Assembly: GCA_018064425.1 (NCBI GenBank)
Contig: JAGHVF010000015.1
Span: 1-45,030, forward strand
Length of the DNA stretch: 45,030 nt
Direction: 5' to 3'
Source of the DNA: Candidatus Colinaster equi
GTDB lineage: Bacteria > Bacillota > Clostridia > Lachnospirales > Lachnospiraceae
Under the pieces are notes generated by a model. It was not told the origin of the DNA. It worked only from the letters and a program-made list of their open reading frames with translations, and made no database searches. How positions within the stretch are numbered: the stretch's first letter is position 1; each line of letters begins with the position of its first letter. The translations under genes were made by a program, and so were the position numbers. Shown here piece after piece: positions 1 through 45,030 of the stretch.

Positions 1-2
1 GC

Positions 3-77
3 ACCACATCCGGCAATGATATAACCATGCCCATATTTGGGCTGAGTAATCCTGAGATAATAAAAGTAGCTGTGTAA
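3..77 (+). CDS. C-terminal end of an unidentified protein (partial)
   Basis: The frame is open from the left window edge to a TAA at 75-77 and ends in the peptide PIFGLSNPEIIKVAV. The rest of the gene lies outside the window, so neither family nor start can be judged. The stop codon is followed at once by a small hairpin (77-88), which fits a real gene end. It could also be another truncated fragment like those further right. Too short to name. Confidence 0.35.
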   Translation, partial: TTSGNDITMPIFGLSNPEIIKVAV

Positions 78-170
78 CCCGAAAGGGTAGCAGTAAGGGT
101 GTCATGGACGCACCCCGGGATCTACGCGGCGAAGCCGCGCGCACCTGATGCTCGGTAATTCAATTACCGA
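77..170. other. Cluster of four small hairpins, unusually GC-rich
   Basis: Four potential hairpins stand almost back to back: ACCC-GAAA-GGGT (77-88, a GNRA-type loop), GGGTG/CACCC (97-115), CGCGGC-GAA-GCCGCG (125-139) and CGGTAATT-C-AATTACCG (153-169, perfect 8-bp stem). The stretch 100-150 is much richer in G+C than its surroundings. None has a U-run, so they are not ordinary terminators. They could be a structured RNA, the end of a mobile element or a recombination site; no known RNA family was recognised. Confidence 0.4.
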
Positions 171-456
171 TGTAGTTCACAAAGTATAACAGCAGAAAAT
201 GTAGATATTACTGAGGCGCTGGCAGCAAAAGAGTATTTCTCATACTATCATGAAGGGGTAAATAGGCGCATAGATGACTCAATCAAGGGATGGCTATATA
301 AGGATAGGTCCAGAAGTATTTATGCGTGTAGTACAGAATAGAAAGGCTTCAGAGAAACATTACCGGAGAATTGATGAAGTCAAACCTAAAACAGGTGTTG
401 TAAGATTATTAAGGCCTATATATAGTATGATTGGCTGTATGAAATACAAGATGTAA
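159..456 (+). pseudogene. Degenerate coding remnant, possibly transposase-like
   Basis: Two overlapping reading frames look like pieces of one decayed gene. Frame A is open from 159 to the TAG at 339-341 and contains AAKEYFSYYHEGVNRRIDD. Frame B (ATG at 274, stop 454-456, 60 codons) contains GYIRIGPEVFMRV and a basic tail. The YYHxxxxRI pattern followed after a frame change by a GPEVF-like stretch faintly recalls the C-terminal end of IS3-type DDE integrases, but this is weak. Frame B alone could be a 60-codon orphan gene. It stops two bases before hairpin repeat copy 1. Confidence 0.3.
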
Positions 457-458
457 TA

Positions 459-494
459 CCTGAATGACTCACCAAAAATGGTGCATCGTTCAAC
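459..494 (+). repeat. Hairpin repeat, copy 1 of 5
   Basis: 36-bp unit with left arm TGAATGACTCACCA, loop AAAA and right arm TGGTGCATCGTTCA, then AC. The arms form an imperfect 14-bp stem. One change from the most common version (C to T in the left arm). It begins two bases after a stop codon and runs directly into another reading frame on its right. Confidence 0.8.
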
Positions 495-617
495 AGAATT
501 GCGAGAAACCAATCAGAAAGATTTAGAAAAATGGCAAAAGGTGGAGATGATACGATACATCCATATATTAACAGCGTAATAGATAAATTTTTCGCAGCGA
601 AAGGGATAAAACGATGA
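468..617 (+). pseudogene. Gene 3' end joined to hairpin repeat copy 1
   Basis: A frame open from inside the repeat continues for about 49 codons to a TGA at 615-617. It contains FNRIARNQSERFRKMAKG and ends IDKFFAAKGIKR. The first ATG is at 531 and would give 28 residues. The stop overlaps the ATG of the next gene (ATGA at 614-617), the arrangement of translationally coupled genes. The likeliest reading is the surviving 3' end of a longer gene whose 5' part was replaced by the repeat. Family not recognised. Confidence 0.3.
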
Positions 618-811
618 CATGGGATGAAATGGACGACGTTATATTTGACGGAACAAAAAATGAAGTAAATAACCTAAAGTGCCCAGATTGCAATACAAAA
701 GTATATATACAATACACAGCAAAATGGGGCGCATTGACTTACGGGTGTAAAAAATGCGGCCGTGTAGTGAAACTGTGTAAAGCGCCAGAACCGAATTATA
801 TTAGCGAATAA
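614..811 (+). CDS. Small zinc-ribbon protein
   Basis: 65 residues with two CxxC knuckles, CPDC near residue 23 and CKKC near residue 45, spaced as in a single treble-clef zinc ribbon. There is no membrane segment and no further domain, so the likely property is zinc binding; the role is unknown. The start is an ATG overlapping the stop of the preceding fragment (ATGA), which suggests coupled translation; no good Shine-Dalgarno sequence is seen. It sits between hairpin repeats 1 and 2 and so counts as the cargo of one module. Orphan-like protein. Confidence 0.6.
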   Translation: MTWDEMDDVIFDGTKNEVNNLKCPDCNTKVYIQYTAKWGALTYGCKKCGRVVKLCKAPEPNYISE

Positions 812-820
812 GGAGAGAAC

Positions 821-868
821 ATGGACAACTTCAAAGCGGTATATAAATACTATCAACAAAGAGTTTGA
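821..868 (+). CDS. Very short ORF, possible truncated gene start
   Basis: ATG at 821 is preceded by a strong AGGAGAG ribosome site (811-817) and encodes only 15 residues, MDNFKAVYKYYQQRV. It stops 22 bases before hairpin repeat copy 2. The strong ribosome site on so short a frame suggests the 5' end of a gene whose remainder was lost where the repeat inserted or recombined. It could also be a genuine micro-peptide. Confidence 0.3.
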   Translation: MDNFKAVYKYYQQRV

Positions 869-890
869 CACGCTCTCGCAATCTGTTATA

Positions 891-926
891 CTTGAATGAC
901 CCACCCAAAATGGTGCATTGTTCAAC
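891..926 (+). repeat. Hairpin repeat, copy 2 of 5
   Basis: Same orientation as copy 1. It differs from the common form at three places (second base, one loop base, one right-arm base), with the CACC/GGTG stem core kept. Similarity to copy 3 extends about 27 bp further left, beginning TTTGACAC in both, so these two copies share a unit of about 60 bp. Confidence 0.75.
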
Positions 927-998
927 AGACTTGGTCAGGTTATAAAGCAGGAAGCTGCAAGCTGTGGATGACTTCGCCTTATTCCGGTAGACTCTATT

Positions 999-1265
999 AT
1001 GTTTGTATATATAGAAGTAGAGTTTGAGGATGGAACTCGTAAGTTTTATTATGAAAATGAACGTGAATTTGAACATTTTGAAAGTAATTTTAGTAGTAAA
1101 AGATTTACCTCATATCATGAGTTTTTTACCACTGAAGAGTTAGGGATAGAAAAACGTGGAAGTTTGGAACTTAAATATTATGTTCGTCGTAGTAGCGATA
1201 GCTATGAGATAGTGTCACTTACAGATAAAAAACAGGAATTATCAGATCTCCTAATTCTTTCATGA
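999..1265 (+). CDS. Hypothetical acidic small protein
   Basis: 88 residues, hydrophilic, rich in Glu, Phe and Tyr (motifs EVEFEDGTRKFYYENERE and ELKYYVRRSSDSYE). No signal peptide, membrane segment or known motif. The alternating charged and aromatic pattern suggests a small beta-rich fold of the sort found in immunity or orphan cassette proteins, but this is only an impression. No clear ribosome site precedes the ATG. It lies between hairpin repeats 2 and 3 and ends in a good terminator at 1271-1314, which supports it being a real transcribed gene. Confidence 0.45.
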   Translation: MFVYIEVEFEDGTRKFYYENEREFEHFESNFSSKRFTSYHEFFTTEELGIEKRGSLELKYYVRRSSDSYEIVSLTDKKQELSDLLILS

Positions 1266-1270
1266 AATAA

Positions 1271-1326
1271 GCCAGATTTTAAACGTATAAATATATAAGC
1301 GTCTAAAGTCTGGCTATAATTATTTT
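1271..1326. terminator. Bidirectional terminator between convergent genes
   Basis: Arms GCCAGATTTTAAACG (1271-1285) and CGTCTAAAGTCTGGC (1300-1314) pair over nearly 15 bp, followed on the plus strand by an A/T-rich run with TTTTTT. It separates the 88-residue gene from the convergent sulfhydrylase fragment. Confidence 0.75.
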
Positions 1327-2295
1327 TTATATTGAAGCAAGTGCCTGTTTTAAGTCATTGATTATATCATCTATATTTTCTATACCAACAGACAGTCTTA
1401 TTAAATCTGGTGAAATATCAGATTCGATAAGCTGCGAATCTGATAACTGTCTGTGTGTGTGGCTTGCAGGGTGTAACAGGCATGATTTTGAATCTGCTAC
1501 ATGTGTTACAATCGAAATTAATTTAAGCTTATCCATAAAGGTTACAGATGCGTCTCGTCCACCTTTGATAGCAAAAGCAAGTACTCCGCATGAACCCTTT
1601 GGAAGATATTTCTTTGCCAATTCATGATTTACATCATCCTCTAAATCTGAATAATGAACCCATGCAACTTTATCCTGCTCTTTCAAAAACTTTGCTACTT
1701 CCAAGGCGTTCTCACAATGCTTTTCCATACGTAGATGAAGAGTTTCAAGTCCGGCATTTATGTAAAAAGCATTTTGTGGAGATTGAATAGAACCGAAATC
1801 TCTCATTAGCTGGGCGGTTGCTTTTGTTATATATGCTCCTTTACCAAATTGTTTTGTATATGTTATTCCATGGTATGATTCGTCTGGCGTGGTAAGTCCA
1901 GGGAACTTATCTGCATATTTATCCCAATCAAAGTTACCACTGTCAACTATACAACCTCCAACTGAAATTCCATGACCATCTATATATTTAGTAGTAGAGT
2001 GAGTGACTATATCGGCACCCCATTCAAATGGTCTACAGTTAATTGGTGTAGCAAATGTATTATCAATTATAAGTGGAACACCATGCTTGTGAGCAAGTAA
2101 TGAGAACTTTTCAATGTCCAGAACCTGTACTGTTGGATTAGTAATTGTTTCACCAAATATTGCTTTTGTATTTGGTTTAATATACTTCTCAAGTTCTTCC
2201 AGTGGAAGTGTTTGATCAACAAAAGTACATTCTATTCCCATTTTTTTCATTGTTACTCCAAATAAATTGTAGGTTCCGCCATATATTGAAGACGA
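1327..2295 (-). pseudogene. O-acetylhomoserine sulfhydrylase, 5'-truncated
   Basis: The minus-strand frame encodes the C-terminal three quarters of a Cys/Met-metabolism PLP enzyme (O-acetylhomoserine aminocarboxypropyltransferase, MetY type), which makes homocysteine from O-acetylhomoserine and sulfide. Recognisable parts: SSSIYGGTYNLFGVTMKKMG, the GETITNPTVQVLDI stretch, IIDNTFATP, the PLP-lysine segment HSTTKYIDGHG, and a normal C-terminus. Homologous sequence runs upstream past the ATG at 2250 to about 2293, then stops abruptly; roughly the first 100 residues of a usual 425-residue protein are missing and unrelated sequence follows. Loss of the N-terminal part, which contributes to the subunit interface and PLP phosphate binding, makes it almost certainly inactive. 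Confidence 0.75.
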
Positions 2296-2451
2296 TGTAA
2301 TGAAACTGGATGGCAGGAAAGTGAATACTGGTGGGACTTCGAAAACATATGGTGGACACTAAACGAGCAGACCGGAGAGTTTGAGTTTAAAGAGGACACA
2401 CCGGAAAGAGTAAAAAAGAGCTTCGAGCTTTGGAAAAATAACGGAAAATAA
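2293..2451 (+). pseudogene. C-terminal fragment of an unidentified gene
   Basis: Plus-strand frame open from the sulfhydrylase breakpoint to a TAA at 2449-2451, about 52 codons. It has protein-like composition, with ESEYWWDFENIWWTLNEQ and a charged end, VKKSFELWKNNGK. It has no start codon of its own near the left end, so it reads as the 3' end of a gene joined to the broken sulfhydrylase. It stops 27 bp before hairpin repeat copy 3. Family unknown. Confidence 0.4.
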
Positions 2452-2478
2452 AAATTTGACACCTTCTGCGAGTATGTT

Positions 2479-2514
2479 CCTGAATGACCCACCAAAAATG
2501 GTGCATCGTTCAAC
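2479..2514 (+). repeat. Hairpin repeat, copy 3 of 5
   Basis: Matches the common form: left arm TGAATGACCCACCA, loop AAAA, right arm TGGTGCATCGTTCA. Similarity with copy 2 extends leftward to about 2455. Confidence 0.8.
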
Positions 2515-2618
2515 GAAGAAATGGCTTGGACTAGTAGAAACCCGGACGCGAAAAGATCAAATTAACTTGTTTTACTGAGTGAAGCATTGCTTGAGGTTTT
2601 CACAATGGAGGAAAAACC

Positions 2619-2788
2619 ATGAAGGATATGGAAAACAAGGATTTTATGGCTAACCAGATTAACGATAGATTGTGGAACGTAGTATAGGTGCAGATCTTTT
2701 TGGGTGGATAAACGGGTTTGAAGTTATATATTGTTCAGATACCAAAACACTTCCGAAAGAAATTAAGGAACCTGATTGGATATTGTGA
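2619..2788 (+). pseudogene. Small gene, apparently frameshifted
   Basis: ATG at 2619 lies after GGAGGAAAAACC (a good ribosome site) and reads MKDMENKDFMANQINDRLW before a TAG at 2685-2687. From about 2665 another frame continues with GADLFGWINGFEVIYCSD and ends KEIKEPDWIL at a TGA (2786-2788). Together they could be one 55-60 residue protein broken by a one-base change, or two unrelated pieces. No family recognised. It directly precedes the desulfurase fusion gene. Confidence 0.3.
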
Positions 2789-2808
2789 AAGAACGGACCG
2801 GTGATTTA

Positions 2809-4293
2809 ATGAATACTTCAATTATTAGGATTACTCCTGAAAATCATGATGAATATATCAACAAAACAGACAGGCCGATTGTCATTTTGTATTTTAGCGA
2901 ATTCTGTGTGCATTGCAAAAGAGCAATCAGAAGCCTGTTCGTAATGTCCCAAAGTATGGATGGCATACTGAATTTCGGTATGTGTCAGGTGGATGGACTG
3001 GACGATTTCAGATTGGAAAAGGGGATAATTAACCTCCCTTCTATATGTGTTTGGCAGAATGGGGAAAAACTCGAATTCCAAGAGGGATTTGATGAAATAT
3101 ATGGAATCGGTAATGCCTTGAAAGCAACTCTTGTTCCGAATCCGAATCTTCGTTATGTTTATGCAGACAATGCGGCAACAACAAAAATCTCTAAAACAGC
3201 CTTAGAGGCTTTCGTCAATTGCTCGAATGAGTATTTCGGAAACCCGTCAGGAAATTATGAGACAGGTAAGAAAGCAAAAAGCGTAATCCGAAATGCAAAG
3301 AGAACTATTGCAAGCTGCCTTGGCCTTAAGAACGGAAAAGTAATCTTCACCTCCGGCGGAACGGAAGCAGACAATATGGCTATTTGCTCGGCACTTGATT
3401 TTGGTAGGGAAACGGGCAGAAAACACGTCATTGTTTCCTCTATTGAACATCATGCTGTTTTAAATGCAATAGAAAAGTATGCTTCGGATGATTTCCGTAT
3501 CACTGTTTTGCCGGTTTCTTCGGGCGGATATGTAAATGCTTCGGATGTAAGAGAGAGTATATGTGAAGACACTTGTCTTGTAAGTGTGATGCTTGCGAAT
3601 AATGAGGTTGGAACAATTCAACCGATTAAAACAATTGGGGCGTTATGCAAAAAGAACGATATCCTTTTTCATGTGGATGCAGTGCAAGCGGCAGGACACA
3701 TTCCAGTCGCTTTTTCGGAATGTAATATAGATTATTTGGCTATATCAGCCCATAAATTCAATGGTCCCAAAGGGGTAGGGGCGTTGCTTGTTAATGCAGG
3801 AAAACCAATATCGCGAATTATTGCAGGCGGACATCAGGAATATGGATTTCGAGCCGGGACCGAGAATGTTCCGGGGATTGGGTCGATGGCTGCCGCTTTA
3901 CATGATTCCTGTAAGGGAATGAAAGAGAATGCGGCGCGAATAAGGCAGCTAAAAGAATTACTTGTAGAAGGGCTGTGTACGATTCCCGATGTAAGAATCA
4001 ATAACACATCGCAAAACGTTTTGCCGGGAATACTAAGTGTGTCAATTAAAGGAGTAAATGCAAAGGCACTTTCGTATGTATTAGATGAAGCAGAAGGGGT
4101 AACAGTGTCAACCGGCGCTGCTTGTACCAGTATGGAAAGTAATTTGAGCCATGTTTTACTTGCCATGAAAATGAAGGAAGACAGAATTACTTCCACGGTT
4201 CGCATCTCCTTGGGTACGAACAATGATGAGGAAGATATTCAATATTTGATTAGCGCGTTTGAGAGATCAATCAGGTATTTAAGAAAAAAATAA
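2809..4293 (+). CDS. Thioredoxin-cysteine desulfurase fusion
   Basis: About 494 residues. The first 110 form a thioredoxin-like domain with a redox CVHC motif (residues 33-36) and a following IINLPSICVW segment, where thioredoxins carry their cis-proline loop. The rest (from YVYADNAATT) is a NifS/IscS-type PLP cysteine desulfurase: GGTEADN, SIEHHAV, HVDAVQAAGH, the PLP lysine in SAHKFNGPKG, RAGTEN, and the persulfide cysteine in TGAACTS near residue 439. Expected reaction: removal of sulfur from cysteine as a protein persulfide; the thioredoxin part could reduce or pass on that sulfur. ATG 2809 gives a normal thioredoxin start; a TTG at 2776 with an AAGGA site would add 11 residues. Two Cys-rich leader peptides follow in the same direction, suggesting a role in their modification. 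Confidence 0.85.
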   Translation: MNTSIIRITPENHDEYINKTDRPIVILYFSEFCVHCKRAIRSLFVMSQSMDGILNFGMCQVDGLDDFRLEKGIINLPSICVWQNGEKLEFQEGFDEIYGIGNALKATLVPNPNLRYVYADNAATTKISKTALEAFVNCSNEYFGNPSGNYETGKKAKSVIRNAKRTIASCLGLKNGKVIFTSGGTEADNMAICSALDFGRETGRKHVIVSSIEHHAVLNAIEKYASDDFRITVLPVSSGGYVNASDVRESICEDTCLVSVMLANNEVGTIQPIKTIGALCKKNDILFHVDAVQAAGHIPVAFSECNIDYLAISAHKFNGPKGVGALLVNAGKPISRIIAGGHQEYGFRAGTENVPGIGSMAAALHDSCKGMKENAARIRQLKELLVEGLCTIPDVRINNTSQNVLPGILSVSIKGVNAKALSYVLDEAEGVTVSTGAACTSMESNLSHVLLAMKMKEDRITSTVRISLGTNNDEEDIQYLISAFERSIRYLRKK

Positions 4294-4333
4294 ATTGGGG
4301 CTTTGAGTAGCCATGTGCTATGATTGCTTCGTA

Positions 4334-4339
4334 TATAAT
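4334..4339 (+). promoter_or_regulatory. Possible promoter -10 box for the peptide genes
   Basis: TATAAT in the 103-bp gap before the first peptide gene. No convincing -35 box at 16-18 bp. It may allow the peptides to be transcribed independently of the desulfurase gene. Confidence 0.3.
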
Positions 4340-4396
4340 TGTAGACACAGTAATACAAGGCGGATTCTTAGAAAGCGATGAAGGAAGGGTAATGAG

Positions 4397-4603
4397 ATGA
4401 AAAAGAGCGAGAAATATACGATGGATGAAATCAAAGCTTTATCAGAGCTTAGCGAATCAGAACTGGATAATATTGTGGGCGGTACGGATACTGAAGAAGG
4501 GAAAGACGCGGATGATTCTTCAGCAGGATTATGTCCGGTAAGGAAATTCTGTGTGGAACACATGGGTCGTGCGCACAGAATATGCAATATGGTTGACTGC
4601 TAG
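4397..4603 (+). CDS. Double-glycine-leader Cys-rich peptide precursor 1
   Basis: 68 residues. The leader contains ALSELSESELDNIVGG, a classic bacteriocin-type signal with GG at residues 28-29. The predicted core of 39 residues has four cysteines (46, 52, 63, 68) and the pattern KFCVEHMGRAHRIC. Such leaders are normally recognised by maturation enzymes and removed by C39-peptidase ABC exporters; none is in the window. The start is an ATG after GGAAGGGTAATGAG. The gene is a tandem relative of the next one: leaders are nearly identical at DNA level, cores are diverged, as in ribosomally made, modified peptides. The neighbouring desulfurase fusion is the only candidate tailoring enzyme seen. Confidence 0.75.
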   Translation: MKKSEKYTMDEIKALSELSESELDNIVGGTDTEEGKDADDSSAGLCPVRKFCVEHMGRAHRICNMVDC

Positions 4604-4649
4604 GTGAATGAAAAACAAACTTAATAAAAAAAGAGTATGGGGCTATGAG

Positions 4650-4844
4650 ATGAAAAAGAACGAGACTTATACGATGGATGAAATCAATGCTTTATCAGAG
4701 CTTAGCGATTCAGAATTGGATAATATTGTGGGCGGTACGGATACTGAAGATGATGAGGATTCGTGTGTGGGATGTAGTGCTGCAAAGAAATTATGTATTA
4801 AGCATTTGGGATCAGGCAGCAGAGTTTGCGCTGGGATGAGTTAG
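4650..4844 (+). CDS. Double-glycine-leader Cys-rich peptide precursor 2
   Basis: 64 residues, starting at the ATG at 4650 because the leader then aligns residue for residue with precursor 1; an in-frame ATG at 4608 would add 14 residues and break the match. GG is at residues 28-29. The 35-residue core has cysteines at 39, 42, 49 and 60 and the pattern KLCIKHLGSGSRVC, sharing C-[IV]-x-H-[LM]-G-x3-R-[IV]-C with precursor 1. The sequence before the start (GGGGCTATGAG) also resembles that of precursor 1, so the whole unit was duplicated. The TAG is 6 bp before truncated hairpin repeat copy 4. Confidence 0.75.
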   Translation: MKKNETYTMDEINALSELSDSELDNIVGGTDTEDDEDSCVGCSAAKKLCIKHLGSGSRVCAGMS

Positions 4845-4849
4845 GCAAA

Positions 4850-4868
4850 CCTGAATGACCCACCAAAA
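4850..4868 (+). repeat. Hairpin repeat, copy 4 of 5 (truncated)
   Basis: Only the left arm and loop remain (CCTGAATGACCCACCAAAA); at 4869 the sequence switches to coding sequence of an epimerase fragment. The right arm is missing, so this copy was cut at the hairpin tip. Confidence 0.7.
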
Positions 4869-4869
4869 G

Positions 4870-5007
4870 GCGTTCCAGATTACCTCGAACGAGACATTGA
4901 CATGGAATCAGATATATCAATGTATTGCGGATGCTTTAAATGTAGAATTGAAGGCAGTACATGTATCATCTGAGTTGTTAGCGCAAATAAGAGTAAAGGA
5001 TAAATAA
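4870..5007 (+). pseudogene. C-terminal fragment of an NAD-dependent epimerase/dehydratase
   Basis: The frame from the repeat breakpoint to the TAA at 5005-5007 reads AFQITSNETLTWNQIYQCIA followed by DALNVELKAVHVSSELLA. This is the well-known C-terminal part of short-chain NAD-dependent epimerases (the ITSDExLTWNQIY region). The Rossmann N-terminal part and catalytic YxxxK are absent, so it is a dead fragment. It is joined without a gap to truncated repeat copy 4, which dates the breakpoint to a recombination at the hairpin loop. Confidence 0.6.
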
Positions 5008-5012
5008 TTAAT

Positions 5013-5486
5013 ATGAATGAAAAAAAATTGGAGTATATGAAAATGGCCGTTGAGCAGGCACAAGAAGGAATTCATAATGGACATGGCGGTCCCTTTGGAA
5101 GCATCATTGTTAAAGATGGCAAGATAATTGGTCGTGGTCATAATATGGTACTTAAGAATACGGACTCTACAGCTCACGGTGAAGTTGTGGCAATTAGAAA
5201 TGCTGAACAGGAGATAAATTCCTATGATTTAACTGGCGCTGAAATATATACAACAGGGGAGCCTTGTCCTATGTGTCTTGCTGCATGTATGTGGGCCAAT
5301 ATTTCAAAGGTTTATTATGGCTGTACTATTGATGATAATGAGAAAATTGGGTTTAGAGATGCAAAGTTTGATCATTTATTAGGCGGTCGAACTAAAATGT
5401 CAGACTATCTTGAGCAGATTGGTCATGAAATGTGTTTAGAATTATTTGATGAATACAATGATATTACAGATCGAATAATATACTAA
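5013..5486 (+). CDS. Nucleoside/guanine deaminase
   Basis: 157 residues, the usual length of small bacterial guanine deaminases (GuaD type). Zinc ligands of the CDA fold are clear: H and the catalytic glutamate in TAHGEVVAIR, and the two cysteines in EPCPMCLAACMW; GGPFGSIIVKDG is the family N-terminal motif. Expected reaction: hydrolytic deamination of guanine to xanthine (or a related base) in the cytosol. The motif is HGE rather than the commoner HAE, which leaves substrate choice open. It is a complete gene sitting between repeat copies 4 and 5, after the epimerase scrap; AAAGGAT upstream is a modest ribosome site. Confidence 0.8.
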   Translation: MNEKKLEYMKMAVEQAQEGIHNGHGGPFGSIIVKDGKIIGRGHNMVLKNTDSTAHGEVVAIRNAEQEINSYDLTGAEIYTTGEPCPMCLAACMWANISKVYYGCTIDDNEKIGFRDAKFDHLLGGRTKMSDYLEQIGHEMCLELFDEYNDITDRIIY

Positions 5487-5526
5487 TCTCTTGGTGGATA
5501 AATTATTCCCCATAAGAAATAGTTAA

Positions 5527-5562
5527 CCCGAATGACCCACCAAAAATGGTGCATCGTTCAAC
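5527..5562 (+). repeat. Hairpin repeat, copy 5 of 5
   Basis: One base from the common form (CCCGAATG instead of CCTGAATG). Last copy in the window; to its right starts the conserved DUF4130 gene region, so it appears to mark the edge of the patchwork. Confidence 0.8.
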
Positions 5563-5575
5563 CGAAAAACTCATA

Positions 5576-5639
5576 CTTACACTACATCGCGAACCCTGCC
5601 GGTCGTGTAAATACTCCAAAACTGCAATCTTACACTACA
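5576..5639. repeat. Two 11-bp direct repeats downstream of copy 5
   Basis: CTTACACTACA occurs at 5576-5586 and again at 5629-5639, 53 bp apart, in the 130-bp gap between repeat copy 5 and the DUF4130 gene. No gene or terminator was recognised in this gap. Function unknown. Confidence 0.4.
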
Positions 5640-5694
5640 CCACACGCAACGATACGTGATGGTTTGCATAATGTCACGCCACTCTGAATCAACC

Positions 5695-6450
5695 TCATTT
5701 GAACTCCACCATATGCTTGCGTTTCCATTTTGGTAGCAGCGTGCGTTGGCAGCGATAGTTTTCACGTTCCTTGATGGCGATTGTATCGAAAAATGTCTGC
5801 CAAAGGTCGGTGTATTCATCATTTTCGTGCTCGGTCTCAAGCAGCATTTGGTATTCGTCATCGTTTAATATGCGCAGATAGTAATCCTCATCGCGAGGAT
5901 GTACGATAGCTTCGTGATGTACATCATCAATAATCATCCAATATTCGGAGGGCATTCGATCGCTAAAGTGCATACCGAGAGTGACTGCAATTCGACTTTT
6001 AGGTTCGAAGTGAGCAACATATACTGACTTTCTTATTTCGTGAAATCTCAAAAACTCTATAAAGGAATGAGCTTCATTCTTAATACGTCTGCTTATTTCA
6101 AAGAAACGCGCAACAGGTGCATATTGTGTCATCTCAAGAGCACACGGACCGTATGTGAATCCGAGTAAAAGCATTCGGTAGATTATATCAAGTCTGTCAG
6201 GCTCATATCCAAAAGAAACATATACAAGCTCGTTGTAGAAAGCGGGTGAAATCTTGAGATTAATAGAATCCATTACTTTTTCGGCTTTTGATGAGTCTGC
6301 ATCTATGTGAATATATTCACTGAATAATTCATATTGATTGATAGGCTCCAGTTCAAGACGGATATTATTGTGACCTCTGTTACTCGACCACGCTTCATAT
6401 ATGCATGTAAGCATTGACTCCCAATCGGGAGCACAGGAATAAATATACAT
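5695..6450 (-). CDS. DUF4130 (TIGR03915-type) putative DNA metabolism protein
   Basis: 251 residues from the ATG at 6450, which has a GAGGT ribosome site and matches the family's usual length of about 250; a longer frame to 6669 would read through the promoter. Family features: YSCAPDWESMLTCIYEAW at the N-terminus, GPCALEMT..PVARFFEISRRI in the middle, and a DUF4130 core with FIEFLRFHEI, YVAHFEPKSRIA, HFSDRMPSEYWMIIDD, ending LPKWKRKHMVEF. Members are usually paired with a radical-SAM protein (TIGR03916) and thought to act in DNA repair or modification; the partner is not in the window. Transcription starts from a promoter with LexA-like boxes, so DNA damage probably induces it. Confidence 0.85.
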   Translation of the reverse strand: MYIYSCAPDWESMLTCIYEAWSSNRGHNNIRLELEPINQYELFSEYIHIDADSSKAEKVMDSINLKISPAFYNELVYVSFGYEPDRLDIIYRMLLLGFTYGPCALEMTQYAPVARFFEISRRIKNEAHSFIEFLRFHEIRKSVYVAHFEPKSRIAVTLGMHFSDRMPSEYWMIIDDVHHEAIVHPRDEDYYLRILNDDEYQMLLETEHENDEYTDLWQTFFDTIAIKERENYRCQRTLLPKWKRKHMVEFK

Positions 6451-6500
6451 AAATACCTCTCTATGATGTGACACCGAGATTGAAATATTAACAGCAATTT

Positions 6501-6574
6501 CGCACGTTTGTTCGCCTCCGATATCATTATACAAACGTTTGTTCAGAAATGCAATAAAATCGAACATACATTCG
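6501..6574 (-). promoter_or_regulatory. SOS-type promoter with three LexA-like boxes
   Basis: On the minus strand, TTGCAT (6549-6554) and TATAAT (6526-6531) are 17 bp apart. GAACAAACGTTT (6533-6544), an exact GAAC-N4-GTTT clostridial LexA box, fills the spacer. A second box, CGAACAAACGTGCG, lies just after the start site (6501-6514), and a third, CGAACATACATTCG in plus orientation, lies above the -35 (6561-6574); each departs from CGAAC-N4-GTTCG at one position. Box centres are 31 and 29 bp apart, about three helical turns, so repressors would sit on one DNA face. It drives the DUF4130 gene and could also affect the divergent gene at 6660. Confidence 0.75.
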
Positions 6575-6659
6575 TGGAAAAGTGCACGTAGTGTTAGACA
6601 CCATGGACAGTCATATGTTAATATTACTTGTAGCATACGTATTACCAAAGGAGAAAGAT

Positions 6660-6830
6660 ATGGAGACATGGTATTATGAAGTAGTTTCGATTGACGGAGA
6701 TTATGCCAATCTTAAGAGAACAGATATAGAGACAGATGATCTTAAGCTTGTGGCAAGGGCGTTGCTCCCACCGGAGATTTTCGAGGGCTGCAGACTGAAG
6801 TATGAGTTTATGACATATACAATGGAATAG
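6660..6830 (+). CDS. Small conserved-looking protein, DUF3006-like
   Basis: 56 residues from the ATG at 6660, chosen for its AAAGGAGAAAG ribosome site; an upstream frame to 6582 adds implausible residues. Pattern: WYYEVVSIDGDYANLKR, then ARALLPPEIFEGCRLKYEF. The arrangement of a GDYAxL turn followed by LP..EG resembles the DUF3006 type of small beta-barrel proteins, but the match is by eye only. No membrane segment. It is transcribed away from the SOS promoter region and ends in a clear terminator, so it is probably monocistronic. Function unknown. Confidence 0.6.
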   Translation: METWYYEVVSIDGDYANLKRTDIETDDLKLVARALLPPEIFEGCRLKYEFMTYTME

Positions 6831-6841
6831 ATGCGTATAGT

Positions 6842-6868
6842 CCCCTCTTGTGTATAGAGGGGATTTTT
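6842..6868 (+). terminator. Intrinsic terminator
   Basis: CCCCTC (6842-6847) pairs with GAGGGG (6857-6862), followed by ATTTTT. Ends transcription of the 56-residue gene. Confidence 0.85.
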
Positions 6869-6885
6869 ATATAAGGTAGAGATGC

Positions 6886-6912
6886 AAAAATGATGCATTC
6901 ACAAAGTATTAT
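6886..6912 (+). promoter_or_regulatory. Putative response-regulator site and promoter for the lipoprotein gene
   Basis: AAAAATGATGCATTC (6886-6900) followed after 6 bp by TATTAT (6907-6912). The same 15 bases with the same 6-bp gap to a -10-like hexamer stand before the ABC operon at 11189-11215. GATGCA also occurs 11 bp upstream (6881), a direct-repeat spacing common for OmpR-type regulators. No -35 box is present, as expected for an activator-dependent promoter. Confidence 0.5.
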
Positions 6913-6939
6913 AGTGGTAGACAATAGGAGGAGACTACT

Positions 6940-8397
6940 ATGAAAAAGGGAAAACTCATAATACTACCGTTTATATGCAGCATGATTATTGCAGGTTGTG
7001 GCCGACAGGATGTTGACATGACAGTATCGGAGCTGCAGGGAGCGATAGACGGAGGTACTTTTGCTAATGCAGCAGAGTCAGAGCTATCGAATACAGGTGA
7101 AGATACAGGCAGACTTATGTCAGAGCTTGGAATAAAAGAGACGAAGTGGAAGGAGACGCTCGGATATGGTGATAAGAAAGTTATCATGTCCGCTACAATA
7201 AGCGTTCCTAACGCTGATAGTATGTATGTAATAAAGGTTAAAGAGCATTATTACTCGAATGAAGAGAAGAAGACTATAGCGGAAGCTATTTTTGATAAGG
7301 ATTCAATCCGAGTGAATGTAGACAGTGAATCAGGTAAGGAGTGGTGCAGGCAGGCTCTTAATATCTGTGAGCTTTCAAGACGTACGTTAGATAGTTCTGA
7401 CAGAAATGGTGTGTGGGGCTACATTAATGATGAAGAATGCAGATATATGACGGATATGCTTACGGAGATTGCAACTACTAAGATGGCAGAATCTGCGCAG
7501 TCAGAGAGCATAAACGAGGATGTGGGCGATTATTCCGCCAACCATTATATAGGCATGAGAGACGGCCACGAGTATACTCTCGATTTTTATGTGAATCCTG
7601 ATGGAAATGCGTCTTCATGGCACTTGTTAGCTGAAAATCCTGATGAGTTTTTTCCGGGATATACTACATATCGTAAATCCGTAATAGGCGAGGTGATTGA
7701 TTGTTATCCGACCGGAACTGTCAATAAATGTGAGCTTTCGGCTGAGGAAGCAGCAGCACCGTTAGTTGATATTGCGTCAAAGATAGGGATTGATTATATG
7801 TCACTTGTAACTGCCAATACTTTTCATACAATAGGTATGGACAATGAATCGGGTAAATCAGACCTCATAATGGATGGATATGAACTGACAATGGCAAGAG
7901 AATATATGGGCTCTTTCTGCGACCCGAGAATACATTACAGTAATGCGGGAGCAATTACAGATGCAGATGCAAGACCGGCGTATCCGAGAGAACGTGCATA
8001 CGCGGAGGTTAATGAATATGGAATAATGCGCATCGATGTCGAAGGACAGCTTGATATTGTGGGGGAACCAGAGAAAGCAGGGCTGCTTGGATTTGAGGAT
8101 GTCAAAGTCTGTATAGGTGAGATTGCATCGGATATTAAGGTCAGTGTTAATGCTGATTGGTCAAGACTTTTGCTCACATATGCAAGAATTCCTTCTGCGG
8201 ATGAACCTGATACATACAGTTACGTACCGGTATGGAGAGTGAGCCACGATACAACAACTTTTGATTCTTCTCCGGATATTGCAGAGGATAACGCGTGGGT
8301 AAATGCGATAGACGGCTCTAAGATAGAACCTCTTAAGAATAGCGACGTAGATTATCTGCCTGTTCAGGAATTGCTGCTTGATTATTACGTGGAATAG
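6940..8397 (+). CDS. Large exported lipoprotein
   Basis: 485 residues with a lipoprotein signal (KGKLIILPFICSMIIAGC; lipidated cysteine at residue 20), so it should sit on the outer face of the membrane. No recognised catalytic motif; repeated DFYV, YEL and TYRKS strands suggest a beta-rich fold. The size and signal recall the DUF6034-type lipoproteins of Lachnospiraceae, but that is not certain. AGGAGGAG precedes the ATG. Its promoter shares a 15-bp motif with the adaptor/ABC operon and it is adjacent to the two-component system, so it may belong to the same envelope response. It converges on the 192-residue gene with only 6 bp between stops and no visible terminator. Confidence 0.75.
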   Translation: MKKGKLIILPFICSMIIAGCGRQDVDMTVSELQGAIDGGTFANAAESELSNTGEDTGRLMSELGIKETKWKETLGYGDKKVIMSATISVPNADSMYVIKVKEHYYSNEEKKTIAEAIFDKDSIRVNVDSESGKEWCRQALNICELSRRTLDSSDRNGVWGYINDEECRYMTDMLTEIATTKMAESAQSESINEDVGDYSANHYIGMRDGHEYTLDFYVNPDGNASSWHLLAENPDEFFPGYTTYRKSVIGEVIDCYPTGTVNKCELSAEEAAAPLVDIASKIGIDYMSLVTANTFHTIGMDNESGKSDLIMDGYELTMAREYMGSFCDPRIHYSNAGAITDADARPAYPRERAYAEVNEYGIMRIDVEGQLDIVGEPEKAGLLGFEDVKVCIGEIASDIKVSVNADWSRLLLTYARIPSADEPDTYSYVPVWRVSHDTTTFDSSPDIAEDNAWVNAIDGSKIEPLKNSDVDYLPVQELLLDYYVE

Positions 8398-8403
8398 TAA
8401 TAT

Positions 8404-8982
8404 TTATTCTGCTATTTGGTATTCTTCTGCCTGTACATGCTGCGTATTCACGTCACTTGTGATAGAGAGCACAGTACCGTTCTCGGTAAGATGGACATTA
8501 ATATGCTCTGTATTACTGTAATCAGAGAAGTGTACCGTATAGCTGTAGGCATAATATGTCTTTGTTGTGTTATCGACGCTCTTATAGTATTCAATAGTCC
8601 AGTAATACCAACTGTTTTCGTCAAAAAGGGCGTGACTTAAAAGCTGCTTATCATACAATGCATTGACGGCGTCTATGGCGCCGTTTTTTAATGCGTATGT
8701 ATTCCTTTTCATCGGATTATCATCAACAGGTAGTAAAGTGCTGCCTTCTGAATCGAGAATGAGAGATACTTTTTCGCTTTCCGTGAGCTGCTCTGACATT
8801 ACTTTTGATACTGCGGACGCAGTCATGTCGTACATATCTTCGGGAACATCATTGATGACTCCGATATTTCTGTAGTCGGATATAAAATGCATCGTGACGC
8901 CGGGAACCAAGAGACTCAGTGCGACAACAAAAGAAAATATAAGAATATACAGTTTTTTCTTTGATTTACGCGTGTTCTTCAT
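8404..8982 (-). CDS. Membrane-anchored accessory protein of the two-component system
   Basis: 192 residues: a basic start (MKNTRKSKKK), one membrane segment (about residues 12-32, LYILIFSFVVALSLLVPGVT) and an outside domain of some 160 residues rich in Tyr, Ser and Asp. No catalytic motif. It overlaps the 3' end of the histidine kinase gene by 17 bp with an AGGAC ribosome site inside the kinase, so the two are translated from one message. Position and topology suggest a sensor-accessory or signal-modulating role, comparable to small anchored proteins that follow kinases, but there is no direct evidence. Confidence 0.65.
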   Translation of the reverse strand: MKNTRKSKKKLYILIFSFVVALSLLVPGVTMHFISDYRNIGVINDVPEDMYDMTASAVSKVMSEQLTESEKVSLILDSEGSTLLPVDDNPMKRNTYALKNGAIDAVNALYDKQLLSHALFDENSWYYWTIEYYKSVDNTTKTYYAYSYTVHFSDYSNTEHINVHLTENGTVLSITSDVNTQHVQAEEYQIAE

Positions 8983-10429
8983 TATTTTGTCCTGTCATTA
9001 TACAACCATCAATTGGGATATATACATAGAAACTGGAGCCAATTTCAGGTGTACTTTCTATTTCAATTCTGCCGCCATGCTTTTTTACGATTGCGAGCGC
9101 AATTGACATTCCGAGACCGGCTCCGCCGTCTTTTCTCGTACGTGTCTTATCAGCTTTATAGAATTCATCAAAAATGTGATTGATGGTTGATTTACTCATA
9201 CCTATTCCATTGTCGGATACACATATCTGATATTCATTATCACACAGTTTGCCGTCAAGAGATATTGTCTGATTTTCTTTTGACGCTTTTCGTGAATTAT
9301 CAATTAAGTTAATGATAACCGTACATATCAGCTCACGGTTGCAGACTATCTCGCAATCCTCGAAGTGAGTAGAAAGCGTGAGCATTGCATCGTTAAGAAT
9401 AGGCGTAACACTATGTACTACTGCATCAAAAATGTCTGCGATATGAGTTTTGGCAGTCTCAATGTCACTGTTTCGCAGGCTGAGCAAATCCAAAAGATTC
9501 ATAGACATTGATTCAAGTCGCTTACCTTCGGTAAATATGTAGTTATATGCGATTTTTCTATGTTCATCGTCAAGATTACGACTCCTGAGAGTATCGGCAT
9601 ATCCCATTATTGCAGTCATAGGAGTCTTAATCTCATGAGTAAAATCCGCAACAAATTGTTCTCGCTGCTTTATGCTTAGGTTGAGCTCGTTAATCTTATT
9701 ATTGATGGCCTCAGTCATAAGATTGAATCTATTTGATAATTCCCCAATTTCATCATCCGAAGACACATCGATTGATAAGTCATAGTTGCCACTTGAGATT
9801 TCATCGGTGAGAAGGCTTAAGTTTTCCAGCGGTCCGGTAAGACGCGAACAGGAAATATCAATGAGGATGGTGCATACGATAAGAATAATAATCATAGCGC
9901 AAAAGAGAAGCAGTGTATTATGAGTTATCTCATCATAGATATTGTCTATGTTTCGCATGGATACAAGTGTGAGACTGTTAGTATCCCATTTTGATACAAC
10001 TGCGATATAGTGTGAGCCATTCTCGTCAGTAATCATGTATTTACGTTCTCCGGCAGACATCGTAAGAATCATACGAGTCAGATCCTGGTTAACTTTGCCG
10101 GCATAGGCAGCTTCCCTATTGTCATAGATAATAGTATTGTCATAGATAAGGATGATATTACTGTCATTTGCGATTGAAGCACTTGGCGAATGCTCGATTG
10201 CTGCTTCATAAAGTTGCGTAATTTTTGATGAATAACATGACGGGAGTTCGTTGGATTCTACATAGTAGTCGATTCCGGATATGATGACAGTATGTTCCTT
10301 AAGGGCATGCGAAGTCTCGACATCAAGTGATGTCTTGTAGGAATTGTATATGATTATAAGGCCGAAGACAGATAGCGCCACGGCGATAAATCCAAGATTC
10401 AGTAGGATTACTTTTAATTTAAATTTCAT
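8966..10429 (-). CDS. Sensor histidine kinase
   Basis: 487 residues. Membrane segments near residues 5-28 and 168-190 frame an extracellular sensor region of about 140 residues. A HAMP linker follows (to about 245), then the HisKA box with the phospho-accepting histidine in FTHEIKTPMTAIMGYADTL, and the ATPase domain with N box (NLIDNSRKAS), G1 (VSDNGIGMS) and G2 (GGAGLGMSIALAI). All key residues are present, so it should be an active HPK1-type kinase passing phosphate to the adjacent OmpR-type regulator. No strong ribosome site before its ATG; it lies 57 bp after the regulator gene. Likely signal: cell-envelope stress or antimicrobial peptides, judged only from the neighbouring ABC system. 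Confidence 0.9.
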   Translation of the reverse strand: MKFKLKVILLNLGFIAVALSVFGLIIIYNSYKTSLDVETSHALKEHTVIISGIDYYVESNELPSCYSSKITQLYEAAIEHSPSASIANDSNIILIYDNTIIYDNREAAYAGKVNQDLTRMILTMSAGERKYMITDENGSHYIAVVSKWDTNSLTLVSMRNIDNIYDEITHNTLLLFCAMIIILIVCTILIDISCSRLTGPLENLSLLTDEISSGNYDLSIDVSSDDEIGELSNRFNLMTEAINNKINELNLSIKQREQFVADFTHEIKTPMTAIMGYADTLRSRNLDDEHRKIAYNYIFTEGKRLESMSMNLLDLLSLRNSDIETAKTHIADIFDAVVHSVTPILNDAMLTLSTHFEDCEIVCNRELICTVIINLIDNSRKASKENQTISLDGKLCDNEYQICVSDNGIGMSKSTINHIFDEFYKADKTRTRKDGGAGLGMSIALAIVKKHGGRIEIESTPEIGSSFYVYIPIDGCIMTGQNNEEHA

Positions 10430-10486
10430 ATTATGTCAACCAATCTTGCTTGCGCCCGTGTAAGGGCCGTGATTTACTTATCAGTG

Positions 10487-11143
10487 TCAGTCGAGTCTGT
10501 AACCGGATTTGTATATGGTCTTAATCTGGTCTAGGAGTCCGGTCTTTTTGCGGAGCCTCTGCATATGAAGCTCAAGTGTACGTGAACTGTCATCATATTC
10601 TGCATCCCATATTTTCTCATACAGCGTGACTTTGGAGATAACTTTCCCCTTATTGGATATAAGATATACGAGCAATTCATATTCTTTTGGAGTAAGATAT
10701 ACAGACTGACCGGATACAGTGACTGTATGCGCAATATTATCAATGACAATGTTGTCATAAGTCAGTGTTGTTTCATTTTTATTATATCTTCTGAGTACGA
10801 CGCCCACTCTGGCAATAAGCTCTGCTATTTCAAAAGGCTTGGTGATATAGTCCTCAGCACCGAGATTCAGTCCGTTTATCTTGTTGTTAAGCGAACTCTT
10901 GGCGGTAAGGAAAATAGTAGGGATATTAAGCGGACGTATATATTCCATCAGTTCATAACCGTTGATTTTGGGAAGCATAATATCGAGAAGAATAAGACTG
11001 TAATCATTATCTTCTATAAGATTGGCGGCTTCTTCACCATCGTAAGCACATGTGCAGTTGTAGCCCTCCATCTCAAGATTGAACTTAATCAAATTTGAAA
11101 TAGCCGGCTCATCCTCAACGATGAGTATTGAGATATTTTTCAT
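10487..11143 (-). CDS. OmpR-family response regulator
   Basis: 218 residues from the ATG at 11143, chosen because GGAGGA lies just upstream and the protein then begins MKNISILIVEDEP like other receivers; an in-frame start at 11176 would add 11 residues. Receiver domain: acidic pair in VEDEP, phosphorylated aspartate in YSLILLDIMLP, threonine in TIFLTAKS, lysine in DYITKPFE. The C-terminal winged-helix DNA-binding domain ends TIYKSGYRLD. First gene of a leftward operon with the kinase and an anchored protein; it diverges from the adaptor/ABC operon, which it probably controls through the motif at 11189. Confidence 0.92.
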   Translation of the reverse strand: MKNISILIVEDEPAISNLIKFNLEMEGYNCTCAYDGEEAANLIEDNDYSLILLDIMLPKINGYELMEYIRPLNIPTIFLTAKSSLNNKINGLNLGAEDYITKPFEIAELIARVGVVLRRYNKNETTLTYDNIVIDNIAHTVTVSGQSVYLTPKEYELLVYLISNKGKVISKVTLYEKIWDAEYDDSSRTLELHMQRLRKKTGLLDQIKTIYKSGYRLD

Positions 11144-11188
11144 ATATTTATTTATCCTCCAAATGTATTTTATCATATTTGCTGATAA

Positions 11189-11215
11189 AAAAATGATGCA
11201 TTCTGTATTTACAAT
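11189..11215 (+). promoter_or_regulatory. Putative response-regulator site and promoter for the ABC operon
   Basis: AAAAATGATGCATTC (11189-11203), 6 bp, then TACAAT (11210-11215), the same arrangement as at 6886-6912. If TACAAT is the -10 box, transcription would start at about 11222, exactly at the ATG of the first gene, giving a leaderless message; indeed no ribosome site precedes that ATG. Confidence 0.5.
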
Positions 11216-11221
11216 GTCAGT

Positions 11222-12217
11222 ATGAGAAGAAGAATGATTATGCCGATTGTTTTGACAGTATCACTTTTATTCGCAGGATGTGGACAGGATGTGAGCAATT
11301 ACGAATCGGGCCCAAAGCTAATAGAATATGAAAAGGACGTGTATAGAACTACACTTGTTGAAAAGGCGGATTTGAAACCGGTGCTTTCACTTACACTTAA
11401 ATCATCCAATTATGAAGTGGAGACATACGGTTCGCTTGAAAACAGTATGGAGGTCAATACTATTAATGTCGAAGTAGGCAGTAAGGTTATGCCGGGAGAT
11501 GTAATGGTTGAATTTGTTGCTAAGGAAGAGGAGGACTACGAGAAGCAACTGTTTGACTACAGGAAGAGGCTAAGCGAAGACAAGCTGCTTAAGGAGCATT
11601 ACGAGAAGATAAGCGGAATTGATAAGAAAAATGATTATACCGCGGATATTGCAATGCTTGACGATGACATAGAACTTGTAAACACGTATATTAGCGAGAT
11701 GGAGCTTGTTCGTGATAACCTGCGTATTATTGCTAAAGAGGAAGGAACTGTTATTGCAATATCGGAAGAACTGACCAAAGGTGTAGCGCCTGCAGCAACA
11801 GCGCTTTTTAAGGTGGCAAGCGGTGACGGACGATATGAAGCGGTTACGGATGATAAGTATGAATTTGTGATTGATGAGATTTATACTGCATCAATCGATG
11901 TGGCAACGATAGATATGCGACTCGTTGATATACAGAATGAAGGTGAGACGCGGCGACTTATATTTGAAAAAGCTAATGACAGCATAGTTACAGATGTAAC
12001 GGATACGCCTGTCATTAAGATAGAAAAGCCGGAAATTAAGAATGCTGTATATGTTGACAGTAGTGCAATAGCAGAAGTTTCGGGAAAGACGTATGTATAT
12101 GTAGTTGATGAAGATGGTTTCAGACATGCTAAAGAGATTACGGTCGACAGCACTTTTGATAACTATGCAATTATAGGAAGCGGATTATCCGGAGGAGAAA
12201 GGGTAGTAGTTCAATGA
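11222..12217 (+). CDS. Adaptor (HlyD/MacA-like) lipoprotein
   Basis: 331 residues. Lipoprotein signal MPIVLTVSLLFAGC places it outside the membrane. A lipoyl-like half motif (INVEVGSKVMPGDVMVEF, about residue 80), a charged coiled-coil hairpin (DYEKQLFDYRKRLSEDKLLK), a second lipoyl half (DNLRIIAKEEGTVIAIS) and a C-terminal barrel and membrane-proximal region ending GLSGGERVVVQ follow the order of periplasmic adaptor proteins. In a Gram-positive it would couple the permease to extracellular or peptidoglycan-embedded substrate. The start has no ribosome site (see the promoter at 11189). The stop overlaps the next start by 4 bp (ATGA). Confidence 0.8.
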   Translation: MRRRMIMPIVLTVSLLFAGCGQDVSNYESGPKLIEYEKDVYRTTLVEKADLKPVLSLTLKSSNYEVETYGSLENSMEVNTINVEVGSKVMPGDVMVEFVAKEEEDYEKQLFDYRKRLSEDKLLKEHYEKISGIDKKNDYTADIAMLDDDIELVNTYISEMELVRDNLRIIAKEEGTVIAISEELTKGVAPAATALFKVASGDGRYEAVTDDKYEFVIDEIYTASIDVATIDMRLVDIQNEGETRRLIFEKANDSIVTDVTDTPVIKIEKPEIKNAVYVDSSAIAEVSGKTYVYVVDEDGFRHAKEITVDSTFDNYAIIGSGLSGGERVVVQ

Positions 12218-14505
12218 AAAAGTATAGATTAGCAATTGTGTTACTCATTACGGCTGCTATGATGAGCGGTTGCGAGAGTGAAGAAGCACCGGTGCTTATA
12301 GAACCGATTGCCGTTAATGAATCATATCGTCCTGTAGAGAGAGGAGATATCAGCGTCTCTTTGTGTAAAATTGGACACGCGGAAGGAAGAGAATACTGCC
12401 ATTTTCTTAAGACGCAGACAGATATCGACAGAATTTTTGTTGATATAGGCGATTATGTGCATGAAGGAGATGTGCTTGCAACGATAGACACAGCATCGCT
12501 TATGCAGGAAAAAGAGATGCTGGCGGCTGAACTGGAATATCAGAACAATCTTTTAACAGCAAGAACTGCTGTTGGAGAAAAGGAAAAGAAGATTCTTGAG
12601 ATAGACAAGCGTAACGCTGAGAAAAATGTGCAGTCGCTTGTGACGGATCAGAGCATAAGAGATGAAGCACTAAAAGATGAGGAGATTGAAGTCAGTGGTC
12701 AGGAGATGGATAGTCTCGATTACGCGGTGGAAAAGGCAAAGGAATATGAGTCTGATGCAAAAACGGCACAATTAGTTGGCCTTGAAAATATCGATTTTGA
12801 CATAATGATGGCAAATCATAGGATTACGGTCATTAACGAAGAAATCGTAAAGATTGATGAGAAAATTGAAAAGTGTACTGTCACAGCTATGCATGACGGA
12901 TATGTAACATATGTTAAAAATCTGAAAAATGGTAGTACGGTAGAGGGATTTGAAAATATTGTGATTGTTACCGACACGGATGATATTCATCTTACACTTG
13001 ATGAAAAGGTGTCTTCATCATTGTGGAATCGTATGGAGGATTCCTACAAGCAGATTTATGCACAGGTTGGTGGAAAAAAATATGAATTGAAGAGACATGA
13101 GTATTCGAATTCGGAATATGCTCAGATGAAAGGAAATGAAAAATATCCGCCTATAATGCTTGAATTTACGGAAGAATGTCCGTTAAAGAGCGGAGACATT
13201 ACGGCAGTAATGATGGTTGGAGCACAGTCGCCACAGACGCTTTGCGTTGGTACAGATTCACTATATCGTTCGGACAGCGAAGCGTGGGTATACGTAAATG
13301 TTGATGGTAAAAAGGAAAAACGAGTAGTTACGATAGGACTTGAAACGGATGAAATGGCAGAAGTGACTTCCGGATTAGAGGAAGGTGAACTTGTCTATTA
13401 TTCATCCATGACAATGATGCCTGCCAAGTACGATGAACTTAAAGCGGTGCGTAGTGATTATTCCAATGATTCGAGTACGATAGGAATAAAAGCAGCTAAG
13501 GAATATACAAAGTGTATTTCTTATACGCAGAACATGAAAGGCCGCGTTAAGAAGGTCAATGTCACAAAGGGGGCCACGGTAGAAGCAGGAGAACTTCTGT
13601 GTGAGATAGCTGTAGATGAAGGGAAATCGGGAATTGTAGAGAGCAGTAATCTTAAGAGTGAAGCAGAGGAAAAATATCTTCATGACGTAGAAGAGTTAAG
13701 AAAGCAGATTACAGACTTAGAGAGAGATAAGAGACATTCCTACAGTGATACCGAGAAGAGAGAGATTGATGACAGAATAGCGTATATCAGAGCTAATATG
13801 GATCTTCTTGCGGTGGATTACAATTATGAGAACAGACTTGCTGATATCGAAAGCAAATTCGCTGCAGACAAATCTGATGCTGACGGTATCAGGCGTGTAT
13901 ATGCAACAGAATCCGGTGTTGTGGGTGGTATCGGAGTCATTGATGATATGAGGATAGATACTGATGATTCCGTGAGACTTATGCAGGTATCAAGTGCTGA
14001 TAGTCTGAAACTGTCTGTAAATACAGGTAATGATGTTCTCACTTACGGAAGTATTGTTACATTTACGATCGGAGGTGCAAGCGACAGCACTTTTTCAGGA
14101 ACAGTTTGTGGTGGAAGTGCTAATCTGGGACGTGTCTATATAGGATACTATAAGGATAGACCATATATTACATTCTGCAGTGACGATAACGCGCAGAATA
14201 ATGTAGTTTATATTGATTCCGAAAGAGATGATATCGATAAACTCACGGATATTACCGCTTCGTATTCCAAGGGAACTCTTCATGATGTCATTGTATTGCC
14301 GAAGAAAGCTGTCGGTGAAGAAGTACCGAGAGGCTCGCAGATAACAAGATACTATGTGTGGAGAGTATCGGGAGGTAAGCTCGTGAAGGCGTATGTAAAG
14401 ACTGATGCGAGTATTAATTCTGCATCAGAGGTATGCATTTTATCCGGAATAGGCGAAGGAGATACTATCGCAATACCGCAGGACGAAAAGAGGACTGACA
14501 AATGA
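12214..14505 (+). CDS. Double-length adaptor lipoprotein (two HlyD-like modules)
   Basis: 763 residues, about twice a normal adaptor. Lipoprotein signal VLLITAAMMSGC. The first module has IDRIFVDIGDYVHEGDVLATID (split lipoyl motif near residue 75), a coiled coil of some 110 residues, CTVTAMHDGYVTYVKN and a barrel ending EVTSGLEEGELVYY near 390. The second module repeats the plan: RVKKVNVTKGATVEAGELLCEI, a coiled coil with ELRKQITDLERDKRH, VYATESGVVGGIGV, and a final SGIGEGDTIAIPQDE. This looks like an internal duplication of an adaptor. It overlaps both neighbours by 4 bp, indicating coupled translation with the first adaptor and the permease. Confidence 0.8.
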   Translation: MKKYRLAIVLLITAAMMSGCESEEAPVLIEPIAVNESYRPVERGDISVSLCKIGHAEGREYCHFLKTQTDIDRIFVDIGDYVHEGDVLATIDTASLMQEKEMLAAELEYQNNLLTARTAVGEKEKKILEIDKRNAEKNVQSLVTDQSIRDEALKDEEIEVSGQEMDSLDYAVEKAKEYESDAKTAQLVGLENIDFDIMMANHRITVINEEIVKIDEKIEKCTVTAMHDGYVTYVKNLKNGSTVEGFENIVIVTDTDDIHLTLDEKVSSSLWNRMEDSYKQIYAQVGGKKYELKRHEYSNSEYAQMKGNEKYPPIMLEFTEECPLKSGDITAVMMVGAQSPQTLCVGTDSLYRSDSEAWVYVNVDGKKEKRVVTIGLETDEMAEVTSGLEEGELVYYSSMTMMPAKYDELKAVRSDYSNDSSTIGIKAAKEYTKCISYTQNMKGRVKKVNVTKGATVEAGELLCEIAVDEGKSGIVESSNLKSEAEEKYLHDVEELRKQITDLERDKRHSYSDTEKREIDDRIAYIRANMDLLAVDYNYENRLADIESKFAADKSDADGIRRVYATESGVVGGIGVIDDMRIDTDDSVRLMQVSSADSLKLSVNTGNDVLTYGSIVTFTIGGASDSTFSGTVCGGSANLGRVYIGYYKDRPYITFCSDDNAQNNVVYIDSERDDIDKLTDITASYSKGTLHDVIVLPKKAVGEEVPRGSQITRYYVWRVSGGKLVKAYVKTDASINSASEVCILSGIGEGDTIAIPQDEKRTDK

Positions 14506-17309
14506 TCACACTTTTAATCGGAAAAATAAAGAATAGAAAATTGCTCAATCTCTGTCTTTTATTCGGTATTGTGCTTTTTATATCTGTTGCAATATGCACG
14601 CCTATGTTTGAGTATGGTTCATACAACAGGCTGCTTCAGAGCGATTTTGATGATTATATCGAGAAAAACAACAGAGAACCTATAGTACTCTCGCACATGG
14701 AACAGATTAAGACAGACTCACCGCTTCTTATCGAGTCATGTATGACACAGATGCAGGACTATAGTGATATATGGGAAAAGTATCTGCCGGCAGAGAAGAA
14801 GAGTACACTGAAGCTTTTTAAACTTCCGGATACAAAATATGAGCGTGAATATGACGTCAATACCGGTATGGTGGGAATCTATGTAATCCCTGATGCAATG
14901 TCGCATCTTGAGATTCTTAGCGGTGAAATGTACGGTGAAAATGAGTATGAATGTGTGATACTACAGTCAACAATGGACTACACCGGAATACTATCGGATG
15001 AGACAATTACTTTACCGAATATTAAGGATAAGATGGGAACGGCGACTAAGCTTAAGGTAACAGGTATTGCTGAGGTTAAGGATGTCTATGACGAATTCTG
15101 GATTACAGACCCTAATACGCTCAATAATGCAGTACTTGTAAGCGAGTCACTGTTGCAGAAGCTGATAACGAACTGTAACCTTGTTAATTACGAGTACTCG
15201 GTTGAAACATCATTTGATTATCGCGGAATCGATTGCAGAGATGTGGAGGATATTAAGTACTATCTTGAGGAGTTTGGCTCAAAGGATAAGTATTTTGAGA
15301 ATTCCTGTACGGATACACTTATAGAGTATTCTTTCGGACAAAAGGAAATAGAAGTAATCATAAGAGTCGTAGAGATGCCGATGTTAGCGCTTCTTTTGTT
15401 CTTCATATATACGGTCACGGGACAGATACTTTCGCTGGAGACTGCGGAAATAGCGCTGCTTCGAAGCAGAGGCTACTACAGAAAGGACATTATTCTGTTA
15501 TATGGCAGGCAGGCAGCAGTTTTGTCGGTGATAGGAATAGTAATCTCAATTCCTATAGGAATGTTGATGTGTGTAATGGCAGCAATGGCAGATGGATTTA
15601 TGACATTTACTCTGCATTCAATTGCTTCCTACAGGATTGTGTATCCTATGTTTATCTATGCGCTGATTGCGGCAGTATGCGTTATCGCCGTTATGATTAT
15701 TCCGGTTATCGGATATAGTGATAATGATGTGGTAGGCAATAGAAAGAATAAGATGGGAAGCAACAAAAGCTTTATCCAGAAGTATTACATTGACGTGATA
15801 CTTGTAGTTGTGACAGGTTATCTGATGTACAACTACGTAAAGCAGACCGAACTTCTGGCAGCGGACATCGTAAGCGGAAAGAGCATAGACGGAATGATGT
15901 TTTTAGGCGTGTCGTTCTTTATTTTTTCCTGCGCGGTATTATCTGTGAGACTTACAAAATATGCGATTACACTCGTGTACAGAATCGGAAATAAGAAGTG
16001 GGCACCTAATCTGTACGCTTCGTTTTTGGAATTACAATCGAAAAATACAAAGAGAGATTTTATCTGTATCTTCATTGTTTTTACGTTATCATCAAGTATT
16101 TTTCAGGCGAATCTTGCGTCGACAATCAATACCAATAGTGACATGCGTGTCACTTATGATGACGGCGCGGATATCGTTATTATGGAAAAGTGGATACCGG
16201 AGAAAAAGGCCGATCCGGTGAATAAAAAGATGGTCAGATATTACGTGGAACCTGATTATTCGCGATTCGAAGGGATAAGAGATGATGGTTGTAGTATGAC
16301 ACGCGTCATAAGAGATAACAGTGTAACCGTGAGAGCTAATAGTATTCCTCTTACGGAATGCGAGGAAATGGCAATAAATACCAAGGAATTCGGTGAGAGT
16401 GCAATACCGATAGATGGTCTTAACAGCGAACATTATTATAATTATCTTAATGCATTGGCAGGAACTGTTGATGGTGTGCTCATATCAAGAAGTATTGCTG
16501 ATTATACGGGTGCCTTGGTGGGCGAGCGAATTGTATACGAGAAGTTAAGTGATCTGGATGGTAACTCGGAAGATAATAAAGTGACTATGTCAGCTGTAAT
16601 CGTGGGAATCTTTGATGCATGGCCGGGGTATAAACGATACGAATATAAGCGTGATGATAATGGCGCCGAGAAGCTGCATGAGAACCACCTCATAGTGACG
16701 AATTATGCCAATGATGTTAATTGCTTCGGTATTGTACCGTATGAAATATGGGTTAATACCGATAAGACAAAGACAGACGGCGAATTCGTAAGAGAATACT
16801 GTGAGGAAGCTGGAATTACACTTGATTATATAAAGGATGCGAAAGAAGATATTGCGATTACGCGTAACTCTTCCAAGTTCCAGATAACAAACGGACTGTT
16901 TTCGCTGGAATTTGTAGTAAGTATATTGGCATGTACGGTCGGAATGCTTATTTACTGGATATCAAGTATGAAGCAGCGAGAGATGCTTTTCGGCATTTAC
17001 CGAGCGATGGGAATGTCGATGAAGGAGGTCGTCGGAATCATAGTAAATGAGCAGATTTTTGCTTCAGTGACGTCGTGGCTGTTTGGCGGATTATTCGGCA
17101 TTCTTACATCAGTATTCGGTGTAAAACTTCTTGCAACCGTATATCTGCCGTATAAACACAGTGTGCCGCTTAATACAGTTATAGATTATGCGGATATTGT
17201 AAAGCTTTTGGCGATAGTAATGGCAATTATTATTTTATGTATTTATATTATGAAGAAACTTATGCAGAGCTCCAACATGGCTCAGGCAATTAAGATGGGA
17301 GAAGACTGA
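14502..17309 (+). CDS. FtsX/MacB-type ABC permease
   Basis: 935 residues. A membrane segment near residues 14-34 is followed by a 250-residue extracellular domain. Three segments come next (about 285-400, LALLLFFIYTVTGQIL and neighbours), then more around 430-500 and 525-545, a second extracellular domain of about 240 residues, and three C-terminal segments (about 805-920). The C-terminal block GIYRAMGMSMKEVVGIIVNEQ is the typical FtsX cytoplasmic coupling stretch; a matching ALLRSRGYYRKDIILLYGRQ lies in the first block, so two FtsX domains are present in one chain. It would form the transmembrane part of a MacB-like mechanotransmission exporter with the two downstream ATPases and the two adaptors. 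Confidence 0.85.
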   Translation: MITLLIGKIKNRKLLNLCLLFGIVLFISVAICTPMFEYGSYNRLLQSDFDDYIEKNNREPIVLSHMEQIKTDSPLLIESCMTQMQDYSDIWEKYLPAEKKSTLKLFKLPDTKYEREYDVNTGMVGIYVIPDAMSHLEILSGEMYGENEYECVILQSTMDYTGILSDETITLPNIKDKMGTATKLKVTGIAEVKDVYDEFWITDPNTLNNAVLVSESLLQKLITNCNLVNYEYSVETSFDYRGIDCRDVEDIKYYLEEFGSKDKYFENSCTDTLIEYSFGQKEIEVIIRVVEMPMLALLLFFIYTVTGQILSLETAEIALLRSRGYYRKDIILLYGRQAAVLSVIGIVISIPIGMLMCVMAAMADGFMTFTLHSIASYRIVYPMFIYALIAAVCVIAVMIIPVIGYSDNDVVGNRKNKMGSNKSFIQKYYIDVILVVVTGYLMYNYVKQTELLAADIVSGKSIDGMMFLGVSFFIFSCAVLSVRLTKYAITLVYRIGNKKWAPNLYASFLELQSKNTKRDFICIFIVFTLSSSIFQANLASTINTNSDMRVTYDDGADIVIMEKWIPEKKADPVNKKMVRYYVEPDYSRFEGIRDDGCSMTRVIRDNSVTVRANSIPLTECEEMAINTKEFGESAIPIDGLNSEHYYNYLNALAGTVDGVLISRSIADYTGALVGERIVYEKLSDLDGNSEDNKVTMSAVIVGIFDAWPGYKRYEYKRDDNGAEKLHENHLIVTNYANDVNCFGIVPYEIWVNTDKTKTDGEFVREYCEEAGITLDYIKDAKEDIAITRNSSKFQITNGLFSLEFVVSILACTVGMLIYWISSMKQREMLFGIYRAMGMSMKEVVGIIVNEQIFASVTSWLFGGLFGILTSVFGVKLLATVYLPYKHSVPLNTVIDYADIVKLLAIVMAIIILCIYIMKKLMQSSNMAQAIKMGED

Positions 17310-18001
17310 TGAGCGATAGTATCCTATATGCAAGAGGAATACGGAGATCCTTTTTGTCAAGCGGTAAAGAGATAGAGGTACTTAAAGGTATTGATATAAA
17401 TGTTCAAAAGGGAAAGCTTGTGATTTTGAAGGGCCGCTCCGGTTCCGGTAAGACAACGCTGCTTAATATACTCAGTGCACTTGATATGCCGACAGGTGGA
17501 CAGGTATTTTTTGATGAGACGGATATTACGAACGTTTCTGAAAAAGAGAGAGAACTGGTGAGACGAAAGAAAATAGGCTTTGTATTCCAGTCTGTTGCGC
17601 TTGTACCGATTATGAATGCATATCAGAATATTGATTTTGTATTAAGAATGGCAGAGTATGAAGGTGACAGGGATGAGAGAATAAAGCATGTGCTTGGTCT
17701 TGTCGGGCTTGAAGAGAGAATGCTGCATATGCCGCTTCAGTTATCCGGCGGTGAGAGGCAGAGAGTGGCAATAGCAAGAGCCATGGCGCATAAGCCTATG
17801 ATTATTTTTGCGGATGAGCCGACAGGGGCACTGGATACGGCAGCAGGCTTAAATGTCATGAGACTTTTTAAGGAACTGATACGTGTGGAGAATATGACAA
17901 TCGTGATGACTACGCATGACCAAAATCTGATGCAGATGGGTGATGTTGTATATGAGATAGAGGATGGTGAGATAATTGGAAGAAGCGAAAACACTAATTA
18001 G
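17309..18001 (+). CDS. ABC transporter ATPase 1 (MacB/LolD type)
   Basis: 230 residues: Walker A GRSGSGKTT, Q-loop in FVFQSVALVPIMNAYQN, signature LSGGERQRVAIA, Walker B IIFADEPTGALD, and the switch histidine in VMTTHDQN. All are intact. The length and VFQS..VP..NA pattern are typical of LolD/MacB-family ATPases that serve FtsX permeases. The start overlaps the permease stop by one base (TGATG). With a second, different ATPase following, the working unit may be a heterodimer. Confidence 0.92.
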   Translation: MSDSILYARGIRRSFLSSGKEIEVLKGIDINVQKGKLVILKGRSGSGKTTLLNILSALDMPTGGQVFFDETDITNVSEKERELVRRKKIGFVFQSVALVPIMNAYQNIDFVLRMAEYEGDRDERIKHVLGLVGLEERMLHMPLQLSGGERQRVAIARAMAHKPMIIFADEPTGALDTAAGLNVMRLFKELIRVENMTIVMTTHDQNLMQMGDVVYEIEDGEIIGRSENTN

Positions 18002-18830
18002 ATGTGAGGGCCTTGTAAAAATATATAAGACTGAGGATGTTGAAGTGTTTGCGCTGCAGGGACTTGACCTTACGATTAACGAGGGCGAGCTTATGGCGAT
18101 TGTCGGTAAGAGTGGAAGCGGAAAATCAACACTTCTTAATCTGCTAGGCGGTCTTGAGACACCATCGGTCGGCAAGATATATATAGGCGATGTCAACCTT
18201 TTTGACTTATCTAAGAAGGAACTGCTCTCATACAGACGTGACAACATTGGATTTGTCTGGCAGATGTGTAATAAGAATCTCCTGCCTTATCTTACCGCAT
18301 CTGAGAATATTGAAGTAAGTATATATGGCAATATGAGTAAAGAGGAAAAACGTGCGCGTTCGTATGAATTACTTGATAAAGTGGGACTTGCAGGAAAAGA
18401 AGAAAAATTCCCGACACAGATGTCAGGTGGTGAACAGCAGAGAATTGCAATAGCAATTGCACTTTGCAACAATCCTAAGATTATTCTCGCAGATGAGCCT
18501 ACCGGTGCTGTAGACAGTAAGACATCGGATCAGATTCAGGAACTTTTCCGTACGCTTAATAAAGAGATGGGCGTTACAATTATCATAGTTACACATGATA
18601 TGCATCTGGCGGACAAAGTGGACAGAACGGTTATGATTTCGGATGGTAAGATTAGTTCGGAAAAAGTGAGAGTACTTGCTGAATCGGCAGACGCAGAGCA
18701 TGAAGAGTTCTCGGTGCTTGACAGTGCGGGAAGACTTAAGATAAGTGATGAACTGCTGGAAGCGGCAGGAATTGACAAGCGTGTAAAGGTGATTAACGAG
18801 GACGGAAGAATAATAATAGAGAAAATATAG
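17976..18830 (+). CDS. ABC transporter ATPase 2 with C-terminal extension
   Basis: 284 residues from a TTG at 17976 (GGTGAG ribosome site 6 bp before it), overlapping ATPase 1 by 26 bp. Walker A GKSGSGKST, Q-loop FVWQMCNKNLLPYLTA, signature MSGGEQQRIAIA, Walker B IILADEPTGAVD and switch histidine IVTHDM are all present. About 60 residues beyond the ATPase fold (FSVLDSAGRLKISDELLEAA and following) resemble the short regulatory tails of some ABC ATPases. It shares the MacB/LolD-like type with ATPase 1 but is clearly diverged from it. Last gene of the operon; a stable hairpin follows. Confidence 0.9.
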   Translation: MEEAKTLIRCEGLVKIYKTEDVEVFALQGLDLTINEGELMAIVGKSGSGKSTLLNLLGGLETPSVGKIYIGDVNLFDLSKKELLSYRRDNIGFVWQMCNKNLLPYLTASENIEVSIYGNMSKEEKRARSYELLDKVGLAGKEEKFPTQMSGGEQQRIAIAIALCNNPKIILADEPTGAVDSKTSDQIQELFRTLNKEMGVTIIIVTHDMHLADKVDRTVMISDGKISSEKVRVLAESADAEHEEFSVLDSAGRLKISDELLEAAGIDKRVKVINEDGRIIIEKI

Positions 18831-18856
18831 ATTATAGTTCCTCATATAAGTAAAGC

Positions 18857-18889
18857 AAATCCCTGCGAACTCATTGTTTGCAGGGATTT
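18857..18889 (+). terminator. Terminator of the ABC operon
   Basis: AAATCCCTGCGAAC pairs with GTTTGCAGGGATTT across a 5-base loop. The U-run after it is weak (ATTTCTGATTG), so read-through is possible. Confidence 0.65.
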
Positions 18890-18918
18890 CTGATTGTATG
18901 CGTATTGTAATTGCCGGG

Positions 18919-18947
18919 TTGTTATTAGTATTGCCTTTTAGTATAAT
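18919..18947 (+). promoter_or_regulatory. SigA-type promoter
   Basis: TTGTTA (18919-18924), 17-bp spacer, TATAAT (18942-18947), 48 bp before the start of the zinc-ribbon membrane protein. Confidence 0.6.
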
Positions 18948-18994
18948 CGATATGTTCCCTGTCCCTAAAGGCTCAAGGCTTAATAGGTGAAGAT

Positions 18995-20191
18995 ATGTAT
19001 ACAAGAAATAAATTGTTGACTGTATTTAATATTATAAATAAGACTATTCTTATTGGTTCTATCATTCAGATAATATTCGGCGTGACGGATATATTGTCAC
19101 TTACATTACATTATTGGGGTGACACATATACAATAATCCATGCCAAATCAACACCGCAGTCGGTATTTAATATTATTTCCGGAATAATTCTTACAATAGT
19201 ATCATTATATATCATAAAAATAATTAGTGACGCCAGGTTCTATTCCGGCTTTTTTGAATGTGACCTTGACGGCACAATTCAATATGAAGAATTGGCTAAT
19301 GTAACAGGGAAAAGTATATCTAAAATAAAAAAGGAATTATCATTTGTATTGAGAATCTTTATGAAAAGATATTCTCTTGTATCGGATAATTCACAAGGAC
19401 ATATCGAGTTGTATGGTAAGAAAATACTTTGTTCATGCAAGCATTGCGGTGCAGAGATTGAGAAAAAGGAATATTTCAGCGGAAAATGTCCATACTGCAA
19501 CGGTTCTGATGTATTCGCTAGAGTATTAACCGACAAACGGTTCTACAGTATTGTTAATGATACTGCAACCACGAATAAACCACCGGTATATTACCAGGGT
19601 AAAAATCTCTCGCGTAAGAAGACAATTGCGTTAATATTGGCAGCAATCGCCGTCATTCTGATCCTTATTATATTAATGTATGCCTGTGATACTTTTAGTA
19701 ATCTGATCAACTATGAAGAATATATCAAAGACTATTACCGAGGGGTGCTGTTCGAAGGCAAAGAGATGAAGAATTATGGTAATATCAATCCGAAAGGAAT
19801 GGTCTCTAACATAGTATTCAGCATAGGCTTTATCCTATGTCAAAGTGCTTGTCTTATATTATGGTTGTATATCTTCATACATTCGGAGTTATCCCAGAAA
19901 ATGTCTTTCTATTTATCTGAGTGCAAAAAACCGTTTATTAATCTTGAAGAAATCAAAAGCTATACCAAATTTAAACAACCATTTAAGCGTTCTTATGCTC
20001 TTATTAGGAGCGGCTATTTAAAAAATGCAACATTTGAAAAACATAATGATGAAATGATGTTGGCACTTGCCAAAAAAGTTCAAAAAGATATTTGCCCTCA
20101 CTGTGGCGGACCCATTACAGATGCAGTTGATGACAAATACATATGTAAATATTGTCAGCAACCTATAATGGGAGTAGTGGTAAAAAAGTAA
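18995..20191 (+). CDS. Membrane protein with two zinc ribbons
   Basis: 398 residues. Two N-terminal membrane segments (about 15-35 and 60-78), then a cytoplasmic part with a zinc ribbon near residues 148-170 (CKHC...CPYC). Two more segments follow (about 210-230 and 272-295), and the last 35 residues form a second ribbon (CPHC...CKYC). Both ribbons have all four cysteines. An AGGTGA site precedes the ATG. Function unknown; the same building plan, zinc ribbon plus membrane anchor, recurs in the genes at 39455 and 40277, so the genome seems to hold a family of these proteins. Not visibly linked to the MATE-fusion operon, which begins 66 bp later, although read-through is possible. Confidence 0.7.
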   Translation: MYTRNKLLTVFNIINKTILIGSIIQIIFGVTDILSLTLHYWGDTYTIIHAKSTPQSVFNIISGIILTIVSLYIIKIISDARFYSGFFECDLDGTIQYEELANVTGKSISKIKKELSFVLRIFMKRYSLVSDNSQGHIELYGKKILCSCKHCGAEIEKKEYFSGKCPYCNGSDVFARVLTDKRFYSIVNDTATTNKPPVYYQGKNLSRKKTIALILAAIAVILILIILMYACDTFSNLINYEEYIKDYYRGVLFEGKEMKNYGNINPKGMVSNIVFSIGFILCQSACLILWLYIFIHSELSQKMSFYLSECKKPFINLEEIKSYTKFKQPFKRSYALIRSGYLKNATFEKHNDEMMLALAKKVQKDICPHCGGPITDAVDDKYICKYCQQPIMGVVVKK

Positions 20192-20257
20192 CTTACAAAG
20201 GGTTTAGTATAGCTGAAAGTGCTTGACGGCATTTTTTATTAAAGAGGATGATGAGAT

Positions 20258-22024
20258 ATGAAGAACAAAGCCATAGAAAAGTCAAATATTATGACAAGTG
20301 TATTTAAGGAGATGCTGTTTATACAGATTATGGCAGTTGTCACAGCTACTATCGGATCAGTAGTTGACGGTATTATCACGAGCAATTTTCTTGGTCGTGA
20401 TGCAATGGCTGCATTTAGTATTTCAACACCCTTTTTCATATTCTTATCCTGCTTTTCCAACATGGTTGGAAACGGTGCACAGTCATTAGGCGGAAAATGT
20501 CTGGGAAAGGGTGACAAGGAATCGGTAAACGGTCTTTTTACACTTACAATAATTTCAGTTTGCATTGCCGGTGTTATCATTTTCTTAGTTTCGTTCTTTT
20601 TTGGTAATCAAATCGCCGTGTTGTTGGGGGCAAATACCGAGACACAAGAAAATGTTGCAGCATACATTAGAGGATTGTCATTTGGTGCATTACCGATTAT
20701 GTTAAATGGTCCGATAATAAGATTTTTACAGCTTGATAAGGCTCAGAAATTTTCATTCCTTGGTGTAATCGTAATGACAGTTACTAACATATGCGGAGAC
20801 CTTCTTAATGTATTTGTATTCAAGAAAGGAATGTTCGGAATGGCATTTGCAACCAGTATTGGTTACTATGCTGCTGTTATTCTCTTAGTTACGCATTTTC
20901 TTGGAAAAAAGACCGAGCTTACATTTGATGTTGCCAAGGCGAAATTCAAAGACTTCAAGGATATTATTGTAATAGGATTGCCAACTGCGATTAGCCAGTT
21001 ATGTATTATGCTGAAGTCGGTATGTCTAAATAGAATTTTTCTTGGTCTTGCGGGTACTTTGTTTGTTGCTGCATATGCGGGACAGAACACAATTTCTACA
21101 TTACTCAGTTCTGTAAGTCTTGGTTTTGGAATGACTACACTTCTTATATGCAGTGTTCTTGCCGGTGAAGAAGATAGAACTTCATTAACAAAGACACTTA
21201 AAGATTCAATTAAAATCAGTGTGATTATTAACGTAATCATCGCAGTATTGGTGATTGTGGGCGCTGACTTTCTTGCCTCCCTCTTTGGCAAAGGTGATTT
21301 GGAAACAAGAAATCTTTCGGCAAGAATTTTGAGAATTTACGCATGCGGATTACCAATAAGCATTATTACAATTAATCTTCAGAACTTTTTCCAGAGTATG
21401 AAAAAGACGGTTCTCGTCAATACAATATGTGTACTTCACGATTTTGGATTCATAGTGGGTTATGCTCTCATTTTACCCCGAATTGCCGGAAGAGATTCAA
21501 TATGGTTTCTATTTCCGATGGCACAGGTAACAATGCTTCTTACGATAATAGTAATTTCTATTATTCACAATAAGGGAATTCCAAAGAGTTTTGAGGAATT
21601 CTTGATGTTGGATGAAGGATTTGGTGTTAGTGACGAAAACAGACTAGATATCTCGATAAATGATTTGAATGGTGTTGTCGGAGTCTCCGAAAAGGTTCAT
21701 AATTTTTGTCGCTCACACAATATGGACGAAAAGAAGAGCTTTTTTGCTGCTCTTTCGATAGAAGAAATGGCCGGAAATATTGTCTTACATGGATTTGAAG
21801 CGGATAAAGAGAATGTAATTGAGATTCGAGTTGGAATTAAAAATGATAAAGTTAAAATAAGAATTCGTGATAACTGTAAAAACTTTAATCCCGAAGATCA
21901 TATTAGGAATCTGGCTGATGAGGATATAGCTCACAATATTGGAATCCGTATGATATTCAAAAAAGCCGAAAACTTTAGATATCAGAGTACTTTCAAGCTT
22001 AATGTTTTAACTATAGAAATATAA
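20258..22024 (+). CDS. MATE-type transporter fused to a GHKL ATPase domain
   Basis: 588 residues. Residues 1-445 are a complete MATE/MVF-type transporter with about 12 membrane segments (start MLFIQIMAVVTATIGSVVDG, LGRDAMAAFSISTPFF, later LPTAISQLCIMLKSV). The last 130 residues form a cytoplasmic HATPase_c_2 domain of the anti-sigma-factor kind: N box in LSIEEMAGNIVLHGF, G1 box in KIRIRDNCKNFNP, and a G2-like NIGIRMIFKKAENF. Such domains bind ATP and phosphorylate or hold partner proteins. The fusion suggests transport gated by, or reporting to, a phosphorylation switch. First gene of a likely operon with a kinase, a glycosyltransferase and a GH3-like enzyme. Confidence 0.85.
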   Translation: MKNKAIEKSNIMTSVFKEMLFIQIMAVVTATIGSVVDGIITSNFLGRDAMAAFSISTPFFIFLSCFSNMVGNGAQSLGGKCLGKGDKESVNGLFTLTIISVCIAGVIIFLVSFFFGNQIAVLLGANTETQENVAAYIRGLSFGALPIMLNGPIIRFLQLDKAQKFSFLGVIVMTVTNICGDLLNVFVFKKGMFGMAFATSIGYYAAVILLVTHFLGKKTELTFDVAKAKFKDFKDIIVIGLPTAISQLCIMLKSVCLNRIFLGLAGTLFVAAYAGQNTISTLLSSVSLGFGMTTLLICSVLAGEEDRTSLTKTLKDSIKISVIINVIIAVLVIVGADFLASLFGKGDLETRNLSARILRIYACGLPISIITINLQNFFQSMKKTVLVNTICVLHDFGFIVGYALILPRIAGRDSIWFLFPMAQVTMLLTIIVISIIHNKGIPKSFEEFLMLDEGFGVSDENRLDISINDLNGVVGVSEKVHNFCRSHNMDEKKSFFAALSIEEMAGNIVLHGFEADKENVIEIRVGIKNDKVKIRIRDNCKNFNPEDHIRNLADEDIAHNIGIRMIFKKAENFRYQSTFKLNVLTIEI

Positions 22025-22087
22025 ACGTATGCATGTTAATTAAAATCAAATTATGAATCGTTTTATTGGGGAGGTAACTGGGAAAAT

Positions 22088-23263
22088 ATGCCAAACAACA
22101 TAGACGAAAGAATAGAAAAGATAAAGGATACGATAAAAAACAATGTAAAAGAGTGGTTCGGCGATGATATAAGCGATGCCAAAGTACATTACTCTACGAA
22201 AAGCTTTGTTTATGATTTTTCGGACGATTACATTATTAAAGTAGATGAAATATCCAAAGATGAGAGTCAATTCGTTGCGTTATTGGAATATTTGGTGGAA
22301 TTAAAGAAGAATTGCTCCGAAATATGTGTACCTGTTAGGACTTTGTCCGGAAAAGTATATGAAAAAGTAGAACTTGAAGACAGAGTATTGGCTGTGACTA
22401 AGTTTGAAAAGGCTAAAGGGAAATTACTTCGCGGAAATATGCTCAATGCAGGTCATGCTTATGTGGCCGGAGATGTTTTAGGTAAAATCCACGAATATTC
22501 AATTCAACTAAACAAGGATGACAGAACAATAATCAGACCGTCATTTGAAGATGAGATAAAGAGCATTGAGGCAATTCTTGATGAAGATTTTGTTATGCAA
22601 TATTATGACGAAAAGGCTATAAATCAGATAAGAGCTTTGCTTGAAAATGTGAAAGGAATTGAGAAAACGCAGAAAAATTTTGGATTGATACATAACGATT
22701 TTACGTTTTATAATTATTTTGTTGAGGATAATAAAATAAGCGTTTTTGATTTCGGAGACTGCGGATATGGTTATTTCATGTATGACATAGCGATTTTGTT
22801 CCTTTCGTGGATTTCCAAACCGGATGCAAATGCTATGCTTGATGTTAATGGCAATTTAGAATTACTTATGCCTGCTTTTAGAGAGGCATATGAAAAGCAT
22901 GTCAGTGTAGCGGAGAATGATTGGGATAACCTGAAGATTTTTATGCAGCTTAGACAGATTAAAAGTGCAACAAAGCTTATTATGAGTAATCACACAAAGA
23001 ACAATATGGTTATCGGAGGAACGGTAGAGGAGGGTATTGTCAGAAAGCAAGTTGCCTTGTCGATTGGGGACATATACGAACAACTCGATCAATCGCTGCT
23101 TCAGACCAGAGATAATATTATGCTTATCGCTAAAATGCTAAAAGAAGGTAAGTGTGATGAATCAAATCCCAAAGAAGTCTATCTGTGGAATGTCATTCAT
23201 TCTGATGAGTCAAGACCATTTTATGAATACATATTAGAAGAGATAGAAAGCGCAAAACAATAG
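22088..23263 (+). CDS. APH-like phosphotransferase (small-molecule kinase)
   Basis: 391 residues with the aminoglycoside/choline-kinase fold. Catalytic loop HNDFTFYNYFV (aspartate and asparagine of the HxDxxxxN motif) and the metal-binding DFG-like DFGDCGYGYF are intact, and an N-terminal lobe holds VYDFSDDYIIKVDE. It should phosphorylate a small hydroxylated or amino-sugar-like molecule in the cytosol; resistance to aminoglycosides need not be implied. Start at the ATG at 22088, with GGGAGGTAACTGGG upstream. It is 63 bp after the transporter and before a glycosyltransferase, which suggests that it primes a substrate for the pathway. Confidence 0.75.
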   Translation: MPNNIDERIEKIKDTIKNNVKEWFGDDISDAKVHYSTKSFVYDFSDDYIIKVDEISKDESQFVALLEYLVELKKNCSEICVPVRTLSGKVYEKVELEDRVLAVTKFEKAKGKLLRGNMLNAGHAYVAGDVLGKIHEYSIQLNKDDRTIIRPSFEDEIKSIEAILDEDFVMQYYDEKAINQIRALLENVKGIEKTQKNFGLIHNDFTFYNYFVEDNKISVFDFGDCGYGYFMYDIAILFLSWISKPDANAMLDVNGNLELLMPAFREAYEKHVSVAENDWDNLKIFMQLRQIKSATKLIMSNHTKNNMVIGGTVEEGIVRKQVALSIGDIYEQLDQSLLQTRDNIMLIAKMLKEGKCDESNPKEVYLWNVIHSDESRPFYEYILEEIESAKQ

Positions 23264-23325
23264 TCATATTTGAAAATGGGGAAATAGTATTTCGGACACA
23301 ATTTTATGTGAGAACGGAGGCAAAA

Positions 23326-24405
23326 ATGGCAGAAGAAACTAACAACAGGTATTGGGTATCGGTAGTAACACCGGGATACAATATTGATATGGAGCTTTTT
23401 GAAAAATGTTTTGAGAGCTTAAAGAATCAGACAATAGGCTTTGATAAAATTGAATGGGTTGTTGTGTCTCATAATAGCAGTGATGAACAATTTGATAAGA
23501 TTAATAAAATTGTTGCCGGACATGAGAATATTAAAGTATATAAGCTAAATAATGAATATCATACTCCTTCAAGCCCCAGAAATTATGGTATTGATAATGC
23601 AACGGGAAAATATCTTGGCTTCTTGGATGCTGATGATACATATTATCCTGAGGTTTTGGAACAGTGTTACGCTGAATTAGAGGAAGAGAATGCCCAGATG
23701 GTTGCATTCAGAATGGATACAGATACAAATGATGAATCCAATCTTGAGGTTAAACAGTTTAGCCTGCTTGATCAGACAAAGCGAAAGATAGTTATTGAGA
23801 AGGGTAATTATGATCAGACAAAAATATTGAACGGTCCCGGAATGATGATTACTACAAAATTGTACAGTCTTGATTTTATTAATTCAATTGGCCTGAGATT
23901 TGACCCGGAGGTGCCTTTTGCCGAAGACAATTTGTTCAATTTGCATGTTATGGCAAATATGAAGAAATCGGTTATTATGCCACAACTTATCGGTTACAGA
24001 TATTACTTAAACGGCGGAAGTTTAGTTCAGTCATTCAACAGAAAAGAAGCGGAGATTTGGCCTATTGCTGTCGGTGTTAGCAAAATATGTGAGACGGGTC
24101 TTTCGTATGGTTTATATATGAACAGCATTATGTGTAGTGTATTTGGTTATCTTAGTGCAATGTTGTTGACTTCGGCCGATGTTTCCTTGGAATTCAGAGA
24201 GAAGATAGCTGATTTATTAGTTCCGTACATTCAATTTCTTGAAACGGTAGAGCCATCAAAACTTGATAGCAAGCAAACCGCGAAAATGCTTACGATAATG
24301 CCTAAAATGGTTATTGCAAAGCCCCAGCTCATGTATAAGTTCCACAAACTAATGCATACACTGGGCGTTGATATGGAAGCTCAAATCAAAAAGCGTGCTC
24401 AGTAA
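23326..24405 (+). CDS. Family 2 glycosyltransferase
   Basis: 359 residues from the ATG at 23326, which has GGAGG 6 bp before it (a GTG at 23308 lies upstream of that site). GT-A fold: VSVVTPGYNIDMELFEKCF, SSPRNYGIDNATGKYLGFL and the metal-binding DADD near residue 95, then PFAEDNLFNLHVM as the acceptor-side acidic motif. It would transfer a sugar from a nucleotide donor to an unknown acceptor at the inner membrane face. The C-terminal 120 residues are helical without clear membrane segments. Followed after 17 bp by the GH3-like gene. Confidence 0.8.
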   Translation: MAEETNNRYWVSVVTPGYNIDMELFEKCFESLKNQTIGFDKIEWVVVSHNSSDEQFDKINKIVAGHENIKVYKLNNEYHTPSSPRNYGIDNATGKYLGFLDADDTYYPEVLEQCYAELEEENAQMVAFRMDTDTNDESNLEVKQFSLLDQTKRKIVIEKGNYDQTKILNGPGMMITTKLYSLDFINSIGLRFDPEVPFAEDNLFNLHVMANMKKSVIMPQLIGYRYYLNGGSLVQSFNRKEAEIWPIAVGVSKICETGLSYGLYMNSIMCSVFGYLSAMLLTSADVSLEFREKIADLLVPYIQFLETVEPSKLDSKQTAKMLTIMPKMVIAKPQLMYKFHKLMHTLGVDMEAQIKKRAQ

Positions 24406-24422
24406 CATAGAGGGGGAAAATA

Positions 24423-25964
24423 ATGAAAGCAAATCAGGTAAACGCAAAGCTAATAAAAATTCTTCAGAATAATAAAGACAGTGATTGTGGCAGAAATTTA
24501 GATTTTAGATATATTAAGATAGTAAACGGATTTAGGTATCTGGCGCCAATATCAGAATATGATAGTATTGCTCCGCTAATAGAATTAACAACACGTATCG
24601 GAGAAACGGGAATATATACATCTCATCCATTAATTGGATACAGCCTTACGTCAGGTACAACAGGCGTGCCGAGATTTATTCCTTGTACAAAAGAGCATAT
24701 TGAAGACTATCAAAAAGAGTTTCTGTCAATTGTGGGCAAGGAAAAGACGATGCTCTTAATGGAAAGTCTTCCGAGAGATAAGAAATTTAAGGACGGAGTA
24801 TATCTTGACTCAATATCAGGTCTCGTGCTGCAAAGCCTAAGAAAGAAAATAGAAGGGCTTAATATAGTGAATCCGGAGCCTATACTGTACCTGGATGAAG
24901 ATTGTGATTCTGAATATTTGAGAGCCTTTTTTGCTTTGAGTGATGCCGGGATAAATCAGATAGTCTCTCCATTCAGTTGGGGTGTGGTCAACTTTTTCGA
25001 CAATATAAAGAATAATTATAATATGCTGATCAAAGACATTGAAAACGGTTGCATTGATTCTTCTGTTAAGATTCCCGATGAATTGAGCAAGGAACTGAAA
25101 ACTTACATAAGACCAAATAAGGAGCGTGCTGAAGCACTAAAGGCACTGTATAGTGAGGAATTCTTTGACGGTCCGTGGGTTGAAAAAGTGTGGCCTAAAA
25201 TGTCAAAGGTAGTTGCCGGAGGAGGCGGAAGCTTTTCAATATACAGTAAAACACTTAAGAAATATTTAGGAAAAATCTCACATAATTATGGATTGTATGC
25301 TTCATCCGAGGCTGTTATAGGAAAAGCTCTACAGGATGATAGCGATGTATACACTTTAGCTGATTCATCAGTTTTTTTTGAATTTCTTCCGGTGGGCGGG
25401 GGAACGAGTGAAACACTCCTGGCCGATGAACTTGAAGTGGGAAAGAGCTACAAGGTATTGGTAACAAATAATGCAGGTCTTTATCGTTACATGTTGGGGG
25501 ATGTAATACAAGTTACGGAAATGAAGAACGGCATTCCTAATTTTAAGCTGATGTACAGAAGCGCACAGGAACTTGCGATTGGGAAGACTAAGATTACAGA
25601 AGATAAGATTTTTGAAGCAATATGCGCTCTTGAAAAAAAGACCGGAATTAGTGTGGCAGATTTCACATTTGGTGAAGAGGATGATAAATGTCTGATTCTT
25701 TTGGAACCGGCCGCTGACAGCAGTAATTTGAAGAAGTGTGCGGAAGCTTCTCTTGATGACATTGCGGATATTATGGAAAATGAAATATCGGATAGCGGCG
25801 ATAAGATTGAATGTATCGTCCACTTTTCCGAGCCGCAGACTCAGCTGCTATATAGGGATGTGCGTAGATATCGTGAAAAAGCCGCTATTGATCAAATTAA
25901 GCCGGTCCGTGTGCTTGACAACCCGATAAAGGTTAAGTTTTTTAAGAAAATGATAGAACGATAA
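24423..25964 (+). CDS. GH3-family acyl-adenylating/amide synthetase-like enzyme
   Basis: 513 residues. It carries the three nucleotide-binding motifs of the GH3 branch of adenylating enzymes: SLTSGTTGVPRF (near residue 77), YGLYASSEAVIG (near 289) and GLYRYMLGDVIQV (near 354), plus FEFLP. Plant GH3 enzymes join acyl acids to amino acids through an acyl-adenylate; bacterial members have been little studied. GAGGGGGAAA precedes the ATG. Last gene of the four-gene cluster, closed by a strong terminator, so a product acylated, phosphorylated and glycosylated and then exported by the MATE protein is a reasonable guess. Confidence 0.8.
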   Translation: MKANQVNAKLIKILQNNKDSDCGRNLDFRYIKIVNGFRYLAPISEYDSIAPLIELTTRIGETGIYTSHPLIGYSLTSGTTGVPRFIPCTKEHIEDYQKEFLSIVGKEKTMLLMESLPRDKKFKDGVYLDSISGLVLQSLRKKIEGLNIVNPEPILYLDEDCDSEYLRAFFALSDAGINQIVSPFSWGVVNFFDNIKNNYNMLIKDIENGCIDSSVKIPDELSKELKTYIRPNKERAEALKALYSEEFFDGPWVEKVWPKMSKVVAGGGGSFSIYSKTLKKYLGKISHNYGLYASSEAVIGKALQDDSDVYTLADSSVFFEFLPVGGGTSETLLADELEVGKSYKVLVTNNAGLYRYMLGDVIQVTEMKNGIPNFKLMYRSAQELAIGKTKITEDKIFEAICALEKKTGISVADFTFGEEDDKCLILLEPAADSSNLKKCAEASLDDIADIMENEISDSGDKIECIVHFSEPQTQLLYRDVRRYREKAAIDQIKPVRVLDNPIKVKFFKKMIER

Positions 25965-25984
25965 TTTTTTTCTCAATGAGATTA

Positions 25985-26017
25985 TGTGCAGATTCGATTT
26001 GCGAATCTGCACATTTT
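25985..26017 (+). terminator. Strong intrinsic terminator of the MATE-GH3 operon
   Basis: TGTGCAGATTCG pairs perfectly with CGAATCTGCACA over 12 bp (loop ATTTG), followed by TTTTT. Confidence 0.92.
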
Positions 26018-26051
26018 TCGTTATTCTATATAGAGATAGGAGATGTAGCTT

Positions 26052-26432
26052 ATGATGAAAAAGGATATTGCTATAATAGTGCTTGCCGGAGCTTTGTGCT
26101 TGTGTTGTTCGTTTATGATTACAAATTTTATTATTCAGAGGGGACATGAAAAGTATCCTGATGCAACGGCGAATCCATCAAGCGTGTCCGACAAACAGTT
26201 TGGTGAAATTGGTGAGAGCATATTAGCCGGTGAAGATGACAAAGGTGGTGCCGAGCCGGATTCGCTACTTGCAACTGACATGACTGATGAGGTTGAAACG
26301 GCGGTTATTGATGAGAATGCTATCATTTTTGAATGGAATCCGAAGGATTTCAAGATACAAGGCCAAAATTTCGATTTTGAATGCATTGAGAAACTATGTG
26401 ATATAATGAAAAGAGGACCATTTTGGGATTAA
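26052..26432 (+). CDS. Membrane-anchored orphan protein
   Basis: 126 residues. One hydrophobic N-terminal segment (AIIVLAGALCLCCSFMITNF, about residues 7-26) acts as anchor or signal. The remainder is acidic and probably outside the cell; it ends KLCDIMKRGPFWD. No motif recognised. TAGGAGATG precedes the start. The final codons form the left arm of the terminator hairpin, so the gene end and terminator are fused. It stands alone between two terminators. Confidence 0.55.
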   Translation: MMKKDIAIIVLAGALCLCCSFMITNFIIQRGHEKYPDATANPSSVSDKQFGEIGESILAGEDDKGGAEPDSLLATDMTDEVETAVIDENAIIFEWNPKDFKIQGQNFDFECIEKLCDIMKRGPFWD

Positions 26433-26453
26433 CAAAAATGGTCCTCTTTTTAT
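26411..26453. terminator. Bidirectional terminator overlapping a gene end
   Basis: AAGAGGACCATTTT (26411-26424) pairs perfectly with AAAATGGTCCTCTT (26435-26448), with T-runs on both strands. It serves the 126-residue gene and, from the other side, the convergent chemoreceptor gene. Confidence 0.88.
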
Positions 26454-26493
26454 ATTAAGAAAAATGAATATGTAACAGTCTAAGAATAGATAA

Positions 26494-28380
26494 TTACAAA
26501 TAATTACTTACATTGTTTCTGTCCACTACATCAATCTTTGTCCACATATTATCACTTGGCGGAAGCTCACCTGCCACAATGTTATTGTAGAGATATATGA
26601 TTGGATCATGTCCCTGACGGAACGGATCTTGTCCAACGGCTGCCGTAACCACACCGTGGCTGATTGATTCAAGGTTGTTACGCATAAAGTCATATAACAC
26701 TATCTTGGTCTGACCTGAAAGCTTGTTATCTTCAACCCACTTGATTGCGCCACTCTGTCCGCCGGCTGTAATGTAGATTGCATCTACACGGCCACCGCGG
26801 CTGGAATAATCCTCAAGTTTCTTATATACCTCATCATTATTTTCGTGACCTTCGATTACACAGACAATATCTATGTCTTTGTGTTTGGAGATTGCATCGT
26901 TGAAACCGTTTCGGCGTATCTCATGATTGGTGATACTTCTGTCACTTGTTATTACTACAACGTGTCCTTTGCCACCAAGTTTGTCGGCAACTGTGTTGGC
27001 GGAGATGACACCTGAGTCATAAGCATTCTGTCCAACGAATGTAAGTCGCTTGCTTGGAGTCTCGAATTCAGAGTTGAATGTAATACATGGGATGCCTTTC
27101 GCTGTTGCGGCATCAACCATAGGTGCAAGCTCTTCATAGTATCCAACGAGAGCAATGCCGGAATATCCTTCATTAATACACTTATTCATCGCATCGGTAT
27201 AATTTTTTAATGTCAGATTCTCAATTGGCATAAAATCAACATCACAATTCTTTTTTGCCAATTCCTTTTTGGCATACATAATACCATCTTTAACCTGGAG
27301 CCAGAATTCGTGTCCGAAAGGAGTTATAACACCAATCTTTATTGGCTTTGAAGGCATTGCATTAACAGGCTTAATATCATTGTTATATTTATTTACCAGA
27401 CTTTCGATTTTGCCAAGCATTGTTTGTAGATTGCCGATTGATGCATTAATCTCCTGGAATTCGCAAGCTTCATTATCAACGACTTGTGCAACTTCCTCGG
27501 TCTTACTTGTAATTGCTTCAGATGCGGAGCTTAACTTTGAGCTTAATTCTGATGTCTGTTGTGTTATTTTGCTGATAACATTAACTTCAGAACATACATT
27601 GTGTATCTGATTAAGTACAGCCTGATTCTTATCGGTAATATTCTCAAATGAATGGATGCTTGCATCAAAAGCATCTTTACTGTTGTCAAAATCAAGAATA
27701 CTCTGGTTGATGCTGCTTTCTACATCTTCGCTGCTTTGCAAAATCTTTGTAAGGATTGTGTTGATCTTACCGATACCGACTTTGGTGTCATTAGACAAAC
27801 CTGTTATTTCCTGGGCAACAACGGAAAAACCTTTACCGGCCTCGCCGGCTCTGGCAGCTTCAATAGAAGAGTTGAGAGACAGCATATTCAATTGATCGCT
27901 TATCTTAACAATAATCTTGATTGTCTCCGCTATCTCGTCAATGTTCTCTCTGAGGATACCGATGAAATTTGCCGTATTATGCATACTTTCGGTAATTGTT
28001 GTGATTATTTCTTTATATGCGTTGAGATTATCTCTTCCTTCGGCAACGGCATTATTGGAATCCGACGCTAAGCCGGCCATACCGTCTGTGAATTCTGTTA
28101 TTTTGTCAACAGATGCATATAATTTGTCAATCATGTCAGCAGTATCCTTAACAAGATCCAATTGTGCATTGGAACTTTTTGATACATCACTGACAGCTTC
28201 ATTAATCTGAGAATTGCTGTTCAATGTCTCGTCCATTGCACTGTTAACATTTTCGATAGAATTGGAAAGTGTGATGACATTGTTTTTTGTTAATTCAATA
28301 AATTCCTGCAGCTTTTCACTTGCAGACATATCCCCTGAATTAGTTGCAAAGTTGTTGTGTTTTTTGCTTAATGGTCCCAT
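26494..28380 (-). CDS. Soluble chemoreceptor fused to a sugar-binding-protein domain
   Basis: 628 residues with no signal peptide or membrane segment. Residues about 30-320 form a methyl-accepting chemotaxis signalling coiled coil with the conserved tip LNMLSLNSSIEAARAGEAGK followed by GFSVVAQEI. Residues about 345-628 are a complete type-I periplasmic binding fold (IKIGVITPFGHEFWLQVKDG, GIALVGYYEELAPMV, TFVGQNAYDSGVISAN, DAIYITAGGQSGAIKW, AVGQDPFRQG), like ribose/galactose-binding proteins. The order, signalling part first and binding domain last, implies a cytoplasmic receptor reporting an imported sugar to CheA/CheW. AAGGAGAAAAAGG precedes the ATG. Confidence 0.85.
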   Translation of the reverse strand: MGPLSKKHNNFATNSGDMSASEKLQEFIELTKNNVITLSNSIENVNSAMDETLNSNSQINEAVSDVSKSSNAQLDLVKDTADMIDKLYASVDKITEFTDGMAGLASDSNNAVAEGRDNLNAYKEIITTITESMHNTANFIGILRENIDEIAETIKIIVKISDQLNMLSLNSSIEAARAGEAGKGFSVVAQEITGLSNDTKVGIGKINTILTKILQSSEDVESSINQSILDFDNSKDAFDASIHSFENITDKNQAVLNQIHNVCSEVNVISKITQQTSELSSKLSSASEAITSKTEEVAQVVDNEACEFQEINASIGNLQTMLGKIESLVNKYNNDIKPVNAMPSKPIKIGVITPFGHEFWLQVKDGIMYAKKELAKKNCDVDFMPIENLTLKNYTDAMNKCINEGYSGIALVGYYEELAPMVDAATAKGIPCITFNSEFETPSKRLTFVGQNAYDSGVISANTVADKLGGKGHVVVITSDRSITNHEIRRNGFNDAISKHKDIDIVCVIEGHENNDEVYKKLEDYSSRGGRVDAIYITAGGQSGAIKWVEDNKLSGQTKIVLYDFMRNNLESISHGVVTAAVGQDPFRQGHDPIIYLYNNIVAGELPPSDNMWTKIDVVDRNNVSNYL

Positions 28381-28416
28381 ATCCCTTTTTCTCCTTGCGT
28401 TGTATTTTCAAACCCC

Positions 28417-28433
28417 ATACAATTTAATTGTAT
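28417..28433. promoter_or_regulatory. Perfect palindrome upstream of the chemoreceptor gene
   Basis: ATACAATT-T-AATTGTAT, an 8-bp perfect inverted repeat 36 bp before the chemoreceptor start. Likely an operator for a dimeric regulator or part of a promoter; no clear -35/-10 pair was found around it. Confidence 0.35.
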
Positions 28434-28529
28434 TAGTAATATTTTACTTCAATTATGGTACAACTTACAATAGAAAAGTGGATTATAATCTATATTTCGC
28501 GAAGAAACACGAATTGTCAGACAAAAGCA

Positions 28530-28799
28530 TCAAAGCCATTCGTAATCGCCACCGGTTAATGCGAGACTTAAGAGTCCGTCCATTCTTTCGACATTATCTT
28601 CACCTTCGATTACTTCTAACAAAACAGCATCCTCGCAGGCATCCGGCATTACATCGTCCGGCCCGATTTCCATATCCGGAGTTTCACCGCAATACGGACA
28701 AATGCATTTGGGCATAATTTGCACACTTAAGAAGCGTTCAGAGCATTTCTTACATTCGTAGAAACCTGCAATCATTGTTTTATCCGGTACGTAATACAT
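28530..28799 (-). CDS. Small zinc-ribbon protein
   Basis: 89 residues. YECKKCSERFL and CICPYCGETPD give two CxxC knuckles about 15 residues apart, a rubredoxin-like or zinc-ribbon arrangement. The C-terminal half is acidic (DDVMPDACEDAVLLEVIEGE). AGGAG is present before the ATG. It is read in the same direction as the chemoreceptor, 149 bp ahead of it, with no obvious terminator between, so the two may share a transcript. Function unknown. Confidence 0.65.
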   Translation of the reverse strand: MYYVPDKTMIAGFYECKKCSERFLSVQIMPKCICPYCGETPDMEIGPDDVMPDACEDAVLLEVIEGEDNVERMDGLLSLALTGGDYEWL

Positions 28800-28883
28800 A
28801 TTTTTTCTCCTGTTATTTTTGTGATTTTTAGCAAAATTAACCTATGAAGACATAATAGCATTATTTTTTACATTCAAAAATAT

Positions 28884-28910
28884 TAATTTGCATTTGTTTT
28901 ATGCCGATAT
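28884..28910 (+). promoter_or_regulatory. SigD/FliA-type promoter
   Basis: TAATTTGC, 11-bp spacer, GCCGATAT. The -10 element matches the motility sigma consensus GCCGATAA at seven of eight positions with exact spacing; the -35 matches TAAAGTTT only partly. It lies 64 bp before the DUF6033 gene, next to a chemoreceptor gene. Confidence 0.55.
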
Positions 28911-28974
28911 ATTTTATAGAAATTGACACGGGCGAAACGGAGTTTGCCTTGATTAACATGGAGGGATGAAATTT

Positions 28975-29715
28975 ATGAATATCGGAAATGTAATAAACGG
29001 TGTAAACGGACAATTTGATTATTTAAACGGAACATCAGATTCATCTGTGAACAGAAAGAGTCAGATTAAAGCAGATAAGAATGACAAGTCAGTTGATAAT
29101 AAGAATAATGTTTCCAAGATAAACGAAGATAAGTTATCTGATAAGGCTGCGAAATTCCTTGATAACCTTAGAAAGAAATATGGAGATTTTGATTTCTTTA
29201 TAGGAAATAAGTCAGAAGATATTGAAGCACTTTCAAAATGTGGTAATAAGGAGTTTTCGGTTATCTTATCCAATGAAGAGATTGAGCGTATGGCTTCGGA
29301 CGAGAAATATGCGAAGGAGAAGATGGACGGAGTATTCGGCGCGGTTGATATGTGTAAAAAGATTTGTGAGCAGGAAGGTTACGTATCTGCTTTCACAGAT
29401 AATAAAGATGCCAAAGGAATCGTAAATAAGATAGGTATTGTTACCGACGATAACGGTAATGCCAAATTCTTTGCAGAGATTGAAAAATTAAACGATAAGC
29501 AGAAAGAGCGCATTGAAAAGAAAAAACATGATGCGAAATCGGCTGCTGAAGTTATGGCAGACGTTAAGAAGTACAGATCACAATCAAAAGATGAGACGAA
29601 GCGAACAACATTGGAAGCAAAGGATGAAGAGGAATTATTGCAGAAGCTTGTTAATATTGATTGGAATGAGATAGCAGACAGCAAATCGGGAGACAGATTT
29701 GATTTTACGGTTTAA
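28975..29715 (+). CDS. DUF6033-family protein
   Basis: 246 residues from the ATG at 28975 (GGAGGG 9 bp upstream; the ATG at 28966 touches the ribosome site). N-terminal low-complexity part (NIGNVINGVNGQFDYLNG and a Lys/Asp/Asn-rich linker to residue 55), then LSDKAAKFLDNLRKKYGDFD, which marks the DUF6033 group common in Lachnospiraceae. A lysine-rich helical C-terminus (LNDKQKERIEKKKHDAKSAA) follows. No membrane segment or catalytic motif. A SigD-like promoter upstream hints at a link to the motility or flagellar regulon. The role of the family is not known to me. Confidence 0.7.
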   Translation: MNIGNVINGVNGQFDYLNGTSDSSVNRKSQIKADKNDKSVDNKNNVSKINEDKLSDKAAKFLDNLRKKYGDFDFFIGNKSEDIEALSKCGNKEFSVILSNEEIERMASDEKYAKEKMDGVFGAVDMCKKICEQEGYVSAFTDNKDAKGIVNKIGIVTDDNGNAKFFAEIEKLNDKQKERIEKKKHDAKSAAEVMADVKKYRSQSKDETKRTTLEAKDEEELLQKLVNIDWNEIADSKSGDRFDFTV

Positions 29716-29783
29716 TGGTGAAATGACATAGATTGTCGATTACATTTGATAAGGAAAATTTGCTGTGTAATATTGCATATTGC

Positions 29784-29818
29784 AAAAAGTCCGGTGAGGT
29801 AGACTCATCGGACTTTTT
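29784..29818 (+). terminator. Intrinsic terminator
   Basis: AAAAAGTCCG...CGGACTTTTT with an inner TGAG/CTCA stem; closes the DUF6033 gene. Confidence 0.88.
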
Positions 29819-29878
29819 AAGACTTTTTACGTTTTACAGAGAATATTATATTTTAGGGGAGCAATGTTGGAAAACTTG

Positions 29879-29887
29879 TGATATACT
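29879..29887 (+). promoter_or_regulatory. Extended -10 promoter for the symporter gene
   Basis: TG-A-TATACT with no clear -35 box, giving a 5' leader of about 36 bases before the ATG at 29930. Confidence 0.45.
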
Positions 29888-29929
29888 TAAAAAGTTATGC
29901 ATATAAAATAGGAAAGTAGGAGAGTATTT

Positions 29930-31492
29930 ATGACATCAACAATTTGTATTATGATATCGATTACGTTGTATATCGGCTTTGTAATCGGTATTGGTTTCTG
30001 GTCAATGAAGAAAACATCAGATACCGGAGATTTTTATTTGGGCGGTAGAAAGTTAGGACCGTTTGTAACAGCTATGAGTGCCGAAGCATCGGATATGAGC
30101 AGCTATTTGCTTATGGGTATTCCCGGAGTTGCGTATCTTAGCGGATTGGCAGATGCATTTTGGACAATTTTGGGATTGGCTGTAGGAACATATATTAACT
30201 GGCTGATTGTTGCCAAGAGATTAAGAAAATATACGGTAGTATGTAACAATTCAATTACAATTCCTGCATTTTTCGCTAACAGATACAGAGATGATAAGAA
30301 GATTTTATCTGTTATTGCCGCAATTGTAATTGTTGTTTTCTTTGTTCCTTATACAGGTTCGGGATTCTCAGCTTGCGGTAAGTTGTTCGGAACCCTCTTT
30401 GGTAACGGTGGTGCAATGACCGATCAAAGTTATCATATTGCAATGATTATCAGTGCGGCAGTTATTGTGCTTTACACGACACTGGGCGGTTTCTTAGCAG
30501 CAAGTACATCGGATTTCTGGCAGAGTATTATTATGACATTTGCGCTTGTATTCATTATTTTCTTTGCTGCTATTTCGGTTGGCGGACTTGGCACCATTAT
30601 GGACAATGCACAGTCTCTTGCCGGATACTTTGATTTTAACGCTATGCATGATGTGACTACGGGAGAATCCGTTGGATATGGATTTTTGACCAAGATATCA
30701 ACTCTTGCATGGGGACTCGGATATTTTGGTATGCCACATATCTTACTTAGATTTATGGCAATAAACGATGCTAATAAACTTAAACTTTCAAGACGTATTG
30801 CATCGGTATGGGTAGTGATATCGATGGCAGTTGCGTTGTTTATCGGTATTGCAGGCAATGCAATGAGTGCTCAGGGTGTTATCAGAAATCTTGAAGGTAC
30901 AGATAGCGAGAATGTTATTATTGTTATTTCACAGCTTATTTCGAAAAACGGTGTTATTTCCGCGCTTGTTGCCGGTTTGATTTTGGCAGGTATTCTCGCT
31001 GCAACAATGTCAACAGCTGATTCTCAGTTGCTCGCAGCATCATCAAGCGTTTCCGAGAATATTTTGAAGGAAGTATTCTTTAAGAAAATGTCCGATAAGA
31101 CAGCAATGTTGATTGCAAGAATTACTGTTGTGGTTATTTCCGTAATTGGTGTAATTATTGCATGGGATAGAAACAGTTCGGTATTCGGTATCGTATCATT
31201 TGCCTGGGCAGGCTTTGGTGCAGCATTCGGGCCGGTTGTATTGCTTGCATTGTTCTGGAAGAGATCTAACAAAATGGGTGCATTGTGCGGTATGATTTCC
31301 GGCGGCGCTATGGTATTTATTTGGAAATTCCTTATAAGACCACTTGGCGGTGCATTCAATATTTATGAACTTTTGCCGGCATTTGTTGTTGCAATCGTTG
31401 TAAATGTTATCGTTAGTCTGTGTACAGAAAAACCGTCACAGGATATGATTGATGAGTTTGATACTGTGGTAAGCGAACTCAAAAATAATTAA
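29930..31492 (+). CDS. putP: Sodium/proline-type symporter
   Basis: 520 residues, about 13 membrane segments, solute:sodium symporter family. Diagnostic stretches: SDTGDFYLGGRKLGPFVTAM, SAEASDMSSYLLMGIPG (Na+ and substrate-binding helix), ITIPAFFANRY, LGYFGMPHILLRFMAI, AATMSTADSQLLAASSSVSE and FAWAGFGAAFGPVVLLALFWKR. These fit the PutP branch, which imports proline with Na+, though related substrates cannot be excluded. AGGAG ribosome site. Single-gene unit between two terminators. Confidence 0.92.
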   Translation: MTSTICIMISITLYIGFVIGIGFWSMKKTSDTGDFYLGGRKLGPFVTAMSAEASDMSSYLLMGIPGVAYLSGLADAFWTILGLAVGTYINWLIVAKRLRKYTVVCNNSITIPAFFANRYRDDKKILSVIAAIVIVVFFVPYTGSGFSACGKLFGTLFGNGGAMTDQSYHIAMIISAAVIVLYTTLGGFLAASTSDFWQSIIMTFALVFIIFFAAISVGGLGTIMDNAQSLAGYFDFNAMHDVTTGESVGYGFLTKISTLAWGLGYFGMPHILLRFMAINDANKLKLSRRIASVWVVISMAVALFIGIAGNAMSAQGVIRNLEGTDSENVIIVISQLISKNGVISALVAGLILAGILAATMSTADSQLLAASSSVSENILKEVFFKKMSDKTAMLIARITVVVISVIGVIIAWDRNSSVFGIVSFAWAGFGAAFGPVVLLALFWKRSNKMGALCGMISGGAMVFIWKFLIRPLGGAFNIYELLPAFVVAIVVNVIVSLCTEKPSQDMIDEFDTVVSELKNN

Positions 31493-31517
31493 TGTGCTAA
31501 TAAAAAATATACAGATT

Positions 31518-31541
31518 GAGCCGGATGTTCCGGCTCTTTTT
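31518..31541 (+). terminator. Intrinsic terminator
   Basis: GAGCCGGA-TGT-TCCGGCTC, perfect 8-bp stem, then TTTTT; closes the symporter gene. Confidence 0.93.
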
Positions 31542-31609
31542 GGATTGTGGTAATATTATATCAAGTACATATTTAAGTTTGTCGATAGTGCATGGGATTG
31601 GAGAACATT

Positions 31610-32572
31610 ATGCAAAAGAAGAAAAAGGTGGTTGTATTTGGCGGTGGAACTGGATTATCTTGTCTGCTTTCCGGGTTGAAATTGTTTCCGATTGAAGTTA
31701 CTACTGTTATTGCGGTCAGCGATAACGGAAGCAGTACGGGTATTCTTAAAGAGGAATTGGATATTCCGGCTGTCGGAGATGTAGGTAAGGTGTTATTGTC
31801 CATGGCAAATGTTGATGAGGATTTTGTCAATTTATTGCAATACAGATTCAGCAAAAGCGGAACTTTATATAATCATCCCGTCAGAAATATTATGCTTGCG
31901 GCACTTATTGATATGAAAGGTAATTTAACCGAAGCTACAAAGTACATGAGTACTTTACTTAATATCAGCGGTACTGTTTTGCCCTTGACAGAAGAGAAGG
32001 TTGATTTGGTCGGAAAAGGCGACGAGGCCGAATTTTTCGGGGAGGAAGAGGTCAGCCGTAATATTAAGGACATTAACCGTTTGACATATGATCATGACAT
32101 AAGCGTCAGTGATGAGATTATTCAAAAGGTAATGGAAGCTGATTTGATTATCTTTAGCCCGGGTAGCTTGTATACAAGTATTGTTCCGCATTTGCTGGCT
32201 AAAGATGTGATAGATGCAATAGATAAGACAAAGGCACCGCTGATGTATGTGTCCAATTTGGTTACGCAACCGGGTGAAACAGATGATTACAAGGTGAGTG
32301 ACCATATTAAAATATTGAATATGTATCTCGGAAAGAGAAATATTGATTATGTTATTGCCAATAATGCGGTTATTGATGAGGAAATATTGCTTCGTTATGT
32401 AACGACAGAGAATAAAAAAGCGGTAACTTTAGATTCAAAATATATTGCGGATGAACTTAATACCAAAGTAATTGAAGATGATATTTTCAGTATAGAGAAC
32501 GGAAAAGTCAGACATGATTCATTAAAGACAGCTTATATCATATTCTCATTTCTTATGGATGGTATCAAATAG
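31610..32572 (+). CDS. yvcK: YvcK-type gluconeogenesis factor (CofD-like)
   Basis: 320 residues from the ATG at 31610 (TTGGAG ribosome site; an ATG at 31592 is in frame). N-terminal VVVFGGGTGLSCLLSGLK and AVSDNGSSTGILKEE, then PAVGDVGKVLLSMA, YNHPVRNIML and IIFSPGSLYTSIVPHLL are YvcK/CofD hallmarks. In Bacillus, YvcK binds UDP-GlcNAc and is needed for cell shape and growth on gluconeogenic carbon. The usual whiA-yvcJ-yvcK order is absent; here it precedes an alpha-glucosidase gene by 11 bp with a shared transcript likely. Confidence 0.9.
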   Translation: MQKKKKVVVFGGGTGLSCLLSGLKLFPIEVTTVIAVSDNGSSTGILKEELDIPAVGDVGKVLLSMANVDEDFVNLLQYRFSKSGTLYNHPVRNIMLAALIDMKGNLTEATKYMSTLLNISGTVLPLTEEKVDLVGKGDEAEFFGEEEVSRNIKDINRLTYDHDISVSDEIIQKVMEADLIIFSPGSLYTSIVPHLLAKDVIDAIDKTKAPLMYVSNLVTQPGETDDYKVSDHIKILNMYLGKRNIDYVIANNAVIDEEILLRYVTTENKKAVTLDSKYIADELNTKVIEDDIFSIENGKVRHDSLKTAYIIFSFLMDGIK

Positions 32573-32583
32573 GAGGGCTATTT

Positions 32584-34401
32584 ATGATATCAAAGGAAAG
32601 CACGGTAAGAGAACTTTATGACACACCTGTCGGAAATGACATTATTAATAAACTACTGTTGTCGATGGGACTCAGCAGAAAACTGGTGAATAACGGAATT
32701 GTCGGCAGAATCAAGTTGTCAAAATTAGCAAATCTTACAAAGAAGAAATTAGGCTTAGGCTTTTGGGATTCATTCATTGATTTGGTTAATACCTGTACTG
32801 ATATTCCGGGACCGAAGGAGGGTTTGGTATCTGAACAATGGTGGAAAGAAGCTGTTTTTTATCAGATATATCCAAGAACGTTTTGTGATAGTAACGGTGA
32901 CGGCATCGGAGATTTGCAGGGTATAATATCCAAATTGGATTACCTTAAGGGACTTGGCGTGGATGCATTGTGGTTATCGCCTATATATGATTCGCCGAAT
33001 GATGATAATGGCTATGATATCAGAGATTACAGAAAAATAATGACAGAGTTTGGCGATATGGCAGATTTTGATGAACTGCTTGAAGAAGTTCACAAAAGAG
33101 GCATGAGAATAATACTCGATCTGGTTGTCAATCATACGTCAGATGAGCATGAATGGTTCAAAAATGCGCTTAAAGAACCAAAAAATAAGTACAGAGATTA
33201 CTATATTTTCAGGGATAAGCCAAATAATTGGACATCATTTTTTGCAGGTAGTGCATGGAATGAATATCCTGACATCAATAAATACGGATTGCATCTTTTC
33301 TCAAAGAAGCAGATGGATTTGAACTGGGATAACGAAGAAGTCAGAGCTGATGTTATCGACATGGTTAACTGGTGGTTAGATAAGGGAATCGATGGCTTCA
33401 GAATGGATGTTATCAATCTTATTTCCAAGAAGGAAGGCTTGCCGGACGGAGATTTGCTTATCGGAGATATGATGGCTGTCACCGGTATAGAACATTATTT
33501 CTACGGTCCCAATCTGCATAAGTATATCAAAGAGATAAAGGAAAAGGCATTTGCACCGCATAATGCTTTCTCTGTAGGTGAGACTCCCGGGTTGGGTATG
33601 CAGATGGCGAGATTGCTAACAGGTGAAGAACGTGGCGAGCTTGATATGATTTTTTCGTTTGATCATTTGGATGCACCGGGACATTCAAGATTCGATGATT
33701 ATAAGTATGACTTGAATTATTACAGAGATTATATTCTCGATTGGACGACAAATTATGGAAATAATTGTTGGATGAGTTTGTTCTATAACAATCATGATAA
33801 TCCGAAAATGGTTAGTAAAGTTGCGGGCAATGATGGCCATGAGCAGGAGATAATCAGATTGCTTGCCGTGATGCAGATGACTTTGAAAGGTACTCCGTTT
33901 GTGTATCAGGGCGAGGAAATGGGGATATGCAATTATGATTTTAAGTCGATGGATGATTTGGAGGATGTAGAATCCAAAGGTTTTTATAAGCGTTTTATAG
34001 ATGAGGGTAAGACGAAAGAAGAAGCGTTTAGACTTATTTTATCCGGTACAAGAGATCATGCACGTGTACCTATTCCGTGGGAAGAAAATATGACCTCAGG
34101 CAATAGATTTGTGAATACTCAAAAAGCGGATGAGAGTGTTACAAACGTATATAGGAGCCTTATTGCTTTACGAAAGGAACATAGAGAACTTATATACGGT
34201 GATTTGAAGGTGCTGGATAAATCAAAAGACAGATTTGTATATTCAAGAGGAGACAAATTCATTATTGATTGTAATCTTGGCAATACTAAGAAGAAAGCAT
34301 ATCATGTACCGGAAGGTTATTGCACAGTATTTCCTGAAAGTAAAATGCCATCCCTGTCAGAACTTGGACCGTATGAGACCAGAATCTATATTGCAAAATA
34401 A
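32584..34401 (+). CDS. GH13 alpha-glucosidase/oligo-1,6-glucosidase with N-terminal extension
   Basis: 605 residues. From residue 85 a full GH13 enzyme: WWKEAVFYQIYPRTFCDSNG, DALWLSPIYDSPNDDNGYDI, LVVNHTSDEHEWF, nucleophile in DGFRMDVINLI, acid/base glutamate in FSVGETPGLGMQ, and third acid in FYNNHDNPKM. The oligo-1,6-glucosidase subfamily hydrolyses short alpha-glucosides such as isomaltose or sucrose in the cytosol. The first 85 residues (STVRELYDTPVGNDIINKLL) are not part of that enzyme and resemble the short helical segment seen in some glycoside hydrolases of this group. AGGAGGG site; co-transcribed with yvcK. No sugar transporter is adjacent. Confidence 0.9.
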   Translation: MISKESTVRELYDTPVGNDIINKLLLSMGLSRKLVNNGIVGRIKLSKLANLTKKKLGLGFWDSFIDLVNTCTDIPGPKEGLVSEQWWKEAVFYQIYPRTFCDSNGDGIGDLQGIISKLDYLKGLGVDALWLSPIYDSPNDDNGYDIRDYRKIMTEFGDMADFDELLEEVHKRGMRIILDLVVNHTSDEHEWFKNALKEPKNKYRDYYIFRDKPNNWTSFFAGSAWNEYPDINKYGLHLFSKKQMDLNWDNEEVRADVIDMVNWWLDKGIDGFRMDVINLISKKEGLPDGDLLIGDMMAVTGIEHYFYGPNLHKYIKEIKEKAFAPHNAFSVGETPGLGMQMARLLTGEERGELDMIFSFDHLDAPGHSRFDDYKYDLNYYRDYILDWTTNYGNNCWMSLFYNNHDNPKMVSKVAGNDGHEQEIIRLLAVMQMTLKGTPFVYQGEEMGICNYDFKSMDDLEDVESKGFYKRFIDEGKTKEEAFRLILSGTRDHARVPIPWEENMTSGNRFVNTQKADESVTNVYRSLIALRKEHRELIYGDLKVLDKSKDRFVYSRGDKFIIDCNLGNTKKKAYHVPEGYCTVFPESKMPSLSELGPYETRIYIAK

Positions 34402-34435
34402 GGGTTGCATCTTATGCTACCAAGTGATAATATAA

Positions 34436-34526
34436 CGGCGTATACAACTGACGGAGATGCGATGAATAATCGTATGTGGAATTAACCACGTGAAGTATAT
34501 GAATAGTTAGCCGACCGTCTGGGCAC
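34436..34526 (+). ncRNA. ZTP (pfl) riboswitch
   Basis: Matches the ZTP aptamer: P1 arms CGTATAC (34439-34445) and GTATATG (34495-34501, one G-U pair), the conserved AACTGACGG (34446-34454), an inner hairpin GTGG/CCAC (34476-34489), and the 3' element GCCGACCGTCTGGGCA (34510-34525). GACGG (34450-34454) pairs with CCGTC (34515-34519) as the pseudoknot; the more usual GGCGG/CCGCC pair is replaced on both sides, a compensatory change that supports the call. The ligand is ZTP/ZMP (AICAR ribotides), which rises when 10-formyl-THF runs short. It stands before the purine genes at 34580 and 35306. Confidence 0.88.
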
Positions 34527-34556
34527 CGATTGCGGACCCAGTGCGTCGGCTTTTGT
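34510..34556 (+). terminator. Riboswitch-controlled terminator
   Basis: GCCGAC (34510-34515) pairs with GTCGGC (34545-34550) and CTGGG (34519-34523) with CCCAG (34537-34541), then TTTTGTTTT. The left arms overlap the aptamer's 3' pseudoknot strand, so ligand binding and terminator formation exclude each other: an ON switch for the purine genes. Confidence 0.88.
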
Positions 34557-34579
34557 TTTATATTCATAGGAGGACAATT

Positions 34580-35293
34580 ATGCAAAAAGAGAAAATTGAA
34601 AAGTTACTTGCTAACAATTCTTATCCGGGACGTGGAATAGTAATTGGCAAATCTTTGGACGGAAAGTATGCGGTTACTGCATATTTTATTATGGGAAGAA
34701 GTGTTAACAGTCGTAACAGAGTGTTTGTAGAGGACGGAGAAGGTATTAGAACACAGGCCTTTGATCCGAGCAAACTTGAAGATCCTTCACTTATAATCTA
34801 TGCTCCGGTTCGTGTGCTCGGCAATAAGACAATTGTTACCAACGGAGACCAGACAGATACAATTTATGACGGTATGGATAAGCAGCAGACTTTTGAACAG
34901 TCACTCAGATGCCGTGAGTTTGAACCTGACGGTCCGAATTATACACCTCGTATTTCAGGTGTAATGCATATTGAGAACGGTACATACAACTATGCAATGA
35001 GTATTCTTAAGAGCAACAACGGCAATCCTGCAGCTTGCAACAGATATACTTTTGCATACGAGAATCCGATTGCCGGCGAAGGCCATTTTATTCATACATA
35101 TATGAATGACGGTAATCCGCTTCCAAGCTTCGAAGGTGAGCCTGAGTGGATTGATATTGAGGGAGAGATAGATGATTTTACCAACAAATTGTGGACTAAC
35201 CTTAATGAAGATAATAAGGTGTCGCTTTTTGTAAGATATATTGATATTGCAACAGGTAAATATGAAACAAGAATAGTTAACAAGAATGCATAA
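34580..35293 (+). CDS. purO: IMP cyclohydrolase (PurO-like)
   Basis: 237 residues from the ATG at 34580, just after AGGAGG. NNSYPGRGIVIGKSLDG, AYFIMGRSVNSRNRVF, ALRC-like SLRCREFEPDGPNYTPRISG and FAYENPIAGEGHFIHTY are the conserved parts of the IMP_cyclohyd (PF07826) family first known from archaea. It closes FAICAR to IMP, the last step of de novo purine synthesis, a step that in most bacteria belongs to the N-terminal half of PurH. It partners with the downstream transformylase 12 bp away and is controlled by the ZTP riboswitch and its terminator. Confidence 0.9.
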   Translation: MQKEKIEKLLANNSYPGRGIVIGKSLDGKYAVTAYFIMGRSVNSRNRVFVEDGEGIRTQAFDPSKLEDPSLIIYAPVRVLGNKTIVTNGDQTDTIYDGMDKQQTFEQSLRCREFEPDGPNYTPRISGVMHIENGTYNYAMSILKSNNGNPAACNRYTFAYENPIAGEGHFIHTYMNDGNPLPSFEGEPEWIDIEGEIDDFTNKLWTNLNEDNKVSLFVRYIDIATGKYETRIVNKNA

Positions 35294-35305
35294 TAGGAGA
35301 TAGAT

Positions 35306-36484
35306 ATGAACGAATTTGAATTAAAGTACGGATGTAACCCTAATCAGAAGCCTGCAAAAATTTTTATGGAAGACGGAAGCGAATTGCCGATAGAAGTTCT
35401 TAACGGCAGACCGGGATATATTAATTTCCTTGATGCATTTAACGGTTGGCAGCTTGTTAAAGAGCTTAAAGAAGCAACAGGGCTTCCTGCAGCAACCAGC
35501 TTTAAGCATGTATCACCTGCAGGAGCTGCTATTGGCAGACCTCTTAGCGATACACTTAAGAAAATCTATTGGGTTGATGATCTTGGCGAACTTTCACCGC
35601 TTGCAAGTGCATATGCGAGAGCACGTGGCGCAGACAGAATGTCAAGCTTTGGTGATTTTATCGCATTGTCTGATGAGTGTGATGAATGTACGGCAAAGCT
35701 CATTAAGCGTGAAGTGTCAGACGGAGTTATTGCACCCGGATATACAAAAGAAGCTCTTGAGATTCTTAAGCAGAAGAAAAAAGGTAACTACAATGTGATT
35801 AAGATTGATCCTTCATATACACCTGCACCAATCGAGCATAAGCAGGTATATGGTGTGACATTTGAGCAGGGTAGAAATGAAATAAAGATTGAAGACAGTC
35901 TGCTTGAGAACGTGGTTACCAAGAATAAGGATTTACCACAGGCAATAAAGGATGATATGAAGATTGCATTGATTACTCTTAAATACACACAGTCTAATTC
36001 TGTATGTTATGTTAAAGACGGTCAGGCAATCGGTATCGGCGCAGGTCAGCAGTCGAGAGTACATTGTACACGCTTGGCCGGCAGTAAGGCTGATAACTGG
36101 ATGTTAAGACAATGTCCGAAGGTTATGAATCTTCAATTTGTTGATGGCTTGGGCAGAGCCGATAGAGACAATGCAATTGATAACTATATCGGCGAGGAAT
36201 ATATGGATGTTCTTAGCGAAGGCGCATGGCAGAAGATATTCAAGGTAAAGCCGGAAGTGTTTACCAAAGAAGAAAAAGTTGAATGGCTTTCAAAGATGGA
36301 TAACGCAGTTCTTGGTTCCGATGCATTCTTCCCATTCAGTGATAATGTTGAACGTGCCAAGAAAAGCGGCGTAAAATATATCGTACAGCCGGGCGGTTCG
36401 GTAAGAGATGACCTTGTTATTGAATGCGCCGATAAATATAACATGGTTATGGTATGCAATCAGGTAAGATTGTTCCACCACTAA
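35306..36484 (+). CDS. purH: AICAR transformylase (PurH C-terminal type, stand-alone)
   Basis: 392 residues, lacking the N-terminal cyclohydrolase half of classical PurH. Motifs of the formyltransferase: LKYGCNPNQKPA at the start, TSFKHVSPAGAAIG with the catalytic Lys-His pair, DRMSSFGDFIALSD, LKYTQSNSVCYVKDGQAIGIGAGQQSR and FFPFSDNVERA, ending IVQPGGSVRDDLVI. It transfers formyl from 10-formyl-THF to AICAR (ZMP), the very compound monitored by the upstream riboswitch. The product FAICAR goes to the IMP cyclohydrolase encoded just before. AGGAGATAG ribosome site. Confidence 0.93.
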   Translation: MNEFELKYGCNPNQKPAKIFMEDGSELPIEVLNGRPGYINFLDAFNGWQLVKELKEATGLPAATSFKHVSPAGAAIGRPLSDTLKKIYWVDDLGELSPLASAYARARGADRMSSFGDFIALSDECDECTAKLIKREVSDGVIAPGYTKEALEILKQKKKGNYNVIKIDPSYTPAPIEHKQVYGVTFEQGRNEIKIEDSLLENVVTKNKDLPQAIKDDMKIALITLKYTQSNSVCYVKDGQAIGIGAGQQSRVHCTRLAGSKADNWMLRQCPKVMNLQFVDGLGRADRDNAIDNYIGEEYMDVLSEGAWQKIFKVKPEVFTKEEKVEWLSKMDNAVLGSDAFFPFSDNVERAKKSGVKYIVQPGGSVRDDLVIECADKYNMVMVCNQVRLFHH

Positions 36485-36543
36485 TTGAAAAAAACAACTA
36501 AATTATTGTTGTAAAATATGCACAAAATGCCTGTCGATTTTGG

Positions 36544-36572
36544 TTGAAATTTAGCGCTTTTATTGATACAAT
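36544..36572 (+). promoter_or_regulatory. SigA-type promoter
   Basis: TTGAAA, 17-bp spacer, TACAAT, 38 bp before the start chosen for the EAL protein gene. It rules out the in-frame TTG at 36578 as a likely start, because the transcript would begin at about that base. Confidence 0.65.
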
Positions 36573-36610
36573 AGTCTTTGGATTATTCCATGGGGAAGAG
36601 GTTGGAGATT

Positions 36611-38359
36611 ATGGTTATAAATAAAGATAAGCAAGTTGATCAATTGACGGGCATTTTGTCTGTTACATCTTTTGAGAGAGATGTTCGTGAGTTGATTGAC
36701 AGTCATCCGGATAAAGTTTTTGCGATAGTAGAGCTTGATATTAACAGGCTTACTATGATTAATGAGTTATATGGATTGTCAGAGGGAGACAATCTGCTTA
36801 GATATATGGGTTCAACATTGCGAGATGTTTTGCGTGATGTGGAAGATTCTTCGTGCGCACGAATACAGGCAGACTTATTCGTGTTTGCATGTCCTTATGA
36901 CGAGAAGGTCATTGAGAATATTATTACTCTTATTGAACATTCCATTCGTAGATATAGTTTGATGCTTAATATTGATATTCTGGTTTCGTTCGGAATATAT
37001 AAGTGTGTAAAGCCCGAGCTTGAGGTTGCTTTGATGCGAGATAGAGCTAAGATGGCTCTTAAGACTGTAAAAGGCAATTATATTAAGCATTTTGCATATT
37101 ATGATGAAAAGATGCATGACAAGATTGTGCGTGAACAAGAGATTACGCAGAACATGAATCATGCATTGAAAAACAGAGAATTTGTCGTATATTTTCAACC
37201 GAAGCATTCGTTGGATGATGAGAGTATCATAGGTGCTGAGGCACTTGTTAGATGGAACAGTCCTCAGAAAGGTATGATTAGTCCGGGAGAATTTGTTCCG
37301 CTGTTTGAAGAGAACGGATTCATCATGAAGATTGATACTTTTGTGTGGGAGGAATCATGCAAATTTATCAGAAAGAGTCTTGATGCCGGATTACCAATTA
37401 AGCCGGTGAGCGTTAATGTATCAAGAATTAATCTGTATAATCCGGAGCTTTGTGAGATACTTAATTCCTTGGTGAAAGAATACAATATCCCGTATGAGAT
37501 GTTGGAACTCGAATTTACAGAGAGTGCATATACCGACAATCCGCAATTGATGTTGCAGACTATGAACACTCTTCAGCAGATGGGATTCAAGGTGGAGATG
37601 GATGATTTCGGTTCGGGGTATTCTTCTCTTAATATGCTTAAAGATGTGCCTGTAGATGTATTGAAAATAGATTTGAGATTCCTCGACAAATCAGAAGATT
37701 CCGAGAAGGCAACGGCCATTGTATCTGCGGTTGTCAGAATGGCAAAGTGGCTTGGAATATCATCGATTATCGAAGGCGTTGAGACAAAGGAACAGATTAG
37801 CTTCCTTAAGAGTATTGGTTGTACAATGGTTCAGGGATATTATTTCTCTAAGCCGATGCCGCAGGATGATTACATTGAATATATCAAGAAATACAGTATG
37901 ATAGAGAAATCCGGCAAACAGCCGCATTTGGATACGGCATATATTGATATTTCTCCTGATGCATTTTGGAAAAATGTTGAAGAACATGAGAATGATCTTA
38001 CCGCACTTTTTTCTGCATATGCATTATATGAGATGTATGATGGAGTTGAAGAGACGATACGTACCTCAGAGTCATATTACGAATTGTTTCATACCAATAG
38101 AAATGAGCATTATGAAAACAGAGGATCTTCGAGATTGAGAGTTTATGAAGAAGATCGACCGTTAGTAGGTGCGATGTTGGAACAGGCCGGCACAGGTAAG
38201 GGTGTTGGAGAAGCGGTATTCAGGCGTATGTGCCATGACGGTTCAATTGTTTGGATACATGCTAAAGCCAAATTGCTTGGAATGAACGGAAAGTCAAAGG
38301 TATTTTTTGTCGGCTTGAATGATGTAAGCAGATATATTAATAGTATTCCTAATATGTAA
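36611..38359 (+). CDS. Cyclic-di-GMP phosphodiesterase: degenerate GGDEF, EAL, PAS
   Basis: 582 residues from the ATG at 36611 (ATG 36590 is possible). Residues 1-165: GGDEF-type fold (LTGILSVTSFERDV) but the signature is replaced by QADLF, so it is not a cyclase. Residues about 175-425: EAL domain with catalytic residues kept: EALVRW, SVNVSR, LEFTESAY, DDFGSGYSSL, VLKIDLRF, IIEGVET and VQGYYFSKPMP, so c-di-GMP hydrolysis to pGpG is expected. The last 115 residues resemble a PAS_3 fold (FRRMCHDGSIVWIHAKAKLL). No membrane segment; a cytosolic enzyme with the sensor at its C-terminus, the reverse of the usual order. Confidence 0.88.
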   Translation: MVINKDKQVDQLTGILSVTSFERDVRELIDSHPDKVFAIVELDINRLTMINELYGLSEGDNLLRYMGSTLRDVLRDVEDSSCARIQADLFVFACPYDEKVIENIITLIEHSIRRYSLMLNIDILVSFGIYKCVKPELEVALMRDRAKMALKTVKGNYIKHFAYYDEKMHDKIVREQEITQNMNHALKNREFVVYFQPKHSLDDESIIGAEALVRWNSPQKGMISPGEFVPLFEENGFIMKIDTFVWEESCKFIRKSLDAGLPIKPVSVNVSRINLYNPELCEILNSLVKEYNIPYEMLELEFTESAYTDNPQLMLQTMNTLQQMGFKVEMDDFGSGYSSLNMLKDVPVDVLKIDLRFLDKSEDSEKATAIVSAVVRMAKWLGISSIIEGVETKEQISFLKSIGCTMVQGYYFSKPMPQDDYIEYIKKYSMIEKSGKQPHLDTAYIDISPDAFWKNVEEHENDLTALFSAYALYEMYDGVEETIRTSESYYELFHTNRNEHYENRGSSRLRVYEEDRPLVGAMLEQAGTGKGVGEAVFRRMCHDGSIVWIHAKAKLLGMNGKSKVFFVGLNDVSRYINSIPNM

Positions 38360-38367
38360 TAAAACCT

Positions 38368-38401
38368 AAAGCTTTGAAGAGTAACACTTCAAAGCTTTTT
38401 T
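38368..38401 (+). terminator. Intrinsic terminator
   Basis: AAAGCTTTGAAG pairs perfectly with CTTCAAAGCTTT (12 bp), then a T-run; closes the EAL gene. Confidence 0.92.
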
Positions 38402-38435
38402 GTTCTGCAATTATGGTGTCTCATTTTAAGATATA

Positions 38436-38444
38436 TGATATAAT
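38436..38444 (+). promoter_or_regulatory. Extended -10 promoter
   Basis: TG-A-TATAAT with weak -35 sequence, 65 bp upstream of the nucleotidyltransferase start. Confidence 0.5.
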
Positions 38445-38509
38445 ATGCAAGGTGTTTGGGCGGTAGAGCCGTTTGAACGTTAAAATTACTCTTTTTGGAG
38501 GACAATGAT

Positions 38510-39439
38510 ATGAGTAGTACAAAAGAACCGGTACTTGTAATAATGGCTGCAGGAATGGGAAGTCGTTACGGCGGATTGAAACAAATCGATCCCGTTGATG
38601 AGCAGGGCAATATAATTATTGATTTTAGTATATATGATGCGGTAAAAGCCGGATTTAAGACAATTGTTTTTATTATTAAGCATCAAATAGAAGAAGAGTT
38701 CAAACGTTCTATCGGCGATAGAATCGGAAAATATGTTAATGTCAAATATGTATATCAGGAACTTGATAAATTGCCACAGGGATATTCGGTGCCTGAAGGC
38801 CGTGTTAAACCGTTTGGTACAGGTCATGCTATATTGTGCGCAAAAGATACAATTGACGGACCGTTCGCAGTAATCAATGCAGATGATTACTATGGAAGAC
38901 ATGCTTTTGAGACCATTTATAATTTCTTAACGAATTCAGAGGATGATGATAAATACAGATATGCGATGGTTGGCTACAAGCTTCATAATACATTAACCGA
39001 GAATGGCCATGTAGCTCGAGGTGTATGCGAAGTAGATGATAATGGCAATCTTGTAAGTATCACAGAGAGAACACGTATTGAGAAACATGGTGAAGATGCC
39101 GAATATACTACAGATGATGGCGCAACCTGGAAAAAACTTGATAAGGAAACTCTTGTTTCAATGAACATGTGGGGATTCAGTAATAGCCTTATGGGTGAAC
39201 TGGAGAACAGATTCGTTGATTTCTTGAATAATGAATTGCCTAAGAATACTGAAAAAGCTGAATACTTTTTACCGTTTGTAGTTGATGATTTGCTAAAGGA
39301 AAACAAAGCGACTGCAAAAGTTTTGCCGACACCGGATGTATGGCATGGTGTAACTTATAAAGAAGATAAGCCACAGGTAATGGCTGCTATCAAGGAACTT
39401 AAGGAACAGGGGATGTATCCTGATGTTTTGTGGGCTTAA
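38510..39439 (+). CDS. Sugar-nucleotide-type nucleotidyltransferase
   Basis: 309 residues from the ATG at 38510 (GGAGG 8 bp before; the TTG at 38495 overlaps that site). The N-terminus VIMAAGMGSRYGGLKQ is the GxGxR nucleotide loop of NDP-sugar pyrophosphorylases, and FAVINADDYYG holds the metal aspartate. VKPFGTGHAILCAKD is the sugar/base loop. The family couples NTPs to sugar phosphates or related compounds; the exact sugar is not readable. Followed 15 bp later by zinc-ribbon membrane protein genes, probably co-transcribed. Confidence 0.85.
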   Translation: MSSTKEPVLVIMAAGMGSRYGGLKQIDPVDEQGNIIIDFSIYDAVKAGFKTIVFIIKHQIEEEFKRSIGDRIGKYVNVKYVYQELDKLPQGYSVPEGRVKPFGTGHAILCAKDTIDGPFAVINADDYYGRHAFETIYNFLTNSEDDDKYRYAMVGYKLHNTLTENGHVARGVCEVDDNGNLVSITERTRIEKHGEDAEYTTDDGATWKKLDKETLVSMNMWGFSNSLMGELENRFVDFLNNELPKNTEKAEYFLPFVVDDLLKENKATAKVLPTPDVWHGVTYKEDKPQVMAAIKELKEQGMYPDVLWA

Positions 39440-39454
39440 TCTGTTAGGGATAAT

Positions 39455-40258
39455 ATGAGTGAAAAGATAATTAAGTGTTCAAATTGCGGCGCACAGATTG
39501 ATGTGAATGTAAGCAAATGTCCATATTGCGGCTACATTAATGAAACGGGTGCAGAGAAGCAATATATGGGAGAACTTAAAAAAGTTCGCGAAGATATGGA
39601 TGTTTTGGATGAAGAAGCATCTGCAGAGTATAAGCGCAGTTTGAGCAAGGGAGTGAAGATTGCTATCATCGTGGCTGCTGTTGTCGTGCTTATCAGTTTG
39701 ATAATCTGGGGAGTGTCCTGCCTGATAAACAAAAGTATTGAGCAGAATGATACAGCCGAAATGATGGAAGAGCTTCGAGTGAGCAGAGAGCTGATACCGA
39801 AAATCGAAGAGAAGTATGTTGCCGGTGATTTTGCCGAAGCATATAAGCTTATGTGTTCAACGGATGTATATATCGGAAGCTATGGCTATGAGCATTATAG
39901 TACTATTGATGCGTATGCTCATTATAGATATATTAGTGATATCTATTTGCCGATATATAAGGAAGGCAGATGTGGCAAGCGCGAATTTACGGAATTATTT
40001 TTGAATTGTTCGTATTACTATTACAGATGTTACGAGAACACATTGAATCCCGATTCGGAGTATTATGACAGAGATTTAGCCTTTTTTGAATCGCTGCGAG
40101 ATGAGTGCGTTAATGATATTTTGTTTGATCATATGGGATATACGGATGAAGAGATGCAGTCATATGCGGCCGAACTTAATGCCGGCAGATATATTGAACG
40201 AAAAAATGGTACTAAAATAAGCAAAAAGAATTATTCAAGATATAAAAGCGTTTATTGA
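39455..40258 (+). CDS. Zinc-ribbon, single-pass membrane protein A
   Basis: 267 residues: a zinc ribbon at the N-terminus (CSNCGAQ...CPYCGYINETG, residues 8-31), a helical charged linker, one membrane segment (about residues 70-93, IAIIVAAVVVLISLIIWGVSCL), then about 170 residues outside, Tyr-rich with helical repeats and SKKNYSRYKSVY at the end. The ribbon should be cytosolic. No enzyme motif. Same plan as the next gene 18 bp away, so the two look like diverged duplicates. The following 142-residue gene has the anchor and outer domain but no ribbon. Function unknown. Confidence 0.7.
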   Translation: MSEKIIKCSNCGAQIDVNVSKCPYCGYINETGAEKQYMGELKKVREDMDVLDEEASAEYKRSLSKGVKIAIIVAAVVVLISLIIWGVSCLINKSIEQNDTAEMMEELRVSRELIPKIEEKYVAGDFAEAYKLMCSTDVYIGSYGYEHYSTIDAYAHYRYISDIYLPIYKEGRCGKREFTELFLNCSYYYYRCYENTLNPDSEYYDRDLAFFESLRDECVNDILFDHMGYTDEEMQSYAAELNAGRYIERKNGTKISKKNYSRYKSVY

Positions 40259-40276
40259 TATTGTGCGGAGATTGAA

Positions 40277-41026
40277 ATGAAATGTGAGTTTTGCGGAGAT
40301 AATCTTAATATCGAAGATGAGGTTTGCCCACACTGCGGTAAGCCGAACGCAAGCGCGTTAAAACATAACGCGGATATGCATCGTTACAAGATGGAATTTG
40401 ATGCGACCAAGGAAGAAGTACTTGGCAACAGCAAAAGATTTAATGCAAAAACGGCGCGTATTGCAATTATCTGCGGAATGGTAGCTTGCATAGCAGTACT
40501 TTGTACCGTTAGGTATAAATTGTATGATATAGAAAGCAAATTGGATAATCTTAGAATTAAGACACATGCAAAGACATATATGGCACAGCTTGATATGTAT
40601 GAACAAAACAGAGATTATCTGGGACTGTCGGATTATGTAAAAGGCAATGGTTTGGGCAGTGTATATAAGACAGCTTTGGAAAGCTATGAAGACATCATTT
40701 ACTGCTCAAATGGCTATTACTATATTTATATGGATACCTTGCATATTATTGACGACAGTAAAAATAAAAGCATGACAAATGCCGAATACTGTAATCAAAT
40801 TGCTCGATATGTTAACAACATAATGGAATATTCGGAAACAGGGAGATACTCAAAGAAGAAGTATTATACTGACGCTCATATAGCATATGTGCATGATATG
40901 CGAAGTGATATCGAAAATTTGTTTATTACATATTTCGGCTTTGATAAAGATAATGTGGCTGAGATATGGGATATGGATTCATCAAGGTTATCCGTGAGGA
41001 TGAATGATTATCTTAACGAAGATTGA
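40277..41026 (+). CDS. Zinc-ribbon, single-pass membrane protein B
   Basis: 249 residues with the plan of its upstream neighbour: zinc ribbon CEFCGDN...CPHCGKPN (residues 3-24), a linker of about 40 residues, one membrane segment (about 66-84, IAIICGMVACIAVLC), then an outer helical domain with many Tyr and Asn (SNGYYYIYMDTLHI). It has the same length of outer region and a similar final acidic stretch as protein A, indicating an ancient duplication. The ATG at 40277 follows GCGGAG. No terminator separates it from proteins A and C. Confidence 0.7.
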   Translation: MKCEFCGDNLNIEDEVCPHCGKPNASALKHNADMHRYKMEFDATKEEVLGNSKRFNAKTARIAIICGMVACIAVLCTVRYKLYDIESKLDNLRIKTHAKTYMAQLDMYEQNRDYLGLSDYVKGNGLGSVYKTALESYEDIIYCSNGYYYIYMDTLHIIDDSKNKSMTNAEYCNQIARYVNNIMEYSETGRYSKKKYYTDAHIAYVHDMRSDIENLFITYFGFDKDNVAEIWDMDSSRLSVRMNDYLNED

Positions 41027-41083
41027 GACCATAGCATTGTGTGACGTTATATGATTGTTTAGTAGTATGATTGTGAGAAAAAG

Positions 41084-41512
41084 ATGAAGAGAAATATTCA
41101 AAATGACAATTTTACCGTTTTTACGAATATAATCATTGCATTACTGGCTGTTGCAATTGTATGTCTGACAATAGTGATTACTTCACGGTTGGTGAAAGGC
41201 AGATATGTATATACCGTAGAACCGCGAAGCCTACATTATGAAGCAGTAAACGGTGAGTATACATATTTATTGGAAAACAAATTAAGAAACGAAGCAGCAG
41301 GTTTGACAAGTGAAAATAATCCGGAGTATATACCGTATTATGCGTTGGCAGATTATTATTTGGCAGCAAGCAGATATAAGGTATATATGACAATGAATGA
41401 TTCGCAGGGAATGAATACGCAGCGTAAAATAATGAATGAAGCTGTATCAAAAATGGATGCTCTTGATTATTGCACACAAGACATAAACGAACTGTTTGGA
41501 ATCGATGTTTAG
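41084..41512 (+). CDS. Single-pass membrane protein C of the same cluster
   Basis: 142 residues: a short cytosolic start (MKRNIQNDNFTVF), one membrane segment (about 15-37, NIIIALLAVAIVCLTIVITSRL) and an outside region of about 105 residues with helical repeats rich in Tyr and Ala (YYALADYYLAASRYKVYM). It has no zinc ribbon. The outer part resembles the helical Tyr-rich regions of proteins A and B in composition, suggesting a complex of three anchored proteins. Ribosome site weak (GAGAAAAAG). Function unknown. Confidence 0.6.
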   Translation: MKRNIQNDNFTVFTNIIIALLAVAIVCLTIVITSRLVKGRYVYTVEPRSLHYEAVNGEYTYLLENKLRNEAAGLTSENNPEYIPYYALADYYLAASRYKVYMTMNDSQGMNTQRKIMNEAVSKMDALDYCTQDINELFGIDV

Positions 41513-41594
41513 ATTGCAGGATTAAAAGAAAAACACTTTTTTTGAAAAAAGTGCTGGAATAGTTTGTAATAACGTGGTAACATAGTTAAGCAAT

Positions 41595-41669
41595 CGGGGT
41601 GTGGCTCAGTTTGGTTAGAGCGCCATCTTAGGGAGGTGGAGGCCGCTGGTTCGAATCCAGTCACTCCGA
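41595..41669 (+). tRNA. tRNA-Pro (anticodon AGG)
   Basis: 75 nt, full cloverleaf: acceptor CGGGGTG/CACTCCG with discriminator A, D stem GCTC/GAGC, anticodon stem CCATC/GGTGG, loop TTAGGGA, T stem GCTGG/CCAGT with loop TTCGAAT. The anticodon at positions 34-36 is AGG with G37 following, as needed for proline tRNAs; the CGGGGTG acceptor start also matches tRNA-Pro. The 3' CCA is not encoded. A34 would need conversion to inosine by TadA to read several CCN codons, uncommon for bacterial proline tRNAs. Confidence 0.93.
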
Positions 41670-41680
41670 TTTTTGATTGT

Positions 41681-41707
41681 TCCCGGTGAATAGCCGGGAT
41701 ATTTTTT
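41681..41707 (+). terminator. Terminator after tRNA-Pro
   Basis: TCCCGG (41681-41686) pairs with CCGGGA (41694-41699), then TATTTTTTT. Confidence 0.85.
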
Positions 41708-41728
41708 TATATGTATATGGAGCGTATC

Positions 41729-42598
41729 ATGAAGATTACCGAAATAATTGCAGGCAAGACAACTTTATCCTTTGAAGTGTTTCCGCCAAAGCAGACATCA
41801 AATTATGAGAATGTATATAATGCAGCAATGGGAGTTGCTAAGTTGAAACCACACTATATGAGCGTTACATACGGTGCGGGCGGAAGTACAAGAGCCAACA
41901 CATTGCAAATAGCAAAAGATATTCAGGATAAATACGATACCAGTGTTGTTGCCCATCTTACATGTGTCGGCACAACTGTTGAGGAGACTTGTAATGCACT
42001 TGATGCTATGAAAGAGGCAGGTATTAGAAATATTTTAGCTCTTCGAGGCGACAAGCCAAAGGACTTTGAGGGTGAACCGTTTAAGGATTTCCATTATGCT
42101 TCAGAGCTGGTTGAGCAGATACGTAAGCATTCGGGTGATTATTTTTGTATAGGCGGTGCATGTTATCCGGAAGGTCATCCTGATGCAGTTAATAAAAGTG
42201 CAGACATTGATAATCTTAAAAGAAAGATTGATGCAGGTTGCGAATTTTTAACAACACAGATGTTTTTTGATAACAATATCTTCTATAATTTTTTGTATAA
42301 AATCAAAGACAAGGGAATTAATGTACCTGTTATTCCGGGTATTATGCCGATAACAAGAGCCGGTCAGGTTGCTAATGCAATAAAGATGTCCGGAACAAAT
42401 ATGCCGGAGCGTTTCCGCAATTTGGTTGATAAGTTTGGAAGTAATCCGGAGGCTATGCAGCAAGCCGGTGTTATATATGCAACAGACCAGATTATTGATT
42501 TAATTGCCAATGGTGTTGAACATATTCATGTTTATTCAATGAATAAGCCTGAAGTTGCAAAAGGTATTATGGATAATCTGTCGCAGATAATAGGTTAG
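41729..42598 (+). CDS. metF: Methylenetetrahydrofolate reductase
   Basis: 289 residues from the ATG at 41729 (GGAG 6 bp before; an in-frame ATG at 41711 lies upstream of it). TIM-barrel flavoprotein: LSFEVFPPKQ with the catalytic glutamate, YMSVTYGAGGSTRANTL, VVAHLTCVGTT, ILALRGDKP, FCIGGACYPEGHPDA, DAGCEFLTTQMFFDN and VIPGIMPI are diagnostic. It reduces 5,10-methylene-THF to 5-methyl-THF, giving methyl groups for methionine synthesis. Slightly shorter N-terminus than Escherichia coli MetF but complete. First gene of a likely metF-PHP-mnmA transcript. Confidence 0.93.
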   Translation: MKITEIIAGKTTLSFEVFPPKQTSNYENVYNAAMGVAKLKPHYMSVTYGAGGSTRANTLQIAKDIQDKYDTSVVAHLTCVGTTVEETCNALDAMKEAGIRNILALRGDKPKDFEGEPFKDFHYASELVEQIRKHSGDYFCIGGACYPEGHPDAVNKSADIDNLKRKIDAGCEFLTTQMFFDNNIFYNFLYKIKDKGINVPVIPGIMPITRAGQVANAIKMSGTNMPERFRNLVDKFGSNPEAMQQAGVIYATDQIIDLIANGVEHIHVYSMNKPEVAKGIMDNLSQIIG

Positions 42599-42610
42599 CA
42601 GGAGGACGAT

Positions 42611-43429
42611 ATGAGCGTTTTGTATGATTGCCATATACATTCTGATTTTTCAAAAGATGCAAAAGATTCTCTTGAGGATATGGTTGTTTCGGCAATGGCA
42701 AAAGGGATGAAGAAGATTTGCTTTACCGAGCATCAGGATTTTTATTATCCGTATTTGCCGGGCGAAGAGGGCATGTTTGAACTCAATACAGATTCTTATT
42801 TGTATGAGTTACTTACGATGCGTGAGAAGTATGATCGACTCATTGGTATTGGCTTTGGAGTTGAATTGGGACTTCAATTGGACTGTGTCAAGGAAAATTA
42901 TGCGTTCTCAAACAGTCAAATGTTTGATTACATTATAGGAAGCTTACATATTGTAGATAAGGCCGATCCGTATTATCCTGATTATTTCAAAGACAAAAGC
43001 GAAGAAGAAGCTTACGGACGATATTTTGAACTTATGTATGAGAACATAAAGAAATTTAGTAATTTTGATGTGCTCGGCCATTTGGATTATATTGTAAGAT
43101 ACGGTGAGAACAAGGACGCAAATTATAAATACGAGATATATAAAGATAATATAGATAAAATATTGTCGCACCTTGTGGAGAATGGAAAAGGCTTGGAAAT
43201 CAATACTGCCGGATTAAGAAAGGGAACAAAATCTGTTCATCCGACAATTGAGATAATTAAGAAATACAAGGAGCTTGGCGGCGAGATAATCACAGTAGGT
43301 TCGGATGCACATTGCATTAAAGATATCGGAGCTGATTTTGATGCGGCATATGAAGCATTGAAGGAATGCGGATTCAATTATTGTTGTACATTTAACAAAA
43401 GAGATGTGAATTTTGAAAAGATTGACTAA
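42611..43429 (+). CDS. hisJ: PHP-family histidinol phosphatase
   Basis: 272 residues. Metal-binding motifs of the PHP domain: DCHIHSDFS at the N-terminus, CFTEHQDF, GVELGLQLD, IIGSLHIVDK, DVLGHLDYIVRYG and VGSDAHCIKDIG near the end, all with ligands intact. The length and order match the HisJ/HisK histidinol-phosphatase branch, which frees histidinol from histidinol phosphate. Other phosphoesterases share this fold, and no other his gene is near, so the substrate is inferred. AGGAGG precedes the ATG; 12 bp after metF. Confidence 0.85.
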   Translation: MSVLYDCHIHSDFSKDAKDSLEDMVVSAMAKGMKKICFTEHQDFYYPYLPGEEGMFELNTDSYLYELLTMREKYDRLIGIGFGVELGLQLDCVKENYAFSNSQMFDYIIGSLHIVDKADPYYPDYFKDKSEEEAYGRYFELMYENIKKFSNFDVLGHLDYIVRYGENKDANYKYEIYKDNIDKILSHLVENGKGLEINTAGLRKGTKSVHPTIEIIKKYKELGGEIITVGSDAHCIKDIGADFDAAYEALKECGFNYCCTFNKRDVNFEKID

Positions 43430-43430
43430 T

Positions 43431-44510
43431 ATGAAAAGAGTAGTTGTTGGGCTGTCAGGAGGAGTTGATTCCTCGGTGACAGCTTATCTTTTAACTAAAG
43501 AAGGATATGAGGTGTTGGGCATTAGCATCGTTATGTGTGATAACAGTGAAACGGTTACTGCAGATGCAAAGAAGGTTTCCGACAGCTTGGGAATATCTTA
43601 TGAAATAATTGATGCAAGAGAATGTTTTTCTAAGTGTGTTATGGATTATTTCACAGAAGGGTATTTGAAAGGCGAGACACCTAATCCGTGTAATATGTGT
43701 AATAAGTACATAAAATGGGCGATTTTGCAAAAGTATGCACTTGAGCATGATGCTTCATATGTGGCAACGGGGCACTATGCCAAAATAGACAAATTGGAAA
43801 ACGGAAGATATTCTGTTAGAAATTCGGTTACGGCCACAAAAGATCAAACGTATGCATTATGCTTGCTTAGTCAGGAGCAACTGAGGAATACGTTGATGCC
43901 GCTTGGCGATTATACAAAAGAAGAAGTAAGAGGAATTGCTGCAGAACTTGGTTTGGACGTAGCAAATAAGAAGGACAGTCAAGATATTTGCTTTGTTGAT
44001 GACGGTGATTATGCTGCATTTATTAATGAAAGAATAAAGAGTGGCGGTGGTACATTCTTAGGAAGCGACAAAGCCGAATACAAATGGCCCGATAAGGGGA
44101 AATTTGTTAATATGTCCGGAGAGGTACTAGGCACAAATGAAGGGTATATTCATTATACAATAGGACAGCGTAGGGGATTGAATTTTTCGGCGGGCAAAAG
44201 GATATTTGTGCAAAGTATAGATGCGGCTAATAATACAGTTGTACTTTGCGAAGACGAATCGCTGTATACAAAATATGTAAGACTTACCGATATCAATTGG
44301 ATGGGCATCAGTGATGCATCAGAGATTGAGAACAGAGAGTTAAGCGCTAAGATAAGATATGCACACAGACAGGCTGGTGCAAAAGTGCACTGTGACGATA
44401 AAGGAATTATGATTGAATTTGATGAGCCGGTAAGAGCTGTTACACCGGGACAATTCTGTGTAGTATATTGTGACGGATATATACTTTTTGCCGGTAAGAT
44501 AGTAAATTAG
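43431..44510 (+). CDS. mnmA: tRNA 2-thiouridine synthase MnmA
   Basis: 359 residues from the ATG at 43431, directly after the preceding stop. PP-loop ATPase: VVVGLSGGVDSSVTAYLL at the N-terminus, then TPNPCNMCNKYIKW with the first catalytic cysteine, ATGHYAKI, DQTYALCLLS, KKDSQDICFVDDGDY with the second catalytic cysteine, and the C-terminal barrel YTIGQRRGLN. It adds sulfur to U34 of tRNA for Lys, Glu and Gln, using a cysteine desulfurase as donor. A TTG at 43413 would add six residues and overlap the phosphatase gene. Complete and normal in length. Confidence 0.93.
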   Translation: MKRVVVGLSGGVDSSVTAYLLTKEGYEVLGISIVMCDNSETVTADAKKVSDSLGISYEIIDARECFSKCVMDYFTEGYLKGETPNPCNMCNKYIKWAILQKYALEHDASYVATGHYAKIDKLENGRYSVRNSVTATKDQTYALCLLSQEQLRNTLMPLGDYTKEEVRGIAAELGLDVANKKDSQDICFVDDGDYAAFINERIKSGGGTFLGSDKAEYKWPDKGKFVNMSGEVLGTNEGYIHYTIGQRRGLNFSAGKRIFVQSIDAANNTVVLCEDESLYTKYVRLTDINWMGISDASEIENRELSAKIRYAHRQAGAKVHCDDKGIMIEFDEPVRAVTPGQFCVVYCDGYILFAGKIVN

Positions 44511-44609
44511 CACTTGTGCCATTATTTATTAAAAATAACAAGATATTGTATTTTTGATTTGCGTATAATGGTTATTTTCTATAAAAGTGAAGAAAATCAT
44601 AATTTTGGC

Positions 44610-44638
44610 TTGTTTTTTTGGTGGCATTCTAGTAAAAT
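44610..44638 (+). promoter_or_regulatory. Candidate promoter for gap
   Basis: TTGTTT (44610-44615), 17-bp spacer, TAAAAT (44633-44638), followed by an 83-bp A/T-rich leader. A TTGACA at 44658 has no matching -10 box at proper distance. Confidence 0.4.
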
Positions 44639-44721
44639 GAGTTCGCTGATAAAATTTTGACAAGGATTTAACAGTCTTAGTCAAAAAATAATAAATTTTA
44701 CATTTTTAGGAGGAATTAAAA

Positions 44722-45030
44722 ATGGCAGTAAGAGTAGCAATTAACGGTTTTGGTCGTATCGGTCGTCTTGCATTCAGACAGATGTTCGGTGCAGAAGGAT
44801 ACGAAGTAGTAGCAATCAACGATTTGACAAGCCCAAAGATGCTTGCACACCTTTTGAAGTATGATTCATCACAGGGTAAGTACGCATTGGCTGATACAGT
44901 TTCAGCTGGCGAGGATTCAATCACAGTTGATGGAAAGACTCTTAAGATTTACAAAGAGCCAGATGCTAACAATTGTCCTTGGGGCGAGCTTAACGTAGAC
45001 GTAGTTCTTGAGTGTTCAGGTTTCTACACA
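44722..45030 (+). CDS. gap: Glyceraldehyde-3-phosphate dehydrogenase (5' part)
   Basis: 103 codons before the window ends. The N-terminus [20 protein letters not shown] is the NAD-binding Rossmann loop of GAPDH, with [21 protein letters not shown] and later [12 protein letters not shown] as usual. The catalytic cysteine lies beyond the window. It oxidises glyceraldehyde 3-phosphate to 1,3-bisphosphoglycerate in glycolysis. TAGGAGGAA gives a very strong ribosome site, and codon use is visibly more selective than in neighbours, both expected of a highly expressed gene. Confidence 0.95.

Follow-up and report, generated by a model that had tools for sequence, protein, structure and literature searches.

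A thioredoxin-cysteine desulfurase fusion with two double-glycine peptides in Candidatus Colinaster equi: possibly a unit within a gene array of CRISPR adaptation origin

On contig JAGHVF010000015.1 of the Lachnospiraceae bacterium Candidatus Colinaster equi (assembly GCA_018064425.1), a gene encoding a thioredoxin domain fused to a cysteine desulfurase is followed by two small genes for cysteine-rich peptides with double-glycine (GG) leaders. Do these genes form a dedicated RiPP system, in which a sulfur-mobilising enzyme serves its own peptide substrates, as the original prediction proposed from the letters of the DNA, or did they come together in some other way? We herein analyse the window, i.e., the whole stretch of 45,030 nucleotides, together with related genomes, plasmids, and phage and viral collections. 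The arrangement of one enzyme and two peptides reported earlier is real. We estimate at about 0.55 the probability that this module belongs, as a single unit, to a gene array that arose from a CRISPR adaptation module.

The fusion enzyme and the two peptides

The module consists of three genes.
2809..4293, + strand: thioredoxin-cysteine desulfurase fusion, 494 aa from the ATG at 2809
4397..4603, + strand: GG-leader peptide 1, 68 aa, core C-x5-C-x2-H-x7-C (ORF list, Pfam, alignment)
4650..4844, + strand: GG-leader peptide 2, 64 aa, core C-x6-C-x2-H-x7-C (ORF list, Pfam, alignment)

The fusion frame as listed by the ORF program opens earlier, with a TTG at 2776. Pfam assigns residues 5-96 to a Thioredoxin domain (36.5 bits; cut-off 23.5) and residues 117-480 to an Aminotran_5 domain (268.9 bits). 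In alignment to solved structures, the thioredoxin part retains CVHC and the LPS cis-proline region, and the desulfurase part matches class I desulfurases, with EHH, SAHK and the Cys-loop retained (EHH, SAHKF and STGAACTS in the query); the PLP lysine (SAHK) and the catalytic cysteine (STGAACTS) are present in the alignment to solved desulfurases and family members. These catalytic motifs are common to the fusion and the class I cysteine desulfurases (NifS/IscS/DndA/SspA), from which it differs by the extra N-terminal thioredoxin domain. The fusion aligns at 43-47% with 13 NifS-like enzymes of the family and scores 410 bits against PADLOC SspA, while it lies under the cut-off of all 25 NCBIfam models among the matches listed (41 matched). 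The predicted joining of a CVHC thioredoxin to a complete NifS-like part is thus upheld by the Pfam domains and the intact catalytic motifs.

Peptide 2 is listed from an earlier ATG at 4608 (78 aa), but the ATG at 4650 is the more probable start, being equivalent to that of peptide 1 within a copied block; the search queries for peptide 2 spanned 4641-4841, i.e., with 3 residues added ahead of the Met at 4650. The two genes share this 111-nt block, which spans start and leader, at 93% identity (4387-4497 vs 4640-4750). Unlike it, the cores differ from each other in the alignment, and both carry C-[VI]-x-H-[ML]-G-x3-R-[IV]-C, which agrees with the claim of near-identical leaders and diverged Cys cores sharing a motif. 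Both leaders place I at -4, L at -7 and L at -12, and so fit the rule, taken from part of PMC6363468, that a Lachnospiraceae C39 protease requires hydrophobic residues at these positions. They match the type-A lantibiotic leader model with 22.1 and 23.4 bits (cut-off 21.7), the leader-model scores being overall close to or under cut-off.

The original prediction saw no exporter, which holds for the module but not for the genome, where the suggested search for a C39-peptidase exporter found one C39 peptidase-ABC gene on another contig (C58:37792, 125.6 bits), of the NHLP export type (NHLM_micro_ABC1, 891.7 bits; cut-off 853.3). As in NHLP/Nif11 and other GG-leader export, the peptides combine a GG leader with hydrophobic -4, -7 and -12 positions and the host genome encodes an NHLP-type C39 exporter; here, however, the leaders are short and match the type-A lantibiotic model, and the exporter lies apart from the peptide genes. 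A lanthipeptide reading was abandoned because no LanC-like cyclase (PF05147) was matched in the host genome, which is 84% complete. GG-leader orphans are no rarity in this host: five other plausible ones were picked by eye from 11 matches in 1.24 Mb of host genome, two of them with cores that look zinc-ribbon-like.

Searches for a second instance

The original prediction pointed to conserved co-occurrence of the fusion with GG-leader peptides across genomes, and this found no support: neither a second fusion nor a second enzyme-peptide pair was found, the latter in the family, class, phage and plasmid searches. With the thioredoxin part as query, the window itself gave the sole fusion among 145 relatives. 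Apart from the window, no second fusion appeared among the matches listed for 397 family genomes, nor in 391 class genomes, where the threshold was strict enough to pass over distant fusions. A scan of genome contigs returned 19 loci, all of them without coverage of the thioredoxin part, and a scan of viral contigs gave no match. The whole fusion protein matched 461 plasmid and 58 phage records, of which 6 and 2 reach 80% query coverage (not all of these are among the matches listed); with residues 1-200 as query, none of the 250 plasmid records and two of the 38 phage records reached 80% coverage.

Several candidate relatives were rejected on closer reading. Phage record H73 encodes an ordinary desulfurase whose extension is spurious, the partial match H81 in the phage collection is a plain thioredoxin, and a 423-aa frame of genome G032 that has a thioredoxin match resembles, by eye, a thioredoxin-thioredoxin reductase fusion. 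Record H74, a sister of H73, has an identical match position and score. As for the peptides, no relatives were found among 245 relatives outside the window, in plasmids or in viral contigs, and the 397 family genomes gave one other match, weak and confined to the leader (24.2 bits, G031), which by eye has a leader of the Nif11 type ahead of a zinc-ribbon-like core and was set aside.

A 36-bp repeat around the module and elsewhere

The module is flanked by one complete and one half copy of a 36-bp repeat, a feature missing from the original prediction. The start of the window reads as follows.
183..296, + strand: type II-like cas1 fragment (tblastn with G376 Cas1, 58% over 38 aa, E 1e-8)
286..414, + strand: cas2 fragment, inside ORF 274-456 (tblastn with G306 Cas2, 79% over 43 aa, E 4e-19)
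405..458, + strand: leader-like stretch ahead of the first repeat, by likeness to other pre-repeat stretches
459..494, + strand: 36-bp repeat copy 1 (repeat alignment)
495..890, + strand: unit 1, bounded by repeats, with a small Zn-ribbon-like ORF at 614-811
891..926, + strand: 36-bp repeat copy 2 (repeat alignment)
927..2478, no strand given: unit 2, composite, with ORF 999-1265, a metY-type gene and a tail at 2300-2477
2479..2514, + strand: 36-bp repeat copy 3, bordering the module on the left (repeat alignment)
2515..4849, + strand: unit 3, the fusion and two-peptide module, 2335 bp from repeat copy 3 to the half repeat
4850..4868, + strand: left half of the repeat, bordering the module on the right (found by a script that looked for half repeats)
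4869..5526, + strand: unit 4, deaminase gene at 5013-5486 (Pfam dCMP_cyt_deam_1, 90.5 bits)
5527..5562, + strand: 36-bp repeat, final copy found in the window (repeat alignment)
5695..6669, - strand: DUF4130 gene past the last repeat, cargo or flank (Pfam DUF4130, 151.9 bits)

On this contig cas1 and cas2 are present as fragments only, and the cas2 fragment alone matched no Pfam family. Positions 405-461 are 98% identical to a pre-repeat stretch on the host's own contig C71, and the leader end AGATGTAATA is common to the window and loci L197, L202 and L207. The zinc-ribbon matches of the ORF in unit 1 are all below cut-off. In unit 2, which was compared with the host's own loci L153 and L154 by blastn and tblastx, the metY-type gene runs on the minus strand from 1327 to about 2300 and lacks its N-terminal part (Pfam Cys_Met_Meta_PP, 310 bits), and the tail (2300-2477) is 95% identical to another host contig. 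Rfam gave one match in 1-6000 of the window, far below the gathering score.

With at most 2 mismatches allowed, 11 of 348 family genomes, the host among them, contain the 25-base core of the repeat, and in one of these genomes (G322) the sequence occurs solely as a spacer of another array; the core pattern read backwards gave 0 matches in the same 348 genomes. Across 15 loci, 39 copies are alignable over the full 36 bp, and their flanks are unrelated between loci except for leaders and, in four loci, a trailer. Copies within one genome are mostly alike and all repeats point in one direction. As in a type II CRISPR adaptation module, type II Cas1, Cas2, a leader and unidirectional 36-bp repeats are found together, along with the trailer of those four loci. 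The differences lie between the repeats: all 24 measured intervals are 249-4099 bp long (median 1052), with 0 of 24 showing ordinary spacers of ~30 bp, and no cas9 stood out among the open reading frames listed for the retrieved loci. One genome bears 14 copies, 13 of which were read, each gene-spaced or alone on its contig. One interval (1085 bp, L197) holds truncated cas1, cas2 and leader and no cargo.

Some units start or stop inside genes, with three cases cut at the repeat: NMO (residues 210-328 of 331), AA_kinase (1-94 of 234) and ACCA (214-310 of 310). Unit ends show a weak sequence preference (position -1: A16 G7 T7 C0; n=30, including L207 3239, which is really a leader end). cas2 homologs, some partial, are found at eight of the 17 loci that bear the repeat (window, L072, L197, L201, L205, L207, L210, L211), and the repeat stands directly behind cas2 and the leader in several genera. 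No cas2 homolog was found at the other nine, including all loci of G370, G264, G170, G294 and G025; some loci of this kind end with their contig. cas1 was matched at four of the 17 loci and not at the remaining 13: it is truncated in G306 and in a Campylobacter coli plasmid, a 38-aa fragment in the window, and full length in one locus seen, that of G376, where the Cas2 frame is short (67 aa). The G376 protein scores 240.7 bits as type II cas1 (cut-off 120), and the G306 Cas2 scores 46.9 bits (cut-off 24.5).

The repeat is found on plasmids as well. In the C. coli plasmid, two identical copies enclose a GNAT gene and aph(2'')-Ii, a predicted aminoglycoside-resistance gene, and the plasmid is identical to G376 over 60/60 leader bases and 175/175 Cas1 residues. 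In Lachnospira eligens, complete plasmids have cas2, the leader and the repeat; that of strain ATCC 27750 shows another, less well preserved repeat copy at a distance of about 0.7 kb. On the other hand, the exact 33-base and 25-base forms are absent from the viral contigs, two of which hold a 23-base core; the 36-bp form is absent from the E. coli genomes searched, and the 36-bp and leader-repeat forms from the phage collection. Within the open-licence literature searched, we found no description of gene-sized CRISPR units (PMC5294841 being covered in part), of cassettes in Lachnospiraceae, or of cas1/cas2 beside Campylobacter resistance genes.

Readings of the array and of the module

One hypothesis, to which we give about even odds as a whole, is that an effector-less CRISPR adaptation module has turned gene collector. 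A type II-like Cas1-Cas2 integrase, without Cas9, would put kilobase foreign DNA, often whole genes, in at the leader between CRISPR-type repeats, and the repeat would be duplicated at each insertion, with the array accumulating genes as an integron does. Such an array would be the integron counterpart of gut-type Clostridia, would have reached a Campylobacter plasmid with a resistance gene, and would carry the module as one cassette, unit 3 having delivered the fusion and both peptide genes from a donor. What is observed is gene-sized unrelated DNA between repeats, with a like layout in other genera and the Campylobacter plasmid. The composite unit 2 and the half repeat at 4850 count against the gene collector, because simple Cas1-Cas2 insertion would not yield them. 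So do the merely fragmentary cas1 and cas2 of the host contig, the nine loci without a cas2 homolog, the single full-length cas1 with its short Cas2 frame, and the weak sequence preference at unit ends. Homologous recombination could also spread or shuffle copies, and some of the assemblies may be rearranged, as several copies are at the very ends of contigs.

The same half repeat and composite unit, together with the frequent truncation of cas genes, would suit ordinary CRISPR arrays that have decayed and been split by insertions and rearrangements. We consider this distinctly unlikely, given that none of the 24 intervals is near 66 bp, that copies within a genome remain mostly alike, that the 13 copies read of the 14-copy genome are gene-spaced or alone on a contig, and that two perfect copies enclose a complete gene pair in the C. 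coli plasmid. An integron-like array, with a tyrosine recombinase acting at the 36-bp site and the cas genes as bystanders, was considered first for the repeats and lost ground once cas1/cas2 were found adjoining them. As in integrons, unrelated gene-sized units lie between near-identical repeats, and a predicted resistance gene is among them in one plasmid. The units are cassette-sized and of one orientation, the single-stranded repeat folds into a hairpin (z -3.9), and the nine loci without a cas2 homolog would fit as well. But some units are cut inside genes, the repeat is linked to cas1/cas2 and in several genera directly follows cas2 and a leader, and the host genome (84% complete) has no integron integrase over the TIGR02249 cut-off (best 74.3 vs 265 bits), similarly weak matches being found in 14 of 14 control genomes. 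We judge this reading as improbable as decay. In casposons, a Cas1-type integrase moves kilobase DNA, as proposed for this array; here, however, no terminal inverted repeats were noticed in the unit-end statistics, and a whole 36-bp repeat flanks each unit.

How, then, should the module itself be understood? Within unit 3, going by the two enzyme families, the desulfurase most likely generates a persulfide on cysteine, which its own thioredoxin domain would reduce or whose sulfur it would accept, and the peptides would probably be cut after GG and exported via the distant NHLP/C39 system. In a dedicated RiPP system, the fusion would supply sulfur to both Cys-rich peptides before export, giving a persulfide, trisulfide or thioamide. 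The intact desulfurase and thioredoxin motifs, the GG leaders with a copied leader and diverged cores, and the exporter elsewhere in the genome speak for it. So does the layout, three adjacent genes on one strand with gaps of 103 and 46 nt and no terminator-like site on that strand within 2400-5000, a tight spacing that suggests a single transcript. The argument that, with no other modification enzyme in the module, the desulfurase must be the one does not hold, as what lies between the array's repeats is just a bounded piece of DNA, and since units are fragments, missing partner enzymes tell little about the peptide product. In addition, no second fusion or pair emerged from the genome, phage and plasmid searches, the two phage-collection loci examined encode a free thioredoxin and a free desulfurase, and no desulfurase-RiPP pair was found in the literature searched. 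We regard the dedicated system as unlikely. Alternatively, the peptides may be plain disulfide-bonded, class II bacteriocin-like (or metal-binding secreted) products, and the fusion an unrelated H2S or Fe-S enzyme brought into the same fragment by chance. This is a tentative reading, somewhat short of even odds. It accords with the host's further GG-leader orphans, two of them zinc-ribbon-like, with leader scores near or under cut-off, and with the neighbours seen by eye at the five nearest-desulfurase loci (a Rrf2/IscR-like gene in four, MnmA-like and NifU-like genes in one each), while the tight spacing of the three genes and the lack of a visible immunity gene argue against it.

The gene-collecting array may be more surprising than the peptides. 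If it is true, neighbours inside such arrays may be together by chance and are not to be taken as complete biosynthetic clusters. The question of whether a Cas1-Cas2 integrase can insert kilobase DNA at a leader-repeat site would thereby become testable. CRISPR integrases would then record short tags and also build stores of usable genes, forming a second gene-capture route next to that of integrons, and one such unit already contains a predicted resistance gene.

Repeats and gene-sized units

The beginning of the window is divided by a direct repeat. A 33-base sequence stands at 462, 894, 2482 and 5530, all in one direction, and two further copies lie on another contig of the host genome (C71); for its 30-base core, shuffling gave 0 expected copies. 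The left half of the repeat was found as well:

4850-4868, left half of the repeat

Among 61 relatives, the 33-base sequence occurred in one other genome, which belongs to a different genus. A search for a 25-base core, allowing two mismatches, found the repeat in 11 of 348 family genomes (one of them the host), and the reversed pattern gave 0 in every row of the control. One related genome, G306, has 14 copies, 13 of which were read. The full repeat measures 36 bp, as aligned from 39 copies in 15 loci (the copy in G322, a related genome discussed below, included). Copies are mostly alike inside a genome, with a few variants common to groups of genomes; the host holds more than one variant. 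Their flanks differ from copy to copy, except for a leader before the first repeat and a trailer past the last one. Leaders of one form end in AGATGTAATA (window, L072, L197, L202 twice, L207), those of the other in CTAAATATAGTG (L201, L205, L210, L211, L212), and the trailer of four loci (L076, L201, L204, L205) is 95-99% identical over 62-75 bases. Near the array, a 147-nt stretch of the window (33-179) matches the start of the host's own contig C24 at 98% identity, an element that recurs where contigs end.

Between repeats, 24 intervals were measured in nine loci; the shortest is 249 bp, the longest 4099 bp and the median 1052 bp, counting a 1085-bp stretch in L197 that contains truncated cas1, cas2 and leader, and a 3012-bp window interval taken as if the half repeat were absent. 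Three genes are cut at a repeat:

L076, nitronate monooxygenase, profile positions 210-328 of 331
L201, amino-acid kinase, profile positions 1-94 of 234
L207, AccA, profile positions 214-310 of 310

L207 also contains a phage-integrase fragment (26.4 bits, cut-off 27.1) whose break lies within its unit and not at a repeat. Similarly, the second window unit (927-2478) holds a metY-type gene without its N-terminal part, with the join inside the unit, and its tail is 95% identical to another contig of the host. Apart from this tail, units 1-5 of the window showed at most 75% DNA identity or no match in the half of the host genome that was searched, which suggests that they are foreign DNA. Whole genes also fill units, such as the chemotaxis receptors (MCP signalling domain) of two different genera at L201 7928-9742 and L203 7657-9618. 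At 30 unit 3' ends, one of them really a leader end, the last base was A in 16, G in 7, T in 7 and C in none, which weakly suggests a preferred end.

cas genes and carriers of the repeat

In the related genome G376, an HTH regulator, Cas1 and Cas2 precede the array; Cas1 reaches 240.7 bits against a cut-off of 120 for the type II model, and the short Cas2 frame of 67 aa scores 26.3 bits (cut-off 24.5). G306 has a truncated Cas1 (166 bits, type II model) and a Cas2 of 46.9 bits. By tblastn, eight of the 17 loci with a repeat have a Cas2 homolog (window, L072, L197, L201, L205, L207, L210, L211) and four a Cas1 homolog (window, L197, L201, L210). Those of the window are fragments:

183-296, Cas1 fragment, 38 aa, 58% identity
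286-414, Cas2 fragment, 43 aa, 79% identity

Because both are present, the start of the window array resembles what is left of a cas1-cas2 locus. Neither gene was found by tblastn in the loci of G370, G264, G170, G294 and G025; these loci count against a strict link between repeat and cas genes, although several of them stop at a contig end.

Two sets of plasmid records argue against the arrays being artefacts of draft assembly. In Lachnospira eligens, complete plasmids (ATCC 27750, FDAARGOS_1570) carry an annotated cas2, the leader and the repeat, with a second, poorer copy about 0.7 kb further in ATCC 27750. On Campylobacter coli plasmid p13786 (source: human faeces), annotated cas1 and cas2 are followed by two identical repeats, which stand directly behind leader, cas2 and truncated cas1:

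NZ_OQ553946.1 (L210) 991-2520, two identical 36-bp repeats around a GNAT gene and a predicted aph(2'')-Ii

The plasmid also has predicted tet(O) and aph(3')-IIIa genes, neither of them between the two repeats. Because 60 leader bases and 175 residues of the truncated Cas1 are the same as in G376, the locus has probably moved recently. In G322 (L206, near 6967), the repeat plus four bases fitting the trailer form a 35-nt spacer of another CRISPR array, whose own repeat is GTTTCAATCCACGCCCCTCTTGCGAGGGGCGAC; this suggests that G322 encountered the repeat arrays as foreign DNA. The repeat also occurs once in each of two contigs with a viral classification (L215 8371-8406; L216 221-256); it may be that units take in kilobases of phage DNA or that these contigs are arrays mistaken for viruses.

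The fusion enzyme and its neighbouring peptides

The third unit (2515-4849) contains three genes:

2809-4293, + strand, thioredoxin-cysteine desulfurase fusion, 494 aa
4397-4603, + strand, double-glycine (GG)-leader peptide 1, 68 aa
4650-4844, + strand, GG-leader peptide 2, 64 aa (searched with three extra residues ahead of Met)

Pfam places a Thioredoxin domain at fusion residues 5-96 (36.5 bits, cut-off 23.5), where CVHC and the cis-proline region are retained, and an Aminotran_5 domain at 117-480 (268.9 bits). The desulfurase half is of class I. NifS is its top NCBIfam model (388 bits), and the fusion stays below cut-off in all 25 models listed of 41 matched. Its catalytic motifs align with those of solved desulfurases and of 13 NifS-like proteins of the same family (43-47% identity). 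Given the family chemistry of desulfurases and thioredoxins, the two halves probably act in one chain, in which a persulfide would be formed and then reduced or handed over via the enzyme's own thioredoxin.

A 111-nt block, 93% identical between the peptide genes, supplies both leaders, which barely pass the type-A lantibiotic leader model (22.1 and 23.4 bits, cut-off 21.7; Pfam). The cores share C-[VI]-x-H-[ML]-G-x3-R-[IV]-C and are otherwise little alike. The unit ends five bases past the stop codon of peptide 2. A Lachnospiraceae C39 protease is reported to require hydrophobic residues at leader positions -4, -7 and -12 before GG (PMC6363468); both window peptides have I, L and L there. A single C39 peptidase domain is encoded in the host genome (2.33 Mb; completeness 83.7%), within an ABC protein above the NHLM_micro_ABC1 cut-off (891.7 vs 853.3 bits), next to an NHLM_micro_ABC2 match below its own (664.5 vs 709.4 bits); no LanC-like protein was found in this assembly. 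A GG-leader scan of 1.24 Mb of it gave 11 hits, peptide 1 included (peptide 2 was missed because a ribosome-binding site was required). Five others, judged by eye, are plausible orphan precursors, so such orphans are ordinary in this host. They lie at L094 10681, L119 242, L103 1841 and 2187, and L096 13624, and two have zinc-ribbon-like cores by eye. In another genome, contig 6 of G031 (L077, L068) shows, by eye, a row of several Nif11-type leaders whose Cys-rich cores are short, with a radical SAM-like gene nearby.

The original prediction of a sulfur-mobilising enzyme dedicated to these peptides called for conserved co-occurrence of the fusion with such peptides, and the search gave it no support: a second fusion was not found anywhere searched. 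Of 145 related genomes, 39 matched the thioredoxin part, counting that of the window; the other matches were frames of 102-149 aa, the size of free thioredoxins, with the exception of a 423-aa frame in G032 (L038 490-1758) that looks like thioredoxin and an apparent thioredoxin reductase in one. With the complete fusion as query, 250 of 397 family genomes gave matches at E 1e-80; among the matches listed, all but the window begin at residue 100 or later, in the desulfurase part. At E 1e-109 the window alone passes among 391 genomes of the class, and none of 19 loci from a scan of a named genome collection covered the thioredoxin part. The peptides matched only the window itself among 245 relatives, and two of 397 family genomes, the second by a weak leader match. 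Because no other fusion was found at all, this does not refute the proposal either, and a functional link between fusion and peptides is possible. That this unit lacks an exporter, an immunity gene and a second enzyme means little, because the units are fragments.

A proposed variant of the CRISPR adaptation module

The short spacers that define CRISPR were looked for, and the intervals proved gene-sized; the array is thus classed as a variant of the CRISPR adaptation module without them. The simplest account, we infer, is that Cas1-Cas2 would insert long DNA at the leader and the repeat would be copied on insertion, so that cassettes accumulate; integrase activity on long DNA and a benefit to the host are inferred with it, whereas the repeats, the size of the units, the genes cut at repeats, the cas genes next to some of the repeats and the occurrence in several genera are observed directly. 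The account fits poorly with a composite second unit, a half repeat at 4850, cas genes that are truncated and loci that lack them. Searches of the open-licence literature listed no description of gene-sized CRISPR units, nor of cas1/cas2 beside Campylobacter resistance genes. Were the integrase shown to act on whole genes, the array would represent gene capture of a new kind.
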